A stretch of 64,000 nucleotides of DNA from Flavobacterium macacae (GTDB lineage Bacteria; Bacteroidota; Bacteroidia; Flavobacteriales; Flavobacteriaceae), in NCBI RefSeq assembly GCF_003865365.1, contig NZ_RQVR01000002.1, forward strand, positions 282,659-346,658, in the 5' to 3' direction. The notes below the pieces were generated by a model. The model was not told the origin of the DNA, searched no databases, and worked only from the letters and a program-made list of their open reading frames with translations. Made by a program: the position numbers and the translations under genes. This document shows, piece after piece, positions 1 to 64,000 of the stretch. The number at the start of each line of letters is the position of its first letter. The stretch's first letter is position 1.

Positions 1-513
1 GGCCCGTTGAGCCGATTGCACAAAAGAAATGTGGACAAAAAGTTTGATTTGATGGTGGTTCTTTCTGGTCCAGAACCGCAACGCGGGATGCTTGAGGAAA
101 AATTAAAAAAAGAAATGCCTTTGTACGACGGCAACGTAATTTTCATCAAAGGAAAAATTGAAAATGAGCAAAAAACAGAAGAAATCGGAAACGTAAAATA
201 TTATAATTTTATGACTACCGACGAATTAGAAACTGCTTTTAATGAAAGTGAAATGGTGCTTTGCCGTTCGGGTTACACGACGATCATGGATTTGGCACAA
301 TTGGGCAAAAAAGCTTTTTTTATTCCAACGCCTGGGCAATATGAGCAAGAATATTTGGCTAAAAAACTACAGAAAGAAGGATTGGTTCCGTTTTCAAAAC
401 AAAATGATTTTAAGATTGAAAAACTCAGCCAAATCGATAGCTATAAAGGGTTAAAAAACTTTGGAACCGACATTACGTGGAACAAATTATTTTGTCTTTT
501 CGAGAGTAAATGA
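1..513 (+). CDS. Glycosyltransferase, MurG-like C-terminal part (5' end outside window)
   Basis: The frame is open from base 1, so the start lies upstream of the window and only the C-terminal ~170 residues are present. The segment RSGYTTIMDLAQLGKK followed by a PTPGQYEQEYLA stretch resembles the nucleotide-sugar-binding C-terminal domain of GT28/MurG-type glycosyltransferases (family knowledge). The acceptor and donor cannot be read. The 3' end overlaps the convergent histidine kinase gene by 27 bp, so the two stop regions are shared with no room for a terminator. The in-frame TTG at 7 is very unlikely to be the real start. Confidence 0.7.
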   Translation, partial: GPLSRLHKRNVDKKFDLMVVLSGPEPQRGMLEEKLKKEMPLYDGNVIFIKGKIENEQKTEEIGNVKYYNFMTTDELETAFNESEMVLCRSGYTTIMDLAQLGKKAFFIPTPGQYEQEYLAKKLQKEGLVPFSKQNDFKIEKLSQIDSYKGLKNFGTDITWNKLFCLFESK

Positions 514-1530
514 AAACTCTGAACCTTTGCCTACCTTGCTTTCCACATACAGCTTTTCATCGTGGGCTTCAATAATATGCTTCACGATCGAAAGGCCCAA
601 ACCAGAACCGCCTTCACTTCTGGCGCCACTTTTGTCAATACGGTAAAAACGTTCAAAAAGTCTTGAAATGTGGTGTTTTTCGATGCCACTGCCATTGTCC
701 ATCACTCTCACGATGACTTTGTTGTTGACCAAATCTTCCACGCTGATTTCGGTAGTTCCGTCTTCCTTGCCGTATTTTATAGAGTTTACCACCAGATTGG
801 TGACCACCTGCTGTATTTTTTCTTTATCGCCGTAAACATAGATTGGCTTCAGGTATTTGATGTCAAACATCAGCATAATGTTTTTTTCAGAAGCATTCAT
901 TTCAAGCAAATCGAAAACATTTTGGATTACTTCTAAAATATCAAATCGAGAGTTGACCAAATTCAATTCGCCCGCTTCTAATTTTGTAATCATATCCAAA
1001 TCTTGAACAATGATAATCAATCTTTCCACGCCTTTTTCGGCTCTCTGCAAATATTTTTTTCGAATTGTCTTGTCTTTCATCCCGCCATCTAAAAGCGTTG
1101 AAAGATAGCCTTGAACGGTAAAAAGCGGGGTTTTTAATTCGTGGGAAACGTTTCCGAGGAATTCTCTTCGGTATTCTTCACGAACTTTTAATGTTTCGAT
1201 TTCGAGTTTTTTATCGGTAGCAAATTTTTTCACCTGCTTGGTCAGCGTCGCCATATCAGTGGTGATAGGCTGTGACCTGAAGTTAGTAGATTCCAGGAGC
1301 GAAACATCGTCGTATATTTTTTTTACTCTCCTGTAAATAAATCTTTCGACGCGGTATTGCAATACGAAGAACGAAAAAACGGCAATAGAAATACCAAAAA
1401 TAAGGCAAAATTTCCAGGAAAACGTAAAGAAAAGGCTGGTTAAGCCACCTACTAATCCGGTGGCAAAAAAGGTAATATAAAGCGATGATTTTACCGCAAA
1501 ACGATATGTTTTCTTGAAACTTACAGACAT
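487..1530 (-). CDS. Sensor histidine kinase, PhoR-like
   Basis: A 347-residue membrane sensor kinase. Two hydrophobic segments (about residues 12-33 and 37-58) are followed by a short linker with no visible PAS or large periplasmic domain. The HisKA H-box GNVSHELKTPL places the phospho-accepting His at residue 130. An N-box (VVTNLVVNSIKYG) and the G boxes DNGSGI and GGSGLGLSIVKHI follow. It should autophosphorylate and pass phosphate to the regulator encoded immediately upstream; the two genes overlap by one base (TAATG), so they are one operon. With little outside the membrane, the signal may be sensed in the membrane or through a partner, as in PhoR systems. The assignment as PhoR is inference from architecture and from the Pho-box-like sites nearby. 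Confidence 0.88.
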   Translation of the reverse strand: MSVSFKKTYRFAVKSSLYITFFATGLVGGLTSLFFTFSWKFCLIFGISIAVFSFFVLQYRVERFIYRRVKKIYDDVSLLESTNFRSQPITTDMATLTKQVKKFATDKKLEIETLKVREEYRREFLGNVSHELKTPLFTVQGYLSTLLDGGMKDKTIRKKYLQRAEKGVERLIIIVQDLDMITKLEAGELNLVNSRFDILEVIQNVFDLLEMNASEKNIMLMFDIKYLKPIYVYGDKEKIQQVVTNLVVNSIKYGKEDGTTEISVEDLVNNKVIVRVMDNGSGIEKHHISRLFERFYRIDKSGARSEGGSGLGLSIVKHIIEAHDEKLYVESKVGKGSEFSFTLEKTK

Positions 1531-2213
1531 TAAACTTCTAATTTATAACCAACACCTTTTATGGTTTTAAACAATTCTTCTCCTATTTTTTCTCTTAATT
1601 TTCTGATATGAACGTCAATAGTCCTGCCACCCACGATCACTTCGTTACCCCAAACTTTATCTAAAATCTCTTCTCTTTTGAAAACTTTTCCTGGTTTTGA
1701 AGCCAATAAGTAGAACAATTCAAATTCTTTTCTTGGAAGAATGATCTCTTTTCCGTCTTGGACAATCTTATATTCTTCACGATTTACTTCAATACCGCCC
1801 ACATTCAAAGTCTCTGAATTTTGCTCTTCTTCTTTCAGCCTTCTTAACAATGCTTTTACTTTGCTCACAAGCAATTTTGGCTTGATGGGTTTGGTAATAT
1901 AATCGTCCGCTCCTGCATCAAAACCGGCCACCTGAGAATAATCTTCGCTTCTTGCTGTTAGAAAAGTGATGATGACATTGCTCAATTCTGGTATTTTCCT
2001 GATGTTTTCGCACGCTTCCATTCCGTCCATTTCAGGCATCATTACGTCCATAATAATCAAGTGTGGCAATTCTTTTTTGGCCATTAAAACAGCTTCTTTA
2101 CCGTTACTGGCTGTAGAAATCTGATATCCTTCTTGCGTCAAATTATAACCTACAATTTCGAGGATGTCTTGCTCATCGTCAACCAATAAAATCTTAATGT
2201 CTTTCTTTTTCAT
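1530..2213 (-). CDS. OmpR/PhoB-family response regulator
   Basis: A 227-residue two-domain regulator. The receiver domain (residues 1-120) carries the acidic pair D12-D13, the phosphorylation site D56 (IIMDVMMPEMDG) and a YITKPIKP switch lysine. Residues about 130-227 form the winged-helix Trans_reg_C domain, ending RTIDVHIRKLREKIG and GVGYKLEV. PhoB/OmpR-family proteins bind tandem direct repeats with a ~11-bp period, and two such arrays lie just upstream of the two genes that follow on the plus strand. Co-transcribed with the kinase (one-base overlap). The natural reading is a PhoPR/PhoBR-like pair controlling its divergent neighbours. The intergenic side facing this gene shows no clear array in the reverse orientation. 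Confidence 0.92.
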   Translation of the reverse strand: MKKKDIKILLVDDEQDILEIVGYNLTQEGYQISTASNGKEAVLMAKKELPHLIIMDVMMPEMDGMEACENIRKIPELSNVIITFLTARSEDYSQVAGFDAGADDYITKPIKPKLLVSKVKALLRRLKEEEQNSETLNVGGIEVNREEYKIVQDGKEIILPRKEFELFYLLASKPGKVFKREEILDKVWGNEVIVGGRTIDVHIRKLREKIGEELFKTIKGVGYKLEV

Positions 2214-2296
2214 AATAAGGGAAAAGTTATGCGTTTAGCGGTTGTAAATGTAAATATAAAACAAAACGATTATATGTGTTAACGATAATTTAATCT

Positions 2297-2351
2297 GATA
2301 ACAATTTAGTAAACTTCAAGCAACTAAATAGTAACAAGTGAGTAACACCAC
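2297..2351 (+). promoter_or_regulatory. Array of five 11-bp half-sites (Pho-box-like) before the TonB receptor gene
   Basis: Five consecutive 11-mers start at 2297, 2308, 2319, 2330 and 2341: GATAACAATTT, AGTAAACTTCA, AGCAACTAAAT, AGTAACAAGTG and AGTAACACCAC. The core is AGTAACA with four variable bases between cores. The T of the last core (2343) is exactly 25 bp before the -7 box at 2368. Tandem 7-bp cores with 4-bp spacers are the geometry of PhoB boxes, and TTAACA-like cores are those of Bacillus PhoP boxes. It is probably the binding site of the divergently encoded OmpR/PhoB-type regulator. Confidence 0.75.
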
Positions 2352-2367
2352 CTTTACAGAACAGATG

Positions 2368-2375
2368 TTTCTTTG
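2368..2375 (+). promoter_or_regulatory. -7 box of the TonB receptor gene
   Basis: TTTCTTTG matches the Bacteroidetes -7 consensus TAnnTTTG at all but one informative base, 25 bp after the last half-site. There is no TTG at the usual -33 distance, which fits a promoter that depends on an activator. Transcription would start near 2380, leaving a ~20-nt leader. Confidence 0.6.
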
Positions 2376-2399
2376 CACAAAATTAAAGAACACAACAAC

Positions 2400-5144
2400 A
2401 TGAAAATTAAACTTTTATTCATCACCTTATTGCTTAGCACCCTTGGATTTGCCCAAAGCAAAGGTACAATTTCTGGAGTCATCACAGATAAGGACTTGAA
2501 TAACGAAACACTTCCTTTTGCAACAGTAACTGTCAAAGGAACCACCAACGCCGCCCAAACAGATATTGACGGAAAGTATGCACTTGAAGTAAATCCGGGA
2601 ACGTATGTTTTGGTTTATGGCTTCCTTGGATATGAATCACAAGAAGAAAGAATCACGATTGCTGCCGGAGAGAAAAGAACAATCAACAAGACCTTGACTT
2701 CTGGAAGCGTGACTTTAGAAGATGTGGTGATTGAATCGATCCAAAGCAGACAAAAAGAAACCGCTCTTTTAATGGAACAGCAAAAAGCGGTTGAAATTAA
2801 ACAAAACATCGGAGCTCAAGAATTGTCAAGAAAAGGAATTGGCGATGTGGCAACAGCTGTCGCAAAAACATCTGGAGTTTCTAAACAAGAAGGAAGCAAC
2901 AACGTGTATGTTAGAGGACTTGGCGACAGATACAACTCTACATCGATGAACGGATTGCCAATGCCATCAAATGATCCTGAAAAGAAAAATATTGCTTTAG
3001 GTCTTTTTTCAACTGACATCGTAGAATATATTTCAATTGATAAATCATACAATGCAAAAATGTACGGCGATTTTGCTGGAGGAAATGTAGACATTGTTTC
3101 AAAAGATTACCGCGGAAAAGGGATGCTTGAAATCTCATTAGGTTCAAAAATCAACACGAATGCTGTAAGCAAATCAGATAACTTTTTACTACAACAAGGT
3201 CCGAATAAATCAGGATTTGTAAATTATGGAATTCCGAATAATCCATTAGGAGCTTATAATTATGAAAACAGCTTGAATCCAACAAAAGAAGCTCCGTTTG
3301 GTGGCAACTTTGGAATTAAAGCTGGAAAAAGTTTTGATATAGGTGAAGAAGGGCGTTTGAACTTTTTTGCTACAGCAAGTTTTGACAACGGGTATTCTTA
3401 CAGAGAAGGATTGACAAGATCTATAAATGCTCAAGGCGTTTTCAATAAAGATTTTCACCAAGAAAACTTTACGTATACAACGAATTCAACCGCAATGTTT
3501 AATACCAATTATCGTATAAACAACAATCACAAAATTGGTTACAACCTTTTATATGTTAACTCTTCTGATCAATCAAGAGACACTTATTTTGGTAGTGACC
3601 GTGATTATGACAATGCAAATGCTGACTTGCTTATTCAAAGAGGTACTTTTATGCAAAACTCTGTTTTAATTAATCAACTTTTAGGAAATCACAGAATTAC
3701 TGATAATATTGACCTTGACTGGGGAGTTTCTTATAACACCGTGAAAGGTGATATGCCAGACAGAACTCAAAATAAAATGTTCTACACAAGAGACACTCAA
3801 GATTTTAAACTTGTGGAGAGAACGATCACTGACAACCAAAGGTATTTTCAAAACTTGAAAGAAGACGAAATGGCTGCAAACTTGGCAGTTAGTTACAAAT
3901 TAGCTAAAAATGAAGCTGGTGATTCAAAAGGAAAAATAACTTTAGGATACAACGGAAGATTTAAAAAACGTGATTTCGAAGCCATTCAATTTAACTCAGA
4001 TCTTACAAGCCAAGGACAACAAGTGGTTGTTAATCCAAATAATTTAGATGCTTTTTTCAATCAATCAAATTATCAAAACGGAGAGTTCTTTTCACTTCAA
4101 TCTTTTGCAGGATTAAACCCTCAAACGTATAATGGTGATCAAAAAATTCACGCTGCAATTGGTAGTTTTGAATATAAATTATCAGAAAAATTAAGTGGAG
4201 TTATTGGCTTAAGATATGAAAAAATAGAGCAAACAGTTGACTGGAGAACACAACTTGATGCTGGTGGAGGAACTAATACTTTTAACAGAAATGAATTTTT
4301 ACCAAGTCTTGTGATGAAGTACGAAGTAAATGACAAACAAAATTTACGATTGGCAGCAAGTAAGACCTATACTTTGCCACAATTTAAAGAACGTGCGTAT
4401 TTCATTTATGAAGATGTAATGGAATCAAAAGTTGGAAATGAGTTTTTATATCCTTCTCAAAATTACAACCTTGACTTAAAATGGGAAATGTTTCCTCAAA
4501 ATGATGAACTATTCTCTGTAACCGTTTTTGGAAAATATATCAAAGACCCAATCAATGAAATAATCATCGCTTCTTCAACCAATGACATTTCTTGGGTAAA
4601 CATCGGAGATCAAGGTCACGCTTTTGGAGCTGAATTTGAAGCAAGAAAAAATATTTTTGACTTTGATGGAGAATTAGCAAACAAACTTTCATTTGGTTTA
4701 AACGCTTCTGTCATGAAAACTGACCAAGATATTGACAATGAAAAAATTGCCAAAGAAACACAGGGAAGAAAAGCCAGTAACTTAACTGACACATCATCTG
4801 GATTCACAGGAGCTTCTGATTTAGTTATGAACGCTGATTTGACCTATTCAAAAGAATGGAAAAATGATTCAGGAATTATGGCAACACTTTCTTACACGCA
4901 CAATTCAGACAAACTTTATGCTTTAGGTAATGAAGGAAAAGGAAACTTGGTGGATAAAGCCATTGGTTCACTTGATTTTGTTTTAAAAACAAAATTGAAC
5001 AAAAACTTAGGTATCGATTTTGGAGCAAGAAACATTTTGAATCCAACATTTGAAAGAGTTCAAGAAAATGCTTCAGGCGATGTGAAAGCATTAAGCTATA
5101 AAAGAGGAGTAAATATCGGTTTAGGATTGAACTACAATTTTTAA
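2400..5144 (+). CDS. TonB-dependent outer-membrane receptor (no SusD partner)
   Basis: A 914-residue receptor. The ATG at 2400 is chosen because it begins a clean signal peptide (MKIKLLFITLLLSTLGFAQ); an upstream TTG at 2373 would overlap the promoter. After the signal come a CarboxypepD_reg-like domain (about residues 20-105), a plug domain with the segments NNVYVRGLGDRYNST and YGDFAGGNVDIVSK (about 130-240), and a long beta-barrel ending in an aromatic residue (LNYNF). It should import a substrate across the outer membrane using TonB energy. The next gene is a surface-type lipoprotein rather than a SusD, and both carry the same five-half-site promoter array. The substrate is not visible in the sequence; phosphate or a phosphorylated compound is an inference from the PhoB/PhoR-like neighbours. 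Confidence 0.92.
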   Translation: MKIKLLFITLLLSTLGFAQSKGTISGVITDKDLNNETLPFATVTVKGTTNAAQTDIDGKYALEVNPGTYVLVYGFLGYESQEERITIAAGEKRTINKTLTSGSVTLEDVVIESIQSRQKETALLMEQQKAVEIKQNIGAQELSRKGIGDVATAVAKTSGVSKQEGSNNVYVRGLGDRYNSTSMNGLPMPSNDPEKKNIALGLFSTDIVEYISIDKSYNAKMYGDFAGGNVDIVSKDYRGKGMLEISLGSKINTNAVSKSDNFLLQQGPNKSGFVNYGIPNNPLGAYNYENSLNPTKEAPFGGNFGIKAGKSFDIGEEGRLNFFATASFDNGYSYREGLTRSINAQGVFNKDFHQENFTYTTNSTAMFNTNYRINNNHKIGYNLLYVNSSDQSRDTYFGSDRDYDNANADLLIQRGTFMQNSVLINQLLGNHRITDNIDLDWGVSYNTVKGDMPDRTQNKMFYTRDTQDFKLVERTITDNQRYFQNLKEDEMAANLAVSYKLAKNEAGDSKGKITLGYNGRFKKRDFEAIQFNSDLTSQGQQVVVNPNNLDAFFNQSNYQNGEFFSLQSFAGLNPQTYNGDQKIHAAIGSFEYKLSEKLSGVIGLRYEKIEQTVDWRTQLDAGGGTNTFNRNEFLPSLVMKYEVNDKQNLRLAASKTYTLPQFKERAYFIYEDVMESKVGNEFLYPSQNYNLDLKWEMFPQNDELFSVTVFGKYIKDPINEIIIASSTNDISWVNIGDQGHAFGAEFEARKNIFDFDGELANKLSFGLNASVMKTDQDIDNEKIAKETQGRKASNLTDTSSGFTGASDLVMNADLTYSKEWKNDSGIMATLSYTHNSDKLYALGNEGKGNLVDKAIGSLDFVLKTKLNKNLGIDFGARNILNPTFERVQENASGDVKALSYKRGVNIGLGLNYNF

Positions 5145-5163
5145 TCCATCTTAAAAACATTTA

Positions 5164-5218
5164 CATAACGTTAGGCTAAGAAACAAATAACAAACACATT
5201 ACATCACCTTAACGTTCA
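5164..5218 (+). promoter_or_regulatory. Second array of five 11-bp half-sites, before the lipoprotein gene
   Basis: Five consecutive 11-mers start at 5164, 5175, 5186, 5197 and 5208: CATAACGTTAG, GCTAAGAAACA, AATAACAAACA, CATTACATCAC and CTTAACGTTCA, sharing a T(A/T)AC(A/G) core. The number of repeats, the 11-bp period and the distance of the last core (5210) to the -7 box (5235), 25 bp, are identical to the array before the TonB receptor gene. This points to the same regulator and to a transcript separate from the receptor's. Confidence 0.72.
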
Positions 5219-5234
5219 ATAAGTCATAAGTTCT

Positions 5235-5242
5235 CATTTTTG
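5235..5242 (+). promoter_or_regulatory. -7 box of the lipoprotein gene
   Basis: CATTTTTG matches TAnnTTTG except for its first base. It lies 25 bp after the last half-site core and ~27 bp before the ATG. No -33 TTG element is present, as at the receptor promoter. Confidence 0.55.
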
Positions 5243-5269
5243 CATAAACATAACTAATCAAAAAAAGTA

Positions 5270-6457
5270 ATGAAAAAATCAGTTTCAAAAATTTTCGGTT
5301 TAGCAGCATTATCGCTTGCAACTATTACAACATCTTGCTCTAGCGATGACAACAATGATTCAAACAATAATGGAGGAGGCTCTTCTTTTGTTGTAAACAG
5401 AGATAACCTTCAAGGTGAAATCAATGAAGGTGAAGTAATCCTTGAGTCTGGAACTTACAAACTTACAGGAAAACTTGTTGTAAAAAACAATGCAAAACTA
5501 ACCATCAAACCAGGGGTTAAAATTGAAGCTACTGAATTAGCTCCAAATCAGTTTGAGTCTGTTAGATATATTGCAGTTTCTCAAGGAGGAAAAATTGACG
5601 TTCAAGGTACAGCTTCACAACCAGTTATTATGACTGCTGCTGAAAACAAACCAGGTGCCTGGGGTGGATTAGTATTGTGTGGTAAAGCACCAATCAACAA
5701 AGGAGCAAGTGCTTCTGCTGAAGTTTCTGACTTAACGTATGGTGGTTCCGATGCAAATGATAATTCTGGTTCAATTAAATATTTAAGAATTGAATATTCA
5801 GGATACGCTTACAATTCAGAAAAAGAATTTAACGGACTTTCTTTATTTGGAGTTGGTAAAGGAACTACAGTAGAATATGTACAAGTTTATGAAGGATCTG
5901 ATGACGGATTCGAATGGTTCGGTGGAACTGTAGATGCTAAATATCTTGTTGTTACCAACAAAGATGTAACTAATGTAGCTGATGATTTGTTTGACTGGAC
6001 TGAAGGATGGAATGGTCTTGGTGAAAACTGGTATGGAATCAGAACAAACGCAAGTAACAGAGGTATCGAAGCAGATAATAACTCTAACAACCACTTGGCT
6101 GCTCCAATATCAAACCCAACTATCAAAAACCTTACATTAATTGGTACTAACGCAAGTTCTGAAAACCAAGCTATCAAATTGAGAGTTGGAACTAAAGGAA
6201 ACTTTGACAACGTAGTATTAAAAGGTTTTGCAACTGGTTTTGACATTCAACACGATGAAAGCATTGGATATATTGGAACTGACTTGAAAGCAACTAACGT
6301 TAAATTTGAAGATATTGCTACAAAATCAGTAGGAAAAAACACAGCAGGAACAGCAGTTGATGTAACTGCAGTTTATACTGAAAGCGCAACTGCAACAGGA
6401 GCTGGAAACGGATCTGGAGTTCCAACTTGGACGACTGGATGGACAATAGGTTTATAA
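5270..6457 (+). CDS. Surface-type lipoprotein with beta-helix-like repeats
   Basis: A 395-residue lipoprotein. A type II signal peptide ends in TTSC with the lipid-bearing Cys at residue 23. The following SSDDNND stretch resembles the acidic lipoprotein export signal that sends Flavobacteriia lipoproteins to the cell surface (family knowledge). The mature part has recurring short strands with G, N and V spacing (for example GTYKLTGKLVVKNNAKLTI, GSIKYLRIEYSG, GTTVEYVQVYEGSDDGFEWF) that suggest a right-handed beta-helix like those of polysaccharide- or adhesin-type proteins. No catalytic motif is recognised. It directly follows the TonB receptor, has its own copy of the regulatory array and ends at a strong terminator. 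It may capture ligand for the receptor, as SusD proteins do, but this is inference. Confidence 0.8.
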   Translation: MKKSVSKIFGLAALSLATITTSCSSDDNNDSNNNGGGSSFVVNRDNLQGEINEGEVILESGTYKLTGKLVVKNNAKLTIKPGVKIEATELAPNQFESVRYIAVSQGGKIDVQGTASQPVIMTAAENKPGAWGGLVLCGKAPINKGASASAEVSDLTYGGSDANDNSGSIKYLRIEYSGYAYNSEKEFNGLSLFGVGKGTTVEYVQVYEGSDDGFEWFGGTVDAKYLVVTNKDVTNVADDLFDWTEGWNGLGENWYGIRTNASNRGIEADNNSNNHLAAPISNPTIKNLTLIGTNASSENQAIKLRVGTKGNFDNVVLKGFATGFDIQHDESIGYIGTDLKATNVKFEDIATKSVGKNTAGTAVDVTAVYTESATATGAGNGSGVPTWTTGWTIGL

Positions 6458-6479
6458 TCCTCACAAAAATAGATGACAA

Positions 6480-6510
6480 AATGCCTTTCTTTCTGAAAGG
6501 CATTTTTTTT
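6480..6510 (+). terminator. Rho-independent terminator after the lipoprotein gene
   Basis: A perfect 10-bp stem (AATGCCTTTC/GAAAGGCATT) with a TTTCT loop is followed by a run of T, 23 bp after the stop codon. Confidence 0.88.
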
Positions 6511-6561
6511 GGTACAATAATTGAAATAATTTTTATACATTTATAATACCAAATCTGAGCA

Positions 6562-6903
6562 ATGACAAAAAATTACTTTTATACTATATTTTTCTTCCTC
6601 TTCTTTTTTTCTGCAAGCCTTTCTGCCCAAGAAACAAAGACTTCCGCTAACGGAAAAATGCAGGAAACCACCATTGAAGGATTAAATTTTTACCCAAATC
6701 CTGTAAGCAATGGCAAGATTTTTATTTCTTCAAAATCAGCATTGTCAAAAGAAATTGCGATTTATGACGTTTTAGGAAAAAAAGTTTTACAGGCAACTTT
6801 AGCGTCAAAAGAATTAAATGTTTTTTCACTTTCACCAGGGGTTTACATTATAAAAATTAAGGAAGGCGAAGCAACGGCCACTAGAAAGCTAATTGTCAAA
6901 TAG
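6562..6903 (+). CDS. Small T9SS CTD protein without cargo domain
   Basis: 113 residues. An N-terminal signal peptide (to about residue 22, SLSAQ) and a ~15-residue linker lead straight into a complete type A T9SS sorting domain (about residues 39-113): FYPNPVSNGK, IAIYDVLGKKV, LSPGVYIIKIKEG and RKLIVK. Normally such a CTD sits behind a large enzyme or adhesin; here nothing precedes it. It is closely similar to the CTD of the next gene, which suggests a duplication of that end or loss of a cargo domain. A TACATTTA box at 6536-6543 could be its -7 element. Function unknown; a small anchored or secreted peptide, a decoy or a relic are all possible. Confidence 0.75.
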   Translation: MTKNYFYTIFFFLFFFSASLSAQETKTSANGKMQETTIEGLNFYPNPVSNGKIFISSKSALSKEIAIYDVLGKKVLQATLASKELNVFSLSPGVYIIKIKEGEATATRKLIVK

Positions 6904-6954
6904 TTGCGAAACTGACAAAATTTCAGATTTAACCTAAAATTTACACAATAATTT

Positions 6955-6983
6955 TTGCTTGACATAAATTGTTTCTATCTTTG
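6955..6983 (+). promoter_or_regulatory. Consensus promoter of the 7018 gene
   Basis: TTG at 6955-6957 and TATCTTTG at 6976-6983 are separated by 18 bp, a near-perfect -33/-7 Bacteroidetes promoter. The ATG follows 34 bp after the -7 box. Confidence 0.78.
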
Positions 6984-7017
6984 CACTATATTTTTATAAC
7001 AAAAAACAAATTAGAAT

Positions 7018-7863
7018 ATGAAAAAACTTTACACTTTATTATCTGTTTTTGTATTAGCAATCACTGCAAGTGCTCAAACAACAATCTCACAATGGAATTT
7101 TGACGGAGCTACACCTGCCGCAGCGATGTTACCTTCTACTGGAAGCGGAACATTTACAACAATTGGTGGAGTTGAAGATAATCTTACAAGTGGTGCAATG
7201 CCTGCTGGTAACCCTTCTACTGGAAAAGCTTACAGTATCAAAACCTTTCCTGAAGCTGGAGCTGCTTCTGGAACTGCAGGTTTTCAATTTAATGTAAGTA
7301 CAGCTGGATATTCAAATATCTCAATTACTTTTGACCCAAGAAGCTCTAACACAGGTTCTAAATGGCAACAGTTTGAATATTCAATAAATGGGACTGCTTG
7401 GGTAGTTTTAAGTAACAATAATGGAGCTTTAGCTAATGATTTTGCTAACCCAGTAAGCTTAACACTTCCTGCTACTGCAAATAATAATGCAAATTTTAAA
7501 TTTAGAATTGTTTCAATTTTCGCTCCTTCAACTTCTGATTATGCTCCAGTTGGAACATCTTATGGAACTGGTGGCGCTTGGAGAATTGATAACTTTACTG
7601 TAACTGGCTCAACACTTTCTGTTAAAGAAAACGCTATCGCAGGTTTAAGCATCTATCCAAACCCAGTAACAAACGGAAAATTCTCTATTACAACTGATGC
7701 TAATGCTGAGAAATCAGTAGTTATCTTTGACGTATTAGGAAAACAAGTAGTAAAAACTATTGCTACTGAAACTGTAAACGTTTCAAACCTTAACGCTGGT
7801 GTTTACATCGTAAAAATCACTGAAGAAGGTAAAACAGCAACAAGAAAATTAGTTATCAAATAA
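7018..7863 (+). CDS. T9SS type A sorting-domain protein, secreted
   Basis: 281 residues. A signal peptide (to about residue 19, ITASAQ) is followed by a ~185-residue beta-rich domain starting TTISQWNFDG, with the segments ISITFDPRSSNTGSKWQ and GGAWRIDNFTV. This pattern is common in secreted Bacteroidetes proteins with jelly-roll-like or choice-of-anchor folds. The last ~75 residues are a T9SS CTD (IYPNPVTNGKFSI, VVIFDVLGKQVV, LNAGVYIVKIT, TRKLVIK), so the protein should cross the outer membrane by the type IX system and be released or attached to the surface. No catalytic residues are recognised. It has its own strong promoter and a terminator immediately downstream. Confidence 0.82.
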   Translation: MKKLYTLLSVFVLAITASAQTTISQWNFDGATPAAAMLPSTGSGTFTTIGGVEDNLTSGAMPAGNPSTGKAYSIKTFPEAGAASGTAGFQFNVSTAGYSNISITFDPRSSNTGSKWQQFEYSINGTAWVVLSNNNGALANDFANPVSLTLPATANNNANFKFRIVSIFAPSTSDYAPVGTSYGTGGAWRIDNFTVTGSTLSVKENAIAGLSIYPNPVTNGKFSITTDANAEKSVVIFDVLGKQVVKTIATETVNVSNLNAGVYIVKITEEGKTATRKLVIK

Positions 7864-7882
7864 TTAGTTTCAAAATATTTTC

Positions 7883-7910
7883 AAAAGCTCCAATTCGTTG
7901 GAGCTTTTTT
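7883..7910 (+). terminator. Terminator with UUCG loop
   Basis: AAAAGCTCCAA/TTGGAGCTTTT forms an 11-bp stem closed by a TTCG tetraloop and followed by T residues, 20 bp after the stop of the T9SS protein gene. Confidence 0.88.
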
Positions 7911-7940
7911 ATTTTATACCTTTACCAAAAATTAGTTCCC

Positions 7941-8963
7941 TTGATTTCACCAGCCGACATTTTCAGCATTTCAAATAAAAAGCAATTTGAAAAAATTGCC
8001 TTAAAAGTTTTTAGATTTCAATATGACAACAATGTCGTATATCGTGAATTCTGCCAGTATTTGAAAGTAGAGAAACACGACGTGAAATCAGTGCAAAAAA
8101 TTCCGTTTCTGCCCATTCAATTTTTTAAAAGCCACGACGTTTTATCTTCCGAAGAAAAAATCCAAGAAACATTTACCAGCTCTGGAACCACCGGAATGAC
8201 CACTTCACGGCATTTGGTTACCGACATTACTTTATACGAAGAAAGTTATCGAAAAGCATTTTCACAATTCTACGGAAACATTGAAAATTATGCTGTTCTC
8301 GCTTTGCTTCCATCTTATTTAGACCGCGAAGGTTCTTCCCTGATTTATATGGTAGACGATTTAATTCAACTTTCAAATCATCCCGAAAGCGGTTTTTACC
8401 TTAACAATTATGACGAACTTTTAAACAAGCTAATCGAATTAGAAAAAACCGGGCAAGATGTAATTTTAATTGGAGTGACGTATGCGCTGTTAGATTTAAT
8501 CGAAAAAATTGAAGAACGCAAACAAGATGCTTCACTTCCGCAATTCCCCCTTTGGGGGTTAGGAGGCAATTCGATCATCATGGAAACTGGCGGTATGAAA
8601 GGCCGACGAAAAGAAATGATCCGTGAAGAATTGCACGATTTGCTTTGCAAAGGTTTTGGCGTCGACGCCATCCATTCAGAATACGGTATGACAGAATTGC
8701 TTTCCCAAGCTTATTCTCTTGGCCATGGCGTTTTTGAATGTCCAAATTGGATGCAGATCTTAATCCGTGACACCGAAGACGCTTTGTCATACGTTGAAAC
8801 CGGAAAAACCGGTGGCATCAACGTCATTGATTTAGCCAATATCAATTCTTGCTCCTTCATCGCCACGCAAGATTTAGGCAAAAAAAAGCCCAACAATTCT
8901 TTCGAAGTATTGGGCCGTTTTGATAATTCTGATATCAGAGGTTGTAATTTGATGGTTTTGTAA
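7941..8963 (+). CDS. LuxE/PaaK-like acyl-protein synthetase family protein
   Basis: 340 residues. The segment TSSGTTGMTTSRH (about residues 80-92) is the phosphate-binding loop typical of adenylate-forming LuxE/PaaK-type enzymes, and SEYGMTELLSQAY later matches the adenylation-domain A5-type motif. Such proteins activate carboxylic acids as acyl-adenylates. No lux partner genes are nearby, so this is not a luminescence gene. The frame starts at a TTG (7941); no ATG lies near it and the sequence reads well from there (ISPADIFSISNKKQFEKIA). A TACCTTTA box at about 7917-7924 would give a very short leader. The substrate is unknown. Confidence 0.75.
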   Translation: MISPADIFSISNKKQFEKIALKVFRFQYDNNVVYREFCQYLKVEKHDVKSVQKIPFLPIQFFKSHDVLSSEEKIQETFTSSGTTGMTTSRHLVTDITLYEESYRKAFSQFYGNIENYAVLALLPSYLDREGSSLIYMVDDLIQLSNHPESGFYLNNYDELLNKLIELEKTGQDVILIGVTYALLDLIEKIEERKQDASLPQFPLWGLGGNSIIMETGGMKGRRKEMIREELHDLLCKGFGVDAIHSEYGMTELLSQAYSLGHGVFECPNWMQILIRDTEDALSYVETGKTGGINVIDLANINSCSFIATQDLGKKKPNNSFEVLGRFDNSDIRGCNLMVL

Positions 8964-9047
8964 TTAAGTTTAAAAGGTTAATTGTTTATGAGTTTAAAAG
9001 GAAAGATTTACTCGCAATACCTTTTAAACCCTTAACCTCATCAACTT

Positions 9048-10343
9048 TTAAACCACCCTCAAAACAAAATAATTTTTCTTTCCGCTTTGCAACAACACAA
9101 ATTCATTGTTAATCAAATCATTTGCTGTTAATACAAAATCTTCTTTCACTTTTTCTCTGTTTACTGAAATTGAATTAGCTGTTAAAGCGCGCCTTGCTTC
9201 TCCGTTTGATTTAAAGAAACCTGATTTTTCATTTAAAACAGAAACAATATCAATTCCGTTTTCAATATCTTCTCTCGAAATTTCCGCTTGTGGAACACCA
9301 TCAAAAACCTCCAAAAAAGTCGCTCCGTCCAATTGTTTCAAATCATCAGAAGTGGCATTTCCGAACAAAATATTTGAAGCTTGGATCGCTTTCTCTAACT
9401 CTTCTTTGGAGTGTACAAAAGTCGTAATTTCATCAGCCAATCTTCTCTGCAACACTCTCAAATGTGGAGCCGTTTTATGCTCTTCAATCAAACCGTCGAT
9501 TATTTCTTTATCTAAAAAAGTAAAGATTTTTATGTATTTTTCAGCGTCAACATCTGTTGTATTCACCCAAAATTGGTAGAATTTATACACCGAAGTCTTG
9601 TCTGCATCTAACCAAATATTTCCACCTTCCGATTTTCCGAATTTCGAACCGTCCGCTTTTGTAATCAATGGCGTTGTCAAAGCATAGGCTTTAGCATTTT
9701 CGCCACCCATTCTGCGAACCAATTCCGTTCCCGTCGTGATATTTCCCCATTGATCCGAACCACCCATCTGCAAAATACAATTGTGGTTTTTATACAAATG
9801 GTAAAAATCATAACCTTGGATCAATTGGTACGTGAATTCCGTAAAAGACATTCCTTCCCCTTCACCGCTGAAACGTTTTTTTACCGAATCTTTCGCCATC
9901 ATATAATTTACCGTGATGCGTTTTCCAACTTCTCGCGCAAAATCAATAAACGAAAATTCCTTCATCCAGTCGTAGTTGTTCACTAGCATCGGAGCGTTTG
10001 CTTCTTTCGAATCAAAATCTAAAAAGCGAGAAAGAACGCTTTTCAAACCCGCCACATTCTTCGCCAACGTTTCTTCGTTCAGCAAATTTCTGTCTTCTGA
10101 TTTTCCTGACGGATCACCAATCATTCCCGTCGCACCACCCACCAAAGCAACTGGTTTGTGACCAAAATTCTTCAAATGAACCAACAAAATAATCTGAACC
10201 ATACTTCCAATATGAAGCGAATCGGCAGTCGGGTCAAAGCCAATATAGGCCGTCGTTACTTCCTTTAGCAATTGCTCTTCCGTTCCCGGCATACTATCGG
10301 CATACAAACCGCGCCACTTCAATTCTTCTACTAGATTCTTCAT
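9048..10343 (-). CDS. tyrS: Tyrosyl-tRNA synthetase
   Basis: 431 residues, the usual length for bacterial TyrRS. It joins tyrosine to tRNA-Tyr. Visible signatures are the class I HIGH-type motif in [12 protein letters not shown], the tyrosine-site segment [14 protein letters not shown], the KMSKS equivalent KFGKSEGGN and a C-terminal S4-type RNA-binding domain ([11 protein letters not shown]). A consensus promoter sits 20-50 bp upstream, and a dispersed AGCCC repeat (10438-10549) lies just beyond it in the same orientation. The 3' end converges with the LuxE-like gene across an imperfect hairpin (GTTTAAAAGG 8992-9001 with CCTTTTAAAC 9020-9029). Confidence 0.97.
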
Positions 10344-10362
10344 TTTTTGTAAATAATTTGCA

Positions 10363-10393
10363 CAAAGATAGTTTTAATTAGAAAATTGGGCAA
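10363..10393 (-). promoter_or_regulatory. Promoter of tyrS
   Basis: On the minus strand TTG (complement of 10391-10393) and TATCTTTG (complement of 10363-10370) are spaced by 20 bp, a consensus Bacteroidetes promoter 19 bp before the tyrS ATG. Confidence 0.75.
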
Positions 10394-10437
10394 TTTGATA
10401 ATTAGTTAATTTAAAACCAGCAGGCTTTAAAGAATTT

Positions 10438-10549
10438 GAAGCGAAACTTCCCGCTTTTTCAGCCGTCGCAATTCCCGCTTTTTGCAGTAGCTTTTCTCCG
10501 TAAACGGAAGAAAAGGCTACTCCTGCCAATCAGGGCTATTTGAGAAACT
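10438..10549 (-). repeat. Dispersed AGCCC-hairpin repeat, copy A
   Basis: Read on the minus strand this starts TTTCTCAAATAGCCCTGATTG, then forms a long imperfect hairpin (AGTAGCCTTTTCTTCCG, loop TTTA, CGGAGAAAAGCTACT) and ends AGCGGGAATTGC... TTTCGCTTC. It shares head, hairpin layout and tail with the copies at 19776, 20104, 33013 and 37347. It fills most of the 355-bp tyrS/epimerase intergenic region; the rest (10550-10685) shows no gene. Confidence 0.85.
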
Positions 10550-10685
10550 ATTCGCATTTTTGTTAAGTGCCAGACCCATCTTTGTCGCTGTTCTTAAAGG
10601 TTTTGAAAACGGGCTGGAAACATCTAAAAATTTACCAAATTCGCTAATTTTCTTATTATCTCGTTCGCATATCATCTAATTGTAT

Positions 10686-10693
10686 TATTTTTG
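10686..10693 (+). promoter_or_regulatory. -7 box of the epimerase gene
   Basis: TATTTTTG is a full match to TAnnTTTG and ends only 5 nt before the ATG at 10699, so the transcript is likely leaderless or nearly so. Confidence 0.6.
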
Positions 10694-10698
10694 CCTTT

Positions 10699-11691
10699 AT
10701 GATTTTAATAACTGGCGCCACCGGATTAGTAGGTTCTCATCTTCTTTTGCATCTTCTTCAAAACGGAGAAGAAGTTCGGGCACTTTATAAAAATCAAGAA
10801 AATATCAAAAAAACTGAAGCGCTTTTCCGTTGGAAAAACCAGCCCCTTTTATTTGATAAAATTAATTGGGTTCCAGGTTGCATCAGCGATATTCCAGCAC
10901 TTGAAATTGCTTTTGAAAACATTGATTATGTTTATCACTGCGCCGCCGTTATTTCTTTCAATCCCGACGATGAAGAGCAATTGCGAAAGGTGAATATTGA
11001 AGGAACCGCCAATATTGTCAATTTCTGTCTGGCGAAAAATGTCAAAAAACTGTGCCATGTGAGTTCGATAGCCGCCTTGGGAGATTTGCAGGAGCAAGAA
11101 ACGATCATCACCGAAGAGACAGAATGGAATCCAGAAAAACCCCACAGCGATTATGGCATCACTAAATATGGCGCTGAAATGGAAGTTTGGCGCGGGGAAG
11201 AAGAAGGCTTAAAAACCATCATTGTCAATCCGGGAATCATTCTCGGCACCGGTTTCTGGCAAAACGGAAGCAGTGAAGTTTTTATCCGAATAAAAAAAGG
11301 ACTGAAGTATTTTACCAAAGGCGCAACAGGTTTTACAACCGTTAATGATGTGGTCAAGATAATGGCTGCTTTAATGAAAAGCGATATCAGTAAAGAACGT
11401 TTCACGATTGTTTCTGAAATCATTCCGTATGAAAAATTATCACGGACGATTGCAAAAGCGTTGGGTAAAAAAGAACCTTCTATTAATTTAAAGCCATGGC
11501 AGACCAGCATCGCCTGGAAATTAGATTGGTTGGTTTCGACCCTGTTTTTTAGAAGAAGAAACTTATCACGCGCCACCGCAAAAGCAATGCATACACATAG
11601 CAATTTTGACAATTCTAAAATAAAAAATGCCCTCAATTTTGAATTTGAGAGCATTGAAAATTATATTGCCGAGGTTAAAAATACCTTTTAA
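10699..11691 (+). CDS. NAD-dependent epimerase/dehydratase family protein
   Basis: 330 residues of the extended short-chain dehydrogenase family. The N-terminus ILITGATGLVGSHLL is the GxxGxxG nucleotide-binding loop. VSSIAALG and the YGITK segment (within HSDYGITKYGAE) give the Ser and the Tyr/Lys catalytic residues. It resembles dihydroflavonol-4-reductase-like members, but the substrate is not evident. The -7 box touches the start codon, suggesting a leaderless mRNA. The stop codon overlaps that of the convergent DUF4296 gene by 4 bp at a TTAA. Confidence 0.85.
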   Translation: MILITGATGLVGSHLLLHLLQNGEEVRALYKNQENIKKTEALFRWKNQPLLFDKINWVPGCISDIPALEIAFENIDYVYHCAAVISFNPDDEEQLRKVNIEGTANIVNFCLAKNVKKLCHVSSIAALGDLQEQETIITEETEWNPEKPHSDYGITKYGAEMEVWRGEEEGLKTIIVNPGIILGTGFWQNGSSEVFIRIKKGLKYFTKGATGFTTVNDVVKIMAALMKSDISKERFTIVSEIIPYEKLSRTIAKALGKKEPSINLKPWQTSIAWKLDWLVSTLFFRRRNLSRATAKAMHTHSNFDNSKIKNALNFEFESIENYIAEVKNTF

Positions 11692-12140
11692 CTATTCGGA
11701 ATTAATTTCATATCTCTTTTTGTTTTACTTTTACTTTTTATTGTATCTACTTTTTTCTTATTTTTTATAATTTCTTTTTTCAAGCCGTCTTCTTCCTTTT
11801 TTATCAAAGAATCTGAAACTTTTTTATTCAAGATCAATCTCGCGTTTACACTTTCATACATCTTCTCATATTCTTTTATATTTGAAGCATAAAATTCATT
11901 GCTTTTTACAAACTGAACACTATCAATCTTGTGTTTTTTATAAATATAAGTCGTTGGTTCTACCCTATTAGAATCTAAAATCCCCTGATGTGAATTTTTA
12001 ATTGCCTGAAGCAACGCAAAATCATAAATCACGTTCACCATTGTTTCTTTAGGAATCAAATTTTCAGGCTTTTCCACAGATTTTTTTTGACAGCTAGCCA
12101 AAAAAGAAATCGTTATAAAAAATAAAAAACATTTTTTCAT
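11688..12140 (-). CDS. DUF4296 lipoprotein
   Basis: 150 residues. The start at 12140 is chosen because MKKCFLFFITISFLASC is a clean lipoprotein signal with Cys near residue 17; the upstream in-frame TTG-type start would add seven residues of no signal character. The mature part (NLIPKETMVNVIYDFALLQA... HKIDSVQF) matches the DUF4296 family of Bacteroidetes and ends in a highly basic Lys-rich tail. Function unknown. It lies 10 bp downstream of pyrC and is probably co-transcribed with it. Confidence 0.8.
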   Translation of the reverse strand: MKKCFLFFITISFLASCQKKSVEKPENLIPKETMVNVIYDFALLQAIKNSHQGILDSNRVEPTTYIYKKHKIDSVQFVKSNEFYASNIKEYEKMYESVNARLILNKKVSDSLIKKEEDGLKKEIIKNKKKVDTIKSKSKTKRDMKLIPNS

Positions 12141-12150
12141 ACTAATAGTA

Positions 12151-13491
12151 TTAACGGTCAAAAGTCAATCGCCTTCCAGCGCGAACGTCTTTTACTTTAA
12201 AATTATTATAAACCATTTCTCCATTCACAAACGTGTGCGTGATTCTTGATTTAAAAGTAAAGCCTTCAAACGGAGACCATCCACATTTGTATAAAATATT
12301 CTCTTTCTTCACACTCCAAGGTAAACCTGCGTCAACAATCACGACATCGGCATAAAAACCTTCTTTGATAAAACCACGCTTCTCAATTTTAAAGAGTTTT
12401 GCTGGATTGTGCGCCATTTTTTCGACGATTTTCTCCACGGAAATTTTTCCTTGGTGAAACATTTCAAACATCGCCACAACCGCGTGTTGCACTAATGGTC
12501 CACCAGATGGCGCCGAAGTGTACACATTTTTCTTTTCCTCCAATGTATGCGGTGCGTGATCTGTTGCAATCACATCAATTCTTCCGTCAAGCAACGCTTC
12601 CCAAAGCGCATCTTGGTCAGCTTGCGTTTTAACAGCCGGATTCCATTTGATTAAAGTCCCTTTTTTCTCATAATCTTTGTCAGTAAACCAAAGATAGTGA
12701 ATGCAAACTTCTGCCGTAATTTTCTTTTCTTCTAACGGAATTTTGTTTGTAAAAAGACTCATTTCTTTTGCTGTTGAAAGGTGAAAAACATGGAGCCTTG
12801 CTCCTGTTTTTTTAGCCAATTCAATTGCTTTTGAAGAAGAAATATAACACGCTTCTTCGCTTCTAATCAAATGATGGAATTTCATCGGAATATCATCTCC
12901 GTATTCTTCCTTATATTTCGCTAAGTTATTTTTGATGGTTTCTTCATCTTCACAATGAACTGAAATCAACAACGGCGTACTTGAGAAAATTTTCTCTAAA
13001 ACCTGCTCATTGTCTACCAACATATTTCCGGTTGAAGAACCTAAAAATATTTTTAGTCCAGCAACTGTTTTGGGATCTACTTTTAAAATCTCTTCTAAAT
13101 TATCATTTGTTCCGCCAAACATAAACGAATAATTTGCCAATGAGTTTTCAGCTGCAATTGCAAATTTTTCTTCTAATAAATCAATCGTGACAGTTTGCGG
13201 ATTTGTATTTGGCATTTCAATAAACGAGGTGATTCCTCCAGCCACAGCGGCTCTTGATTCAGATGCAATGTCGCCTTTGTGGGTTAAACCTGGTTCACGA
13301 AAATGTACTTGATCATCAATTGCCCCTGGAATTAAATAATTTCCTTCGGCATTGATGATTTTTGTTGCTGATGATTTTGCGCTAATTGTTTCAGCAATTT
13401 CTACTATAAATTCGTTTTCAATTAAAACGTCTCCTTCAAAAATAGTTCCTTCGTTCACTATTTTGGCATTCTTAATTAAAACACTTTTCAT
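12151..13491 (-). CDS. pyrC: Dihydroorotase, class I
   Basis: 446 residues. It catalyses ring closure of carbamoyl aspartate in pyrimidine synthesis. The metal-site segment reads GAIDDQVHFREPG, followed by EMPNTNP (substrate), SVHCEDEET, EVCIHYLWFT and IDVIATDHAPH, in the usual amidohydrolase order. The first metal His of the normal HxH pair is Gln here (Q61-V-H63). To my recollection this is shared by other Bacteroidetes dihydroorotases, so it is probably a lineage feature rather than a dead enzyme. It lies 58 bp downstream of the GT2 gene and 10 bp upstream of the DUF4296 gene. Confidence 0.92.
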   Translation of the reverse strand: MKSVLIKNAKIVNEGTIFEGDVLIENEFIVEIAETISAKSSATKIINAEGNYLIPGAIDDQVHFREPGLTHKGDIASESRAAVAGGITSFIEMPNTNPQTVTIDLLEEKFAIAAENSLANYSFMFGGTNDNLEEILKVDPKTVAGLKIFLGSSTGNMLVDNEQVLEKIFSSTPLLISVHCEDEETIKNNLAKYKEEYGDDIPMKFHHLIRSEEACYISSSKAIELAKKTGARLHVFHLSTAKEMSLFTNKIPLEEKKITAEVCIHYLWFTDKDYEKKGTLIKWNPAVKTQADQDALWEALLDGRIDVIATDHAPHTLEEKKNVYTSAPSGGPLVQHAVVAMFEMFHQGKISVEKIVEKMAHNPAKLFKIEKRGFIKEGFYADVVIVDAGLPWSVKKENILYKCGWSPFEGFTFKSRITHTFVNGEMVYNNFKVKDVRAGRRLTFDR

Positions 13492-13549
13492 TTTCTTTTC
13501 TTAATTATTTTGTATGGAAATTTTACGCTGACAATGTTTACAAAGTTAC

Positions 13550-14275
13550 TTACAAACTACCAACCATTTTTTTTATTCTTAAAACAATTACACCAAAAAT
13601 GGCTTCCTTTATAATAGAATTGCTCATTTTTGACTGTCCTTTTGTCCTATCAGTAAATATTATTGGCACCTCAACAATTTTAAATTTCTTTGCATAAGTG
13701 CGGTATTTCATTTCAATCTGAAAAGCGTAACCTATAAATTTAATTTTGTCAAGATTAATGTCTTGCAACACTTTTCTTTTATAGCAAACAAACCCTGCGG
13801 TGGTGTCTTGAATTTCCATTCCGGTGATCATTCGCACATAAACAGATGCAAAATATGACAACAAAACGCGGCTTAAAGGCCAGTTTACCACATTAACACC
13901 CGTCACATACCTTGAACCGATCGACATATCATAAATTCCAAAACGGCAAGCGTCATATAATTTTTCAAGATCATTTGGGTTGTGCGAAAAGTCAGCATCC
14001 ATTTCAAATATGTAGTCATAATGTCTTTCAAGAGCCCATTTGAATCCATGTACGTAAGCGGTACCCAATCCGGATTTTTTTTCACGACTTTCCATAAAAA
14101 GTCGATCAGGAAATTCTTCCTGAAGCGCTTTTACTTTTTTTGCGGTTTGATCTGGGGAATTGTCGTCAACAATCAAGATGTGAAACGGCTTTTGTAATGA
14201 AAAAACAGTTCTAATGATGCTTTCGATATTTTCAATTTCGTTATAAGTAGGAATTATAACAATGCCGTCGTTCAT
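13550..14275 (-). CDS. Polyprenol-phosphate mannosyltransferase-like GT2
   Basis: 241 residues, GT-A fold. IVIIPTYNEIENIESII begins the nucleotide-sugar domain, IVDDNSPD and EMDADFSHNP hold the DDN and DxD motifs, and GSRYVTGVNVVNWP with DTTAGFVCYKRKVL match dolichol-phosphate mannose synthase (DPM1)-like enzymes. It probably moves a sugar from a nucleotide donor to a polyprenyl phosphate on the inner face of the membrane. It lacks the C-terminal membrane anchors of longer relatives. First gene of an apparent GT2-pyrC-DUF4296 operon, with a TACTTTTG box just upstream. Confidence 0.88.
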   Translation of the reverse strand: MNDGIVIIPTYNEIENIESIIRTVFSLQKPFHILIVDDNSPDQTAKKVKALQEEFPDRLFMESREKKSGLGTAYVHGFKWALERHYDYIFEMDADFSHNPNDLEKLYDACRFGIYDMSIGSRYVTGVNVVNWPLSRVLLSYFASVYVRMITGMEIQDTTAGFVCYKRKVLQDINLDKIKFIGYAFQIEMKYRTYAKKFKIVEVPIIFTDRTKGQSKMSNSIIKEAIFGVIVLRIKKMVGSL

Positions 14276-14293
14276 ATTTGCATAATTTCAAGA

Positions 14294-14301
14294 CAAAAGT
14301 A
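14294..14301 (-). promoter_or_regulatory. -7 box of the GT2-pyrC-DUF4296 operon
   Basis: TACTTTTG on the minus strand matches TAnnTTTG, 18 bp upstream of the GT2 ATG. Confidence 0.55.
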
Positions 14302-14402
14302 AACTTTTTAAGATTGTTGTTTGCTAATAAAATTATAATAATAGGAGTTTAAATCTAATTATTTTTGAAACTTCGGATGATTACAAGATCTTAATACCCG
14401 AT

Positions 14403-14552
14403 AGCCCAGTAATTATAGAAAGACTTTTTTTTCCAAATCTTTTTTTTCAAGAGTCAAATGAGCGACCAATGGAAACTTCTTTTGTAGCGATGAAAAAAGA
14501 TTTTAAAAAGAAAGCTTGTAGCAGATGGTTGGAGTGGCTTCTTAAAAAAAAA
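14403..14552 (+). repeat. Possible decayed AGCCC repeat, copy F
   Basis: ATAGCCC at the left end and AGCAGATGGTTGGAGTGGCTTC at the right resemble the head and tail of the dispersed repeat, with a poorly pairing, T- and A-rich middle. The surrounding 14302-14578 shows no gene; this is the only structure I see in the 315-bp gap. Confidence 0.3.
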
Positions 14553-14578
14553 AGAAAAAGAAAGAGATAAAAATTTAC

Positions 14579-14586
14579 TAATTTTG
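14579..14586 (+). promoter_or_regulatory. -7 box of the DUF4271-hemD pair
   Basis: TAATTTTG is a full match to TAnnTTTG and ends 4 nt before the ATG at 14591, which suggests a leaderless transcript. Confidence 0.58.
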
Positions 14587-14590
14587 TAAG

Positions 14591-15256
14591 ATGTTAGAAA
14601 TCGTTTTACAGCCAAGAATTATAGGAAGCAAAGATTGGGCAACCGTTCTTTTTGTGCTTTCTTTTTTGCTTATTGCGGTAACGCGTGGTGTTTTTGAAAC
14701 GCGTTTTGCAGATTTTTCAAAATTGGCTTATAATGACAAGTACATTAAAATTTATCGTGATAGCGCAAATTTGATGAATTGGTTTACAATTGGTCTTTTT
14801 ATCGTTCAAGTAATTTCTTTTGCTTTTTTTATTCAGTTAATTCTTAGTTATTTTGGCTATTTCGAAAAAACAGATTGGATTAAATACATACAAATTGTTA
14901 CTCTTTTAAGCATTTTTATTCTCTCTAAATATCTGATTGAAAAGATTATAGCCACTTCCTTTAACATTGAAGAACTCAATGAACAATTTAATTTACAGAA
15001 AGTTAGCTACAGAACATATATTGGATTGTGTATTTTACCACTTAACGTAATCTTGTTTTATAACGATACACCAATAGATTTCTTAATATATTTAATTATT
15101 GTTGCTGTTTTGTTAATAATTTTAATGACATACTTTATTTCATTAAAAATTTATCAAAATTTGATTTTGAGTAAGTTGTTTTATTTTATTTTGTATCTTT
15201 GCGCACTCGAAATAGCACCTTATTATTTCATGTATTATTGGTTTACAAAAAGGTAG
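14591..15256 (+). CDS. DUF4271 integral membrane protein
   Basis: 221 residues with about six hydrophobic segments (starting near residues 18, 62, 97, 140, 165 and 195), matching the DUF4271 family of Bacteroidetes. No catalytic motif is visible. It precedes hemD by 20 bp, and to my knowledge this gene order is common in Flavobacteriia. A full TATCTTTG box lies within its 3' end (15194-15201) and can drive hemD separately. Function unknown. Confidence 0.8.
   Translation: MLEIVLQPRIIGSKDWATVLFVLSFLLIAVTRGVFETRFADFSKLAYNDKYIKIYRDSANLMNWFTIGLFIVQVISFAFFIQLILSYFGYFEKTDWIKYIQIVTLLSIFILSKYLIEKIIATSFNIEELNEQFNLQKVSYRTYIGLCILPLNVILFYNDTPIDFLIYLIIVAVLLIILMTYFISLKIYQNLILSKLFYFILYLCALEIAPYYFMYYWFTKR
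15194..15201 (+). promoter_or_regulatory. Internal -7 box for hemD
   Basis: TATCTTTG lies inside the DUF4271 coding region, 75 bp before the hemD ATG. The best upstream TTG (15176-15178) gives a 15-bp spacer, slightly short. Confidence 0.5.
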
Positions 15257-15276
15257 CACATAAGAAAAAGTCAAAT

Positions 15277-16035
15277 ATGAAAGTGAAAACAATTTTGGTA
15301 TCGCAACCAGAGCCTAAAGTAGAAAATTCTCCATATTTTGAGTTGCAGCAAAAGCATAAAGTCAAAATTGATTTCAGGCCTTTTATCCACGTTGAAGGCG
15401 TGAGCGCGAAAGAAGTGAGAGCGCAAAAGATAGACCTAAACAACTTTACAGCAATCATTTTAACGAGCAAGAACTCAGTGGATCACTTTTTTAGAGTGGC
15501 CGAAGAAATGCGATATAAAATCCCTGAAGATTTAAAATATTTCTGCCAGTCAGAAGCAGTTGCTTTTTACTTGCAAAAGTATGTGGTTTATAGAAAAAGA
15601 AAGATTTATGTTGGCCAGAAAGACTTTGCTGACATGTCTGCATTGATCAAAAAATATAAAGACGAAAAGTTTTTATTACCAGCTTCTGATCAATTAAATG
15701 CTGATGCTCCGCAAGTTTTGAACAACTTAAAGGTAAACTGGACCGAAGGAACTTTTTACAAAACGGTAATGAGCGATTTGTCTGATTTAGCAGATGTTTA
15801 TTATGATGTTTTAGCGTTTTTTAGCCCAACAGGAATTAAATCGCTGTTCAAGAATTTCCCTAGTTTTGAGCAAAACAACACCAGAATTGCGGTTTTTGGA
15901 AGTACAACCCAAAAAGAAGCACTTGATCACGGCTTAAGAGTCGACATCATGGCACCATCTCCTGAAGCGCCATCGATGACAATGGCATTAGAGAAATATA
16001 TTGTCAAAGCAAATAAAGAGGAAAAAGGAAAATAA
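15277..16035 (+). CDS. hemD: Uroporphyrinogen-III synthase
   Basis: 252 residues. The ATG at 15277 begins MKVKTILVSQPEP; earlier in-frame codons lie inside the DUF4271 gene. HemD closes the linear tetrapyrrole with inversion of ring D in heme synthesis. The sequence has the two-lobed HemD pattern: IILTSKNSVDHFFRVAEEM in the first lobe, and FFSPTGIKSLF and IAVFGSTTQKEALDHGL in the second, ending with APSPEAPSMTMALEKYI. Other heme genes are not in this window. Followed by a strong terminator. Confidence 0.87.
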   Translation: MKVKTILVSQPEPKVENSPYFELQQKHKVKIDFRPFIHVEGVSAKEVRAQKIDLNNFTAIILTSKNSVDHFFRVAEEMRYKIPEDLKYFCQSEAVAFYLQKYVVYRKRKIYVGQKDFADMSALIKKYKDEKFLLPASDQLNADAPQVLNNLKVNWTEGTFYKTVMSDLSDLADVYYDVLAFFSPTGIKSLFKNFPSFEQNNTRIAVFGSTTQKEALDHGLRVDIMAPSPEAPSMTMALEKYIVKANKEEKGK

Positions 16036-16056
16036 TTTCTTTTTCCAATATAAATA

Positions 16057-16081
16057 AAGCCGTTCCTGGAACGGCTTATTT
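16057..16081 (+). terminator. Terminator of hemD
   Basis: AAGCCGTT/AACGGCTT stem with a CCTGG loop, followed by ATTTTTTTT, 21 bp after the hemD stop. Confidence 0.85.
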
Positions 16082-16094
16082 TTTTTAAGACATA

Positions 16095-16126
16095 AAAAAA
16101 ATCCGTTCAATTGAACGGATTTTTTT
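16095..16126. terminator. Bidirectional terminator between hemD and pckA
   Basis: A perfect inverted repeat ATCCGTTCAA/TTGAACGGAT flanked by A and T runs on both sides can terminate pckA on the minus strand and back up the hemD terminator. Confidence 0.85.
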
Positions 16127-16141
16127 GTTTTTGAATTATAA

Positions 16142-17770
16142 TTAAACCACTTGCGGCCCAGCCTTTCTTAAGTTTTTACCTTCTTCATTTGTAGCGTACT
16201 GTTCAAAATTAGCAACAAACAATTTTCCTAAGTCTTTTGCTTTTGTCTGCCAATCTAATTCGTCAGCATACGTTTTTCTTGGATCAAGAATATCAGAATC
16301 AACTCCTTCTAAACTTGTTGGGATTGCAAAATTGAAAATCGGCAATGTTGTGGTTTCCGCATTTTCTAAAGAACCGTCTAAGATTCTATCGATGATTGCT
16401 CTTGTATTTTTAATAGAAATTCTTTTTCCAGTTCCGTTCCAGCCTGTGTTTACAATATAAGCTGTCGCGTTATTTTGCTCCATTTTCTTTACCAATTCTT
16501 CACCATATTTGGTAGGATGCAAAGACAAGAATGCTTTTCCAAAACAAGCTGAAAATGTAGGCTGTGGTTCTGTCACGCCTCTTTCTGTTCCCGCTAATTT
16601 AGCCGTAAAACCTGAAAGAAAGTGGTATTTTGTTTGCTCTGGAGTCAGTTTTGCAACTGGAGGCATAACACCAAAAGCATCTGCTGTAAGGAAGATTACT
16701 TTTGAAGCGTGACCTGCTTTTGAAACTGGCTTCACAATATTATCAATATGATAAATTGGGTACGAAACTCTTGTGTTTTGAGTTACCGAACCGTCTTTGA
16801 AATCAATTTTTCCGTTTTCGTCAAGCGTAACATTTTCTAATAATGCATCTTTTCTGATGGCATTAAAAATGTCTGGTTCGTTTTCTCTGCTCAAGTCAAT
16901 TGTTTTCGCATAACAACCGCCTTCAAAGTTGAAAACGCCGTCATTATCCCAACCGTGTTCGTCATCACCAATCAATTCACGTTTTGGATCGGTTGACAAT
17001 GTTGTTTTTCCTGTTCCAGACAATCCGAAGAAAACAGCAACATCGCCATCTTTTCCTTTGTTTGCAGAACAGTGCATTGAAGCGATCCCTTGCAATGGCA
17101 AATAATAGTTCATCATTGAGAACAATCCTTTTTTCATTTCGCCACCATACCAAGTTCCTCCAATAATCTGGATTTTCTCTGTAAGATTAAAAGCAACATA
17201 CACTTCTGAATTCAAATCGTGTGCTTTGAAATCAGAAAATTCTGTTTTAGAAGCATTCATTACCACGAAATCAGGCTCGCCATAATTTTCTAATTCTTCT
17301 TCCGTTGGACGGATGAACATATTTTTTACAAAATGCGCCTGCCAAGCCACCTCAACAATAAAACGAACTTTTAATCTTGTATTTTCATTGGCGCCACAAA
17401 ACGTGTCTACCACAAATAATTTTTTGTTTGACAATTGCTTTAACGTAGTTTCTTTTAAAGCGTCCCAAGTTTCTTTTGAAATTGGCTTGTTGTCATTTAC
17501 TGCTTTTGGAGAAGTCCACCAAATGGTGTCTTTTGTAATTTCATCAGCAACAATATATTTGTCTTTTGGCGAACGGCCAGTAAAATCTCCAGTCATTACA
17601 TTAACAGCTCCAAGTTCTGACAATTGACCTTTTTCAAAACCTTCCAAATTCGGATTTAACTCTTCATCATAAAGCATTTCATAAGAAGGATTGTAAATCA
17701 CCTCTTCAGCATTTTTGATTCCATATTTCTCTAGCGAAATCGATTTCGTAGATTGGTCGTAATTATCCAT
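16142..17770 (-). CDS. pckA: Phosphoenolpyruvate carboxykinase (ATP)
   Basis: 542 residues, normal for the ATP-dependent enzyme that converts oxaloacetate to phosphoenolpyruvate in gluconeogenesis. Visible are the substrate-binding [16 protein letters not shown], the kinase-1a P-loop [13 protein letters not shown], the kinase-2/metal segment [10 protein letters not shown] and [13 protein letters not shown] segment ([14 protein letters not shown]). It is a single-gene unit with a TACTTTTG -7 box upstream and a bidirectional terminator downstream. Confidence 0.97.
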
Positions 17771-17803
17771 AGAATTATAATTGAGTTGTGTTTAATTATT
17801 CGG

Positions 17804-17811
17804 CAAAAGTA
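17804..17811 (-). promoter_or_regulatory. -7 box of pckA
   Basis: TACTTTTG on the minus strand, 33 bp before the pckA ATG. No -33 TTG is seen at normal spacing. Confidence 0.55.
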
Positions 17812-17848
17812 AAAATTAAATTTTAAACTTGAACTTTTTGGTAAGACT

Positions 17849-18235
17849 TTATGCTTTTTTCTTAATTATATCTAAAAAAAGTATTGCCCAGCCAATAATC
17901 ATTAACAAACCTCCTACAGGAGTTAGTATTACAATAATTTCAAAATCAATATTTGTTACGTTTTTGGTAGCCAAAAGATAGATGGAACCAGAAAAAAGCA
18001 GGACTCCGCATAACATTAAAAAATAGATAGTTTTCTTCGCTTTTTCAGAAACCAGACTCGAGCTTCCTAAAAACAACAAAAACAAAGCGTGGTACATTTG
18101 ATATTTTACGCCCGTTTCAAAAGAAACCAATTGACTTGCATCTAAAACTTCTTTTAAAGCGTGCGCTCCAAATGCTCCTAAAATAATTGCGATAAACCCA
18201 AAAACTGCTCCTGTCGAAAGTATTCTCTTGTCCAT
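17849..18235 (-). CDS. DUF423 (YgdD-type) membrane protein
   Basis: 128 residues with four hydrophobic segments. The N-terminal GAVFGFIAIILGAFGAHALK and the FETGVKYQMYHALFLL segment are the hallmarks of the DUF423/YgdD family of inner-membrane proteins. Function unknown in general. It stands alone between pckA and the divergent dehydrogenase, with a TAAATTTG box 20 bp upstream. Confidence 0.87.
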   Translation of the reverse strand: MDKRILSTGAVFGFIAIILGAFGAHALKEVLDASQLVSFETGVKYQMYHALFLLFLGSSSLVSEKAKKTIYFLMLCGVLLFSGSIYLLATKNVTNIDFEIIVILTPVGGLLMIIGWAILFLDIIKKKA

Positions 18236-18255
18236 TTTTCATAAATTTTATACTG

Positions 18256-18263
18256 CAAATTTA
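18256..18263 (-). promoter_or_regulatory. -7 box of the DUF423 gene
   Basis: TAAATTTG on the minus strand fits TAnnTTTG, 20 bp before the start codon. Confidence 0.5.
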
Positions 18264-18326
18264 CGCCATCTTAAAAACTTTATGATAAACAAATGCGATT
18301 AAGTTTTTTTAAATATAACAAATTCC

Positions 18327-18334
18327 TATTTTTG
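18327..18334 (+). promoter_or_regulatory. -7 box of the saccharopine-dehydrogenase-like gene
   Basis: TATTTTTG fits TAnnTTTG, 27 bp before the ATG at 18362. Confidence 0.5.
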
Positions 18335-18361
18335 TGTTATTATTAAAAAATTTAGGTTTTT

Positions 18362-19732
18362 ATGAGACATATTCTAATAATTGGCGCCGGAAGGTCAGCA
18401 TCTTCATTAATTCAATACCTTTTACTTAAATCCGAAGAAGAAAATCTGCACCTTACCATTGGCGATTTATCATTGGAATTGGCGCAACGAAAAACTAAAA
18501 ACCACAAAAATGCCACGGCAATAGCTTTTGATATTTATAACGAAGAGCAACGACGCAACGAAATCCAGAAAGCCGATATCGTCATTTCCATGCTTCCGGC
18601 GTTCATGCACATTGAAGTCGCAAAAGATTGCATTTTGTTTAAAAAGCACATGGTTACCGCTTCCTACATAAGTGAAGAAATGCAGAATTTGGATCAATTA
18701 GCCAAAGAAAATAATCTGGTATTTATGAACGAAATCGGGCTTGATCCAGGAATTGACCACATGAGCGCGATGAAAGTCATTGACGAAATTCGTGACCAAG
18801 GCGGAAAAATAATCCTATTCGAATCGTTCTGTGGTGGTTTGGTAGCTCCAGAATCTGATACCAATCTTTGGAATTACAAATTCACCTGGAATCCAAGAAA
18901 CGTGGTGCTTGCCGGCCAAGGCGGCGCTGCAAAATTTATCCAAGAAGGAACTTACAAATATATTCCCTATCACAAATTATTTCGCAGAACCGAATTTATG
19001 GAAGTCGAAGGCTACGGCCGTTTTGAAGGTTACGCCAACCGTGATTCTTTAAAATACCGAAGCATTTATGGCCTTGACGACGCGCTTACCTTATATAGAG
19101 GTACAATTCGACGCGTGGGATATTCAAAAGCGTGGAACATGTTTGTGCAATTAGGCATGACCGACGACAGCTATACCATGGAAAACTCTGACACCATGAC
19201 TTACAGAGAGTTCACCAATTCATTTTTGCCTTACCACCCAACCGATTCTGTGGAAATCAAATTACGCTTGAGCTTAAAGATCGACCAAGATGATATCAAA
19301 TGGGACAAACTTTTAGAGCTTGATCTCTTTAACCCAAACAAAATTGTGGGCCTCAAAAACGCCACTCCGGCACAGATTCTCGAGAAAATATTGACTGATT
19401 CGTGGACTTTAGAAGAGCACGATAAAGATATGATCGTGATGTACCACAAATTTGGGTATGAAATCAACGGAAAACAAAAACAAATTGATTCCACCATGGT
19501 TTGCCTAGGCGACGACCAAACCTATACCGCAATGGCCAAAACCGTAGGGCTTCCCGTGGCAATGGCAACCCTGCAAATCCTAAACGGAAACATCAAAACA
19601 CCAGGCGTTCAGCTTCCGATTAACAAAGAAGTTTACCTGCCGATACTCAAAGAATTAGAAGAATACGGCGTCATTTTCAACGAAAAACACGTTCCTTACA
19701 TGGGTTACAATCCAAAAAATGTATCCAGCTAA
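18362..19732 (+). CDS. Saccharopine dehydrogenase family protein
   Basis: 456 residues. The N-terminus HILIIGAGRSASSLIQYL is a GxGxxA/S Rossmann loop; MLPAFMHIEVAK and NEIGLDPGIDHMSAMK match the saccharopine dehydrogenase (LYS9-type, NADP, glutamate-forming) family. The length and the FESFCGGLVAPE segment also fit. Such enzymes act in lysine degradation or related aminoadipate metabolism, but no partner genes are nearby, so the substrate is uncertain. A single-gene unit with its own promoter box and terminator. Confidence 0.85.
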   Translation: MRHILIIGAGRSASSLIQYLLLKSEEENLHLTIGDLSLELAQRKTKNHKNATAIAFDIYNEEQRRNEIQKADIVISMLPAFMHIEVAKDCILFKKHMVTASYISEEMQNLDQLAKENNLVFMNEIGLDPGIDHMSAMKVIDEIRDQGGKIILFESFCGGLVAPESDTNLWNYKFTWNPRNVVLAGQGGAAKFIQEGTYKYIPYHKLFRRTEFMEVEGYGRFEGYANRDSLKYRSIYGLDDALTLYRGTIRRVGYSKAWNMFVQLGMTDDSYTMENSDTMTYREFTNSFLPYHPTDSVEIKLRLSLKIDQDDIKWDKLLELDLFNPNKIVGLKNATPAQILEKILTDSWTLEEHDKDMIVMYHKFGYEINGKQKQIDSTMVCLGDDQTYTAMAKTVGLPVAMATLQILNGNIKTPGVQLPINKEVYLPILKELEEYGVIFNEKHVPYMGYNPKNVSS

Positions 19733-19740
19733 AAAACCAG

Positions 19741-19775
19741 AAGACTTATTTCGAAAGAAGTAAGTCTTTTTTTTT
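19741..19775 (+). terminator. Terminator of the saccharopine-dehydrogenase-like gene
   Basis: AAGACTTA/TAAGTCTT stem with a 12-nt loop (itself containing TTTCGAAAG) followed by T9. Confidence 0.8.
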
Positions 19776-19940
19776 AAAGCGAATCTTGAGGCATTTCCAG
19801 CAAAGGCAATTCCCGCTGGAGCCACTCGCTTTGCTTTTTGCGAATCGCAAAACCAACAGCTCAAACAATGGCGCCATCGGGGCTATGGAAAATTCTTTCC
19901 GCTTTTTTGGAAACTTGGGAGACAGTCGTTGTCGATAAGC
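19776..19940 (-). repeat. Dispersed AGCCC-hairpin repeat, copy B (long form)
   Basis: On the minus strand it reads GCTTATCGACAACGACTGTC, then CCAAGTTTCCAAAAAAGCGG, then ATAGCCCCGATGGCGCC, a hairpin with TTTTGCGA/TCGCAAAA, AGCGGGAATTGCC and a final GATTCGCTTT. The first ~50 bp are shared with copy C at 33013. It occupies the left part of the 537-bp gap before asnS. Confidence 0.85.
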
Positions 19941-20037
19941 TTTTCAGTCACTTTTCATCAAAAAAGCCATTATTTTCAGATTCATTTATTTGAATATTCC
20001 TTTGATTTTGCGTATCTTTTTTTATCTTCGTTTTTAG

Positions 20038-20045
20038 TATCTTTG
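20038..20045 (+). promoter_or_regulatory. -7 box upstream of asnS
   Basis: TATCTTTG, a full match, lies 224 bp before the asnS ATG; no other TAnnTTTG box lies closer. If used, the asnS mRNA has a ~215-nt leader that contains repeat copy E. The TTTG at 20007-20010 is too far upstream (27 bp) to be a regular -33 element. Confidence 0.5.
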
Positions 20046-20103
20046 CGCTTTACTGACTCCAATTGGCGGACAGCAGTTTAAAAGAAGCCAAAAGTTTTCA
20101 ACT

Positions 20104-20225
20104 AGCCCTGATTGAAGGGAAAAGCCTTTTTTGTTTTTCTGGAACCTGAATTTATTTCAGGTTGAAACAAAAAAGCTTTGGAATGAAAGCAGGAAAATGA
20201 TTTAAAAAAAAGCCTTTAGTTGGGC
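20104..20225 (+). repeat. Dispersed AGCCC-hairpin repeat, copy E, in the asnS leader region
   Basis: AGCCCTGATTGAAGGGAAAAGCC is followed by a long hairpin (AAGCCTTTTTTGTTT paired with AAACAAAAAAGCTTT, inner AACCTGAA/TTCAGGTT) and GAAAGCAGGAAA. The outermost AGCCC (20104-20108) can pair with GGGCT (20221-20225), closing the whole element. Unlike copy B in the same gap, it points toward asnS. Confidence 0.78.
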
Positions 20226-20269
20226 TCATAAAAAAAGAATAAATTCAAGAATATTTTATAACATCAAAA

Positions 20270-21703
20270 ATGAAACACACAAGAATTAAAGAGCTGTTGA
20301 ATAGTGCTCAAACGATGCAGGAAGTTTATGTAAAAGGCTGGGTTAGAACGTTTAGAAATAATCAGTTTATTGCCTTGAATGACGGTTCGACTATCAATAA
20401 TATTCAGTGTGTTGTGGATTTTGAAAATACGCCGGCAGAAACCTTAAAGCGCATTACGACTGGTGCGGCGGTGGCTTTAAAAGGTGCTTTGGCAGAAAGT
20501 CAAGGTGCTGGGCAAAAATATGAAATTCAAGTAACGAGCTTGGAAATTTTGGGTGATTCTGATCCAGAGAAATTTCCGATGCAGCCCAAAAAACATTCGC
20601 TTGAATTCTTGCGTGAGAATGCGCATTTGCGTGTGAGAACCAACGCTTTTGGAGCGATTATGCGAGTTCGTTCGGTGTTGTCTTTTGCGGTGCACAACTA
20701 TTTTCAAGAAAAAGGTTTTGTGTATGTGAACACGCCTGTGATTACGGGTGCTGACGCCGAAGGTGCAGGAGAAATGTTTCAAGTGACGTCTTTGCCATTG
20801 GATAATTTGCCAAAAAACGAAGAAGGAAATGTTGATTATAAAAAAGATTTCTTCGGAAAACATACCAATTTGACTGTTTCTGGACAATTGGAAGGAGAAG
20901 CTTTTGCCATGGCTTTAGGTCAGATTTATACATTCGGACCCACTTTTAGAGCGGAGAATTCAAATACGTCACGCCACTTGGCTGAATTTTGGATGATCGA
21001 GCCAGAAGTGGCGTTCAATGATTTGCACGACAATATGGATTTGGCGGAAGATTTTATTCGCTATGTCATTAAATATACGGTTGATAAATGCGGCGATGAC
21101 TTGAAGTTTTTAGAAGGTCGTCTGTTAGAAGAAGAAAAATCAAAACCGCAAGCAGAAAGAAGCGAATTGGCTTTGCTTGAGAAATTAAATTTTGTGTTGG
21201 AGAATAATTTCAAACGCGTTTCTTATACCGAAGCGATTGATATCTTGAAAAATTCAACCCCGAATAAAAAGAAAAAATTCAACTATATTATTGAAGAATG
21301 GGGCGCTGATTTGCAGTCAGAACACGAGCGTTATTTGGTGGAGAAGCACTTTAAATCGCCAGTGATTGTATATGATTATCCGGCAAATATCAAGTCGTTT
21401 TACATGCGTATGAACGAAGACGGAAAAACTGTTGGGGCAATGGATATTCTTTTCCCAGGAATTGGAGAAATTGTTGGAGGTTCACAAAGAGAAGAGCGTT
21501 TGGACGTTTTGTTGGAGAAAATGAAAGTGATCGGGATTGACGAAGAAGAACTTTGGTGGTATTTGGATACAAGACGTTTTGGTTCTGCGGTGCACAGCGG
21601 TTTCGGTCTTGGTTTTGAAAGATTGGTATTGTTTGTAACCGGAATGACAAATATCAGGGACGTAATTCCTTTTCCAAGAACTCCTGGAAATGCGGAGTTT
21701 TAA
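20270..21703 (+). CDS. asnS: Asparaginyl-tRNA synthetase
   Basis: 477 residues, class II synthetase that charges tRNA-Asn. An N-terminal OB-fold anticodon domain ([18 protein letters not shown]) precedes the catalytic domain with motif 1 ([17 protein letters not shown]), motif 2 ([20 protein letters not shown]) and motif 3 ([16 protein letters not shown]). The [13 protein letters not shown] sequence and GGSQREERL are typical of AsnRS. No gatCAB genes are needed with this enzyme present. The 5' region is unusually long and holds two dispersed repeats. A terminator follows. Confidence 0.97.
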
Positions 21704-21724
21704 GAGAATAAAAAATGTTGCAAG

Positions 21725-21757
21725 AAATCCTGCTTTGAGAAAAGCGGGATTTTTTTA
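21725..21757 (+). terminator. Terminator of asnS
   Basis: AAATCCTGCTTT/AAAGCGGGATTT stem (one G-T pair) with a GAGA-type loop followed by T7, 21 bp after the stop. Confidence 0.8.
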
Positions 21758-21783
21758 TGTAATTTAGAGAAAATTTAAAATTC

Positions 21784-22698
21784 ATGAGAAATATTACAAT
21801 CCTGTTTTTTTTATTATTTGTAGGTTTTAATTCGTATTCATGTAGTTGTGTGGGATACGGCTATTCATTGCCTCAAGCTTACAATAGTGCACAGATAATT
21901 TTTGAAGGTAAAATAATTTCAATAAAGGAAGTTGATATTGAAGAAGAAGCTGGAATGCATTATGAATTAGTTTTCAAAATAGAAAAAAACCTCAAAGGTG
22001 CTGAGGGGAAAACAATTAAAATTTATACACATACTCAAGGTACAGCCTGTGGATTAAGAACACGAAAAGTTGGCGAGAAATGGATAATATGGGCTTACAT
22101 TTCTAAGGAAAGAATATACACAAGTAAGTGCACAAATAGTAAGCTGTCAGAAGAATTGAAAAAAGAATATAAAGATCTTCTCTATGATTTGGCTTCTTCT
22201 AAAGAGTATAAAATTTGGAAAGATGAAGAGGGAAATAAAATCGCAGAAGGTAAAATATCAAATAATTTAGCAGAAGGCAAATGGATTTACTACAAAAAAG
22301 GTTTTCCTCAGATTGATGGTAATTATATATCTGGAAAAAAAGATGGTGAGTGGATTTATTATAATGTCTCTGAAAATGATTCTATAGATAATAGTAACAA
22401 AAAGTTGAAAATTATTTATAAAGAAAATTACAAGGGGAATGAGCTTAATGGCATTTCGATTTCTTTTTATGAAAACAATAAGCAAAAAAAAATAACCAAC
22501 TATAAAGATGGTGCTAAAAATGGATTTTCTATTTCATTCTATGAATCGGGAATAATCCAATTACTTGCATTTTATGACAATGAAAATCAATCAATATGGT
22601 GGCAATTATATGACGAACAGACTAAATTATTGTGCGAATCTAAAGGAGATATTCCAGAATATGATTATAAATTAAAAAAATATATTTGTCCAGATTAG
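21784..22698 (+). CDS. Secreted protein with TIMP/NTR-like domain and MORN-like repeats
   Basis: 304 residues. A signal peptide ends at about residue 19, so the mature protein begins near C20-S-C22. A ~100-residue beta domain follows (QIIFEGKIISIKEV, YELVFKIEKNLKG, KTIKIYTHTQGTACG) with two more cysteines at 89 and 116. This CxC start with four cysteines is the layout of TIMP/NTR-like domains. The C-terminal half carries MORN/YwqK-type repeats (EGKWIYYKKG, DGEWIYYN, NGISISFYEN, NGFSISFYESG). The gene is clearly richer in A/T and ATA codons than its neighbours, which may mean transfer. No close functional partner; probably periplasmic or surface located. Confidence 0.65.
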   Translation: MRNITILFFLLFVGFNSYSCSCVGYGYSLPQAYNSAQIIFEGKIISIKEVDIEEEAGMHYELVFKIEKNLKGAEGKTIKIYTHTQGTACGLRTRKVGEKWIIWAYISKERIYTSKCTNSKLSEELKKEYKDLLYDLASSKEYKIWKDEEGNKIAEGKISNNLAEGKWIYYKKGFPQIDGNYISGKKDGEWIYYNVSENDSIDNSNKKLKIIYKENYKGNELNGISISFYENNKQKKITNYKDGAKNGFSISFYESGIIQLLAFYDNENQSIWWQLYDEQTKLLCESKGDIPEYDYKLKKYICPD

Positions 22699-22737
22699 AT
22701 ATTTTCATGATGAATGTTTAAAACTCAATTACATATC

Positions 22738-22775
22738 AAAAATGGCACAAGTTTATCATAACGTGTGCCATTTTT
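22738..22775 (+). terminator. Terminator before rpoN
   Basis: AAAAATGGCACA/TGTGCCATTTTT, a 12-bp stem with a 14-nt loop and a trailing T run, 40 bp after the stop of the MORN-repeat protein gene. Confidence 0.82.
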
Positions 22776-22824
22776 GTTTGAAAATGCTTAAATTTGAAAG
22801 GTAAATTCCAAATAAATCCATAGA

Positions 22825-24297
22825 ATGCTTAAGCAATTTTTACAACTTAAATTATCACAGAAATTATCGCCGCAGCAAATCCAGCTGATGAAGTTAATTC
22901 AATTGCCTACGCAAGCTTTTGAACAGCGTTTAAAAGAAGAAATGGTCGAAAATCCTGCGCTGGAAACAGGCAAAGAGGAAGATGAATATGAATATGAAAA
23001 AGACGAATTTGAAAACGAGGAATATGACGATTATGATGAATATGAAAATGACCGAATCGATGCAGAAGACATCAATATCGACGAATATTTAAGCAACGAC
23101 GAAACGCCAGATTACAAACTTCAGGCGAATAATTACAGCGACGACGACGAAGAAAGAACGATGCCTTTTGCGGCGCCGGTAAGTTTTCATCAAGACTTGA
23201 TCAATCAATTGAACACTTTTATCTTAAACGATGAGGAGCGTGAAATTGCTGAATTTTTAGTCGGAAGCATTGACGATATGGGCTACATCCGCAGAAGCAT
23301 TCCAGATATTGTGGACGATATGGCGTTCACGCAAGGTATTTATACCGATGAAAAAAACGTAGAAAAAATATTGCACGTCATTCACGAATTAGAACCTTCG
23401 GGAGTTGGTGCGCGCGATTTACAAGAATGCCTTTTGCTTCAGCTGAAACACAAGACACCAACCGAAGCAGTGGATTTGGCGATTGATATTATTGAAAACC
23501 AATTCGAGGCTTTTACGAAAAAACATTACGATAAATTATTGCAAAAATATGGTGTTTCTCAAGACCATTTGAAAAAAGCAATTGAAGAAATTGAGAAATT
23601 AAATCCCAAACCAGGTGGCGCATTTACCGGAAACAACAAAATGGTAGAGCACGTTGTTCCTGATTTTACCATACGGATTGTCGAAGGCGAATTGGAACTT
23701 TCGTTAAACGGAAGAAATGCGCCAGAACTTCATATTTCGAAAGATTATCAAGAAATGATGCAGACGTACAAAGCATCTCGCGATAAATCAAACCAGCAAA
23801 AAGAAGCCGTTCAGTTCATCAAACAAAAACTGGATTCAGCAAAATGGTTCATTGATGCCATTCGCCAGCGTCAAGAAACGTTGTTTGTAACGATGAACGC
23901 AATTATGCATTACCAGCAAGAATTTTTCTTGGATGGCGATGAAACTAAAATGAAACCAATGATCTTGAAAGACATTGCCGACATGGTTGGGTTGGATATT
24001 TCGACAGTTTCTCGTGTGGCCAACAGTAAATATGTGGAAACGCCTTATGGAACAAAATTGATCAAAGAATTCTTTTCTGAAGCAATGAAAAATGACCAAG
24101 GCGAAGATGTTTCTACGCTTGAAATCAAGAAAATTTTGCAGAATGTGATTGAGGAAGAAGACAAGCACAAACCGCTTCCTGATGATCAATTGGCAGATAT
24201 TTTAAAGGAAAAAGGCTATCCGATTGCCAGAAGAACAATTGCTAAATACAGGGAGCAATTGGATATTCCGGTGGCAAGAATGAGGAAGAAAATGTAA
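22825..24297 (+). CDS. rpoN: RNA polymerase sigma-54 factor
   Basis: 490 residues. Region I is Gln/Leu-rich (LKLSQKLSPQQIQLMKLIQL), as needed for contact with enhancer-binding ATPases. Residues about 50-105 form a strongly acidic stretch (DE/Y-rich). The core-binding and helix-turn-helix parts follow (LKDIADMVGLDISTVSRVAN), and the C-terminal RpoN box reads ARRTIAKYREQLDIPVARM. It directs transcription from -24/-12 promoters. I did not find a convincing -24/-12 site in the window. Expressed after a terminator, apparently alone. Confidence 0.95.
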   Translation: MLKQFLQLKLSQKLSPQQIQLMKLIQLPTQAFEQRLKEEMVENPALETGKEEDEYEYEKDEFENEEYDDYDEYENDRIDAEDINIDEYLSNDETPDYKLQANNYSDDDEERTMPFAAPVSFHQDLINQLNTFILNDEEREIAEFLVGSIDDMGYIRRSIPDIVDDMAFTQGIYTDEKNVEKILHVIHELEPSGVGARDLQECLLLQLKHKTPTEAVDLAIDIIENQFEAFTKKHYDKLLQKYGVSQDHLKKAIEEIEKLNPKPGGAFTGNNKMVEHVVPDFTIRIVEGELELSLNGRNAPELHISKDYQEMMQTYKASRDKSNQQKEAVQFIKQKLDSAKWFIDAIRQRQETLFVTMNAIMHYQQEFFLDGDETKMKPMILKDIADMVGLDISTVSRVANSKYVETPYGTKLIKEFFSEAMKNDQGEDVSTLEIKKILQNVIEEEDKHKPLPDDQLADILKEKGYPIARRTIAKYREQLDIPVARMRKKM

Positions 24298-24368
24298 ATT
24301 AAATTAGAACATCAGCACATAGGAGCAATTTCAATTTTGCCTCATGGCTAATTTGTTCTGCCTAAAAA

Positions 24369-24974
24369 ATGAAAAAAATCCTTTCTTTTTTTTCGTATGT
24401 TTTTCATCCGATGTTTATCTCGGTATATGCCGTTCTGCTTTATTTTTTCTTGACAGACCGCTATCATTCGTATCAGGAATTGTTTTTGATCATGATTCAA
24501 ATCATCATCTTGACGATCCTGATTCCGATATCGATGTTTTATTTTTTGATGACTTTAGGTAAAGCCAATTCATTAATGCTTTCGGAGATCACACAGCGAA
24601 AAATTCCGTTGGCAATTAACGCATTTTTGCTTTACATTTTAATTACGCAAAGCATCCGGGAAGAAGTTATTCCCGAACTGTATTTCTTCTTTTTCGGTGC
24701 ATTGGCCAGTACTATTATAACTTTTTTGTTGATTTTCGTCAATTTAAAAGCCAGCATCCACATGATCGGAATTAGTTCGATTACTATTTTCATTATCGGA
24801 TTTAGCCTTCACACGCAAGTCAACCACATTTATTTAGTGGCCACTTTTTTACTCTTGACCGGAATTGTGGCTACGTCAAGATTGTCAATGAAAGCGCACG
24901 ACGGAAAAGAACTGATTGCGGGTTTTTTGGTGGGAGTGTTGCCTCAAATCGGGCTTTTGTCTTTTTGGCTATAA
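24369..24974 (+). CDS. Integral membrane protein, possibly PAP2-related
   Basis: 201 residues with about six hydrophobic segments. No complete motif is recognised. The C-terminal SMKAHDGKELIAGFLVG, with a His and a conserved-looking G-hydrophobic-G stretch, recalls the last part of PAP2-type phosphatases, but the phosphatase KX6RP and PSGH motifs are absent, so activity is doubtful. It overlaps the convergent PorT-like gene by 6 bp and follows rpoN by 71 bp. Confidence 0.6.
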   Translation: MKKILSFFSYVFHPMFISVYAVLLYFFLTDRYHSYQELFLIMIQIIILTILIPISMFYFLMTLGKANSLMLSEITQRKIPLAINAFLLYILITQSIREEVIPELYFFFFGALASTIITFLLIFVNLKASIHMIGISSITIFIIGFSLHTQVNHIYLVATFLLLTGIVATSRLSMKAHDGKELIAGFLVGVLPQIGLLSFWL

Positions 24975-25793
24975 AATATAAAACATCAAACCGATGTTTA
25001 AAGTATTCATGTCCATTGATTTTCCTTCAATTTTTGCTTCTGATTTCATCAATGAATTTAAGCCATAATAAGCGTGGAAATTCCAAGTATTGTAACCAAA
25101 AGCGATGTACGCCCCATATTGAAGTTTATTAAAATCGCTGTTGTTGAATAACCTCACGGCTTCATTTCCGTCCATATATTTTGATTTGTTCAAGAATAAA
25201 TAACTCAACTTAAAACCCGTATAAATCCTCCAAAAACGGTGGCTTTGCATTGTGGAGGTTCTCCATCTCAATTCAATCGGAAGATCTACAAAATGGAGGG
25301 CAAATTTATTTTTATCAAAGTTGATTTCATCTTCATCAATTACTTGATAATTGGATATTCCATCTGTTCTTGTAATTTTTATATTTTGCCTAAAATCATT
25401 CATCGAATAACCCAGCCCAACAGCAATTGCCAAATTTCGGCGTTCATTTAAGGGCATATCTCTCAAAAAACCAATATGCAATCCGGTAGAAAATGAGTTT
25501 TGGCTCACGCCGTCAGGTCTTTTTTGAAGTAAATTATAAGTCAATCCAATATAAAATTGGTCTTCGCGATATAAAGAATCCATTACTGTAACCGTAGTAT
25601 TCGTTGAATCCCGCTTGCGTTTTGCTTCTTCTAACTCACGAATGTCAGCGGGTTTTTCTTCTCGAAGTGATTCTTTGATTCGTTCTTGCTCTTCTCGTTC
25701 TTGCGCTTCTTTGATCTGCTTGTCTTTTACAGGATCTTGGGCGAAGGCCGTAAAAAATGCAAATAAGAAGAAGAAAAGAAAGTACTTTTTCAT
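24969..25793 (-). CDS. Outer-membrane beta-barrel protein, PorT-like
   Basis: 274 residues from the ATG at 25793, which begins the signal peptide MKKYFLFFFLFAFFTAFAQ. A charged, probably coiled-coil stretch (about residues 20-60, rich in E, K and R) precedes an eight-strand-like beta-barrel (DQFYIGLTYNLLQ, GLHIGFLRDMP, LAIAVGLGYSMNDF, LHFVDLPIELRWRTS). PorT-type barrels help the T9SS and gliding machinery in this phylum. This one could be that protein or a paralogue; ubiE, often next to porT, is not here. No obvious promoter box near the start. Confidence 0.65.
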   Translation of the reverse strand: MKKYFLFFFLFAFFTAFAQDPVKDKQIKEAQEREEQERIKESLREEKPADIRELEEAKRKRDSTNTTVTVMDSLYREDQFYIGLTYNLLQKRPDGVSQNSFSTGLHIGFLRDMPLNERRNLAIAVGLGYSMNDFRQNIKITRTDGISNYQVIDEDEINFDKNKFALHFVDLPIELRWRTSTMQSHRFWRIYTGFKLSYLFLNKSKYMDGNEAVRLFNNSDFNKLQYGAYIAFGYNTWNFHAYYGLNSLMKSEAKIEGKSMDMNTLNIGLMFYIL

Positions 25794-25986
25794 AAGATTT
25801 AAGTTTTTGGTTTCCAATTTAGATATTGGATTTCCAATGCGATTTTATTTTTGAGGGAAATTACGAAAAAAAAGGAATTCTTTGAAGCCAAATGTCCCAA
25901 AATTGAGTTTTCAGACACAAATAAATAGTTGCAAAATTGATTCATAATCTTTTATTAATTGCTTTTAATTATAGGAAAACAATTTC

Positions 25987-25994
25987 TAAATTTG
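25987..25994 (+). promoter_or_regulatory. -7 box of the hibernation factor gene
   Basis: TAAATTTG is a full match to TAnnTTTG, 24 bp before the ATG at 26019. Confidence 0.55.
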
Positions 25995-26018
25995 AGAGAA
26001 ACCAAACCAGATAAAATT

Positions 26019-26333
26019 ATGCAAGTACAATTTAACACAGACAAAACAATTGAAGGGCACGAAAGAATGCAAAATCATTTTTCAGCTGAAATAAAAGAAA
26101 AATTAAAACGTTTTGATGACAAGATTACGCGTCTTGAAATTCATGTTGGCGACGAAAACAGCGAAAAATTTGGCTTGGACGATAAAAAATGTGTAATCGA
26201 AGCCAGAGTAGCCGGAATGAATCCTATGGTTGTTACCCACAATGCTGATACGGTAGAGAAAGCTTTCAGCGGTGCTTCTGATAAAATCAAAAAAGTTTTA
26301 GATACTACATTTGACAAAATGAAAAGTCATTAA
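26019..26333 (+). CDS. HPF/RaiA-family ribosome-associated protein
   Basis: 104 residues from the ATG at 26019 (MQVQFNTDKTIEGHERMQNH); upstream in-frame codons overlap the promoter. The pattern of a short beta-strand, helix, then RLEIHVGDENSEKFG and CVIEARVAGMNPMVVTHNAD fits the S30AE domain of ribosome hibernation factors, which bind the decoding site of idle ribosomes. It is the short form without the C-terminal dimerisation domain. A single-gene unit between its own promoter and a bidirectional terminator. Confidence 0.85.
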   Translation: MQVQFNTDKTIEGHERMQNHFSAEIKEKLKRFDDKITRLEIHVGDENSEKFGLDDKKCVIEARVAGMNPMVVTHNADTVEKAFSGASDKIKKVLDTTFDKMKSH

Positions 26334-26350
26334 TATTTCTGTAAAAAATT

Positions 26351-26387
26351 AAAAAAGGCTCCTGCACATTTGCACGAGCCTTTTTTT
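26351..26387. terminator. Bidirectional terminator
   Basis: AAAAAAGGCTC/GAGCCTTTTTTT stem with a loop that holds a further TGCA/TGCA pairing; A and T runs on both sides let it serve the hibernation factor gene (+) and the DUF4249 gene (-). Confidence 0.82.
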
Positions 26388-27201
26388 ATTGTACTTGATA
26401 TACTTGATAATCCATTTCGGAAACATTGAAATACCCAAGAGCATAATTGTCAAAGTTGGTCTGGTTGACAATGTTGCCTCTTAAAGTTGCTGTCGGTGTC
26501 GAAAAAGGACCGCCACCGCCAGAAATGCTTAGCAAGATATTCATATAATTGTAATAAGTCTGTGAAATCCCATAGACAGAAATTCCTAAAGTTTGTCCGG
26601 ATTCTAAATCTTCACTAATAAACAAATCAAAGAACTGGTTTCCGTTTATAAAATCATCATTTCCAGCATCAAAAGATGGAATTACGGCATAACTTGGGTT
26701 GTACTTCCATAGGTAAAAATCGGTCGTAGAAGCATTGTCTGTAATAAAAGTTTTGATTTCAATAGCATCGCCAGTAAAACCGCCTTCGTCATTTTGTTCG
26801 ATATAATCAATTGCAGGAACAGGTTTTAAGGTTTCTGTAGCGGTGTACGTCTGTCCGTCATGCACCACTGTCAAAACATAATCACTATCTAAGACGGGCA
26901 AAAAATTGTCGCAGGTATATTCTCCTGTTCCCATATTTTCTATAAAAGTAAAAACGTCGTTATTGCTGTCAGTGATGAAAACCGTTGCGCCAGAAACAGG
27001 TGGCGCTGTTGTTTCATAATAACCCGTCGTGGTGCTTAATTTTATTCTTTGATAATTTCCAACAGTGCCTTTTTGCCAAACAATTGATGCATCAATAACC
27101 AATCTAGGAGGCGCCGTGTTTAAATCAATATCCACCACATCTTCGCAACTTGAAAATGCAATTGTGATGAAAGCGAAAAGGATATATTTTAGATTTTTCA
27201 T
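26386..27201 (-). CDS. DUF4249 lipoprotein
   Basis: 271 residues from the ATG at 27201, which starts a lipoprotein signal peptide (MKNLKYILFAFITIAFSSC, Cys at about 19). The mature domain starts EDVVDIDLNTAPPRLVIDA and continues with VSGATVFITDSNNDVF, GEYTC and YVLTVVHDGQTYTATETLKP, the pattern of the DUF4249 family. These are small beta-rich lipoproteins encoded beside TonB receptors. It follows the receptor gene after only 16 bp, so the two should be one operon and act together at the outer membrane. Confidence 0.88.
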   Translation of the reverse strand: MKNLKYILFAFITIAFSSCEDVVDIDLNTAPPRLVIDASIVWQKGTVGNYQRIKLSTTTGYYETTAPPVSGATVFITDSNNDVFTFIENMGTGEYTCDNFLPVLDSDYVLTVVHDGQTYTATETLKPVPAIDYIEQNDEGGFTGDAIEIKTFITDNASTTDFYLWKYNPSYAVIPSFDAGNDDFINGNQFFDLFISEDLESGQTLGISVYGISQTYYNYMNILLSISGGGGPFSTPTATLRGNIVNQTNFDNYALGYFNVSEMDYQVYQVQ

Positions 27202-27217
27202 AAAAATTCGGTTGAAA

Positions 27218-29587
27218 TTAAAACTTAAAATTATAACTGACACCCGGAACGATCCCAAAAATGGACAAACGAACGGCTTCATTTCTACCGCTCAATTCAT
27301 CTTGTCTGAAACTAATTGATGCAGCGTTAGATCTTCCATATAAATTGTAAATACTGAAAACCCATTCGCTCTGCCAGCCTTGTTTCTTTTCTGGTTTTGG
27401 AGTGTAAGTGGCCGAAATGTCTAAATGATGGTAGGCTGGCAGACGGTCTCCATTTCTCTTTCCATAGTTTGGAACGGTGATGCCTTGGTATTGGTATTGC
27501 CCGTCAGGATAGGTTACCGGCTGACCCGATTGCAAAGCAAAATTAGCTCCGAAGGTCCATTTTTTATTGAACTCATAAGCCGAAGTTACAGCTAAATTGT
27601 GGGCTTTGTCATACGCTGAACGGTACCATTCGCCATTATTGATCCCCGTTTCTGTTGCATTACGTCCCGGAGTTTGCTGTTCAGAACGCGATAATGTGTA
27701 AGAAATCCATCCCGTCAAATTGCCTTTATTTTTTTTAAATAGAAGTTCTAAACCATACGATCTTAATTTTCCGTTCAAGACAATCTGCTCCATAAATTCA
27801 TTTCCAATCAAATCAGCCCCGTCAATATAATCAATTCTGTTTTGGATCATTTTGTAATACGTTTCCACTTCAAGGGAATATTGATCATTCAGTAAGTTTC
27901 TGAAATAACCCAGTGCCACTTGGTCTGCAATTTGTGGTTTTATGAAATTATCGCTCGGCGACCACACATCTAAAGGCGTTGGTGACGAAGTATTAGAAAT
28001 CAGCTGCAAATATTGCGTCATTCGGTTGTAGCTCGCTTTGATCGATTGGTCGTTGTCTATAGTGTAGGAAATCGCAGCCCTGGGTTCTAAATTATTGAAA
28101 GAAGCAATGGTTTCATTTTTACCATAGTGGCGCGTTCCGATGGGTGTGCCTTTTTCATAAACCTGAAAAGCTTCGTTGAAAACAACGGCTTCGTTGTTTT
28201 CATAAATATTAATATTGGATTCGCCCAAACGATAAAAAAGGCTGTATCTCAGGCCATACATCAAGGCAATTTTATCGGTGATTTTATGTTCTGCCTCCAG
28301 ATAAGCGGCTGGTTCAAAAGCCTTTTTGCTGTCAAATTTTCGATAATTTATGGCAGAGGATTCTTCAGATGGGCTAATCACGCCTGGGTTAAAGTCGTAA
28401 TAAATCGCATTTACGCCATAATTTAATTTGAATTTATCAGAAATATAATTTTTGAAATCATACTTTAAATTATAATTTTTAATGCCTGATTCGTAATCAA
28501 ACCCAACAAATCCAAGATTTAAACCATAATAATAGTCGCTATAAATCAAGGAAAGGTTTGAGAATAATTTGTCAGAAAACAGATGGTTCCAACGAAGATT
28601 TAAAGTAGAATTTCCATAAATATTTTTGAAACTATCGGCCAAGTTAAAAACGTCACGACCAAAATATCCAGACAAATACAAACTATTGTTGTCGTTTAAT
28701 TTGTAATTTAATTTGGCATTTAAATCATAAAAATAGGCAGAATTGTCATTGTCGGTAAGTTTTAAAAACAAATGCGCATAGGATCCGCGACCTCCAACTA
28801 AAAATGAACCTTTGTCTTTTACAATCGGGCCTTCGACTAAAAGACGGCTCGAAATCAAACCGATTCCTCCGTTTGCGTGATATTCTTTTGAATTCCCGTC
28901 TTTCTGGTAAATGTCTAAAACAGACGAAGATCTTCCGCCATATCGCGAAGGAATGCCTCCTTTGTAAAGTTTTAAATCTTTAATTGCATCCGGATTAAAT
29001 ACTGAGAAAAAGCCAAAAACGTGCGAAGAATTATAAATTGTAGCTTCGTCTAAAAGGATTAAGTTTTGATCTGCTCCACCGCCGCGAACGTTAAATCCCG
29101 AAGCGCCTTCTCCAGCATTTGTTACTCCCGGAAGCAGTAAAATTGATTTTAAAACATCTACTTCGCCTAAAACGACAGGCATTTTTTTGATTGTTTCAAT
29201 AGACAATTTATTGACACTCATTTCCGCTTTTCTGATGTTGGAACGTGAGGTTTCAGTAATGACAACTTCTTCCAGATTTCGATTGGAGATTCCCAGCGAA
29301 AAAGATTTTTTAAGATTCTGGGTTACCGAAATAGTTTCTGTCTTTGATTCAAAACCCACATAGCTCACTTCAATACTGTGCTCGCCTTTTGGAACCGTAA
29401 TGGAGTAAAATCCATACTCATTTGTAGTGGTTCCCATTCGTAACGACGGAATGTAAATGGTTACGCCAATTAAAGTTTCGTTGCTGTTTTCGTCAGAAAT
29501 CGTTCCGCTGACGGTGAATTTTTCTTGTGAAAAACTAGAATAAGTGCAAAGAAAAATAAAGAACAAAATAAACTTAAATGGATGCAT
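27218..29587 (-). CDS. TonB-dependent receptor paired with DUF4249
   Basis: 789 residues. A signal peptide (to about residue 20) leads to a CarboxypepD_reg-like domain (TVSGTISDENSNETLIGVTI... SIEVSYVGFESKTE), then a plug (PVVLGEVDVLKSILLLPGV, GFNVRGGGADQNLILLDEA) and a barrel ending SYNFKF. It should import a ligand with TonB energy. It lacks a SusD and instead pairs with the DUF4249 lipoprotein. The substrate is unknown. The upstream region does not contain the 11-bp half-site array seen at the other receptor. Confidence 0.92.
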   Translation of the reverse strand: MHPFKFILFFIFLCTYSSFSQEKFTVSGTISDENSNETLIGVTIYIPSLRMGTTTNEYGFYSITVPKGEHSIEVSYVGFESKTETISVTQNLKKSFSLGISNRNLEEVVITETSRSNIRKAEMSVNKLSIETIKKMPVVLGEVDVLKSILLLPGVTNAGEGASGFNVRGGGADQNLILLDEATIYNSSHVFGFFSVFNPDAIKDLKLYKGGIPSRYGGRSSSVLDIYQKDGNSKEYHANGGIGLISSRLLVEGPIVKDKGSFLVGGRGSYAHLFLKLTDNDNSAYFYDLNAKLNYKLNDNNSLYLSGYFGRDVFNLADSFKNIYGNSTLNLRWNHLFSDKLFSNLSLIYSDYYYGLNLGFVGFDYESGIKNYNLKYDFKNYISDKFKLNYGVNAIYYDFNPGVISPSEESSAINYRKFDSKKAFEPAAYLEAEHKITDKIALMYGLRYSLFYRLGESNINIYENNEAVVFNEAFQVYEKGTPIGTRHYGKNETIASFNNLEPRAAISYTIDNDQSIKASYNRMTQYLQLISNTSSPTPLDVWSPSDNFIKPQIADQVALGYFRNLLNDQYSLEVETYYKMIQNRIDYIDGADLIGNEFMEQIVLNGKLRSYGLELLFKKNKGNLTGWISYTLSRSEQQTPGRNATETGINNGEWYRSAYDKAHNLAVTSAYEFNKKWTFGANFALQSGQPVTYPDGQYQYQGITVPNYGKRNGDRLPAYHHLDISATYTPKPEKKQGWQSEWVFSIYNLYGRSNAASISFRQDELSGRNEAVRLSIFGIVPGVSYNFKF

Positions 29588-29680
29588 TTGCTTTTTTGTT
29601 TGTTGATTGTAAGAATTAACGCAATTTATTAAAAAAGATTGCGAAGTTTACGTTAAATTTTGATGAACATCCATTAATAG

Positions 29681-29715
29681 AAAACCCTCAATAATCAGTT
29701 GATTTTGAGGGTTTT
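29681..29715 (-). terminator. Terminator of tRNA-Ser
   Basis: AAAACCCTCAA/TTGAGGGTTTT, an 11-bp stem 17 bp beyond the 3' end of the tRNA on the minus strand, followed by TTTTCTATT. Confidence 0.75.
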
Positions 29716-29731
29716 ATTTCTTGGGTTATTG

Positions 29732-29816
29732 CAGAAAGGATGGGATTCGAACCCACGATATGTTGCCATATACACGCTTTCCAAGCGTGCGCCTTCAGCC
29801 ACTCGGCCACCTTTCT
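29732..29816 (-). tRNA. tRNA-Ser (anticodon GGA)
   Basis: An 85-nt type II tRNA. The acceptor stem AGAAAGG/CCTTTCT has discriminator G, U8 is followed by GGCCGAGTGGC (D arm), the anticodon arm is ACGCTTGGAAAGCGT with GGA in the loop, a long variable arm follows (serine-type), and the T arm is GTGGGTTCGAATCCCAT. CCA is not encoded. It reads UCC and UCU serine codons. Confidence 0.96.
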
Positions 29817-29878
29817 ATTTTATTGCGGTTGCAAAGAACTGCAAAATTTGTGAGTATAAGAAATTTTAAACTATAAAA

Positions 29879-30907
29879 TTAAGAAAGCTCTCCTCGCAAA
29901 GAAGTTTCAAAAATAGTTTTGAAAACATTAGGCGAAACTTTTTGGCCCAAAAGATACATCAGCTTTGTAATGGCAGATTCCGTTGTAATATCTTTTCCAG
30001 AAATCACGCCAATTTTTTTCATCGCCGAACTCGTTTCATATTTGCCCATGTCCACGCTTCCGGCAGCACATTGTGTTACATTGATGATTATCAGTCCGTT
30101 TTTGATAGATTTTTTGATTAGAGAAATAAACCAATCGTCGGTTGGAGCATTTCCGGCACCATACGTTTCCAACACAATTCCCTTTAAATTTGGAATATTA
30201 ATGATGGCCGAAAGTACGTTTTCGCTAATTCCAGGAAACATTTTTATTACCGCAACATTATCATCAATTTTTTTGTGGACTTTGAATTTTTTAGCGCCCG
30301 ATTTTGGTAAAAGCAATTCGTTATTGACTTTTAAATGTACTCCAGATTCAGCCAATGGCGAATAATTTGAAGAAACAAAAGCGTTAAAATGTTCGGCATT
30401 AATTTTGGTAGTTCGATTGCCACGATATAGTTTGTACTCGAAATAAAGACAGACTTCGTTAATCACAGGTTTGTTTTTGTGTTGCAAAGAAGCGATTTGA
30501 ATTGCCGTAATCAAATTTTCCTTGGCATCCGTTCTCAAATCCCCGATCGGCAATTGGGAACCCGTAAAAACCACAGGTTTTGCCAAATTTTCTAACATAA
30601 AACTTAGTGCCGAAGCCGAGTATGACATCGTGTCTGAGCCGTGGAGCACTACAAATCCGTCAAAAGAAGTGTAATTTTCTTCAATGATAGTTGCAATTTG
30701 AATCCACTTTTCAGGGTTCATATTCGAAGAATCAATCGGAGTTTCGAAAGAGTGTGTTTCAATTTCGCAGTCCAATTGTTTTAACTCCGGAATTCGCTGT
30801 AGCAATTTACTAAAGTTGAACGCTTTTAAAGCTCCGGTTTCAAAATCCTTCATCATTCCGATGGTTCCACCGGTGTAAATCAGAAGTATCTTTGGTCTAG
30901 ATTGCAT
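29879..30907 (-). CDS. ansA: Type I L-asparaginase
   Basis: 342 residues. The N-terminal ILLIYTGGTIGMMKD holds the first catalytic Thr, and VLHGSDTMSYSASAL the second Thr-Asp pair; DLRTDAKENLITAI and ETYGAGNAP complete the fold. The lack of a signal peptide fits the cytoplasmic type I enzyme that hydrolyses asparagine to aspartate. Its start overlaps the end of the acyltransferase gene by 11 bp, so it is the last gene of a tatD-acyltransferase-ansA operon. Confidence 0.93.
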   Translation of the reverse strand: MQSRPKILLIYTGGTIGMMKDFETGALKAFNFSKLLQRIPELKQLDCEIETHSFETPIDSSNMNPEKWIQIATIIEENYTSFDGFVVLHGSDTMSYSASALSFMLENLAKPVVFTGSQLPIGDLRTDAKENLITAIQIASLQHKNKPVINEVCLYFEYKLYRGNRTTKINAEHFNAFVSSNYSPLAESGVHLKVNNELLLPKSGAKKFKVHKKIDDNVAVIKMFPGISENVLSAIINIPNLKGIVLETYGAGNAPTDDWFISLIKKSIKNGLIIINVTQCAAGSVDMGKYETSSAMKKIGVISGKDITTESAITKLMYLLGQKVSPNVFKTIFETSLRGELS

Positions 30908-32033
30908 TTTCGTATTTTGATTTATTCACGACCGGATTCGCATACATCGCTAAAAACCCTTGCATTTCTACCGGATTATTTTCATCAATTCGAATTTCAA
31001 GACGTCTTTCAAAAAGCGACTTCTCCTTCTCGGTATATAAATGGGAATATTTTGTAGTGTTATTTAAAATATCGTAAGCTATATAATTTGTTGGCCACAA
31101 CTTATAAGAATTCAAGATGGAATCATCAATAGCTTGTGCCAAAGCTTGAATTTGCTTGTTAGAATTGTCAAATTCAATCTTAATTTCGTCTAATTCTTTG
31201 TCTAAAACATCACCAACGTGAATATGAATTCGTTTTTTCTGACCCATTATACCTTTTAATAGTGTCATGAAATCTTCATTTTCATCTTTTACATATATTT
31301 CATCATTAGCTTTTGCTACCAATTGTGGCATTTTTAAAGCATCAGTCGGGTCATATTCATAAGAAATCGATACGGGAACAATTTTTAATTTCTTAAAATG
31401 GTCCATTAAAACTTTTTCTTCAGAAGCCATTGAAAGCATTTTTAAAACTCCTGGATGCGTCGAGTCATTACCATCTTTGGTTCTTCCTTCACGCTGTGCA
31501 ATCCAAACAGATCGATTTTCTCTTAAAATCAATTGTCCGATATATTCTGACATTAATTTTGAACTTTGTAATAATTCTCTTGGAGACAGACCTCTTTGAA
31601 CTAAAAAATTGCGGTTTAATTTCGCTAATATATTAAGAAAACTCTTTTTAATTAAATTATCCCCAATAGCTGAAGCCGTCATTACCAAACCGTTGTCAAA
31701 TAAGCAGGCGTTCAACAAAGACGTATCTAAAATGATGTCTCGATGGTTTGAAATATATAAATAAGGAGTATGCTTGTCTAATTTCTCAAAACCTGAAGTT
31801 GTCAAGCCGTCAGAACTATTTTCAAGCACTTTCATCAATGCATGATATATGAAATTACATTGAAAATCTCTGATAGAGTGTGTTCTTTTCAATTGTTCAA
31901 CCCAGACTTTTTCGTCTAATTCAGGGAAAGAAAAACTCATCATGGCTTTCATCATCGGATGTTCTGCAACTTTGCATAAAGCTTCGTTTACTTCCACGTC
32001 GTAAAACGGTCGGATATTATCAAATTTGGACAT
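30897..32033 (-). CDS. Glycerol-phosphate acyltransferase-like protein
   Basis: 378 residues. The SNHRDIILDTSLL segment is the acceptor-site motif of the PlsC/GPAT family in a slightly unusual form (the Asp falls one residue later than in NHxxxxD). IAQREGRTKDGND is similar to the EGxRSR-type phosphate-binding motif of GPATs. No membrane-spanning segment is evident. It probably transfers an acyl chain in phospholipid or ornithine-lipid synthesis. It lies between tatD (65 bp) and ansA (11-bp overlap). Confidence 0.78.
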   Translation of the reverse strand: MSKFDNIRPFYDVEVNEALCKVAEHPMMKAMMSFSFPELDEKVWVEQLKRTHSIRDFQCNFIYHALMKVLENSSDGLTTSGFEKLDKHTPYLYISNHRDIILDTSLLNACLFDNGLVMTASAIGDNLIKKSFLNILAKLNRNFLVQRGLSPRELLQSSKLMSEYIGQLILRENRSVWIAQREGRTKDGNDSTHPGVLKMLSMASEEKVLMDHFKKLKIVPVSISYEYDPTDALKMPQLVAKANDEIYVKDENEDFMTLLKGIMGQKKRIHIHVGDVLDKELDEIKIEFDNSNKQIQALAQAIDDSILNSYKLWPTNYIAYDILNNTTKYSHLYTEKEKSLFERRLEIRIDENNPVEMQGFLAMYANPVVNKSKYENAI

Positions 32034-32098
32034 TTACTGTATTTTTTTAACAATTCACAAATGAACAAAAATTTTATGAATTTTGGATGATTTCTTTG

Positions 32099-32866
32099 TT
32101 AAATCCCAAAAATAGCTTTTGAGTTTTCAGTTGTTATTTTGGCAATTTCTTCCAAAGGCAAATTATAAATTTGTGATATTTTTTCCGCAACCAATTTTGT
32201 ATAACTGCTTTCGTTTCTTTTTCCGCGATAGGGCACGGGAGCGAGGTAAGGCGAATCGGTTTCCAAAACGATATGTTTGATGTCAATTTCATGTAGAAAC
32301 TGATCGATTTTACCGTTTTTGAAAGTGGCAACACCACCGATACCTAATTTTAAATTATAAGAAATAGCTTGAAGCGCTTGCTCGTGAGTTCCGGTGAAGC
32401 AATGAAAAATTCCGAATAGGTTCTCTGCTTTTTCAGTTTCTAAAACTTCAAAAACTTCGTCGAACGCATCGCGACAATGAATGTTTATTGGTAATTTGTG
32501 TTTTTTGGCTAATTGAATCTGTCTTTTGAAAGCAATCTTTTGCTGTTCTAAAAATGTTTTATCCCAAAATAAATCAATTCCGATTTCGCCAATGGCATAG
32601 AATTTTCTTTTTTCCAATTCGGTTTCTACGAAAGCCAATTCTTCTTCATAATTTTCTTTGACATAAGTGGGATGCAAGCCCATCATCAAAAAAACATTTT
32701 CAGGATACTGCTTTTCGATTTCATACATTTTTTCGGTGTAAGTGGAATCAATCGAAGGAACGAAAATGCGCTGTACGCCAGCTTCAAAAGCGCGTTGCAT
32801 CATTTCGGTTCTGTCTTGGGCAAATTCTTCGCTGTAAATATGGGAATGTGTATCGGTAAAAATCAT
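32099..32866 (-). CDS. TatD family deoxyribonuclease/metal hydrolase
   Basis: 255 residues from the ATG at 32866 (MIFTDTHSHIY); an in-frame extension to 32926 would add 20 residues before this conserved start. The metal ligands of the TatD barrel are visible in order: THSH, GEIGIDLFWD, INIHCRDAFDE, FHCFTGTHEQA and VLETDSPYLAP. The family has 3'-5' DNase activity. First gene of the operon with the acyltransferase and ansA. Confidence 0.93.
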   Translation of the reverse strand: MIFTDTHSHIYSEEFAQDRTEMMQRAFEAGVQRIFVPSIDSTYTEKMYEIEKQYPENVFLMMGLHPTYVKENYEEELAFVETELEKRKFYAIGEIGIDLFWDKTFLEQQKIAFKRQIQLAKKHKLPINIHCRDAFDEVFEVLETEKAENLFGIFHCFTGTHEQALQAISYNLKLGIGGVATFKNGKIDQFLHEIDIKHIVLETDSPYLAPVPYRGKRNESSYTKLVAEKISQIYNLPLEEIAKITTENSKAIFGI

Positions 32867-33012
32867 CTCTTTTATTTTGGAAAAGGGCAAAATTACGTTT
32901 TTTTTTAGGAACGCTCCATTTGTCATTGCAAGGAATGAAGCTCTCGCATTAGTAGTCTTTATAAAGATTGTGGAATTGATTCTCTGTTGGAAGCCGTTCC
33001 AAACAATGATAA

Positions 33013-33171
33013 CGCTTATCGACAGCGATTGTCTCCCAAGTTTTCAAAAAAGCGAAAAACTATCTCCCATAGCCCTGATTGGCGACAGTAGCTTTTTCTT
33101 CCGTTTTCGGAGAAAAACTACTGCAGAAAGCGGGAATTGCCTTTACCGACAATTCACTGTTGATTCGCTTC
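33013..33171 (+). repeat. Dispersed AGCCC-hairpin repeat, copy C (long form)
   Basis: Reads CGCTTATCGACAGCGATTGTC, CCAAGTTTTCAAAAAAGCG, ATAGCCCTGATTGGCGAC, then the imperfect hairpin CAGTAGCTTTTTCTTCCG/CGGAGAAAAACTACTG, AGCGGGAATTGCC and GATTCGCTTC. The first block matches copy B. It fills much of the 356-bp gap upstream of tatD; the remainder (32922-33000) begins with GTCATTGCAAGGAATGAAG, which resembles another common intergenic repeat start, but I see no second copy here. Confidence 0.87.
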
Positions 33172-33206
33172 AAAAAAAAAGCCACATCAGTTGACGTGGC
33201 TTTTTT
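33172..33206 (-). terminator. Terminator of the zinc metallopeptidase gene
   Basis: On the minus strand AAAAAAGCCAC-GTCA/TGAT-GTGGCTTTTTT forms a stem with a short loop followed by a long T run, 17 bp after the stop codon. Confidence 0.82.
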
Positions 33207-33222
33207 AAATATTTTTATCGTT

Positions 33223-33921
33223 TTAATCTCTTCTTCCGCCAAAAACCTGCATGGCCCAGTAAAGCAAAGACGCTACGGCACCAAGTGCGGCAACCAGATA
33301 GGTTCGTGCCGCCCATTTTAATGAATCTTCGGCTCCGGCATATTCTTGCTGGCTCAACATGTTTTTATTTTTCAGCCAAGCCAAAGCCCTGTTGCTTGCG
33401 TCATATTCGACCGGAAGAGTGACTAACGTGAAAATCGTGGCGATTGTCATCAAGGCCAGCCCTGCAACCGCCACATAAAAACCGGCTCCAACACCTGCGG
33501 CAGCGCCTAAAATCAGCCCGCCGATAATCAGCCACTGCGAAATTGGCGCGGCAACATTCACCATCGGAACCATTTTGGAACGCATGGTCAACCATTGGTA
33601 GGCTTGCGCATGTTGCACGGCGTGACCCACTTCGTGCGCGGCAACGGCCGCTGCGGCAGCATTTCGTTGGTTGTAAACGGCTTCGCTCAAGTTCACGGTT
33701 TTGTCAGACGGATTGTAATGGTCTGTCAAACGACCCGGAGTTGAGATTACCTGAACACCCGAAATTCCGTGGTCGGCAAGCATTTTTTCAGCAATTTCGG
33801 CACCGCTCATTCCATTTCTAAGATGCACTTTTGAATAAAATTCAAACTTGCTTTTTAGTTTTGAACTTACCGCCCAGCTCGCCAAAGCGATGACTCCTAA
33901 TAAAATATAATATCCTATCAT
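33223..33921 (-). CDS. Membrane zinc metallopeptidase (YugP-like)
   Basis: 232 residues. An N-terminal hydrophobic segment (IGYYILLGVIALASW) is followed by the zincin motif AAHEVGHAVQHAQ (HExxH) at about residues 95-107, and then by three hydrophobic segments (about 125-190). This is the layout of the neutral zinc metallopeptidase family that includes YugP. The substrate is unknown. It stands upstream of no close partner; a terminator follows. Confidence 0.88.
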   Translation of the reverse strand: MIGYYILLGVIALASWAVSSKLKSKFEFYSKVHLRNGMSGAEIAEKMLADHGISGVQVISTPGRLTDHYNPSDKTVNLSEAVYNQRNAAAAAVAAHEVGHAVQHAQAYQWLTMRSKMVPMVNVAAPISQWLIIGGLILGAAAGVGAGFYVAVAGLALMTIATIFTLVTLPVEYDASNRALAWLKNKNMLSQQEYAGAEDSLKWAARTYLVAALGAVASLLYWAMQVFGGRRD

Positions 33922-33965
33922 TTCTTTTTGTTTTTTTTAAGTTTGATTGATGCCTACTAGAAAGC

Positions 33966-33995
33966 AAGAACCTCGCCAAAATAGCGAGGTTCTTT
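33966..33995 (-). terminator. Probable terminator or hairpin after leuS
   Basis: AAGAACCTCG/CGAGGTTCTT is a perfect 10-bp stem with a 9-nt loop in the 199-bp leuS/metallopeptidase gap. The T run on the minus strand is weak. The rest of the gap shows nothing clear. Confidence 0.45.
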
Positions 33996-34120
33996 GAATT
34001 ATGAAAGTTTGTCAGTGCTAAATTTTTCTTAAAATAGAACCTCGATTTTTTTCCGACCTTTAAAGTTGCAACGGCTTCTAAAACTGTTGCCGTTCGTCCT
34101 TTTTAAATCTTTTAGTTAAA

Positions 34121-37100
34121 TTACCCCACCAAGTTGATGATTTTTCCTGGAACGATAATCACTTTATTCGGTATTTTTCCGTCTAATTGTTTGATGGTTC
34201 TTTCGTCAGCCATCACGATTTCTTGAATTTCAGCAACTGTCAAGTTTAGCGGAAGATTCATCGTGAAACGCATTTTTCCGTTGAACGAAACCGGGTATTC
34301 TTTGTTACTTTCTACCAAATATTCTGGATTGAATTTTGGGAAAGGAACCGTTGAAATACTTTCGGTGTGTCCTAATTTCTCCCACAATTCCTCGGCAATG
34401 TGAGGCGCATACGGAGAAATCAAAACAGCCAAAGGTTCTAAAACTGAACGTTCGTGGCAATTTTGTGCGGTCAATTCGTTTACGGCAATCATAAACTGAC
34501 TTACAGAAGTATTGAAAGAGAATCCTTCGATATCTTCAGTTACTTTTTTGGTGGTTTTATGTAATGATTTCAAAGCTTCTGGCGTGGCCGGATTTGAATT
34601 TACAACCAACCCATTTTCATCAAAATACAATTTCCAAAGTTTCTTTAAGAATCCGAAAACCCCTGTGATTCCGGCGGTATTCCAAGGTTTTGCTTGCTCT
34701 AATGGCCCAAGGAACATTTCGTATAAACGCAAGGTATCGGCTCCGTATTCTTCGCAGATGTCGTCTGGTGTTACTACATTGTATTTTGATTTAGACATTT
34801 TTTCGACTTCGCGACCTACTATATATTTGCCGTTAGAAGTTACAAAAACAGAATCTGAATATTCTCTGTAAGTATTATCTAATTTAAAGTCTTCCAAATT
34901 TAAATTATTACCTGAATCCACAAGGTGTACACCAATATGAATTGGAGTTAACCTAACTGTAAATTGGCTAACTAAATCATCTTTTAACCCTTGTTCTTTT
35001 ATTAAGTTTTCCATCTGAGGAATTTCAGACAATTTGATTTCAGATCCTAAAATACTGATATCTTTTTTATAGAACTCTGGAATCAAATCAAATGACAAAA
35101 ATGATTTATTAGAAAGTTTTTTAATTATATCCTTTATAATTGTATCACCTTCTATCTCAGATTTTTCATCATCTACTGATTTCGAAAATTCAAGATTCAT
35201 TCTATATGCATAAGCGCTCATTCCTAAAATCATTCCTTGATTAATCAATTTTTTGAACGGCTCTTCTTGATTGACAAAACCTCTGTCTTTCAAAAACTTG
35301 TTCCAGAAACGGGAATACAATAAATGTCCGGTTGCGTGTTCGCTTCCTCCTATATATAAATCGACGTTTTGCCAATAGTTTTGTGCTTCGTCTGAAACAA
35401 ATTCGTCGTTGTTGTGCGCGTCCATATAACGCAACCAATACCACGAACTTCCTGCCCAACCTGGCATGGTGTTTAATTCTAAAGGAAAAATAGTTTTATG
35501 GTCAATCAACTGACTACTCACTACTTTATTTGCAATACTGTCCCAAGCCCATTCTGGTGCGTTTCCTAAAGGTGGCTGTCCGTCTTCGGTTGGCAAATAT
35601 TTTTCTACTTCTGGAAGGCGAATTGGCAAATGTTGCGTGGCGATCATCTGTGGCAATCCGTTTACATAATACACCGGGAAAGGCTCGCCCCAATATCTTT
35701 GGCGGGAGAAAACAGCATCGCGCAAACGGTAGTTGGTTTTTCCTTTTCCTTGGCCTAATTCTTCCAACGCTTCGATGGCTTTTTGAGTCGCTTCTTTGTA
35801 ATTCAATCCGTTTAGGAAATCAGAATTATCAATAACCACATTGTCTTTTGAACCGTAGGCTTCTTTTGAAATGTCTACGTTTTCAAAAATATTTTTAATT
35901 TCTATATTGAAATGTTTTGCAAACGCATAATCACGTTCGTCGCCACACGGAACCGCCATTACCGCACCAGTTCCATAACCAGCCAAAACGTAATCGCCAA
36001 TCCAAACCGGAATGGCTTCTTTTGTGAAAGGATGTTCAGCATACGCGCCGGTGAAAACACCTGAAATGGTTTTTACATCGGCCATTCGTTCTCTTTCTGA
36101 ACGTTTAGAAGTCGCTTCTACATAAGCTTCAACTGCTTGTTTTTGTTCGGGTGTGGTAATTTTCGAAACCAATTCGTGCTCGGGTGCCAACGTCATAAAC
36201 GTTACTCCAAAGATCGTATCGGGACGGGTTGTGAAAACTTCAATTCTATGTTCGTTGGTTTCATCGCCAGACAATACATAATCCACTGCATTTCTTTCGA
36301 ATTCAGAATCTTTCACTTTAAAAGTTACTAAGGCTCCAACCGATTTTCCGATCCAGTTTCTTTGGCTTTCCTTTAATGATTCCGTCCAATCGATGTCGTT
36401 TAGACCTTGCAACAATCTTTCAGCATAAGCAGAAATTCGCATACTCCATTGGGTCATCTTTTTACGGACAACCGGGTGGCCTCCACGTTCTGAAACCCCG
36501 TTGATGATTTCGTCGTTTGCCAAAACGGTTCCTAAAGCGGAACACCAGTTTACCTCAGTTTCGGCTAGGAACGTTAATCTGTATTTTAATAAAAGGCGTT
36601 CTTGTTCTTCTTTTGAATAAGATTTCCACTCCTCGGCAGAGAAAGCAGGAATATTATCGTCGGAAACGGCGTTTACTTTTACGTTACCGTTTTCTTCGAA
36701 ATTCATTACCAATGTCTTGATATCTCTTGCTTCATTGGCATCTTTATCGTACCAAGAATTGAACAATTGGATAAAAATCCACTGTGTCCATTTGTAATAA
36801 TCGGCGTTTGAGGTACGTACTTCCCGGCTCCAATCGAATGAAAAACCGATTTTGTCTAGTTGTTCTCTGTAACGTGCGATGTTTTCCTTGGTTGTTTTAT
36901 CAGGATGTTGCCCCGTTTGGATGGCATATTGCTCAGCCGGAAGTCCGAAACTGTCATAACCTTGAGGGTGCAAAACGTTGAAACCTTGATGGCGCTTGAA
37001 TCTTGCGTAAATATCCGAAGCGATGTAACCCAGCGGATGCCCAACGTGCAATCCCGCTCCTGATGGATAAGGAAACATATCCAAAACATAATATTTTGGT

Positions 37101-37189
37101 TTGTCTGAATTGTTTTGTGCTTGAAAAGTTTGGTTTTCTGCCCAGTATTGTTGCCATTTGGCCTCTACTTCGTTAGGGTTGTATTTCAT
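34121..37189 (-). CDS. leuS: Leucyl-tRNA synthetase with an inserted ~80-residue segment
   Basis: 1022 residues from the ATG at 37189 (MKYNPNEVEAKWQQYW). It charges tRNA-Leu. The HIGH motif is in PYPSGAGLHVGHPLGY, the editing domain holds FTTRPDTIFGVT and VPCGDERDYAFAKH, and the KMSKS motif is in REVEKMSKSKYN. Between YRMN (residue ~665) and TPIHIGVHLV (~748) is an ~80-residue charged segment rich in K, E, D, I and S. It lies in the region of the leucine-specific domain just before KMSKS, where I would expect only a short loop. Its codons are markedly A/T-rich with many ATA codons, unlike the rest of the gene. The frame is intact, so this is an insertion or allele replacement, not a frameshift. 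Confidence 0.95.
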   Translation of the reverse strand: MKYNPNEVEAKWQQYWAENQTFQAQNNSDKPKYYVLDMFPYPSGAGLHVGHPLGYIASDIYARFKRHQGFNVLHPQGYDSFGLPAEQYAIQTGQHPDKTTKENIARYREQLDKIGFSFDWSREVRTSNADYYKWTQWIFIQLFNSWYDKDANEARDIKTLVMNFEENGNVKVNAVSDDNIPAFSAEEWKSYSKEEQERLLLKYRLTFLAETEVNWCSALGTVLANDEIINGVSERGGHPVVRKKMTQWSMRISAYAERLLQGLNDIDWTESLKESQRNWIGKSVGALVTFKVKDSEFERNAVDYVLSGDETNEHRIEVFTTRPDTIFGVTFMTLAPEHELVSKITTPEQKQAVEAYVEATSKRSERERMADVKTISGVFTGAYAEHPFTKEAIPVWIGDYVLAGYGTGAVMAVPCGDERDYAFAKHFNIEIKNIFENVDISKEAYGSKDNVVIDNSDFLNGLNYKEATQKAIEALEELGQGKGKTNYRLRDAVFSRQRYWGEPFPVYYVNGLPQMIATQHLPIRLPEVEKYLPTEDGQPPLGNAPEWAWDSIANKVVSSQLIDHKTIFPLELNTMPGWAGSSWYWLRYMDAHNNDEFVSDEAQNYWQNVDLYIGGSEHATGHLLYSRFWNKFLKDRGFVNQEEPFKKLINQGMILGMSAYAYRMNLEFSKSVDDEKSEIEGDTIIKDIIKKLSNKSFLSFDLIPEFYKKDISILGSEIKLSEIPQMENLIKEQGLKDDLVSQFTVRLTPIHIGVHLVDSGNNLNLEDFKLDNTYREYSDSVFVTSNGKYIVGREVEKMSKSKYNVVTPDDICEEYGADTLRLYEMFLGPLEQAKPWNTAGITGVFGFLKKLWKLYFDENGLVVNSNPATPEALKSLHKTTKKVTEDIEGFSFNTSVSQFMIAVNELTAQNCHERSVLEPLAVLISPYAPHIAEELWEKLGHTESISTVPFPKFNPEYLVESNKEYPVSFNGKMRFTMNLPLNLTVAEIQEIVMADERTIKQLDGKIPNKVIIVPGKIINLVG

Positions 37190-37211
37190 TCTGCTTTTTA
37201 TTTTTTTTAAG

Positions 37212-37237
37212 GAGTCATGCTTTCGCAAGCTCAAGTC
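37212..37237 (-). promoter_or_regulatory. Hairpin just upstream of leuS
   Basis: On the minus strand GACTTGAGCTT-gcg-AAGCATGACTC forms a hairpin with two mismatches, ending ~22 bp before the leuS start codon. It may affect translation; no leader peptide is evident. Confidence 0.3.
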
Positions 37238-37346
37238 ATTTCTTTTTTAGTTCAGGATTTTAGGGCTGAACATTTATTTCGTTGTGTTTTTTGTTCAATT
37301 TATGTTGGGCGCAATTTTGGAAACCGGCGTTTAAAAAAATGCAGAT

Positions 37347-37469
37347 GGTTTCTCAAATAGCCCCGATGACGCCTTTGTTTAAGCTCGTTCTTCTGCCTTT
37401 TTTGCAGAAGAACAGCGAGTGGCGTTCAGCGGGAAATGCAATTCCTGCAATACACTGTTTTTTCGCTTC
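37347..37469 (+). repeat. Dispersed AGCCC-hairpin repeat, copy D
   Basis: GGTTTCTCAAATAGCCCCGATGACGCC, hairpin (CTCGTTCTTCTGC paired with GCAGAAGAACAGCGAG, outer GACGCC/GGCGTT), CAGCGGGAAATGCAATTCC and TTTTTCGCTTC. The lead-in is shared with copy A. It lies in the 415-bp gap between the divergent leuS and ftsX genes. Remaining parts hold a small hairpin (GTTCAG/CTGAAC near 37251-37272) and no gene. Confidence 0.85.
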
Positions 37470-37604
37470 TAAATAATTTCTATACAAAAAAAATCAATTC
37501 GAAGTGGCAAATTTACGTTTATTGTACGAAAGTCAAAACTTTGAGCGTTATAAACTGTGTTTAAAGAAATTCTTTATTATTTTTACGGCATCAAATTAAA
37601 TTCT

Positions 37605-38480
37605 ATGGCATCTTCTTTCGAAAAATTTCAAAAGCGACGACTTATTTCTTCTTATTTCTCTGTGGTATTGAGTGTTTTCTTGGTACTTTTTTTATTGGGA
37701 ATTTTGGGGTTATTTGTAATCAATTCTAAGAAATTGTCTGATGATTTTAAGGAAGAAATCGCGATGTCAGTGTATTTCAAAAACGAAGCGAACGATAGCA
37801 TTATCAACGCTTTTGACACGGAATTAAAGACTTCAAAGTTTGTAAAATCCTATGACTACGTAACGAAAGATCAGGCAGCGAAGCAACATACAGATATTAT
37901 TGGTGAGGATTTTATGGCATTTTTAGGCGAAAATCCGTTAGAGAATTCGTTTGACATTCACTTGAAAGCCGATTATATCGTGACGGACAGCATCAAGCAG
38001 TTTGAAACAAAAATCTTGGAAAACCCGATGGTTTCTGATATTGTGTATGACAAAGTTTTGGTAAATTTGGTAAATGACAACATTCAGAAAATTACTTTTT
38101 GGATTTTAATCGCCAGCGGATTTTTGGCTTTGGTAGCGGTTTTATTGATCAACAGCTCAATGCGTTTGTCCATTTATTCGAACCGTTTTATCATCAAAAC
38201 GATGCAGATGGTGGGCGCGACAAAGTCTTTTATCAGAAAACCTTTTATCTGGAGAAGCATCAAATTAGGCGTAATTGGTTCTGTTTTGGCAATTATTGCC
38301 TTGATGGGCGTTTTATATTATGTGGATACGAATTTCCCTAACCTGAATATTTTGGAAGACCAGCTGATGATCGGCGCCGTTTTGGTTGGTGTTTTATTAG
38401 TGGGAATCTTGATTACTTGGTTCAGCACTTTCTTCGCAACACAACGTTTCTTGAACTTAAGAACGGACGATTTATACTAG
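37605..38480 (+). CDS. ftsX: Cell-division ABC transporter permease FtsX
   Basis: 291 residues from the ATG at 37605 (MASSFEKFQKRRLISSYF); an upstream GTG at 37557 is less likely. The pattern of one membrane segment (about 23-48), a ~120-residue extracytoplasmic domain (MSVYFKNEANDS... ENPMVSDIVYDK) and three C-terminal membrane segments with NRFIIKTMQMVGATKSFIR is FtsX. It partners the ATPase FtsE, which is not in this window, and controls peptidoglycan hydrolases during division. Begins a run with DUF3098, uppP, truB and a peptidase gene. Confidence 0.92.
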   Translation: MASSFEKFQKRRLISSYFSVVLSVFLVLFLLGILGLFVINSKKLSDDFKEEIAMSVYFKNEANDSIINAFDTELKTSKFVKSYDYVTKDQAAKQHTDIIGEDFMAFLGENPLENSFDIHLKADYIVTDSIKQFETKILENPMVSDIVYDKVLVNLVNDNIQKITFWILIASGFLALVAVLLINSSMRLSIYSNRFIIKTMQMVGATKSFIRKPFIWRSIKLGVIGSVLAIIALMGVLYYVDTNFPNLNILEDQLMIGAVLVGVLLVGILITWFSTFFATQRFLNLRTDDLY

Positions 38481-38528
38481 AATTGAGACTTTCACACTTT
38501 AGACTTTTAAACTTTAAGACTTAAAATT

Positions 38529-38780
38529 ATGAGCAATAAAGAATCACATACTTCAAAAAACGAGTTTCTTTTTGAAAGAGCCAATTATAAATTTTTATTA
38601 ATCGGGATTGCGGTTATCGCCTTGGGATTCATCTTGATGTCGGGCGGTGGATCGGACGATCCTGCTGTTTTCAGCGATAAAATTTTTGATTTCAGAAGAA
38701 TTAGATTAGCTCCTACAACGGTTTTGATTGGATTTGGAATTACGATTTTTGCCATTTTAAAAAAACCGAAGAAAAACTAG
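38529..38780 (+). CDS. DUF3098 small membrane protein
   Basis: 83 residues. A hydrophilic N-terminus (residues 1-20) precedes two hydrophobic segments (YKFLLIGIAVIALGFILMSG and APTTVLIGFGITIFAILK) linked by a GGSDDPAVFS loop, typical of DUF3098 proteins. Function unknown. It lies between ftsX (48 bp) and uppP (65 bp), a gene order I recall as common in Flavobacteriia. Confidence 0.85.
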   Translation: MSNKESHTSKNEFLFERANYKFLLIGIAVIALGFILMSGGGSDDPAVFSDKIFDFRRIRLAPTTVLIGFGITIFAILKKPKKN

Positions 38781-38845
38781 AAATTCGAATGTTCAATTCT
38801 TAGATTTTTCGAAATATCGATTAATCGAACTGTCAAAATAAAAAT

Positions 38846-39664
38846 ATGGATTTAATTCAAGCTATTATAATTGCCATTGTTGAAGGTTTAACTGAATATT
38901 TGCCCGTTTCTTCTACAGCCCACATGGGATTCGCTGCCTCACTTTTAAATATGGAAGAAAGTGAGTTCTTAAAAATGTTTCAGGTTTCGATTCAGTTTGG
39001 CGCGATATTATCAATCGTAGTGCTGTATTGGAAGAAATTCTTTGACTTCACCAATTTAAGTTTCTATCTAAAATTAATTTTTGCCGTACTTCCTGCCCTG
39101 GTTTTAGGGTATCTTTTTGATGATAAAATTGAAGCTGTTTTAGGAAATCAAATCGCCATTTCTTCTGTTTTGGTTTTAGGCGGCATCGTATTGTTATTTG
39201 TAGACAATTGGTTTAAAAACCCAACTGTTAGTGATGAAAAAGAAATTACTGTAAAAAAAGCGGTGATCATCGGTTTTTGGCAATGTTTGGCAATGATGCC
39301 CGGAACTAGCCGTTCTGCCGCATCAATTATTGGAGGAATGACTCAAGGCTTAAGTAGAAAAGCTGCTGCCGAGTTTTCATTTTTCTTGGCCGTTCCCACC
39401 ATGTTGGCTGTTACCGTTTATTCTATTTTTGTAAAAACTTGGGGAAAAGGAACGCCTACCGAAATGAAAGGCTATGAGATGATTCTTCAAGACCAAACCC
39501 ATATTAACTTATTTATTGTCGGGAACATCGTCGCTTTTATTGTGGCTTTGATTGCTGTCAAAACCTTTATCAACCTTTTGACAAAATACGGATTTAAGTT
39601 TTGGGGTTGGTACCGAATCATAATTGGAATCGGCTTATTAATTTATTTTACTTACTTTAAATAA
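38846..39664 (+). CDS. uppP: Undecaprenyl-diphosphatase (UppP/BacA)
   Basis: 272 residues with about eight membrane segments. The active-site motifs VEGLTEYLPVSSTAHM (residues ~13-28) and MPGTSRSAASIIGGM (~150) are those of the BacA family, which removes a phosphate from undecaprenyl diphosphate to recycle the cell-wall carrier lipid and gives bacitracin tolerance. Its stop overlaps the start of truB by one base (TAATG), so the two are translationally linked. Confidence 0.95.
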   Translation: MDLIQAIIIAIVEGLTEYLPVSSTAHMGFAASLLNMEESEFLKMFQVSIQFGAILSIVVLYWKKFFDFTNLSFYLKLIFAVLPALVLGYLFDDKIEAVLGNQIAISSVLVLGGIVLLFVDNWFKNPTVSDEKEITVKKAVIIGFWQCLAMMPGTSRSAASIIGGMTQGLSRKAAAEFSFFLAVPTMLAVTVYSIFVKTWGKGTPTEMKGYEMILQDQTHINLFIVGNIVAFIVALIAVKTFINLLTKYGFKFWGWYRIIIGIGLLIYFTYFK

Positions 39665-40371
39665 TGAAATTAACAATAGAAGATTTCCAAGAAGGTCAGG
39701 TTTTATTGATCGACAAACCTTTAAATTGGACGTCGTTTCAAGCGGTTAATAAATTAAAATACACTTTAATCAATAAGGTTGGATTGCCTAAAAAATTCAA
39801 GATCGGCCATGCCGGAACTTTAGATCCTTTGGCATCAGGATTGCTTTTGGTTTGCACTGGAAAATTCACCAAAAGAATTTCTGAATTGCAAGGCCAAGCC
39901 AAAGAATATACCGGAACCATCACTGTTGGAGGGACGACGCCCTCGTATGATTTAGAAACGGAGATCAACGAAACTTTCCCGATTGAACATATTAGCAACG
40001 AATTAATTCACGAAACCGTAAAGCAGTTTTTAGGCGAAATTGACCAAAGACCGCCTATATTTTCTGCGTTGAAAAAAGACGGAATTCGTTTGTATGAACA
40101 TGCGCGGGCAGGTGAAGAAGTCGAAATTCCTACGAGAAAAACGGTTATTCACGAATTTGAAATTACAAGAATCGCTTTGCCTGAAATTGATTTTAGAGTC
40201 GTTTGCAGCAAAGGAACTTACATCCGCTCCCTAGCTTTTGATTTTGGAAAAGAACTGCATTCTGGAGCACATCTTTCGGCGCTACGAAGAACAAAAATTG
40301 GCGATTACAAAGTAGAAGACGGCTATGATTTAGAAGCTTTTGTAGATTACTTTTCAGAAGATAAAGCGTAA
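39664..40371 (+). CDS. truB: tRNA pseudouridine-55 synthase
   Basis: 235 residues. LLIDKPLNWTSFQAVNKLK, the catalytic GHAGTLDPLASGLLLV (Asp nucleophile) and KGTYIRSLAFDFG are the TruB signatures. It converts U55 in the T loop of tRNAs to pseudouridine. The C-terminal PUA domain is short or absent. Starts on the uppP stop codon and is followed after 3 bp by the peptidase gene. Confidence 0.95.
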   Translation: MKLTIEDFQEGQVLLIDKPLNWTSFQAVNKLKYTLINKVGLPKKFKIGHAGTLDPLASGLLLVCTGKFTKRISELQGQAKEYTGTITVGGTTPSYDLETEINETFPIEHISNELIHETVKQFLGEIDQRPPIFSALKKDGIRLYEHARAGEEVEIPTRKTVIHEFEITRIALPEIDFRVVCSKGTYIRSLAFDFGKELHSGAHLSALRRTKIGDYKVEDGYDLEAFVDYFSEDKA

Positions 40372-40374
40372 ATT

Positions 40375-41004
40375 ATGAAAAAAATAGCCTTTTTAATTTT
40401 CCTCCTATTCTCTTTTATTTCGTATTCCCAAATCAATCCTTCTGATTTAAAAACAGGCGATCTTATTTTTCAAGATATGGATTGCGGTCCGTTATGCGAT
40501 GCCATTGAAGCGGTGACTGATGGCTATAAAGGAAATGATTTCAGCCACATGGGATTGGTGTACAAAAAAAACGACAGCATCTTTATTATTGAAGCCGCCG
40601 GCACTGCTGTTCGATTAAATTCTTTGGAGAAATTTTCAAAGAACACCAAAAAACCAATGTACATTGGAAGAGTCAAAAAGAAGTATGAAAAATTAATTCC
40701 GGAAGCGATTTCTTTTTCTTTGGAACAGATTGGCGTTCGTTATGATGATGATTACGTATATGACAACGGAAAATATTATTGTTCAGAATTGATTTATGAT
40801 GCTTTCAAAAAAGCAAATAAGGAAAAGCCTTTTTTTCAATTATTCCCGATGACCTATAAAGAACCGGGAACGAACGCGTTTTTCCCGGCTTGGATCGAAT
40901 ATTACAAAACAATCGGAAGCGAAATTCCAGAAGGAAAACCAGGCTGTAATCCGGGTGGCATGTCAACTTCTCGTAAGATTTATATCTTGGGAACTTTGAA
41001 ATAA
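40375..41004 (+). CDS. YiiX-like permuted papain-fold peptidase/amidase
   Basis: 209 residues with a signal peptide (to about residue 19, SYSQ). LKTGDLIFQ begins the domain, FSHMGLVYKKND provides the conserved His and YYCSELIYDAFKKA the catalytic Cys, the His-before-Cys order of the circularly permuted NlpC/P60 (YiiX/YebB) proteins. It is probably a periplasmic amidase or peptidase acting on wall peptides or acyl groups. It lies 3 bp after truB, so it is co-transcribed. Confidence 0.8.
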   Translation: MKKIAFLIFLLFSFISYSQINPSDLKTGDLIFQDMDCGPLCDAIEAVTDGYKGNDFSHMGLVYKKNDSIFIIEAAGTAVRLNSLEKFSKNTKKPMYIGRVKKKYEKLIPEAISFSLEQIGVRYDDDYVYDNGKYYCSELIYDAFKKANKEKPFFQLFPMTYKEPGTNAFFPAWIEYYKTIGSEIPEGKPGCNPGGMSTSRKIYILGTLK

Positions 41005-41089
41005 AATCCTTGAAACCTTCTGGAATTAAGAAAAATTCAGCAACTGTTGAGAAGCGTAATGAAACTTAATTTCGAAGTTTTTCAAATAG

Positions 41090-41701
41090 CTATTCCTGAA
41101 TTTCAATCAACCGCATCATTTCTAAAAGTTCTTTTTGCGTGCTCAGCCCTTTGTCATGCAAATACCACATTTGAAGATCGGTTTTGATCGTTTCGTCAAT
41201 AACGCCGTGTTTTTCTTTATAGTTTTTAACCAAATCAAAAGCTTCTTGCGGTCGCGGACCCCAATCTCCTAAAACTTCCAACGTTTCCGAATCCAAAATT
41301 AGCAGTTTCGGAATTGACTTTCCGCCATTGGTCAAAAACTCGTTCATCAAATCTTCATTATCATCACGAAGCACGATTTTAAAATCGATATTGTCAGACA
41401 GAACTTCCATTTTGTGCATAATCGGAAGCAATTGCGCTGCGTCGCCACACCAACCTTCTGAAATAAAAATCCACAGGTATTTTTTCTTCAAAAGTTTTAA
41501 TCTTTCGACGTTTTCTGGAGTAATTGCTATGGTTTTCTCCAGACGATTCATTCTGGTCTCATTCAAATTGCTGTAATGCAATAACTCTTCCGACTGAACA
41601 TCACCCGTTGATTTTCCTTCCAAAAGCAATTCTGAAACTACTTTTCTATATTCCAAATAAGTTAGGCTTTTGCTTAAACTCTCCTTAATTATATCTTTCA
41701 T
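41090..41701 (-). CDS. Thioredoxin-fold protein with a single active-site Cys
   Basis: 203 residues. A helical N-terminal part (1-75) leads into a thioredoxin fold: YLWIFISEGWCGDAAQLLPIM, then a cis-Pro-like KSIPKLLILDSET. The redox site has only one Cys (WCGDA), so it cannot form the normal CXXC disulphide and may act in thiol transfer or as a chaperone. Single-gene unit with a TAATTTTG box upstream. Confidence 0.8.
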   Translation of the reverse strand: MKDIIKESLSKSLTYLEYRKVVSELLLEGKSTGDVQSEELLHYSNLNETRMNRLEKTIAITPENVERLKLLKKKYLWIFISEGWCGDAAQLLPIMHKMEVLSDNIDFKIVLRDDNEDLMNEFLTNGGKSIPKLLILDSETLEVLGDWGPRPQEAFDLVKNYKEKHGVIDETIKTDLQMWYLHDKGLSTQKELLEMMRLIEIQE

Positions 41702-41719
41702 AACTTTGATTTATCTTTG

Positions 41720-41727
41720 CAAAATTA
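41720..41727 (-). promoter_or_regulatory. -7 box of the thioredoxin-like gene
   Basis: TAATTTTG on the minus strand, 18 bp before the ATG, a full TAnnTTTG match. It abuts a plus-strand TATCTTTG (41712-41719), so divergent promoters may overlap here. Confidence 0.5.
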
Positions 41728-41787
41728 ATTCATAAAAACGGAAATACTTTTTTTTGAGCAACATATTACAAAAAATTAGATAATGAC

Positions 41788-41795
41788 TATATTTG
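41788..41795 (+). promoter_or_regulatory. -7 box of pyrH
   Basis: TATATTTG fits TAnnTTTG, 49 bp before the pyrH ATG. The other plus-strand box at 41712-41719 could give a longer transcript. Confidence 0.55.
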
Positions 41796-41844
41796 CACAA
41801 CTTTTGGTAAAGAAATAATGCCGAAAGTAAACTAAAACACAGCT

Positions 41845-42552
41845 ATGAAATATAAAAGAATCCTTCTGAAATTAAGCGGAGAAGCCTTGATGGGCGACAG
41901 ACAATATGGAATTGACCCAGCAAGATTGGCTGAATATGCAGAAGAAATTAAAGAAATCCACGACAAAGGCGTGGAAATCGCGATTGTAATTGGAGGAGGA
42001 AATATTTTTCGTGGCGTAGCCGGAGCAAGCAACGGAATGGATCGCGTTCAAGGCGATTATATGGGCATGCTGGCAACGGTTATCAACGGAATGGCGCTTC
42101 AAGGAGCTCTTGAAGAAAAAGGCATGTTGACACGTTTGCAAACGGCGTTGAAAATCGAGGCGATAGCAGAGCCGTATATCAAAAGAAGGGCCGTTCGCCA
42201 CCTTGAAAAAGGAAGAATTGTTATTTTTGGTGCTGGAACCGGAAATCCGTATTTTACAACAGATACCGCAGCGGTTTTAAGAGGTGTTGAAGTCAATGCT
42301 GATGTCATTTTAAAAGGAACCCGCGTTGATGGCGTTTACACTTCTGACCCAGAAAAAAATGCGGATGCTGTAAAATTCGACACGATTTCTTTTGAAGACG
42401 TTTTGAAAAAAGGATTGAATGTAATGGACACCACCGCTTTTACTTTAAGCCAAGAAAATGAATTGCCAATCGTGGTTTTTGATATGAATAAAAAAGGAAA
42501 CCTTCTAAAAATCTGCGAAGGACAAAATATTGGAACTGTAGTTAATGTATAA
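41845..42552 (+). CDS. pyrH: UMP kinase
   Basis: 235 residues of the amino-acid kinase fold. [15 protein letters not shown] (nucleotide-binding), [25 protein letters not shown] and [14 protein letters not shown] are the bacterial PyrH signatures. It phosphorylates UMP to UDP in pyrimidine nucleotide synthesis and is allosterically controlled in other bacteria. Followed by frr after 75 bp, the usual gene pair in bacteria. Confidence 0.96.
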
Positions 42553-42627
42553 TTTAAGATAGTTGGATAATTCGATTTATAGATAATTCGAAAAATCCAG
42601 CTCTTGAACAATCTAATAATCTAAAAG

Positions 42628-43191
42628 ATGACTGAAGAAATTGATTTTATATTAGACAGCACAAAAGAATCTATGGAAGGTTCTATTGCTCACCTTGAAA
42701 AAGAATTTTTAAATATCCGCGCAGGAAAAGCGAGTCCTGCGATGTTGGGAAGTGTTTTTGTGGACTATTATGGTTCGCAAACTTCTTTATCTCAAGTCTC
42801 AAAATTAAGCGTTCCTGATGCGAGAACGATCACAATACAGCCTTTTGAGAAAAACATGATCCAGCCGATTGAAAAAGCGATCCAAATTGCAAACCTGGGG
42901 TTTAACCCAATGAACAATGGTGACCTCATCATCATCAGCGTACCGCCTTTGACAGAAGAGCGCCGTCGTGATTTGGCAAAACAAGCAAAAGCGGAAGCTG
43001 AAGACGCAAAAATTGGCGTAAGAAATGTTCGTAAAGACTCAAATTCTGAGATTAAAAAATTAGAAAAAGAAGGAACTTCAGAAGATATCTGCAAAAGTGC
43101 AGAAGACGAAGTCCAAAACTTGACAAATGCTTACATTAAAAAAATTGACGAACTTTTAGCGAATAAAGAAGCTGAAATTATGAAAGTCTAA
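42628..43191 (+). CDS. frr: Ribosome recycling factor
   Basis: 187 residues. The three-helix-bundle plus beta-domain pattern is clear: LEKEFLNIRAGKASPAML, VPDARTITIQPFEKNMI, IIISVPPLTEERRRDL and IGVRNVRKDSNSEIKKL. RRF separates ribosomal subunits after termination, with EF-G. Co-transcribed with pyrH and ended by a strong terminator. Confidence 0.97.
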   Translation: MTEEIDFILDSTKESMEGSIAHLEKEFLNIRAGKASPAMLGSVFVDYYGSQTSLSQVSKLSVPDARTITIQPFEKNMIQPIEKAIQIANLGFNPMNNGDLIIISVPPLTEERRRDLAKQAKAEAEDAKIGVRNVRKDSNSEIKKLEKEGTSEDICKSAEDEVQNLTNAYIKKIDELLANKEAEIMKV

Positions 43192-43210
43192 GCTTTTATA
43201 TAAACTCATA

Positions 43211-43238
43211 AAATCCACTTAAACAGTGGATTTTTTTT
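43211..43238 (+). terminator. Terminator of pyrH-frr
   Basis: AAATCCACT/AGTGGATTT with a TAAAC loop and a T8 tail, 20 bp after the frr stop. Confidence 0.88.
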
Positions 43239-43250
43239 GTTAAAGTAGAG

Positions 43251-43258
43251 TACATTTG
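43251..43258 (+). promoter_or_regulatory. -7 box of the DUF5686 gene
   Basis: TACATTTG, a full TAnnTTTG match, 50 bp before the ATG at 43309. Confidence 0.55.
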
Positions 43259-43308
43259 CAGTTGTAACAAATCTGGGCTTTAATCGTCTTATAATCAAAT
43301 TCCCTTTG

Positions 43309-45804
43309 ATGAGATTTCTCACTTTTCTGATGCTTTTTTTCTCGGTTGCTTTGCAAGCGCAATTTCAAATTTCTGGAATTGTAAGAGATGAAAACACCAA
43401 AAAGCCACTTCCGTTTGCTACAATTTCTTCCGCACACAATTCTACCATTACTGATGTTGACGGGAAATTTATTTTATTTACTAAAAGCGAAGTCCATTTA
43501 TTTTCAGCATCTTACATTGGATACCGACCTAAAAATAATATTTCAAGAGGCACAAAAAATTATTTTGAAATAGCGCTTTCGCCAAAATCAGAAAGGATCG
43601 ACGAAGTTTTAATTGCGTCCCAAGAAAATCCGGCGAATGAAATTATCATGAAAACCATACAGAATAAAAAAAATAACGACCCACAACAAAAGCTAAAAAG
43701 TTTTCAATTTAAGACGTATAATAAGCTCGTAGTAACTGCAAATCCTGATTCGATTGATGGACGGATTGACTCCGTTTTTGTCGAAAAATATTCAGGGCGC
43801 GTTTTCAAAGAAATCGATTCTTCTAATTATAATTTCAAGAAAATTATTGACAGACAGCATTTATTCCAAACTGAAAAAGTGTCGCAATTTCAGTTTACCG
43901 ACAAGCGACTGAAGGAAACCATTTTGGGTACCAGAATGGCGGGATTGAAGAATCCGATTTATGAAATTATTGCTTTTAATCTGCAGTCTTTCTCGGTTTA
44001 TGATTTGAAATACGAACTTTTTGAAACCAAATACCATAGCCCGATTGCTCCAGATGCTTTTTCAGATTATCGATTTAAATTATTAGACACTGTCACAATT
44101 GATAATAGAAGTGCTTTTATGGTTTATTTCAAGCCCAGAAAAAAGAGCAAAACCTATGGCCTTGAAGGCGTTCTTTATATCGACCAAGAGAATTTCGCTG
44201 TTGCAAAAGCTATTATGAGAATTCGCGCTGTAATGGATATTTCTGCCACGCACGAATTCAAATATTTGCAAGACCAAAAAATGTGGTTTCCTACACAAAA
44301 AGAGTTTAAAATTGTCAAAGGAAAAAATGATGATGATATTCGAATTTTAGGTGGAACCATTAAATTTGAAGGTGATTTTGACGAGAATAAAAAGCGCAAA
44401 AAAGAAGCATCTGATTTTACGTATTTACTTTCTAAATCTTATAATTTTGACGAAGAGTATAATGTTCCGTTGAAAATCAGGCATCCTGCAATTGCTTTGG
44501 AAGTTAAAAATGATGCGATTAAAAAAGACGAAACTTTTTGGAATCAATACCGAATTGACACGCTTGACGCGCGAAGCGAACGCACTTATTTTGCTTTGGA
44601 CAGCATTGCAGAAAAAGAAAAAATTGAAAAAAAATTGCGCCTCGGCCGAAAAATTTTAAATGGATATATTCCAATTGGACCTGTGGATTTAGGCCTTCGC
44701 TATCTTTTGAGCTACAATAATTACGAAGGATTTCGTTTAGGTTTGGGTGGTATTACGAATGAAAAATTTTCGAATAAATTCCGTTTGGAAGGGTATACTG
44801 CTTACGGCACAAAAGACGGCGAAATAAAATACAGCATCGGCGGAGCGGTTCGATTGGGGATTTTTTCAAACACTTGGTTGGGCGGAAGCTATACCGATGA
44901 CGTACGAGAGATTGCAAGTACTTCTTTTGCAATTGACAAGCGCGTTTTTAAAATATACGATCCCCGGCCCATCAACTTGAGCACGTTTTACAATCACAAG
45001 ACATGGCGCGGTTATATTGAAACTAAAATCATCCCAAAAACGGAAAGTATCTGGCAATTATCACACAGCAGAATTGAGCCGAAATTTAATTATGTGTATA
45101 ATCTAGGCGGAAAACTATACAGCAATTATGACATGACCACGGCAATGGTGGCCTTGCAGTGGAATCCTTTCAGTGATTATATGCAGACGCCATCAGGAAG
45201 ATTAGAAATTGAAAAAAGGTTCCCAAAATTCACGTTTCAGTTTACGCAGTCGCTTCCAAAAGTTTTTGAAAATGACTTCCAGTTTTCAAAATTAGATGTT
45301 CGTGCAGAATATGAAAAGAAATATTTAAACGGACAAAAAACTGCTTTTTTGATGGAAGCCGGCTATGCGTTGGGCGACCTTCCGATTTCGCATTTGTATA
45401 ATACTTCGCCAAACAGCCTTACGAAGGAGAAGATCATCCAGCGCATTACAATTTCAGGAAAAAACAGTTTTGAAACGATGTATTTTAATGAGTTTTTCTC
45501 CAGTAAATATGCGATGTTTCAATTAAAACACGGCTTCAAAAGAATGATGCTTTTTAAAGGAATCAAACCATCAGCGGTTTTGGTAACTCGTGCCGCCTGG
45601 GGCGATTTGGAAAAACCAGAGCAACACGTCGGGCTGGATTATAAAACATTGCGCGATGGTTATTTTGAATCAGGAATTGAATTAAACCAAATTTATAAAT
45701 TCATCGGGTTATCGGGATTTTACAGATATGGCCCCAACCAATTGCCTAGATTGGAAGACAATATTTCGGTTAAGCTGACTGTACTTTTAAACTTAGGTAT
45801 TTAG
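43309..45804 (+). CDS. DUF5686 / CarboxypepD_reg-like outer-membrane protein
   Basis: 831 residues from the ATG at 43309 (a TTG lies one codon earlier). A signal peptide (to about residue 19) precedes a CarboxypepD_reg-like domain (QISGIVRDENTKKPLPFATI... FSASYIGYRPK). The rest matches the DUF5686 family: a long middle domain and a C-terminal beta-barrel with recurrent aromatic strand ends (GIELNQIYKFIGLSGFYRYG, ISVKLTVLLNLGI). No plug domain is present, so it is not a TonB receptor. Function unknown. Its stop overlaps that of the convergent SMR gene by 4 bp. Confidence 0.82.
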   Translation: MRFLTFLMLFFSVALQAQFQISGIVRDENTKKPLPFATISSAHNSTITDVDGKFILFTKSEVHLFSASYIGYRPKNNISRGTKNYFEIALSPKSERIDEVLIASQENPANEIIMKTIQNKKNNDPQQKLKSFQFKTYNKLVVTANPDSIDGRIDSVFVEKYSGRVFKEIDSSNYNFKKIIDRQHLFQTEKVSQFQFTDKRLKETILGTRMAGLKNPIYEIIAFNLQSFSVYDLKYELFETKYHSPIAPDAFSDYRFKLLDTVTIDNRSAFMVYFKPRKKSKTYGLEGVLYIDQENFAVAKAIMRIRAVMDISATHEFKYLQDQKMWFPTQKEFKIVKGKNDDDIRILGGTIKFEGDFDENKKRKKEASDFTYLLSKSYNFDEEYNVPLKIRHPAIALEVKNDAIKKDETFWNQYRIDTLDARSERTYFALDSIAEKEKIEKKLRLGRKILNGYIPIGPVDLGLRYLLSYNNYEGFRLGLGGITNEKFSNKFRLEGYTAYGTKDGEIKYSIGGAVRLGIFSNTWLGGSYTDDVREIASTSFAIDKRVFKIYDPRPINLSTFYNHKTWRGYIETKIIPKTESIWQLSHSRIEPKFNYVYNLGGKLYSNYDMTTAMVALQWNPFSDYMQTPSGRLEIEKRFPKFTFQFTQSLPKVFENDFQFSKLDVRAEYEKKYLNGQKTAFLMEAGYALGDLPISHLYNTSPNSLTKEKIIQRITISGKNSFETMYFNEFFSSKYAMFQLKHGFKRMMLFKGIKPSAVLVTRAAWGDLEKPEQHVGLDYKTLRDGYFESGIELNQIYKFIGLSGFYRYGPNQLPRLEDNISVKLTVLLNLGI

Positions 45805-46130
45805 TGGCTTGAAACAAATTTCAATCCGATTATGGAAGCAATCAAAGTAGAAAGAAAAAAGATTCTCCAGAAAGTCGCTGGTTCTTTAAAGATTAAAATC
45901 CCAACCAAAACAGTTCCTACCGCTCCGATTCCGGTCCAAACGGCATAAGCCGTTCCGATTGGCAATGTCTGGGTCGCTTTGTACAAAAGCGCCATACTGA
46001 TGGTCAAACAGACAAAAAAGCCACCCATCCAAAGGGTAGATTCAGTGCCAGACGTTTCTTTGGCTTTGCCTAGACAGGATGCAAAACCTACTTCAAATAA
46101 CCCAGCAATAATCAGTAAAATCCAATTCAT
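45801..46130 (-). CDS. Small multidrug resistance (SMR) family transporter
   Basis: 109 residues with four membrane helices. The essential Glu is at residue 13 (WILLIIAGLFEVGFASCLG), GTAYAVWTGIGAVGTVLVGILIF is the conserved SMR helix-3 segment. The short GKA loop after helix 1 resembles SugE/Gdx guanidinium exporters more than EmrE, but I cannot settle this by eye. I see no guanidine riboswitch upstream. The 3' end overlaps the DUF5686 gene by 4 bp. Confidence 0.87.
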   Translation of the reverse strand: MNWILLIIAGLFEVGFASCLGKAKETSGTESTLWMGGFFVCLTISMALLYKATQTLPIGTAYAVWTGIGAVGTVLVGILIFKEPATFWRIFFLSTLIASIIGLKFVSSH

Positions 46131-46152
46131 TTCGATTGTTTTTAAATATATA

Positions 46153-46184
46153 AAACCTGCCTAACTAAAAAGTTTGGCAGGTTT
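46153..46184 (-). terminator. Terminator of the cation:proton antiporter gene
   Basis: AAACCTGCC/GGCAGGTTT stem extended by AACT/AGTT with an AAAA loop; the minus-strand tail is TTTTATATATTT. It separates the antiporter gene from the SMR gene. Confidence 0.8.
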
Positions 46185-46246
46185 ATTAGAATTAATAATA
46201 ACGTATTTTTACAAATAATCCGTAACAAAAATAGCACTTTTTACTT

Positions 46247-48517
46247 TTACGGCTTAATAATTAACACAGATGGCGTGTTATTTAACCAAATACTTTGGGA
46301 ATCGACTAATTTCTTCCAGCTGTCAAGACTGATAATCATCAAATCGTGATTTTCTAAAAACTCTTTGGTCATCGTTATTTCGTTTGACATAGTAATGTGG
46401 TTTGGCGCAATATGTTCAATTGAACGAATACTTTCTTTAATTTCAGAATTGTTTTTAATCTCGCCCGCCGGATCTAAAACCGTGATTTGCGAACCGTTAT
46501 TGTGAATTAATTTCTGCGCGTATTCAATTAAAAACTTGTCTTCGGCAGAAAACAAAGGCATAAAAACCTGGTCAATTTCTTCAAGATTTTTATCCATCAA
46601 AATTCCCACCGGCATTTTACTGTAAGCAATTATATGACGGGTTCTTTCATCAAAAGGGGAATTCTCAAACAAGCCTTCCTTTCCTGACAATTTATCAATC
46701 AAACGATCTGGATTGATGATTCTTGTGGTGTAACCCAAAACTCTCCCTAGCAATGTTCCTTCAAAAATAGACTGTCCCAAGCCAATTAACAGCAAGTCAA
46801 ATTCGCCTTGATTCGCAATTTCAATACTATCAGAATCCACGTCAACGGAAGCTTTGTAAAGGGTAATTATTTTTTGATTTAAATTTTCGGCTTCACTGAC
46901 AATCGGCTTAAAAACTTCCTGCTCATAATGGCTGGCATCAAAACCGTGCAATTCATTGCTGGACGACAAATGCATCGTGGTAACCATTGCATTTCCGTTT
47001 TGCTTTTTCACTAGGCTATTTGCAATTTTCAGCAAAGCTACTCCTCGCTCGTGAACAGAAAAAGAAAGCAAAATTTTATATTTGATCTTCGCGCTAATGG
47101 ACTCTGGAATAATTGAATTATTAGTCTTAAATAAATAATTTATTAAGTCTAAAGCAGGACCCGTCATTAATGTGGTGACTAAAGCCATAATTACCATCAT
47201 TGTAAATATCATCGGAGAAAGTACCCCAAGTTCATACCCGATATTTAGGACAATTAATTCCATCAAACCTCTGGTGTTCATCAAGGCGCCGATATATAAG
47301 GAATCGCGCCAATTTTGGCCCACAAATTTTGCTGCCAAAGTACTTCCTAAAAACTTTCCGATGACGGCAACCGCAATTATAAATCCTGTGATTTTCCATA
47401 AATAAGGATCGTCCAAAAGTCCGATTTCCGTCCTTAATCCGGTAAAAACAAAAAATAGCGGCAGTAAGACAATTAATGCAATATCTTCTACTTTTTCAAT
47501 AAAAATACTTCTGAATTTTGCACTTTCGGGCATAATAACGCCTGCCATAAAAGCTCCAAATAAAGCGTGGATTCCGATCACTTCTGTTACGTAAGAAGAA
47601 ATAATTAAAGTCAAAAAGAAGATGGCAACCACTGGTTTGCTCAATGTTTTTCTAGAAGAATATAAATCGCCCACTCTTTTCAAGAAAGGTTTTACGATCA
47701 TGATCATTAAGAAAACATAAGCCACTGCCAAAGCAATTATATATAAAGAGCTGACAAAAGAACCCGCTTTTACAATAGCGATAACAGCCGCCAAGATACA
47801 CCAAGCCGTGATATCATCTGCTGCAGCACAAGTAATGACGATGCTTCCTAATTTTGTTTTGTGGATGCCTCTTTCCTGCACGATTCTTGCCAAAACCGGA
47901 AAGGCCGTGATGCTCATTGCGATACCGCAAAAAAGGGCAAATGACAAAAATTCTACTCCTGCTGGCGCAAAGGATTCGTACATAAAATAAGCCAAGCCGA
48001 TACCTAACGTGAACGGAAAGATAATACTGGCATGGCTGATGACCACTGCATCGTGTGCCTTATTTCGCAGTACTTTTAAGTCCAATTCCATTCCGATGAC
48101 GAACATAAAAAGTATCAGCCCGATTTGGCTCAAGAATTGCAGATTGCCAAGTGATTCTACCGGAAAAAGTGCTTCTTTAAACTCCGGAAAATACAATCCC
48201 ACTAAAGAAGGCCCGAGAACGATACCTGCAATAATTTCTCCAACCACAGACGGCTGCCCGATTTTTCTGCAAATCCACCCAAAGAATCTTGCGACTAAAA
48301 TAATCGTCAGGATTTGCGCCAATAAAATTGCCAGCGGATGTTGCAGGCTGTGCTGCATCGAATCTACAAATTCTGCCCAATCTGATTTGTCAGAAGTCTT
48401 TGCTATGATGGTCCTTCCGTGTTCCAGATGCTTTCCTTCTTTTAAGAACCAGTAAATTACTAGCGAAAAAAAGGCAACGAGAACTACATAGAAAATAGAA
48501 TTTTTATGTTTGCGCAT
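46247..48517 (-). CDS. KefB/NhaP-type cation:proton antiporter (CPA2) with C-terminal USP-like domain
   Basis: 756 residues from the ATG at 48517 (MRKHKNSIFYVVL). One N-terminal membrane segment and a short extracytoplasmic part precede an exchanger domain of about twelve helices: KIGQPSVVGEIIAGIVLGPS, the ITCAAADDITAWCILA segment with the paired Asp residues of the ion site, and GALMNTRGLMELIVLN. The C-terminal ~260 residues look like two universal-stress-protein-like lobes rather than a TrkA-N domain. It probably exchanges Na+ or K+ for protons. A GATATTTG box lies upstream; a terminator follows. Confidence 0.88.
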   Translation of the reverse strand: MRKHKNSIFYVVLVAFFSLVIYWFLKEGKHLEHGRTIIAKTSDKSDWAEFVDSMQHSLQHPLAILLAQILTIILVARFFGWICRKIGQPSVVGEIIAGIVLGPSLVGLYFPEFKEALFPVESLGNLQFLSQIGLILFMFVIGMELDLKVLRNKAHDAVVISHASIIFPFTLGIGLAYFMYESFAPAGVEFLSFALFCGIAMSITAFPVLARIVQERGIHKTKLGSIVITCAAADDITAWCILAAVIAIVKAGSFVSSLYIIALAVAYVFLMIMIVKPFLKRVGDLYSSRKTLSKPVVAIFFLTLIISSYVTEVIGIHALFGAFMAGVIMPESAKFRSIFIEKVEDIALIVLLPLFFVFTGLRTEIGLLDDPYLWKITGFIIAVAVIGKFLGSTLAAKFVGQNWRDSLYIGALMNTRGLMELIVLNIGYELGVLSPMIFTMMVIMALVTTLMTGPALDLINYLFKTNNSIIPESISAKIKYKILLSFSVHERGVALLKIANSLVKKQNGNAMVTTMHLSSSNELHGFDASHYEQEVFKPIVSEAENLNQKIITLYKASVDVDSDSIEIANQGEFDLLLIGLGQSIFEGTLLGRVLGYTTRIINPDRLIDKLSGKEGLFENSPFDERTRHIIAYSKMPVGILMDKNLEEIDQVFMPLFSAEDKFLIEYAQKLIHNNGSQITVLDPAGEIKNNSEIKESIRSIEHIAPNHITMSNEITMTKEFLENHDLMIISLDSWKKLVDSQSIWLNNTPSVLIIKP

Positions 48518-48623
48518 GGTGTGGTTATTTTGCGCAAATATCTGCATTGAAAATCTTTTAAATTTGATTTTGTAAAATAGTTTTTAGGCTTTGTAACAAG
48601 AAGGTAGAATTTTGTAATAAAAC

Positions 48624-49343
48624 CTAAATATCGATTTTACAAAGGAAGTCAGAACGATAAATATCACTTAAAAAAAGCACAACATTTTTTCCCGATTTGT
48701 CTAAAAATGTTGTCGTAATTTCATCATGAGCAAAGAATTTCACTGATGCCATCGCAATAATATCCTTTTTGTTGATTCGGCAAAAATCAGCTTTCGGAAG
48801 TTGGGAAAGCAATTTTGCAAACGTGATGTTCTTTAATAAAATGGAATTACCATCTTTCATCAAAACTTCTTTGTCACGACTGTCACTTTCAGAAGGCTGG
48901 ATATAAACAATTTGGTCAAAAAACAAAAGCGCTTTTCCTTTGTCTGTATTCAACTGCACGAATTTTTTTGTTGAAGTTTTTTTATTGATTTTTTCTAAAG
49001 CTTTCGTTACTGCTTTTTGCAAACGGTCCTTTTTTACCGGCTTTGTGATGTAATCAATTGCCTCAATATCAAAAGCATCCACAGCATATTCTTTATAAGC
49101 CGTGGCAAAGATGACCATTTTATCTTTCAGCAAATTGGCTACGCTCAAGCCGTCCATTCCTGGCATTTCAATATCGGTGATGACCAGATCAAAATCAATA
49201 TTTTTTATCTCTGACAGTAATTTTTCGGGATTGTCAAATGCCTTCACGACTTCCAGTTCCGGAATTTGTTCGCAGAGCATTTTTAAGTACGTCAGTCCTG
49301 GCAATTCATCGTCCAGAAGCAAGCATTTGAGCTTTGTATTCAA
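48624..49343 (-). CDS. LytTR-type response regulator
   Basis: About 239 residues. The receiver domain (LKCLLLDDELPGLTYL, Asp in LVITDIEMPGMDG, Lys in YITKPVKKDRL) is followed by a LytTR DNA-binding domain (KFVQLNTDKGKALLFFDQIVYIQ ... FCRINKKDIIAM). Both candidate starts are TTG: 49343 (MNTKLKCLLLDDE) is preferred by length, and 49352 would add three residues. Either way the gene overlaps the kinase gene upstream, so they are translationally coupled. It regulates unknown targets. Confidence 0.88.
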   Translation of the reverse strand: MNTKLKCLLLDDELPGLTYLKMLCEQIPELEVVKAFDNPEKLLSEIKNIDFDLVITDIEMPGMDGLSVANLLKDKMVIFATAYKEYAVDAFDIEAIDYITKPVKKDRLQKAVTKALEKINKKTSTKKFVQLNTDKGKALLFFDQIVYIQPSESDSRDKEVLMKDGNSILLKNITFAKLLSQLPKADFCRINKKDIIAMASVKFFAHDEITTTFLDKSGKNVVLFLSDIYRSDFLCKIDI

Positions 49344-50079
49344 GGAGGTCAATTTTTAAGTGGGCAATATAGACATCATCTTCGACAAATTTATCGAGTT
49401 TGAAATTATTGTTGTAAATTATTTTCAATCGTTGCTCTAAAGTATCAGAACCTAACCCGCTACGGTCTTTTTTCAAGATTTTATGATCTGAAATTTTATT
49501 AGAGACGGTCAAGTAAAAACAGCTTTCCTTAAATTCAAAAACAATTGAAATAAAAGCATCCGAACTTTTTAAATCAGCATGTTTAAAGGCGTTTTCAATT
49601 AAATCAATTGAGATCATTGGTGCCAAAATGGGCTGCTCATAGAGCAATTCGCCTTCTTTTATTTTTGTTTTTACTTTTAATTCAAACAGCGGACTGATCT
49701 TGATCTTGTTGATTTCAATTAAATTCAATGCAAATTCAATTTCTTCGCTCGGAGAAACAAACTTTTTTTGGCTTTCGTATAAAATATAATCCAGCACATT
49801 GGCCAATTTGTCAAGCGCGTGATAGGTTTGGTACGCGTGGGACTGTATCGAATTCAGTATGTTTTTAAAAAGATGCGGATTGAGTTTCGACTCTAAAGTT
49901 TCCAGTTTTAAACCGTTTACCTTGATTTCTAAAGAATTGTACTTTTCTTCAAATTCCTGCTTTTCGCTTTTTGCTTTTTTAAGTTTTACAAACAGCACAA
50001 AAATTCCTACGATGAGGCAGATGATGCATATAATGCCAAGCATGTAAAGGGTGTTTGATATTAAAACGTTGGTATCCAT
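49306..50079 (-). CDS. Sensor histidine kinase, LytS/YehU type
   Basis: 257 residues. One membrane segment (about residues 11-31) is followed by a coiled region and a His_kinase domain with ESKLNPHLFKNILNSIQ (phospho-accepting His), IENAFKHADLKSS (N box) and GLGSDTLEQRLKIIY (G box). There is no sensory domain beyond the single helix. The GLGSDT sequence is a somewhat atypical G box. It pairs with the overlapping LytTR regulator. Confidence 0.88.
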   Translation of the reverse strand: MDTNVLISNTLYMLGIICIICLIVGIFVLFVKLKKAKSEKQEFEEKYNSLEIKVNGLKLETLESKLNPHLFKNILNSIQSHAYQTYHALDKLANVLDYILYESQKKFVSPSEEIEFALNLIEINKIKISPLFELKVKTKIKEGELLYEQPILAPMISIDLIENAFKHADLKSSDAFISIVFEFKESCFYLTVSNKISDHKILKKDRSGLGSDTLEQRLKIIYNNNFKLDKFVEDDVYIAHLKIDLLEYKAQMLASGR

Positions 50080-50126
50080 TTTTTATTTGGGGTAAAATTA
50101 GTCATTTGATTGAGAATCCAATTTCA

Positions 50127-50597
50127 CTAAACCTGAATCTGCCTGTCAATTTGGGTATCCAGAGAAATAAAGGTTTCTGTTCTGGATACGCCCTCGATGG
50201 CCTGAATTTTTGTATTCAAAAGACTCATCAAATGTTCGTTATCTTTACAAATAATTTTGATCAAAATAGACCAATTTCCGGTGGTGTAATGGCATTCTAA
50301 AACTTCCGGAATTTTTTTTAGTTCACGGACCGCTTCTAAATTTCGGGCCGCTTTGTCTAAATAAATGCCAACGAAAGCCATCGTGCTGTAACCCAAAACT
50401 TTCGGGTTCACCACCAATTTGGAACTCGAAATTACTCCATTCTGTTCTAATTTCCGCAATCTTTGGTGAATCGCCGCGCCTGAAATTCCAATTTTATTTG
50501 CAATCTGAAGAATGGGCTTTCGCGCATCTTCCATCAAATCACGTAAAATTTCTTTGTCTATACCGTCAATTTCTATTTGTAAGGAATTTATCTTCAT
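50127..50597 (-). CDS. Lrp/AsnC family transcriptional regulator
   Basis: 156 residues. An N-terminal helix-turn-helix (IDGIDKEILRDLMEDARKPI, IGISGAAIHQRLRKLEQNGVI) and a RAM ligand-binding domain (STMAFVGIYLDKA, VLECHYTTGNWSILIKI) are as in Lrp and AsnC, which respond to amino acids as octamers. It faces the divergent retropepsin-like gene across 199 bp that contain no gene. A function in amino-acid metabolism is likely but its targets are unknown. Confidence 0.92.
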   Translation of the reverse strand: MKINSLQIEIDGIDKEILRDLMEDARKPILQIANKIGISGAAIHQRLRKLEQNGVISSSKLVVNPKVLGYSTMAFVGIYLDKAARNLEAVRELKKIPEVLECHYTTGNWSILIKIICKDNEHLMSLLNTKIQAIEGVSRTETFISLDTQIDRQIQV

Positions 50598-50768
50598 AAC
50601 CTTTTAATTTACAACTGATGAACCTATTTTAATTACATTTAAAAATCAAATATACTCATTTTTTACTATTTTAATTTATCAAAAAAAGGAGCGTTTTTTA
50701 AAATTAAACACCACAATCTTTAGTAAAATATTATGTTTTGAAGTAGGTCAGTTTTAAAGATAATTGGC

Positions 50769-50776
50769 TATTTTTG
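50769..50776 (+). promoter_or_regulatory. -7 box of the retropepsin-like gene
   Basis: TATTTTTG fits TAnnTTTG, 20 bp before the ATG at 50797. Confidence 0.5.
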
Positions 50777-50796
50777 AGTTACAACATACCAAAATA

Positions 50797-51234
50797 ATGG
50801 ACAAAATCTTCGACGCACTAAAAAGCAAAGGCTATAAAAAAATAAAATTAAAGGTTTCAAAAACACATCACCTTGTAATCAAAGCCAAAATAAATGGAAT
50901 TGAAGGAAACTTCATTTTAGACACCGGCGCATCCAGCAGCTGCGTGGGTTTTGGCGATGTGGAACATTTTAAATTAATGGCCGAAGATTCGCTCACGAAA
51001 GCTGCTGGAGCTGGAGCTGTGGGGATGGATACCCAAACTTCAACAAACAATACATTGCAGCTTGGCCGTTGGAAAACAGATGATTTTTCATTAGTCATCT
51101 TTAATATGGAACATGTGAATATCGCCTTGGAACAATACAAAGCAAAACCAGTCCACGGCATCATTGGTGCCGATATTTTAATGAAAGGGAAAGGAATTAT
51201 TGACTACCACGGAGAGTACTTTTATTTAAAATAA
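50797..51234 (+). CDS. Retropepsin-like aspartic protease family protein
   Basis: 145 residues from the ATG at 50797 (MDKIFDALKSKGYKKI). GNFILDTGASSSCVGF is the catalytic DTGA motif of clan AA aspartic proteases and VHGIIGADILMKGKGIIDY the second conserved segment. With a single DTG motif it would have to act as a homodimer. There is no signal peptide or membrane segment, so it is probably cytoplasmic. Single-gene unit followed by a terminator. Confidence 0.85.
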   Translation: MDKIFDALKSKGYKKIKLKVSKTHHLVIKAKINGIEGNFILDTGASSSCVGFGDVEHFKLMAEDSLTKAAGAGAVGMDTQTSTNNTLQLGRWKTDDFSLVIFNMEHVNIALEQYKAKPVHGIIGADILMKGKGIIDYHGEYFYLK

Positions 51235-51247
51235 AAAAGACAAGCAT

Positions 51248-51277
51248 AAAAAAATCCCGTTCATTGAACGGGATTTT
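51248..51277. terminator. Bidirectional terminator
   Basis: ATCCCGTTC/GAACGGGAT with an ATT loop and A and T runs on both sides, between the retropepsin-like gene (+) and sucB (-). Confidence 0.85.
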
Positions 51278-51299
51278 TTATTTATAAGAAGTTGGAAAA

Positions 51300-52538
51300 C
51301 TATAGTTCCAACGCTTTTTTAGGATTGTTATCCATCAATAATTCTGCTGGATTTTCTAATGCTTCTTTAACCGCAACCAAGAAACCAACTGACTCACGTC
51401 CGTCGATGATTCTGTGATCGTAAGACAAAGCCACGTACATCATTGGGTGAATTTCCACTTTACCGTTCACCGCGATTGGACGTTGGATAATGTTGTGCAT
51501 TCCCAAGATTCCAGATTGTGGAGGATTGATGATTGGCGTTGAAAGCATGCTTCCGAAAACACCACCATTTGTGATTGTGAACGTTCCGCCAGTCATGTCG
51601 TCAACCGTAATTTGTCCGTCACGCGCTTTGATAGCCAATCTTTTGATTTCAGCTTCAATACCGCGGAAAGTCAAGTTTTCTGCATTTCTAACCACAGGAA
51701 CCATCAAACCTTTTGGACCAGAAACTGCGATAGAAACGTCTACGAAGTCAAAAGCCAATTTGTGGTCACCGTCCATCATTGAATTCACATCAGGATACAG
51801 TTGCAATGCTCTTGTAACCGCTTTTGTGAAGAAAGACATGTATCCCAAACCGATTCCGTTGTGTTTTGCCTTGAACGCATCTTTGTATTCATTACGAAGC
51901 GTGTTGATTGGCGTCATGTTTACTTCGTTAAACGTAGTCAGCATGGCTGTTTCGTTTTTTGCAGCAACTAAACGTTCTGCTACTTTTCTACGAAGCATTG
52001 ACAATTTTGTTCTTTCTGATCCACGGTTTCCTCCTGTTGGAGTTCCCATTGACGGAACAGCGTTTACAGCATCGTCTTTAGTGATTCTTCCGCCTTTTCC
52101 TGTACCCGAAACTGCTGAAGCATCCATATTTTTTTCGTCCAAAATTTTTCTTGCCGCTGGCGAAGGAGTTCCTGAAGCATAACTTTTTTCAGCTGCTGGA
52201 GCTGGTTTTGCTTCTTCTTTTTTAGGCTCTTCCTTTTTAGCTTCCGCTTTTGGAGCTTCTTCTTTCTTTTCTTCTTTTGCCGGAGCGCCACCTGAAGGTT
52301 TTCCGTCAGTATCAATGTGGCAAACCACTTGACCAACAGCCACAGCATCACCTTCTTCTGCTTTAAGCGTAATAATGCCGCTGGCTTCAGCTGGCAATTC
52401 TAAGGTTGCTTTGTCTGAATCTACTTCAGCAATCGCTTGATCTTTTTCTACGTAATCTCCGTCTTTTACTAACCAAGTTGCGATTTCTACTTCGGTAATT
52501 GATTCCCCTGGAGAAGGAACTTTCATTTCTAAAATCAT
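51300..52538 (-). CDS. sucB: 2-oxoglutarate dehydrogenase E2 (dihydrolipoyl succinyltransferase)
   Basis: 412 residues. The lipoyl domain carries the modified Lys in [13 protein letters not shown] (residue ~43). An Ala/Pro/Lys/Glu-rich linker follows, then a peripheral-subunit-binding domain ([16 protein letters not shown]), and the catalytic domain with the active His in [11 protein letters not shown]. It transfers the succinyl group to CoA in the TCA cycle. Lies 78 bp downstream of sucA and is co-transcribed. The third subunit (E3, lpd) is not in the window. Confidence 0.95.
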
Positions 52539-52616
52539 CTGTATATAATTTTATGGTGTGTTATTTTTTGTTTTCTTTATTTCAAAATTACGGCTTTCAG
52601 CCTTGACAGCATCTAA

Positions 52617-55403
52617 TTAACTAAAAAGATTTTTGTCAAAAACCATTGCAATTGCTGCTGCGTGACGTTTTTTAGAACGTGCATAACTCCCTGCTGCTGG
52701 TGCGCTGTACGCCTTTAATGAAGCGACTCTTAATTTTATTAAATCAAAATTCATCAACATATAACTATAAGCTCCCATGTTTTTAGGCTCTTCTTGTGCC
52801 CAAACATAATCGTCAGCATTTGGATATTTAGCTATAATTGCTTTCAATTGTTCCACTGGCAATGGGAAAAGCTGTTCAATTCTCACGAAGGCTACGTCAT
52901 TTCTTCCGTTTGCTTCTCTTTCTGCTACTAAATCATAGTAGAATTTCCCCGTACAGAATACCAATGTTTTTACGTCTTTTGCTTTTGCATTCGGGTCATC
53001 CAAAACTTCTTGGAAGCTTCCGTTTGCAAATTCATCTACCGAAGAAACTACTGATGGATGGCGCAATAAACTCTTTGGCGTAAACACGATTAAAGGTTTT
53101 CTGAACGTTGTTTTCATCTGTCTTCTTAACAAGTGGAAGAAGTTTGCCGGCGTTGTACAGTCAGCCACAAACATATTGTGGTTGGCACAAAGCTGTAAAT
53201 ATCTTTCCATTCTTGCTGAAGAGTGCTCTGCTCCTTGGCCTTCATAACCGTGTGGCAATAACATTACCAAACCGTTTTGATTGTTCCATTTGTCTTCTGC
53301 CGCAGAAATATATTGGTCCAGCATAATTTGGGCTCCGTTAGAGAAATCTCCAAATTGCGCTTCCCAGATGGTCAATGTTTTTGGGCTTGCCAAAGCATAT
53401 CCGTAGTCAAAACCAACGACTCCATATTCAGATAAAAGTGAATTGAAGATGTTGAATTTTCCTTGTTGGTGTTTTAATTGCTGCAATAAGATTACTTCTT
53501 CTTCAGAATCTTCTACTTTAACCACTGCGTGACGGTGCGAGAATGTTCCTCTTTCCACGTCTTGGCCCGAAATACGAACATCAAATCCTTCTGTCAAAAG
53601 GGAACCATAGGCCAAAAGTTCCGCCATTGCCCAATCCAACTTATCCGATTCGAAAAACATTCTTTTCCTGTCGTTGATTAATTTTTGGATTTTGCTGATG
53701 AATTTTTTGTCGCTTGGCAGCGTCGTGATGGTTGCAGCAATTTCTGTCAAGATCTCTTTTGAGAAAGTGGTGTTTACTTTCTGCAACATCTCATCGGCAT
53801 CAGCTTGCGTGTAGCCGCCCCATTCATTTTGCATAAACGGAGTGATGATTGTCAAATCTTTCTTGCGGGACGCTTCTAAATTTTCATCTAAAAGTCCTTT
53901 GTATTCTTTTTCTAATTTACCCACATAGTCACCGTCGATAATTCCCTCTGCTTTCAATTTGTCAGCATAGATATCTCTAGGATTCTCATGTTTTGCAATT
54001 AGCTTGTATAATTTTGGCTGTGTAAAACGAGGCTCATCGCCTTCGTTGTGCCCGTATTTTCTGTACCCTAACAGGTCAATAAAAACGTCGCTTCCAAATT
54101 GCATTCTGTAATCCAGTGCAAAAAGCATGGCGTGTACGACTGCTTCCGCATCATCCGCATTTACGTGCAAAACGGGCGAATTAGTCACTTTTGCAATATC
54201 TGTACAATACGTTGAAGAACGGGCGTCAAGGTAATTTGTAGTAAAACCAACTTGGTTGTTGATTACAATGTGGATTGTCCCTCCTGTTTTGTAACCATCC
54301 AACTGCGCCATTTGAACAATTTCATAAACAATTCCTTGTCCAGCGATTGCAGCGTCTCCGTGAAGTGCGATCGGCAATACTTTTGAAAAATCATCTGGAA
54401 AATGACGGTCTTGTTTTGCTCTTGCGATTCCTTCAATTACAGCTCCAACAGTCTCTAGGTGAGATGGATTTGGCGCTAAATTGATATTGATATTTTTTCC
54501 TGATTTTGTCTTTTTGTCTGCAGTCAAGCCTAAGTGGTATTTTACGTCACCGTCAAAAAGCGCATCATCATCATAATCTTTTCCGTCAAATTCAGAGAAA
54601 ATATCTTGCGTGTTTTTTCCGAAGATATTTGCCAAAACGTTCAAGCGGCCACGGTGGGCCATTCCCATTACAAATTGTTCCACTCCTTTTTCAGCCGCTG
54701 CTTCAATCAAAGCATCTAAAGCTGGAATTAAAGTTTCGCCACCTTCCAGGGAGAAACGTTTTTGGCCGACATATTTGGTATGAAGAAAGTTCTCAAAAGA
54801 AACCGCTTCATTCAATTTATTTAAAATATTTTTCTTTTGTTCTGCAGAAAATTTTGGCTGGTTGTCGTTGTAGCCAATTTTATCTTGGATCCACTGCCTT
54901 ATTTCTGGATTCCGGATGTACATGTATTCAACACCGATGTGCTCGCGGTAAATTTTGTCTAAATGACCCAAAATTTCTTTTAATGTACAAGGTGCAATCT
55001 TGATGGCTTTCGCAGCATCAAAAACTGTGTTCAAATCCCCATTTGAAAGCCCGAAATTCTCTAAATCCAAATTTGGACTAAAGATTCTTCTTTCGCGAAC
55101 CGGATTTGTTTTGGTAAACAAGTGCCCTTGCGCTCTGTAAGCCTCGATAAGCTTTAAAACATTAAATTCTTTTTGTAATTTTTCTGAGATCTGGCTTACG
55201 TCTGCAGTACTTGAAGATGCGTAATTTGCCATTTGCTGTGCAGGTGCCTGATTTTCTTCGCTATATGTTTCCATTCCGAAGTCAAAACCTTGAAAGAAAC
55301 TTCTCCAACTTGGTTCGACGCTATCCGGATTTTCAAGATATTGATCGTATAATTGAGCAAAAAATTCAGTATGTGCCGCGTTTAAAAAAGAAAACCTATC
55401 CAT
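52617..55403 (-). CDS. sucA: 2-oxoglutarate dehydrogenase E1
   Basis: 928 residues from the ATG at 55403 (MDRFSFLNAAHTEFFAQLY); a longer in-frame extension would cross the promoter. GMAHRGRLNVLANI, HGDAAIAGQGIVYE (thiamine diphosphate), GYRKYGHNEGDEPRFTQP and HGYEGQGAEHSSARMERYL are E1 signatures. It decarboxylates 2-oxoglutarate and hands the succinyl group to SucB. The promoter has a TACTTTTG -7 box 40 bp upstream. Divergent from a small barrel protein gene. Confidence 0.96.
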   Translation of the reverse strand: MDRFSFLNAAHTEFFAQLYDQYLENPDSVEPSWRSFFQGFDFGMETYSEENQAPAQQMANYASSSTADVSQISEKLQKEFNVLKLIEAYRAQGHLFTKTNPVRERRIFSPNLDLENFGLSNGDLNTVFDAAKAIKIAPCTLKEILGHLDKIYREHIGVEYMYIRNPEIRQWIQDKIGYNDNQPKFSAEQKKNILNKLNEAVSFENFLHTKYVGQKRFSLEGGETLIPALDALIEAAAEKGVEQFVMGMAHRGRLNVLANIFGKNTQDIFSEFDGKDYDDDALFDGDVKYHLGLTADKKTKSGKNININLAPNPSHLETVGAVIEGIARAKQDRHFPDDFSKVLPIALHGDAAIAGQGIVYEIVQMAQLDGYKTGGTIHIVINNQVGFTTNYLDARSSTYCTDIAKVTNSPVLHVNADDAEAVVHAMLFALDYRMQFGSDVFIDLLGYRKYGHNEGDEPRFTQPKLYKLIAKHENPRDIYADKLKAEGIIDGDYVGKLEKEYKGLLDENLEASRKKDLTIITPFMQNEWGGYTQADADEMLQKVNTTFSKEILTEIAATITTLPSDKKFISKIQKLINDRKRMFFESDKLDWAMAELLAYGSLLTEGFDVRISGQDVERGTFSHRHAVVKVEDSEEEVILLQQLKHQQGKFNIFNSLLSEYGVVGFDYGYALASPKTLTIWEAQFGDFSNGAQIMLDQYISAAEDKWNNQNGLVMLLPHGYEGQGAEHSSARMERYLQLCANHNMFVADCTTPANFFHLLRRQMKTTFRKPLIVFTPKSLLRHPSVVSSVDEFANGSFQEVLDDPNAKAKDVKTLVFCTGKFYYDLVAEREANGRNDVAFVRIEQLFPLPVEQLKAIIAKYPNADDYVWAQEEPKNMGAYSYMLMNFDLIKLRVASLKAYSAPAAGSYARSKKRHAAAIAMVFDKNLFS

Positions 55404-55443
55404 AATATAATTGAATGTCCTAAATATGTTAGAAATATTTTTG

Positions 55444-55451
55444 CAAAAGTA
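55444..55451 (-). promoter_or_regulatory. -7 box of sucA-sucB
   Basis: TACTTTTG on the minus strand, 40 bp before the sucA ATG, a full TAnnTTTG match. Confidence 0.55.
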
Positions 55452-55518
55452 CGACAATTAGAACAACCTAATAATTTTTTCATACTTTTATGTAACAAAC
55501 TTAACTTAAATTTAAGGT

Positions 55519-56052
55519 ATGAAAGTAGGCATTTTAAACCACATGACAAAAATCGTTTTCGTAATAAGTTTATTCGCTTATTCTGGAGGCGCAAAAGCAC
55601 AAGAATTCGAAGATAAAGATTTCTGGAGCAGGGTTCATTTTGGAGGCGGTCTGGGTGTTGGTTTTGGTTCTAATTATACCAATATTGCATTGGCTCCCAG
55701 TGCCATTTATGATTTTAACCCTTATATTTCAGCCGGAATAGGCTTGCAGGGAAGTTATGTCAAGGATAAAAACTTCTATGAATCCTACATGTATGGGCCG
55801 AGCTTGATCGTTTTAGGAAATCCAATTCCGCAAATCCAGCTTTCAGCCGAACTAGAACAGCTTCGCGTCAACGTAGATTATGACGACAAATTTGGAGTTC
55901 CCAATGATAATTTTTGGAATACCGCACTGTTTTTAGGCATAGGCTACCGAACTAACAATGTAACGCTTGGCGTTCGCTATAATGTCTTGCACGATAGCGG
56001 CAAAAATGTGTACAGTGACGCTCTGATGCCTTTTGTGAGGGTTTATTTTTAA
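55519..56052 (+). CDS. Small outer-membrane beta-barrel protein (often misnamed in databases)
   Basis: 177 residues. A signal peptide ends near residue 28 (GGAKAQ); the alternative start at 55543 gives a shorter one. The mature part is an eight-strand-like barrel: VHFGGGLGVGFGSNYTNIAL, YISAGIGLQGSYV, YGPSLIVLG, ALFLGIGYRTNNVTLGVRYN, with a terminal aromatic residue (VRVYF). Homologues next to sucA are sometimes labelled alpha-ketoglutarate decarboxylase, probably by proximity; nothing here suggests an enzyme. Its stop overlaps the convergent small gene by 4 bp. Confidence 0.75.
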   Translation: MKVGILNHMTKIVFVISLFAYSGGAKAQEFEDKDFWSRVHFGGGLGVGFGSNYTNIALAPSAIYDFNPYISAGIGLQGSYVKDKNFYESYMYGPSLIVLGNPIPQIQLSAELEQLRVNVDYDDKFGVPNDNFWNTALFLGIGYRTNNVTLGVRYNVLHDSGKNVYSDALMPFVRVYF

Positions 56053-56399
56053 AACTTATTTCGGAACCAAACTTTTTGCCATTCTCTTTTTAAGATCAAG
56101 AAAGCTACATTTTCAGATAAAACTACCAAATCTGAACCGTCTAGTTTTTTAATTTCGGCTTCAGAAACATCCATTATATAAAGGAGATTCAAGTACTCTG
56201 CAAATTTATACTGAATTAAGCGGAAGATTTTTTCGTGAAGCTGTACTTTCAATTCTTCAGGCGAAGTGCTCATCGGAAAATCAACCGGCTCATTGGCAGA
56301 ATTAAAATCTTTGTTGATCTGTTCAATCAATTTTAGGTAGAGATTTTCTCTTTCAGCTTCTGACAGCAGTACATCCGTATTTATTGGAGCTATGAACAT
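56049..56399 (-). CDS. Conserved-looking small hypothetical protein
   Basis: 116 residues, no recognised family. It is mostly alpha-helical with hydrophilic, acidic composition (SEAERENLYLKLIEQIN, YKFAEYLNLLYIMDVSEAEI, GSDLVVLSENVAFLILKREW). No signal peptide or membrane segment. It lies 52 bp downstream of the polyprenyl synthetase gene on the same strand, so it may share its transcript. Codon use is like its neighbours and the frame overlaps the convergent barrel gene by just 4 bp, which supports it being real. Confidence 0.6.
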   Translation of the reverse strand: MFIAPINTDVLLSEAERENLYLKLIEQINKDFNSANEPVDFPMSTSPEELKVQLHEKIFRLIQYKFAEYLNLLYIMDVSEAEIKKLDGSDLVVLSENVAFLILKREWQKVWFRNKF

Positions 56400-56451
56400 T
56401 TTAAGATTTTTGATTTAAGATTGTGCAAAGCACTTTAAAACTTTTGAAGCA

Positions 56452-57426
56452 TTAAACTCTTCTGCTCATCAAATTTTCACCGAAAAGCCTTAAGATTTCT
56501 TTCTTTTCATCCGCTATGTTCAGGGTTTCTAAAGTGGCAAAAGCTTTCATTGTAAATTCTTTTATCGCCTCTTGAGTCGCTTTTGCAGCACCCGTTTCAT
56601 TAAAAATCTGCTTGATTGAATTGATTTTTTCGGTGTTGTCAATCGGCTGGATCGAGAACAAGTTTAAAAGCTGCTCGGCATCTTGTTTTGAAGAAAACTC
56701 CAAGGCTTTTAAGAACAAGTAGGTTTTTTTATTTTCAATAATATCGCCGCCCACCTGTTTTCCAAAGGTTTCTGGATCACCAAAAGCATCTAAATAATCG
56801 TCCTGCAACTGGAAAGCAATTCCAAGATTTAATCCAAAATCATAAATAGCGTTGCAATTTTCTTCATTGGTTCCGGCAATTATTGCTCCCATTTTCATAG
56901 CAGCAGCAACCAAAACGGCCGTTTTATATTCAATCATTTTTAAATATTCAGGGATCGTGACATCATCACGATTTTCAAAATCAACGTCCAACTGCTGTCC
57001 TTCGCAAACTTCAAGAGCCGTTTTGCTGAATAATTTTGCAAGGGATTGAAAAATTATCGGTTCGTATTTTTCAAAATATTGATACGCCAAAATCAGCATC
57101 GCATCGCCAGAAAGAATTCCGGTATTTAGGCTCCATTTTTCATGAACCGTTTCTTTTCCTCTTCTCAAGGGCGCATCATCCATAATATCGTCGTGAACCA
57201 GCGAAAAATTATGAAAAACCTCAACAGCCAAAGCGGCCGGCAATGCCTCTTTATAATCACAGTCGAAAATTTCTGCCGTCATCAGTGTCAAAATCGGACG
57301 AATTCGTTTGCCTCCTAAAGACAAAATGTAATGAATTGGTTCGTAAAGACTTTTTGGCTCTCTAGAAATTTTCTGGCTTTCTAAATAATTCAGGAAATTT
57401 TCTTGGTAGTCGCTGATCGAATGCAT
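56452..57426 (-). CDS. Polyprenyl diphosphate synthase
   Basis: 324 residues of the trans-isoprenyl diphosphate synthase family. The first aspartate-rich motif is in FSLVHDDIMDDAPLRRG and the second in IAFQLQDDYLDAFGD; GGKRIRPILTLMTAEIF is the substrate-binding N-terminal segment. It condenses isopentenyl diphosphate onto an allylic chain (farnesyl, geranylgeranyl or longer); the chain length cannot be judged safely from the sequence. Upstream lies the divergent TetR gene. Confidence 0.92.
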   Translation of the reverse strand: MHSISDYQENFLNYLESQKISREPKSLYEPIHYILSLGGKRIRPILTLMTAEIFDCDYKEALPAALAVEVFHNFSLVHDDIMDDAPLRRGKETVHEKWSLNTGILSGDAMLILAYQYFEKYEPIIFQSLAKLFSKTALEVCEGQQLDVDFENRDDVTIPEYLKMIEYKTAVLVAAAMKMGAIIAGTNEENCNAIYDFGLNLGIAFQLQDDYLDAFGDPETFGKQVGGDIIENKKTYLFLKALEFSSKQDAEQLLNLFSIQPIDNTEKINSIKQIFNETGAAKATQEAIKEFTMKAFATLETLNIADEKKEILRLFGENLMSRRV

Positions 57427-57540
57427 AAAAATAATTTTGCGCTAATTTACAGTATTGTTCTCTCATTCCAAATAGGATTATCAATAATTCAAACGAAAAC
57501 GGTTTCTGTTAAAAAATCGTTAAAAATAAATTTGACATTT

Positions 57541-57568
57541 TTGTTAAACACTTTTGTACATATCTTTG
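57541..57568 (+). promoter_or_regulatory. Promoter of the tetR-efflux operon
   Basis: TTG (57541-57543) and TATCTTTG (57561-57568) are spaced by 17 bp, a consensus -33/-7 pair. The start of transcription would be near 57574, 32 bp before the tetR ATG. Confidence 0.72.
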
Positions 57569-57580
57569 CATTGACAAAAT

Positions 57581-57602
57581 TGTTAAATATTTTAGTTAAA
57601 CA
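57581..57602. promoter_or_regulatory. Candidate TetR operator (imperfect palindrome)
   Basis: TGTTAAATATTTTAGTTAAACA reads as the dyad TGTTnAA-n8-TTnAACA, just downstream of the predicted transcription start and upstream of the tetR ATG. Three more GTTAAA copies (57508, 57519, 57543) lie upstream, two of them 11 bp apart. A position between promoter and start codon suits autorepression. Confidence 0.5.
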
Positions 57603-57605
57603 AAA

Positions 57606-58202
57606 ATGGCAACAACTAAAAAAGACGAAGCGACAGAAGAGTTGATTAAAAATACCGCCAAAAGATTATTCTTTGGAGAAGGAAAATTTAATGCAACAAC
57701 TCAAGAGATTGCTGATGCAGCTGGTGTAAATAGAACCTTGATCAACTATTATTTTAGATCTAGAGACAAATTATTCGACTTAGTTTTCACCGACGCACAA
57801 GCTCGCGAACAAGAAAGAACAGAATCTATTATCTTTTCTGAGCTTCCTTTCAAAGCAAAAATCGCTGAATTTATCGACGATACCTTTGAAATTGCAAAAG
57901 AATATCCTTACATGGAAATGTATTTGGTAACCCAATTCAACCAAGGATGTTTTTTCAAAGACGAAGAAGGAATGGACCGAATGCTGAAAAAATTCTACGA
58001 AGAATTTGAAGTGGCAATGGAAGAAGGTTTGATCAGAAAAACAGATCCGATTCAATTCATTCTGAATATGATTTCGCTGACTTCTTTCCCGATTGCGATG
58101 CGTCCGCTTTTTCAAAAAACAATGCATTTAAATGATGCTGAATATGATAAAATTCTTTCAGACCGAAAAGAAATCATAATGGACACTTTATTTATCAAGT
58201 AA
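57606..58202 (+). CDS. TetR family transcriptional regulator
   Basis: 198 residues. The N-terminal helix-turn-helix reads TAKRLFFGEGKFNATTQEIADAAGVNRTLINYYFRSRDKLFDLV (one short region, typical of TetR), and the remainder is a helical ligand pocket with no clear motif. It is the first gene of the efflux operon (tolC 33 bp away), so it should repress that operon and be released by a toxic ligand. Confidence 0.9.
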   Translation: MATTKKDEATEELIKNTAKRLFFGEGKFNATTQEIADAAGVNRTLINYYFRSRDKLFDLVFTDAQAREQERTESIIFSELPFKAKIAEFIDDTFEIAKEYPYMEMYLVTQFNQGCFFKDEEGMDRMLKKFYEEFEVAMEEGLIRKTDPIQFILNMISLTSFPIAMRPLFQKTMHLNDAEYDKILSDRKEIIMDTLFIK

Positions 58203-58235
58203 AAACAAATGTTAATCAATTATAAATTTAAACAA

Positions 58236-59603
58236 ATGAAGACCACAAATAGCTTACAAAAGCTGAAAGCTGCCGCTTTTTTATTTGTTGCATCGCTTTT
58301 TGTTTCGCAGGGCATCCACGCGCAAGCCCAAACGTTGACCCTGAAAGATGCCATCAAATATGCCTTGGAAAACAAAGCAGATTCAAAGAAAGCCAAGCTG
58401 GAAGTTGAAAACAGCAAGTATCAAATCGAAGAAGTTCGTTCGAGAGCCTTGCCCCAGATTGCTGCAAACGGGAATTTGACTTACAACCCGATCTTGCAGT
58501 TAAATGCACTGCCCGGAGATTTCTTTGGACAGCCCGGAACCACCCTATTAGCGCCATTAGGTCAAAAATGGACAGCGGGCGGCGGTATTTCTTTGACGCA
58601 GAATATCTTTGACCAAGCCGTTTTTACGGGCCTGAAAGCAGCAAAAACAACAAGAGAGTTTTACCAAATCAACCAGCAGCTGACAGAAGAACAGGTGATT
58701 GAACGGGTGGCGAACAATTACTACCAAGTTTTTGTGCAAAGACAAAAATTGGCGGTAGTGGACAGCAATTATGTAAACACCTCCAAAGTACGCGACATCA
58801 TCAAGGGGCAATTTGACAATGGCTTGGCCAAAAAAATTGATCTAGACCGTATGACCGTAAACTTATACAATATCAACACCAAGCGCCAGCAGCTAATCAA
58901 TGCGTTGCAGTTACAAGAAAATGCGCTGAAATTTTATATGGGAATGCCGATTGAAACTCCTATTATTATTCCGGATACTGAATTTGAAGTGACGCCGCAA
59001 GCACTTTCAGAAGCGCCGCTGACCGCAACCCGAAGCGAATATCTTTTGCTTGAAAAACAAGAGCAGCTTTTGATTTACCAGAAGAAATCAATCATTGCTG
59101 GGTACTACCCGACTCTTTCCATTTCTGGAAGCTATAATTATCTGGGCCAAGGTCCCGAAATGCCTCTGTTTGCAAAGCCAGCCGACGGCGTTTACTGGAC
59201 CGATTATTCTTCAATCGGGTTGAATTTAAGAGTTCCGATCTTCACAGGATTTGGAACAAGAGCGAAAGTTCGCCAAGCCGATGTTGAAATCAGAAGAATT
59301 AAGGAAGATATGATTGACACCAAACTTTCCCTTGATCTGGCTTATGAAAATGCCAAGACGCAAATCAACAACAGCATCATCACGATTAATTCTCAAAAGG
59401 AAAACGTGAAACTGGCACAAGAAGTTTTAGACAATACCCAAAATAATTATTACAACGGATTGGCTCCTTTGACTGATCTGTTGGACGCAGAAAACTCAAA
59501 TGTAGAAGCTCAAAATAATTACACAACCGCTTTATTGGACTATAAACTGGCCGAAATACAGCTGATCAAATCAAAAGGAGAACTAAGAACACTTTCAAAT
59601 TAA
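58236..59603 (+). CDS. TolC family outer-membrane efflux protein
   Basis: 455 residues from the ATG at 58236 (MKTTNSLQKLKAAAFLFVA), with a signal peptide ending at GIHAQAQ. Two homologous repeats of the OEP fold are visible: LTLKDAIKYALENKADSKKA near the start and YNGLAPLTDLLDAENSNVEAQ near the end. It forms the outer-membrane channel of the tripartite pump with the adaptor and RND protein encoded next (10-bp gap). Confidence 0.93.
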   Translation: MKTTNSLQKLKAAAFLFVASLFVSQGIHAQAQTLTLKDAIKYALENKADSKKAKLEVENSKYQIEEVRSRALPQIAANGNLTYNPILQLNALPGDFFGQPGTTLLAPLGQKWTAGGGISLTQNIFDQAVFTGLKAAKTTREFYQINQQLTEEQVIERVANNYYQVFVQRQKLAVVDSNYVNTSKVRDIIKGQFDNGLAKKIDLDRMTVNLYNINTKRQQLINALQLQENALKFYMGMPIETPIIIPDTEFEVTPQALSEAPLTATRSEYLLLEKQEQLLIYQKKSIIAGYYPTLSISGSYNYLGQGPEMPLFAKPADGVYWTDYSSIGLNLRVPIFTGFGTRAKVRQADVEIRRIKEDMIDTKLSLDLAYENAKTQINNSIITINSQKENVKLAQEVLDNTQNNYYNGLAPLTDLLDAENSNVEAQNNYTTALLDYKLAEIQLIKSKGELRTLSN

Positions 59604-59613
59604 TCCATCAAAA

Positions 59614-60669
59614 ATGAAAAAAGTAATATATATAGTAGTAATTGTAGCTGTTATAGGCTTAATCGGATACAAGCTGACCAGCAATAAAGACAAAAACGAA
59701 GCAGAAACAGCCGTTGTTGCAGAAAAAAATACAGATGTGGCCGTTCGTGCCGATACCGTAAATATAAAAGAAGTCTCATCCCAATACATAGCCAACAGCA
59801 CCTTTCTGCCAAAGCAAGAGGTAATGCTTTCGGCAGACGCTTCCGGTTTGGTAAGGCGCGTGTTAGTGGAAGAAGGTGCTTTTGTAAAAGCCGGACAAAC
59901 TTTGGCGATCATAGACGGAGACAAACTAAATGTAAACGTAGCAAATGCACAGGCGGTGTATAAAAATGCCCAAGTAGAATACTCACGATTTGAAAGCGCT
60001 TATAAAACGGGCGGCGTGACCAAACAGCAATTAGACCAAACCCGCTTGCAATTAGAAAATGCGAAAAACAGCCTGCGCTCTTCTCAATTAGCAGCTTCTG
60101 ACGTAAACATCAAAGCCTCTTTTTCAGGAATCATCAACAAACGAAATGTAGAGCCAGGATTGTATGTAAATCCAGGCAAAGAATTATTTGAAATTGTAGA
60201 TGTCACTTCTTTAAAATTAAAAGTAAATGTGGACGAGAAAAACATTTCTAGCTTAAAATTAGGACAGACGGTAAAAGTAACGGCACAAATTTTATCCGAT
60301 AAAACATTTGAAGGAAAAATTACTTTTATTGCTCCAAAAGCAGATGGAAGCTTGAATTTCCCAGTGGAATTAGAAATTAAAAACAACAGCTCAAAAGACT
60401 TGAAAGCCGGAATGTATGGCACTGCCTATTTTGGAAGCGATCAAAAAGTGGAAGCTTTGGTGGCGCCAAGAACTGCTTTTGTAGGCTCCATCAGTTCAGG
60501 ACAAATCTTTGTGATTAAAGACGGAAAAGTGACCTTGACAAAAGTAACTACGGGAAGAAGTTTTGGCGATTATATCGAGATCACTACCGGAATTGAAAAA
60601 GGAACTCCAGTTGTCGTTTCGGGCCAGATCAACCTTTCTGACGGAACAGCCGTACAAATTATCAAATAA
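59614..60669 (+). CDS. RND efflux periplasmic adaptor (MFP/HlyD family)
   Basis: 351 residues. An N-terminal membrane anchor (VIYIVVIVAVIGLIGYKL) precedes the lipoyl-like domain (LSADASGLVRRVLVEEGAFV), a helical hairpin (YSRFESAYKTGGVTKQQLDQ) and a beta-barrel (TFEGKITFIAPKADGSLNFP). It links the RND pump to the TolC channel. Lies between tolC and the RND gene in one operon. Confidence 0.93.
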   Translation: MKKVIYIVVIVAVIGLIGYKLTSNKDKNEAETAVVAEKNTDVAVRADTVNIKEVSSQYIANSTFLPKQEVMLSADASGLVRRVLVEEGAFVKAGQTLAIIDGDKLNVNVANAQAVYKNAQVEYSRFESAYKTGGVTKQQLDQTRLQLENAKNSLRSSQLAASDVNIKASFSGIINKRNVEPGLYVNPGKELFEIVDVTSLKLKVNVDEKNISSLKLGQTVKVTAQILSDKTFEGKITFIAPKADGSLNFPVELEIKNNSSKDLKAGMYGTAYFGSDQKVEALVAPRTAFVGSISSGQIFVIKDGKVTLTKVTTGRSFGDYIEITTGIEKGTPVVVSGQINLSDGTAVQIIK

Positions 60670-60688
60670 TTTAATTAGACTATAACGG

Positions 60689-63600
60689 ATGAAAATTTCT
60701 GAAATATCAATAAAAAGGCCCAGTTTGGTCATCGTATTATTTACGCTGCTGACTTTGGGCGGTATATTCTCTTATATGGGATTAGGCTATGAGCTGGTTC
60801 CAAAATTTGAAGTAAACGTAATCACGGTACAGACAGTTTATCCTGGCGCTGCGCCCTCTGAAGTGGAAACGTCGGTGACCAAAGTAATCGAAGACGCCGT
60901 AGCTTCACTAGAAAGTGTCAAAAAAATCGAATCAAAATCGATGGAAAGTGTTTCTGTCGTGATGATTACGCTAAATACAGGAGCCGACGTCAACTTTTTA
61001 TTGACCGATGCACAGCGTAAAATCAATGCCGTAATCAACGATTTGCCTGAAGATGCTGATCCGCCAAGTTTGAATAAATTCTCTTTAGACGATGTGGCGA
61101 TCATGAACCTTTCGGTAACTTCTACGCTTACGGAGAAAGAGCTATATGACTTGCTTGACCAAAAAATTCAGCCTGTTTTTGCCCGTATCAACGGCGTGGC
61201 AAAAGTGGACATGGTTGGTGGTGAAGAACGTGAAATCCAAGTAAGTATCGATCCCGGAAAGCTAGAAGGTTATGGCCTTTCAATTTCACAAATCCAGCAG
61301 ACCATTGCCAATTCCAACTTAGACTTCCCTACCGGAAGCGTCAAATCACGCGACAATCAAACCACATTGCGTCTTTCTGGCAAATTTAAATCTTTAGACG
61401 AATTAAGAAACCTGCCAATTACAACTCCCAAAGGCGTGATGATCCGTCTGAGCGATGTAGCTGATGTTCAAGACGGGATTAAAGACATCGAAAAAATTTC
61501 CCGCGTAAATCAGCAAAACACCATCTTGCTGCAAGTTTTCAAACAGTCAGATGCCAATGCCGTTTCTGTTTCTGAATTGGTGCGCCAAACCATCCAGACC
61601 ATCGAAAAAGATTACAAACAGCAAGCAATCAAAGTAGATGTTGCGAGTGATTCCACCCAATATACCATCAATGCGGCGAATAACGTTATGTTCGATCTTG
61701 GGCTGGCCATTATGCTGGTGGGTTTCATTATGCTGTTCTTTTTGCACAGTTTGCGAAATGCGGCGATTACCATGATTGCGATTCCGCTTTCATTAATTGC
61801 CACTTTTATTGCACTTTCAGCTTTAGGATATACCTTGAACCTGATGTCTTTATTAGGACTTTCATTGGTTGTGGGGATTCTTGTCGATGACGCGATTGTT
61901 GTAATCGAAAACATCCACAGGCATATGGAAATGGGTAAAAACAAAGTACGTGCGGCTTATGATGGAGCTGCCGAAATTGGCTTTACAGTAACCGCGATTA
62001 CTTTGGTCATTGTTGTAGTATTCTTGCCCATAGCCATGTCAACCGGATTAGTGGCTGACATTTTACGCCAATTTTGCGTTACTGTAATTATTTCCACATT
62101 ACTGTCCTTATTAGTGTCATTTACAGTGGTTCCTTGGCTGTATTCCAGATTTGGACGAATAGAGCACATCAAAGAAACCTCCTTCTTCGGAAAAATTCTG
62201 CACGGTTTTGAAGCCGGATTAGATAAACTTATCGATTGGATCAGCGGCATTTTGAAATGGGCGTTAAAGAACTGGAAGAACAAGCTGGCCACACTCTTGA
62301 TTACGATTGTATTGTTTTTCTCTTCGCTGATGCTTGTCGGAAAAGGCTATATCGGTACTGATTTCTTCCCAGGAAATGACAAAGGAGAATTTTACCTGCA
62401 ATTTGAATTAGAAAAAGATGCTTCCATCGAACAGACCAACCTTCTTACTCAGAAAGCAGAAGCTTTTTTAGCAAAGAAGCCAGAAGTAGCAAAAATGATT
62501 ACCACTATTGGCCAAGCTTCTGACGGAGCGATGGCTACAGGAAGCGGCACCAAGTACAAATCAGAAATTCAAGTATTTGTCAGCGAAGAACACCGCAAAA
62601 TAGAATCGACAAAAGTATTTGCGGCAAAGTTGAAACGCGAGATGGAAAAAGTGCTTATTGGCGCCAAGATCAAAACGGTAAGCATCGGAATCATGGGTGC
62701 AGAACAAGCGCCATTGATGCTGACGGTCATCGCTTCGTCTCAAAAAGACGCGTTGGAATATGCCCGCAAAGCAGAAGCCCAGTTGAAAAAAATCTCTGGC
62801 GCCACCGAAATCAAATTGACTTCTGAAGACGGAAATCCAGAGATCAACGTTCAAGTAGATCGCGAAAAAATGAACTCGCTTGGCTTGAATGTGGCAACAG
62901 TGGGTATGACCATGCAAACGGCGTTCTCTGGAAACACAGATACTAAATTCCGATCTGGCGATACAGAATACGACATTAATATTCGTTACGATGAATTTGG
63001 CCGTGGCAATATTGAAGACGTCCAAAACTTGAAATTCACAAATCAAGAGGGCGAAACAATCCGTCTGGTACAATTTGCTGATATTTCATACAGTTCTGGG
63101 CCGTCATTAATTGAACGCAGGGATAAAACGCCTTCGGTATCGGTACAGGCTCAAGTTGTTGGAAAACCAGCCGGAACAATTGCGGAAGAATGGCAAGCTG
63201 AATTTGAAAAATTAGAATTAAAACCAGGAGTTTCGTTCAAATGGGGCGGAAACATGGAAAACCAGCAAGAAGGTTTTGGAACGTTAGGAATCGCATTACT
63301 AGCCTCAATTATATTAGTTTACTTTGTAATGGTCGCGCTGTATAACAACTTTGCCACGCCATTTATCGTATTGTTCTCCATTCCATTATCGTTCATCGGA
63401 GCGCTATTGTTCTTGGCATTGACAAACCAAACCCTTAATATTTTTACCATTTTAGGTATCATCATGTTGATTGGTCTGGTCGCCAAAAACGCAATTATGT
63501 TGGTCGATTTTGCCAACCACCGAAAAGAAGCCGGAGAAAACACATTTAACGCTTTGATTCAAGCCAACCACGCGCGTTTCCGTCCGATTTTGATGACGAC

Positions 63601-63874
63601 AATTGCCATGGTTATCGGTATGATTCCCATTGCAATCGCCACAGGAGACGGAGCCGACATGAACAAAGGTTTGGCCATCGTAATTATCGGAGGCCTCTTG
63701 TCATCCTTGTTCTTAACGTTAATCATCGTTCCGGTAGTTTACTCGATATTTGACGGACTTGGAAGACGTTTCGGAAAAAATGAAGTCGTAAATTATGAAG
63801 AACTGATGGTTGAAGAATACACGCCTGCTGAAGTAAGCGAAGATGGCTTTACCATAAAACATAAAATTGAATAA
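60689..63874 (+). CDS. RND efflux transporter, AcrB/HAE-1 type
   Basis: 1061 residues, the usual length. The twelve-helix layout is present with two large periplasmic loops; LVVGILVDDAIVVIENIHRH (proton-relay Asp pair) is in helix 4, and IGLVAKNAIMLVDFANHRKE and HARFRPILMTTIAMVIGMIP in the second half. The proton-driven pump expels drugs or other toxic compounds. The GATDxQ-type substrate determinants cannot be read. Last gene of the TetR-controlled operon, followed by a terminator. Confidence 0.95.
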   Translation: MKISEISIKRPSLVIVLFTLLTLGGIFSYMGLGYELVPKFEVNVITVQTVYPGAAPSEVETSVTKVIEDAVASLESVKKIESKSMESVSVVMITLNTGADVNFLLTDAQRKINAVINDLPEDADPPSLNKFSLDDVAIMNLSVTSTLTEKELYDLLDQKIQPVFARINGVAKVDMVGGEEREIQVSIDPGKLEGYGLSISQIQQTIANSNLDFPTGSVKSRDNQTTLRLSGKFKSLDELRNLPITTPKGVMIRLSDVADVQDGIKDIEKISRVNQQNTILLQVFKQSDANAVSVSELVRQTIQTIEKDYKQQAIKVDVASDSTQYTINAANNVMFDLGLAIMLVGFIMLFFLHSLRNAAITMIAIPLSLIATFIALSALGYTLNLMSLLGLSLVVGILVDDAIVVIENIHRHMEMGKNKVRAAYDGAAEIGFTVTAITLVIVVVFLPIAMSTGLVADILRQFCVTVIISTLLSLLVSFTVVPWLYSRFGRIEHIKETSFFGKILHGFEAGLDKLIDWISGILKWALKNWKNKLATLLITIVLFFSSLMLVGKGYIGTDFFPGNDKGEFYLQFELEKDASIEQTNLLTQKAEAFLAKKPEVAKMITTIGQASDGAMATGSGTKYKSEIQVFVSEEHRKIESTKVFAAKLKREMEKVLIGAKIKTVSIGIMGAEQAPLMLTVIASSQKDALEYARKAEAQLKKISGATEIKLTSEDGNPEINVQVDREKMNSLGLNVATVGMTMQTAFSGNTDTKFRSGDTEYDINIRYDEFGRGNIEDVQNLKFTNQEGETIRLVQFADISYSSGPSLIERRDKTPSVSVQAQVVGKPAGTIAEEWQAEFEKLELKPGVSFKWGGNMENQQEGFGTLGIALLASIILVYFVMVALYNNFATPFIVLFSIPLSFIGALLFLALTNQTLNIFTILGIIMLIGLVAKNAIMLVDFANHRKEAGENTFNALIQANHARFRPILMTTIAMVIGMIPIAIATGDGADMNKGLAIVIIGGLLSSLFLTLIIVPVVYSIFDGLGRRFGKNEVVNYEELMVEEYTPAEVSEDGFTIKHKIE

Positions 63875-63892
63875 ATAAAAAACCTTTGGTTT

Positions 63893-63930
63893 AAAATCCC
63901 GATTGATTCACGTCAGTCGGGATTTTTTTT
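63893..63930 (+). terminator. Terminator of the efflux operon
   Basis: AAAATCCCGA/TCGGGATTTT stem with a TTGATTCACGTCAG loop followed by T residues, 19 bp after the RND stop. The last 70 bp of the window show nothing further. Confidence 0.85.
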
Positions 63931-64000
63931 TGAGCCAAACGTCAGTTCGTCTAAAAACCCTTCAAAGTTCTTATTCAAACTTAATTTTGAAGTAAATATA

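Follow-up and report, generated by a model that had tools for sequence, protein, structure and literature searches.

Phased TAAC half-site arrays beside a PhoB/PhoR-like gene pair in Flavobacterium macacae as probable Pho boxes

Genes and half-site arrays in the window

The window, a 64,000-nucleotide stretch of Flavobacterium macacae DNA, carries a response regulator and a sensor kinase gene that are divergent from genes for a TonB-dependent outer-membrane receptor and a lipoprotein (Table 1). No Pfam or NCBIfam family matched the lipoprotein. Gene order and families are those of the F. johnsoniae PHO regulon, Fjoh_0541 to 0549 (PMC8115612), which differs in having a porin between the glycosyltransferase and PhoR that the window lacks.

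Half-site cores were re-read directly at both promoters. Upstream of the receptor are TAACA (2299), TAAAC (2310), CAACT (2321), TAACA (2332) and TAACA (2343), with a sixth in-register half-site, TTACA, at 2354; these cores span about -83 to -28, taking the G of TTTG as -7. Upstream of the lipoprotein are TAACG (5166), TAAGA (5177), TAACA (5188), TTACA (5199) and TAACG (5210), plus a weaker AAACA at 5155. The cores at 2343 and 5210 each start 25 bp upstream of their -7 box (2368 and 5235, respectively) and 29 bp upstream of TTTG. The exact 11-bp periodicity of TAAC-type half-sites, the equal distance from last core to -7 box and the absence of a -33 element from both promoters are as the sequence-only reading had described them. 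Its further claim of five half-sites at each promoter holds for the 11-bp phase and for the five cores listed, but not as a fixed number: each row is in fact longer (2354, 5155), and between 2 and 6 half-sites are seen. The ordinary promoter included for contrast, which precedes the gene of a T9SS protein at 7018, has no array.

Table 1. Features of the window at the receptor-lipoprotein locus.
Feature	Coordinates	Strand	Remarks
Glycosyltransferase (PF04101)	7..513	+	cut by window edge; counterpart of Fjoh_0541
Sensor kinase	487..1530	-	HisKA, HATPase_c; best matches PnpS and PhoR
PhoB-family response regulator, predicted binder	1530..2213	-	Response_reg + Trans_reg_C
GTTWACnnTWATTTAAT block, largely conserved	2278..2294	.	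between divergent regulator and receptor promoters; columns -104 to -88
Receptor-promoter half-site array	2299..2358	+	six in-register cores
Receptor-promoter -7 box TTTCTTTG	2368..2375	+	no -33 TTTG upstream
TonB-dependent outer-membrane receptor	2400..5144	+	CarbopepD_reg_2, Plug, barrel; Fjoh_0545 counterpart by synteny
Lipoprotein-promoter half-site array	5155..5214	+	five cores and a weaker one at 5155
Lipoprotein-promoter -7 box CATTTTTG	5235..5242	+	
Lipoprotein	5270..6457	+	signal peptide ending in Cys, read from sequence; Fjoh_0546 (FII) counterpart by position
Ordinary promoter for contrast	6954..6983	+	TTTG at -36 to -33, TATCTTTG at -7

Chance expectation, conservation and helical phase

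We counted five-core arrays on both strands at periods of 6 to 30, allowing at most 5 mismatches in total and at most 2 per core. Such arrays occur in the window exclusively at period 11 and exclusively at these two places, and a simulation of 60 windows (second-order Markov model, scanned at period 11) produced none, in agreement with the earlier judgement that the arrangement is hard to obtain by chance. Looser searches were less discriminating: two scans of the own genome with 3-mismatch patterns returned 7 and 51 matches vs. 13 and 153 in the respective reversed controls (no enrichment), so that matches of this kind elsewhere in the genome are meaningless by themselves. Profile models therefore took the place of these patterns, which had been uninformative beyond the window's two arrays.

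A leave-own-out model (92 columns, 34 promoters from other genomes, the window's two excluded) ranked the receptor promoter first in the window (2294-2377, E 1.5e-13) and the lipoprotein promoter second (5157-5245, E 3.3e-6), followed by a third match at E 0.064. Compared with the non-redundant promoter sets, model R3 additionally omits the window's two promoters and two gapped lipoprotein promoters (L048 and L060). Across the own genome, the array model gives good scores to the two window promoters alone; the match that follows lies near aspS (E 0.0088), while the RNA promoter (E 0.25) and PhoU_div-PiT (E 1.08) score lower still. The element near aspS is conserved, and was rejected as a further Pho promoter since TTTG is missing at the expected distance. 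A scan of genome contigs found a single locus.

Presence of the array before orthologues in related genomes had been set as a check. The array is kept, with a best period of 11, in 30 of 31 receptor loci, the remaining locus being cut off by a contig end; TTTG lies at 29 bp in 26 of these loci and is shifted by one turn in 4. Across a non-redundant set anchored on TTTG (21 of the 30 promoters), the cores are conserved and most spacer positions are not, and neither -35 nor -33 shows a conserved base. For the lipoprotein, the best offset was 29 in 21 of 28 promoters, 40 in 2 and another value in 5; this count omits 3 of 31 loci (two cut by contig ends, one with no detected downstream frame). The non-redundant lipoprotein set holds 17 of the 28, five having been set aside (TTTG chosen off, or no array) and the others dropped as near duplicates. 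Among 30 family-wide lipoprotein upstream regions, mostly of distant homologues and with minus-strand regions left unturned, a clear array was found for the window alone.

TAAC starts fall largely into one class modulo 11 in every gene class: 63/69 for receptors and 39/54 for lipoproteins, two sets previously fitted to the register, and 31/42 for porins, 11/15 for pst and 9/12 for PiT/PhoU_div, which were chosen by the model. The preferred offset to TTTG varies by gene class (28, 29 or 30 bp). What stays constant is the 11-bp phasing relative to the -7 box, which differs by no more than about one base from one gene class to another. Promoters appear to follow a rule of 2 to 6 half-sites at positions -28, -39, -50, -61, -72 and -83, with the longest rows seen before the outer-membrane receptor and the lipoprotein.

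Predicted regulon and a conserved small RNA in relatives

The search model, whose training set comprised only receptor and lipoprotein promoters, also recovers PstS, PstC-like, PiT, PhoU_div and porin (Porin_O_P) genes, with Pfam support. We opened 56 matches, which are part of those listed (most receptor/lipoprotein rows and some others stayed unopened); 38 fit and 18 do not, the latter lying inside genes or upstream of nothing related, and phosphate-transport or porin-like genes make up 25 of the 56. In other genomes, porin genes beside PhoR carry arrays. The PhoU_div promoters, which were not selected by the model, have their best half-site row at offset 28 (19 promoters) or 29 (5) in 24 of 29 scored, with 1 of 30 left out. 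Across the Flavobacteriales, 37 of 148 genomes have an array match at E 1e-3 or better and 111 have none at that threshold; of the 21 loci opened order-wide, 20 stand before receptor, lipoprotein-like, porin-like, PstS-like or Na/Pi genes.

A conserved RNA of ~80 nt, found with an RNA-only model that excludes two badly aligned candidates (L160, L238), also has half-sites upstream. They lie at offset 30 in all 19 untrained loci opened; 2 of 30 were unscorable, the model match starting inside TTTG. Since many of the species behind this count and the regulon and PhoU_div counts are closely related, the cases are not independent. The RNA is structured as one covarying hairpin, and scanning the window with its model gave nothing below E 0.15. 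Rfp18 of F. psychrophilum is probably a different RNA, as the description in the available part of the Rfp paper gives it a third stem-loop; the small RNA may correspond to another RNA of that paper.

Published expression data are available for the F. johnsoniae counterparts. The syntenic receptor and lipoprotein are strongly induced by phosphate depletion (values as printed: Fjoh_0545, 8.02; Fjoh_0546, 9.91; phoB, 3.06; PMC8115612, Table 1), and the phosphate porin beside PhoR, Fjoh_0542, is not (-1.3, not significant; PMC8115612). Large phosphate-scavenging regulons can occur in flavobacteria (PMC8115612).

The probable Pho operator and its relation to known systems

The same type of site stands before phosphate-uptake genes and the small RNA in relatives, and is thus the likely docking site of the predicted PhoB-type regulator. 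The arrays consist of direct repeats of about 11 bp in at least two units, occupy the position of an upstream element in a fixed register relative to the -10/-7 box (28 to 30 bp), and lie before phosphate acquisition genes in related genomes, such sites scoring weakly in the own genome beyond the window; their core is TAAC rather than the E. coli-type CTGTCAT. Together with the orthologue arrays, the phosphate-uptake genes found by the model and the induction of the F. johnsoniae counterparts, this supports the Pho-box reading originally proposed: the arrays are very probably flavobacterial Pho boxes, with the divergently encoded PhoB-type regulator as their presumed binder. Regulator molecules would line up head to tail on the 11-bp TAAC half-sites and, on phosphate exhaustion, recruit RNA polymerase, standing in for the -33 contact; neighbouring molecules, bound near -39 and -28, may touch sigma. 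The adjacent kinase would phosphorylate, and thereby drive, the regulator. Running counter to this picture, loss of a PhoP/PhoR-like pair in Riemerella, which may or may not be orthologous, led to about 8-fold higher pstS according to the available text (PMC5399024).

The choice of binder is where an alternative carries most weight. The adjacent regulator has a receiver and an OmpR/PhoB winged-helix domain and misses the curated PhoB cut-offs (216.5 of 296.2 bits for TIGR02154 and 211.8 of 270 for NF053854), the former cut-off being passed by none of the 61 genus genomes searched. The kinase likewise scores below the cut-off for a full-length PhoR (235.2 of 334.2 bits, TIGR02966), aligning to PhoR over its catalytic half only (residues 110-343). 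Between 2 and 11 PhoB-like regulators reach E 1e-40 in each of the 61 genus genomes, and for 3 of 60 genomes the top PhoB match differs from the regulator beside the array, so that another OmpR/PhoB-family paralogue could bind the arrays with the phosphate link still real. We regard this as unlikely, since within its genome the adjacent regulator matches the PhoB family best, the best match has an array match within 230 bp in 49 of 60 genus genomes (60 of the 61 were scored, with array rows hand-picked among the matches listed), and the F. johnsoniae counterpart of the regulator is itself induced (PMC8115612). The earlier naming of the divergent regulator as the obvious candidate is supported on these grounds.

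Less probable still is a response to wider envelope or outer-membrane stress, with phosphate genes as part of a mixed regulon. The commonest opened targets are indeed outer-membrane receptors, porin-like proteins and lipoproteins, and the Riemerella pair, according to the available text, changed roughly one in three genes (PMC5399024). However, the phosphate proteins PstS, PstC-like, PiT and PhoU_div belong to the inner membrane, periplasm or cytoplasm, and the low-phosphate receptors are induced by phosphate depletion only, not by nitrogen or iron limitation (PMC8115612). That the repeats merely bend DNA or act as an UP element, with no specific activator, is hardly credible: the AT-richness of the window and the closeness of 11 bp to one helical turn would fit, but TAAC positions are conserved where most spacers drift, nothing occurs at other periods, and many target genes have one function in common.

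Beyond the Pho boxes of this locus, we propose, with slightly more doubt than belief, a Flavobacteriales-wide Pho operator in which 2 to 6 phased TAAC half-sites take the place of the -33 element, the strength of the response to phosphate starvation depends on row length, and the regulon may include the ~80-nt small RNA, present in neighbouring copies in large genomes, which would re-tune mRNAs at times of phosphate shortage. We found no binding motif described in the literature for a Flavobacteriales Pho regulon, and the words "motif" and "promoter" are absent from the main text of PMC8115612. With an explicit operator rule of this kind (11-bp TAAC repeats phased relative to the -7 box), phosphate-regulated genes could be predicted from the DNA sequence, among them uncharacterised genes such as those of the receptor-lipoprotein pair. 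The rule also leads to a conserved small RNA that is likely controlled in the same way.

The Bacillus subtilis PhoP box consists of TTAACA-like direct repeats with a spacing of about 11 bp, and differs in its Gram-positive regulator and sigma factor and in its gene set. Within the phylum but in a different order, Bacteroides fragilis PhoB (BF1576) causes a mobility shift of a 512-bp fragment of the pstC promoter and is required for pstC expression; the available text of that study (PMC3547664) describes no binding motif that we could find. The Pho box of E. coli PhoB likewise consists of direct repeats with an 11-bp period, which the protein occupies head to tail (PMC4415409, available part), and sits 10 bp upstream of the -10 box at phosphate genes (PMC1906773, available part). 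The flavobacterial array differs from it in its TAAC core in place of CTGTCAT, in its 2 to 6 half-sites and in its Bacteroidetes TAnnTTTG -7 box in place of a -10 box. The cyanobacterial SphR Pho box, as given in the available part of PMC1906773, comprises three or more 8-bp repeats, CTTAACCT, arranged in tandem and separated by 3-bp linkers, and therefore has the same 11-bp period; it also has the TTAAC core in common. It belongs to another phylum and another promoter type, and that part of the source describes neither a fixed phase to a -7 box nor rows of five to six for it. Closest among known systems are the Pho boxes of PhoB and the SphR box of cyanobacteria.

Half-site arrays and their conservation

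Upstream of both the receptor and the lipoprotein genes, TAAC-type half-sites recur with a period of exactly 11 bp, and direct reading confirmed where the sequence-only reading had placed the two five-half-site rows. The receptor promoter has a sixth half-site in register at 2354, giving starts at -83, -72, -61, -50, -39 and -28 (G of TTTG = -7), while a weaker extra half-site precedes the lipoprotein row at 5155. TTTG is the -33 promoter consensus and, as had been claimed, is missing from that place in both promoters; by contrast, TTTG and TATCTTTG are paired at 6954-6983 in the promoter of the T9SS gene (7018). The flavobacterial -7 box is given as TAnnTTTG in the available part of PMC9723704. 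Five-core arrays occur in the window with period 11 only, at these two places only, and none turned up in 60 simulated windows, in agreement with their supposed improbability by chance. A model from which the promoters of this genome were left out gives the receptor array its top score in the window (E 1.5e-13) and the lipoprotein array the next (E 3.3e-6), ahead of a third match with E 0.064.

Coordinates of the genes behind half-site rows (G000, the window's own genome; L, opened locus; R2, model of the small RNA alone)
Feature	Position	Strand	Remarks
TonB receptor gene	2400-5144		half-site row upstream
Lipoprotein gene	5270-6457		half-site row upstream
Small RNA, window's genome	G000:C53:172326-172407	(-)	R2 E 5.3e-11; loci L292, L136

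Of 61 genus genomes, 45 encode a receptor homologue with E 1e-100 or below; we examined the best 30 of these (including the window's own) and one Paenimyroides locus. The array stands before the orthologues in these relatives, with period 11 best in 30/31 loci; the remaining contig begins inside the gene. From the start of the last core in the best-scoring five, TTTG is exactly 29 bp away in 26 receptor loci; it is 18 bp away in 4, whose best five are displaced by one turn. For the lipoprotein promoters, this offset is at best 29 in 21 of 28 and 40 in 2, with other values in 5; outer half-sites are variably present. Thus, phase is conserved and the number five is not, so that an identical repeat number cannot be kept as a fixed trait. 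Anchoring 21 non-redundant receptor promoters on TTTG shows conservation of the TAA(C) positions and, in part, of a block from -104 to -88; most of the spacer positions are not conserved.

A largely conserved block, GTTWACnnTWATTTAAT (2278-2294), lies above the receptor array, between the promoters of the divergent regulator and the receptor, and may serve the regulator's own promoter.

The predicted regulon

R1, a sequence-only profile model trained on 38 promoters of the receptor and lipoprotein genes, was run over the 61 genus genomes, 23 of which had supplied training sequences. Its best E was under 1e-6 in 50 genomes, including 29 of the 38 outside training. We opened 56 listed matches, chiefly ones away from the receptor and lipoprotein; 38 fit the regulon by downstream content, and 18 had unrelated neighbours or lay inside genes. 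Those that fit precede porins or porin-like proteins (11), TonB receptors or receptor-like proteins (7, three being the receptor itself in genomes outside training), PstS (5), PhoU_div genes (5), PstC-like permeases (2), PiT (2), a purple acid phosphatase (1), further secreted proteins (2) and, where there is no gene, short terminated transcripts (3). Pfam confirms the tested examples except the porin-like L346 (no match), and the five PhoU_div genes were also recovered as family matches; the remaining genes were named by resemblance.

At L341:489-562, L341:1550-1623 and L342:481-558, the array before a PstC-like permease containing a PBP_like_2 segment is distinct from the one before PstS, giving two such promoters for the pst genes of genome G136. 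Others precede porin-like genes (L340:6565-6651, L344-L349), several of which adjoin the sensor kinase.

Because these matches were picked by R1, two tests used loci selected independently of it. The PhoU_div family search gave 54 matches in 53/61 genomes; among the best 30 loci (29 scorable), the best half-site row, typically TTAACAnnnnnTTAACA, has offset 28 (19) or 29 (5) in 24 of 29. The second test followed from the gene-less matches, which led to a conserved transcript behind a DUF4197 gene, present in 11 of 30 opened DUF4197 loci. This small RNA of ~80 nt carries a GGTTAGGGTTAGTTA or GGTTTTGGTTAGTTA-like stretch and a terminator hairpin with two-sided changes in 7 of 8 pairs (12 sequences). 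R2, from which the promoter was excluded, finds it at E 0.01 or better in 56/61 genomes (under 1e-4 in 50 of these), with copies neighbouring each other in several large genomes; at E 0.01 it misses three candidates picked by eye (L160 in G154, L319 in G133, L238 in G178). At 28 scorable loci of 30 opened (L287-L316), the distance from the start of the nearer half-site to TTTG is 30 bp in 26 cases and 29 bp in the other 2; offset 30 holds in 19/19 loci outside training genomes, many from close relatives. No Rfam family reached its gathering score in the small-RNA loci tried (sets of 3 and 5); the set of three gave only sub-threshold matches, e.g., Thr_leader at 25.5 of 55 bits. The RNA may belong to the F. 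psychrophilum small RNAs listed, Rfp18 among them, in the accessible part of PMC9723704.

Across the order, a match at E 1e-3 or better occurs in 37 of 148 genomes (same genus, 11; other genera of the family, 9; nine other families, 17), and the other 111 have none at that threshold. Twenty of 21 opened loci, two from the same genus and the set covering five families besides the window's own, precede receptor, lipoprotein-like, porin-like, PstS-like or Na/Pi-cotransporter genes; in one the downstream gene is unclear. Pfam confirms 6 of ten proteins tested from these loci, while two lipoprotein-like proteins, a porin-like fragment and the protein of the unclear locus have no match. In the window's own genome, R1 scores only the two window promoters well; scores are weak for a site near aspS (E 0.0088), for the RNA promoter (E 0.25) and for PhoU_div-PiT (E 1.08).

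A similar element with TAAC half-sites in phase occurs in six genomes (G000:C1:3046-3104, L323, L324, L327, L333, L336); in two or more of them (the window's own and G126) it precedes aspS, with no TTTG at the expected distance.

The candidate regulator

The divergent response regulator (1530-2213), already proposed as the binder, remains the leading candidate: it is the best PhoB-family match in its genome, and in 49/60 genomes an R1 match stands at a distance of 82 to 224 bp from the top PhoB match (which is elsewhere in 3; no such row among the matches listed for 8). The window's regulator falls below the curated PhoB cut-off, as do the best matches in all 61 genus genomes searched. Its DNA-binding domain scores ~55 bits against the E. 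coli PhoB effector-domain structures 1gxp and 3t72, and several other OmpR-family domains outscore these.

The most likely mechanism, by analogy with PhoB (PMC4415409, available in part), is that phosphorylated regulators would occupy the half-sites in head-to-tail order along a single DNA face. Molecules at -39 and -28 would touch sigma, replacing the -33 contact, and more half-sites would give stronger, more cooperative induction.

Published data, each source being available in part, bear on this. The window's order (glycosyltransferase (PF04101), kinase, regulator, receptor, lipoprotein) can be set beside glycosyltransferase, OprP, PhoR, PhoB, receptor and lipoprotein FII in F. johnsoniae (PMC8115612), orthology being based on synteny and families. 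There, phosphate depletion raises the receptor (8.02), lipoprotein (9.91), glycosyltransferase (5.42) and PhoB (3.06). The porin Fjoh_0542 is not raised (-1.3, not significant; PMC8115612), which counts against active porin arrays in F. johnsoniae. Loss of a PhoP/PhoR-like pair in Riemerella increases pstS about 8-fold (PMC5399024), a result at odds with a simple activator if that pair is orthologous.

Comparison with known Pho boxes

In a partial survey of the open literature we found no binding motif for any Bacteroidetes PhoB. B. fragilis PhoB binds a 512-bp pstC fragment, for which the part of PMC3547664 available gives no motif, and putative Pho boxes are marked near plcP genes of marine heterotrophic bacteria, perhaps including flavobacterial ones (PMC4796936, in part). 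Within that survey, the claim that the array is undescribed stands for a Bacteroidetes PhoB motif in print, but not for the box type, as multi-unit 11-bp boxes are already known. Pho boxes generally consist of 11-bp direct repeats, as do the flavobacterial arrays, and the cyanobacterial SphR box, with at least three CTTAACCT repeats, shares with them a TTAAC core and more than two units (PMC1906773, in part). The arrays are likely Pho boxes of a known general type, with a flavobacterial motif apparently new to the literature surveyed.
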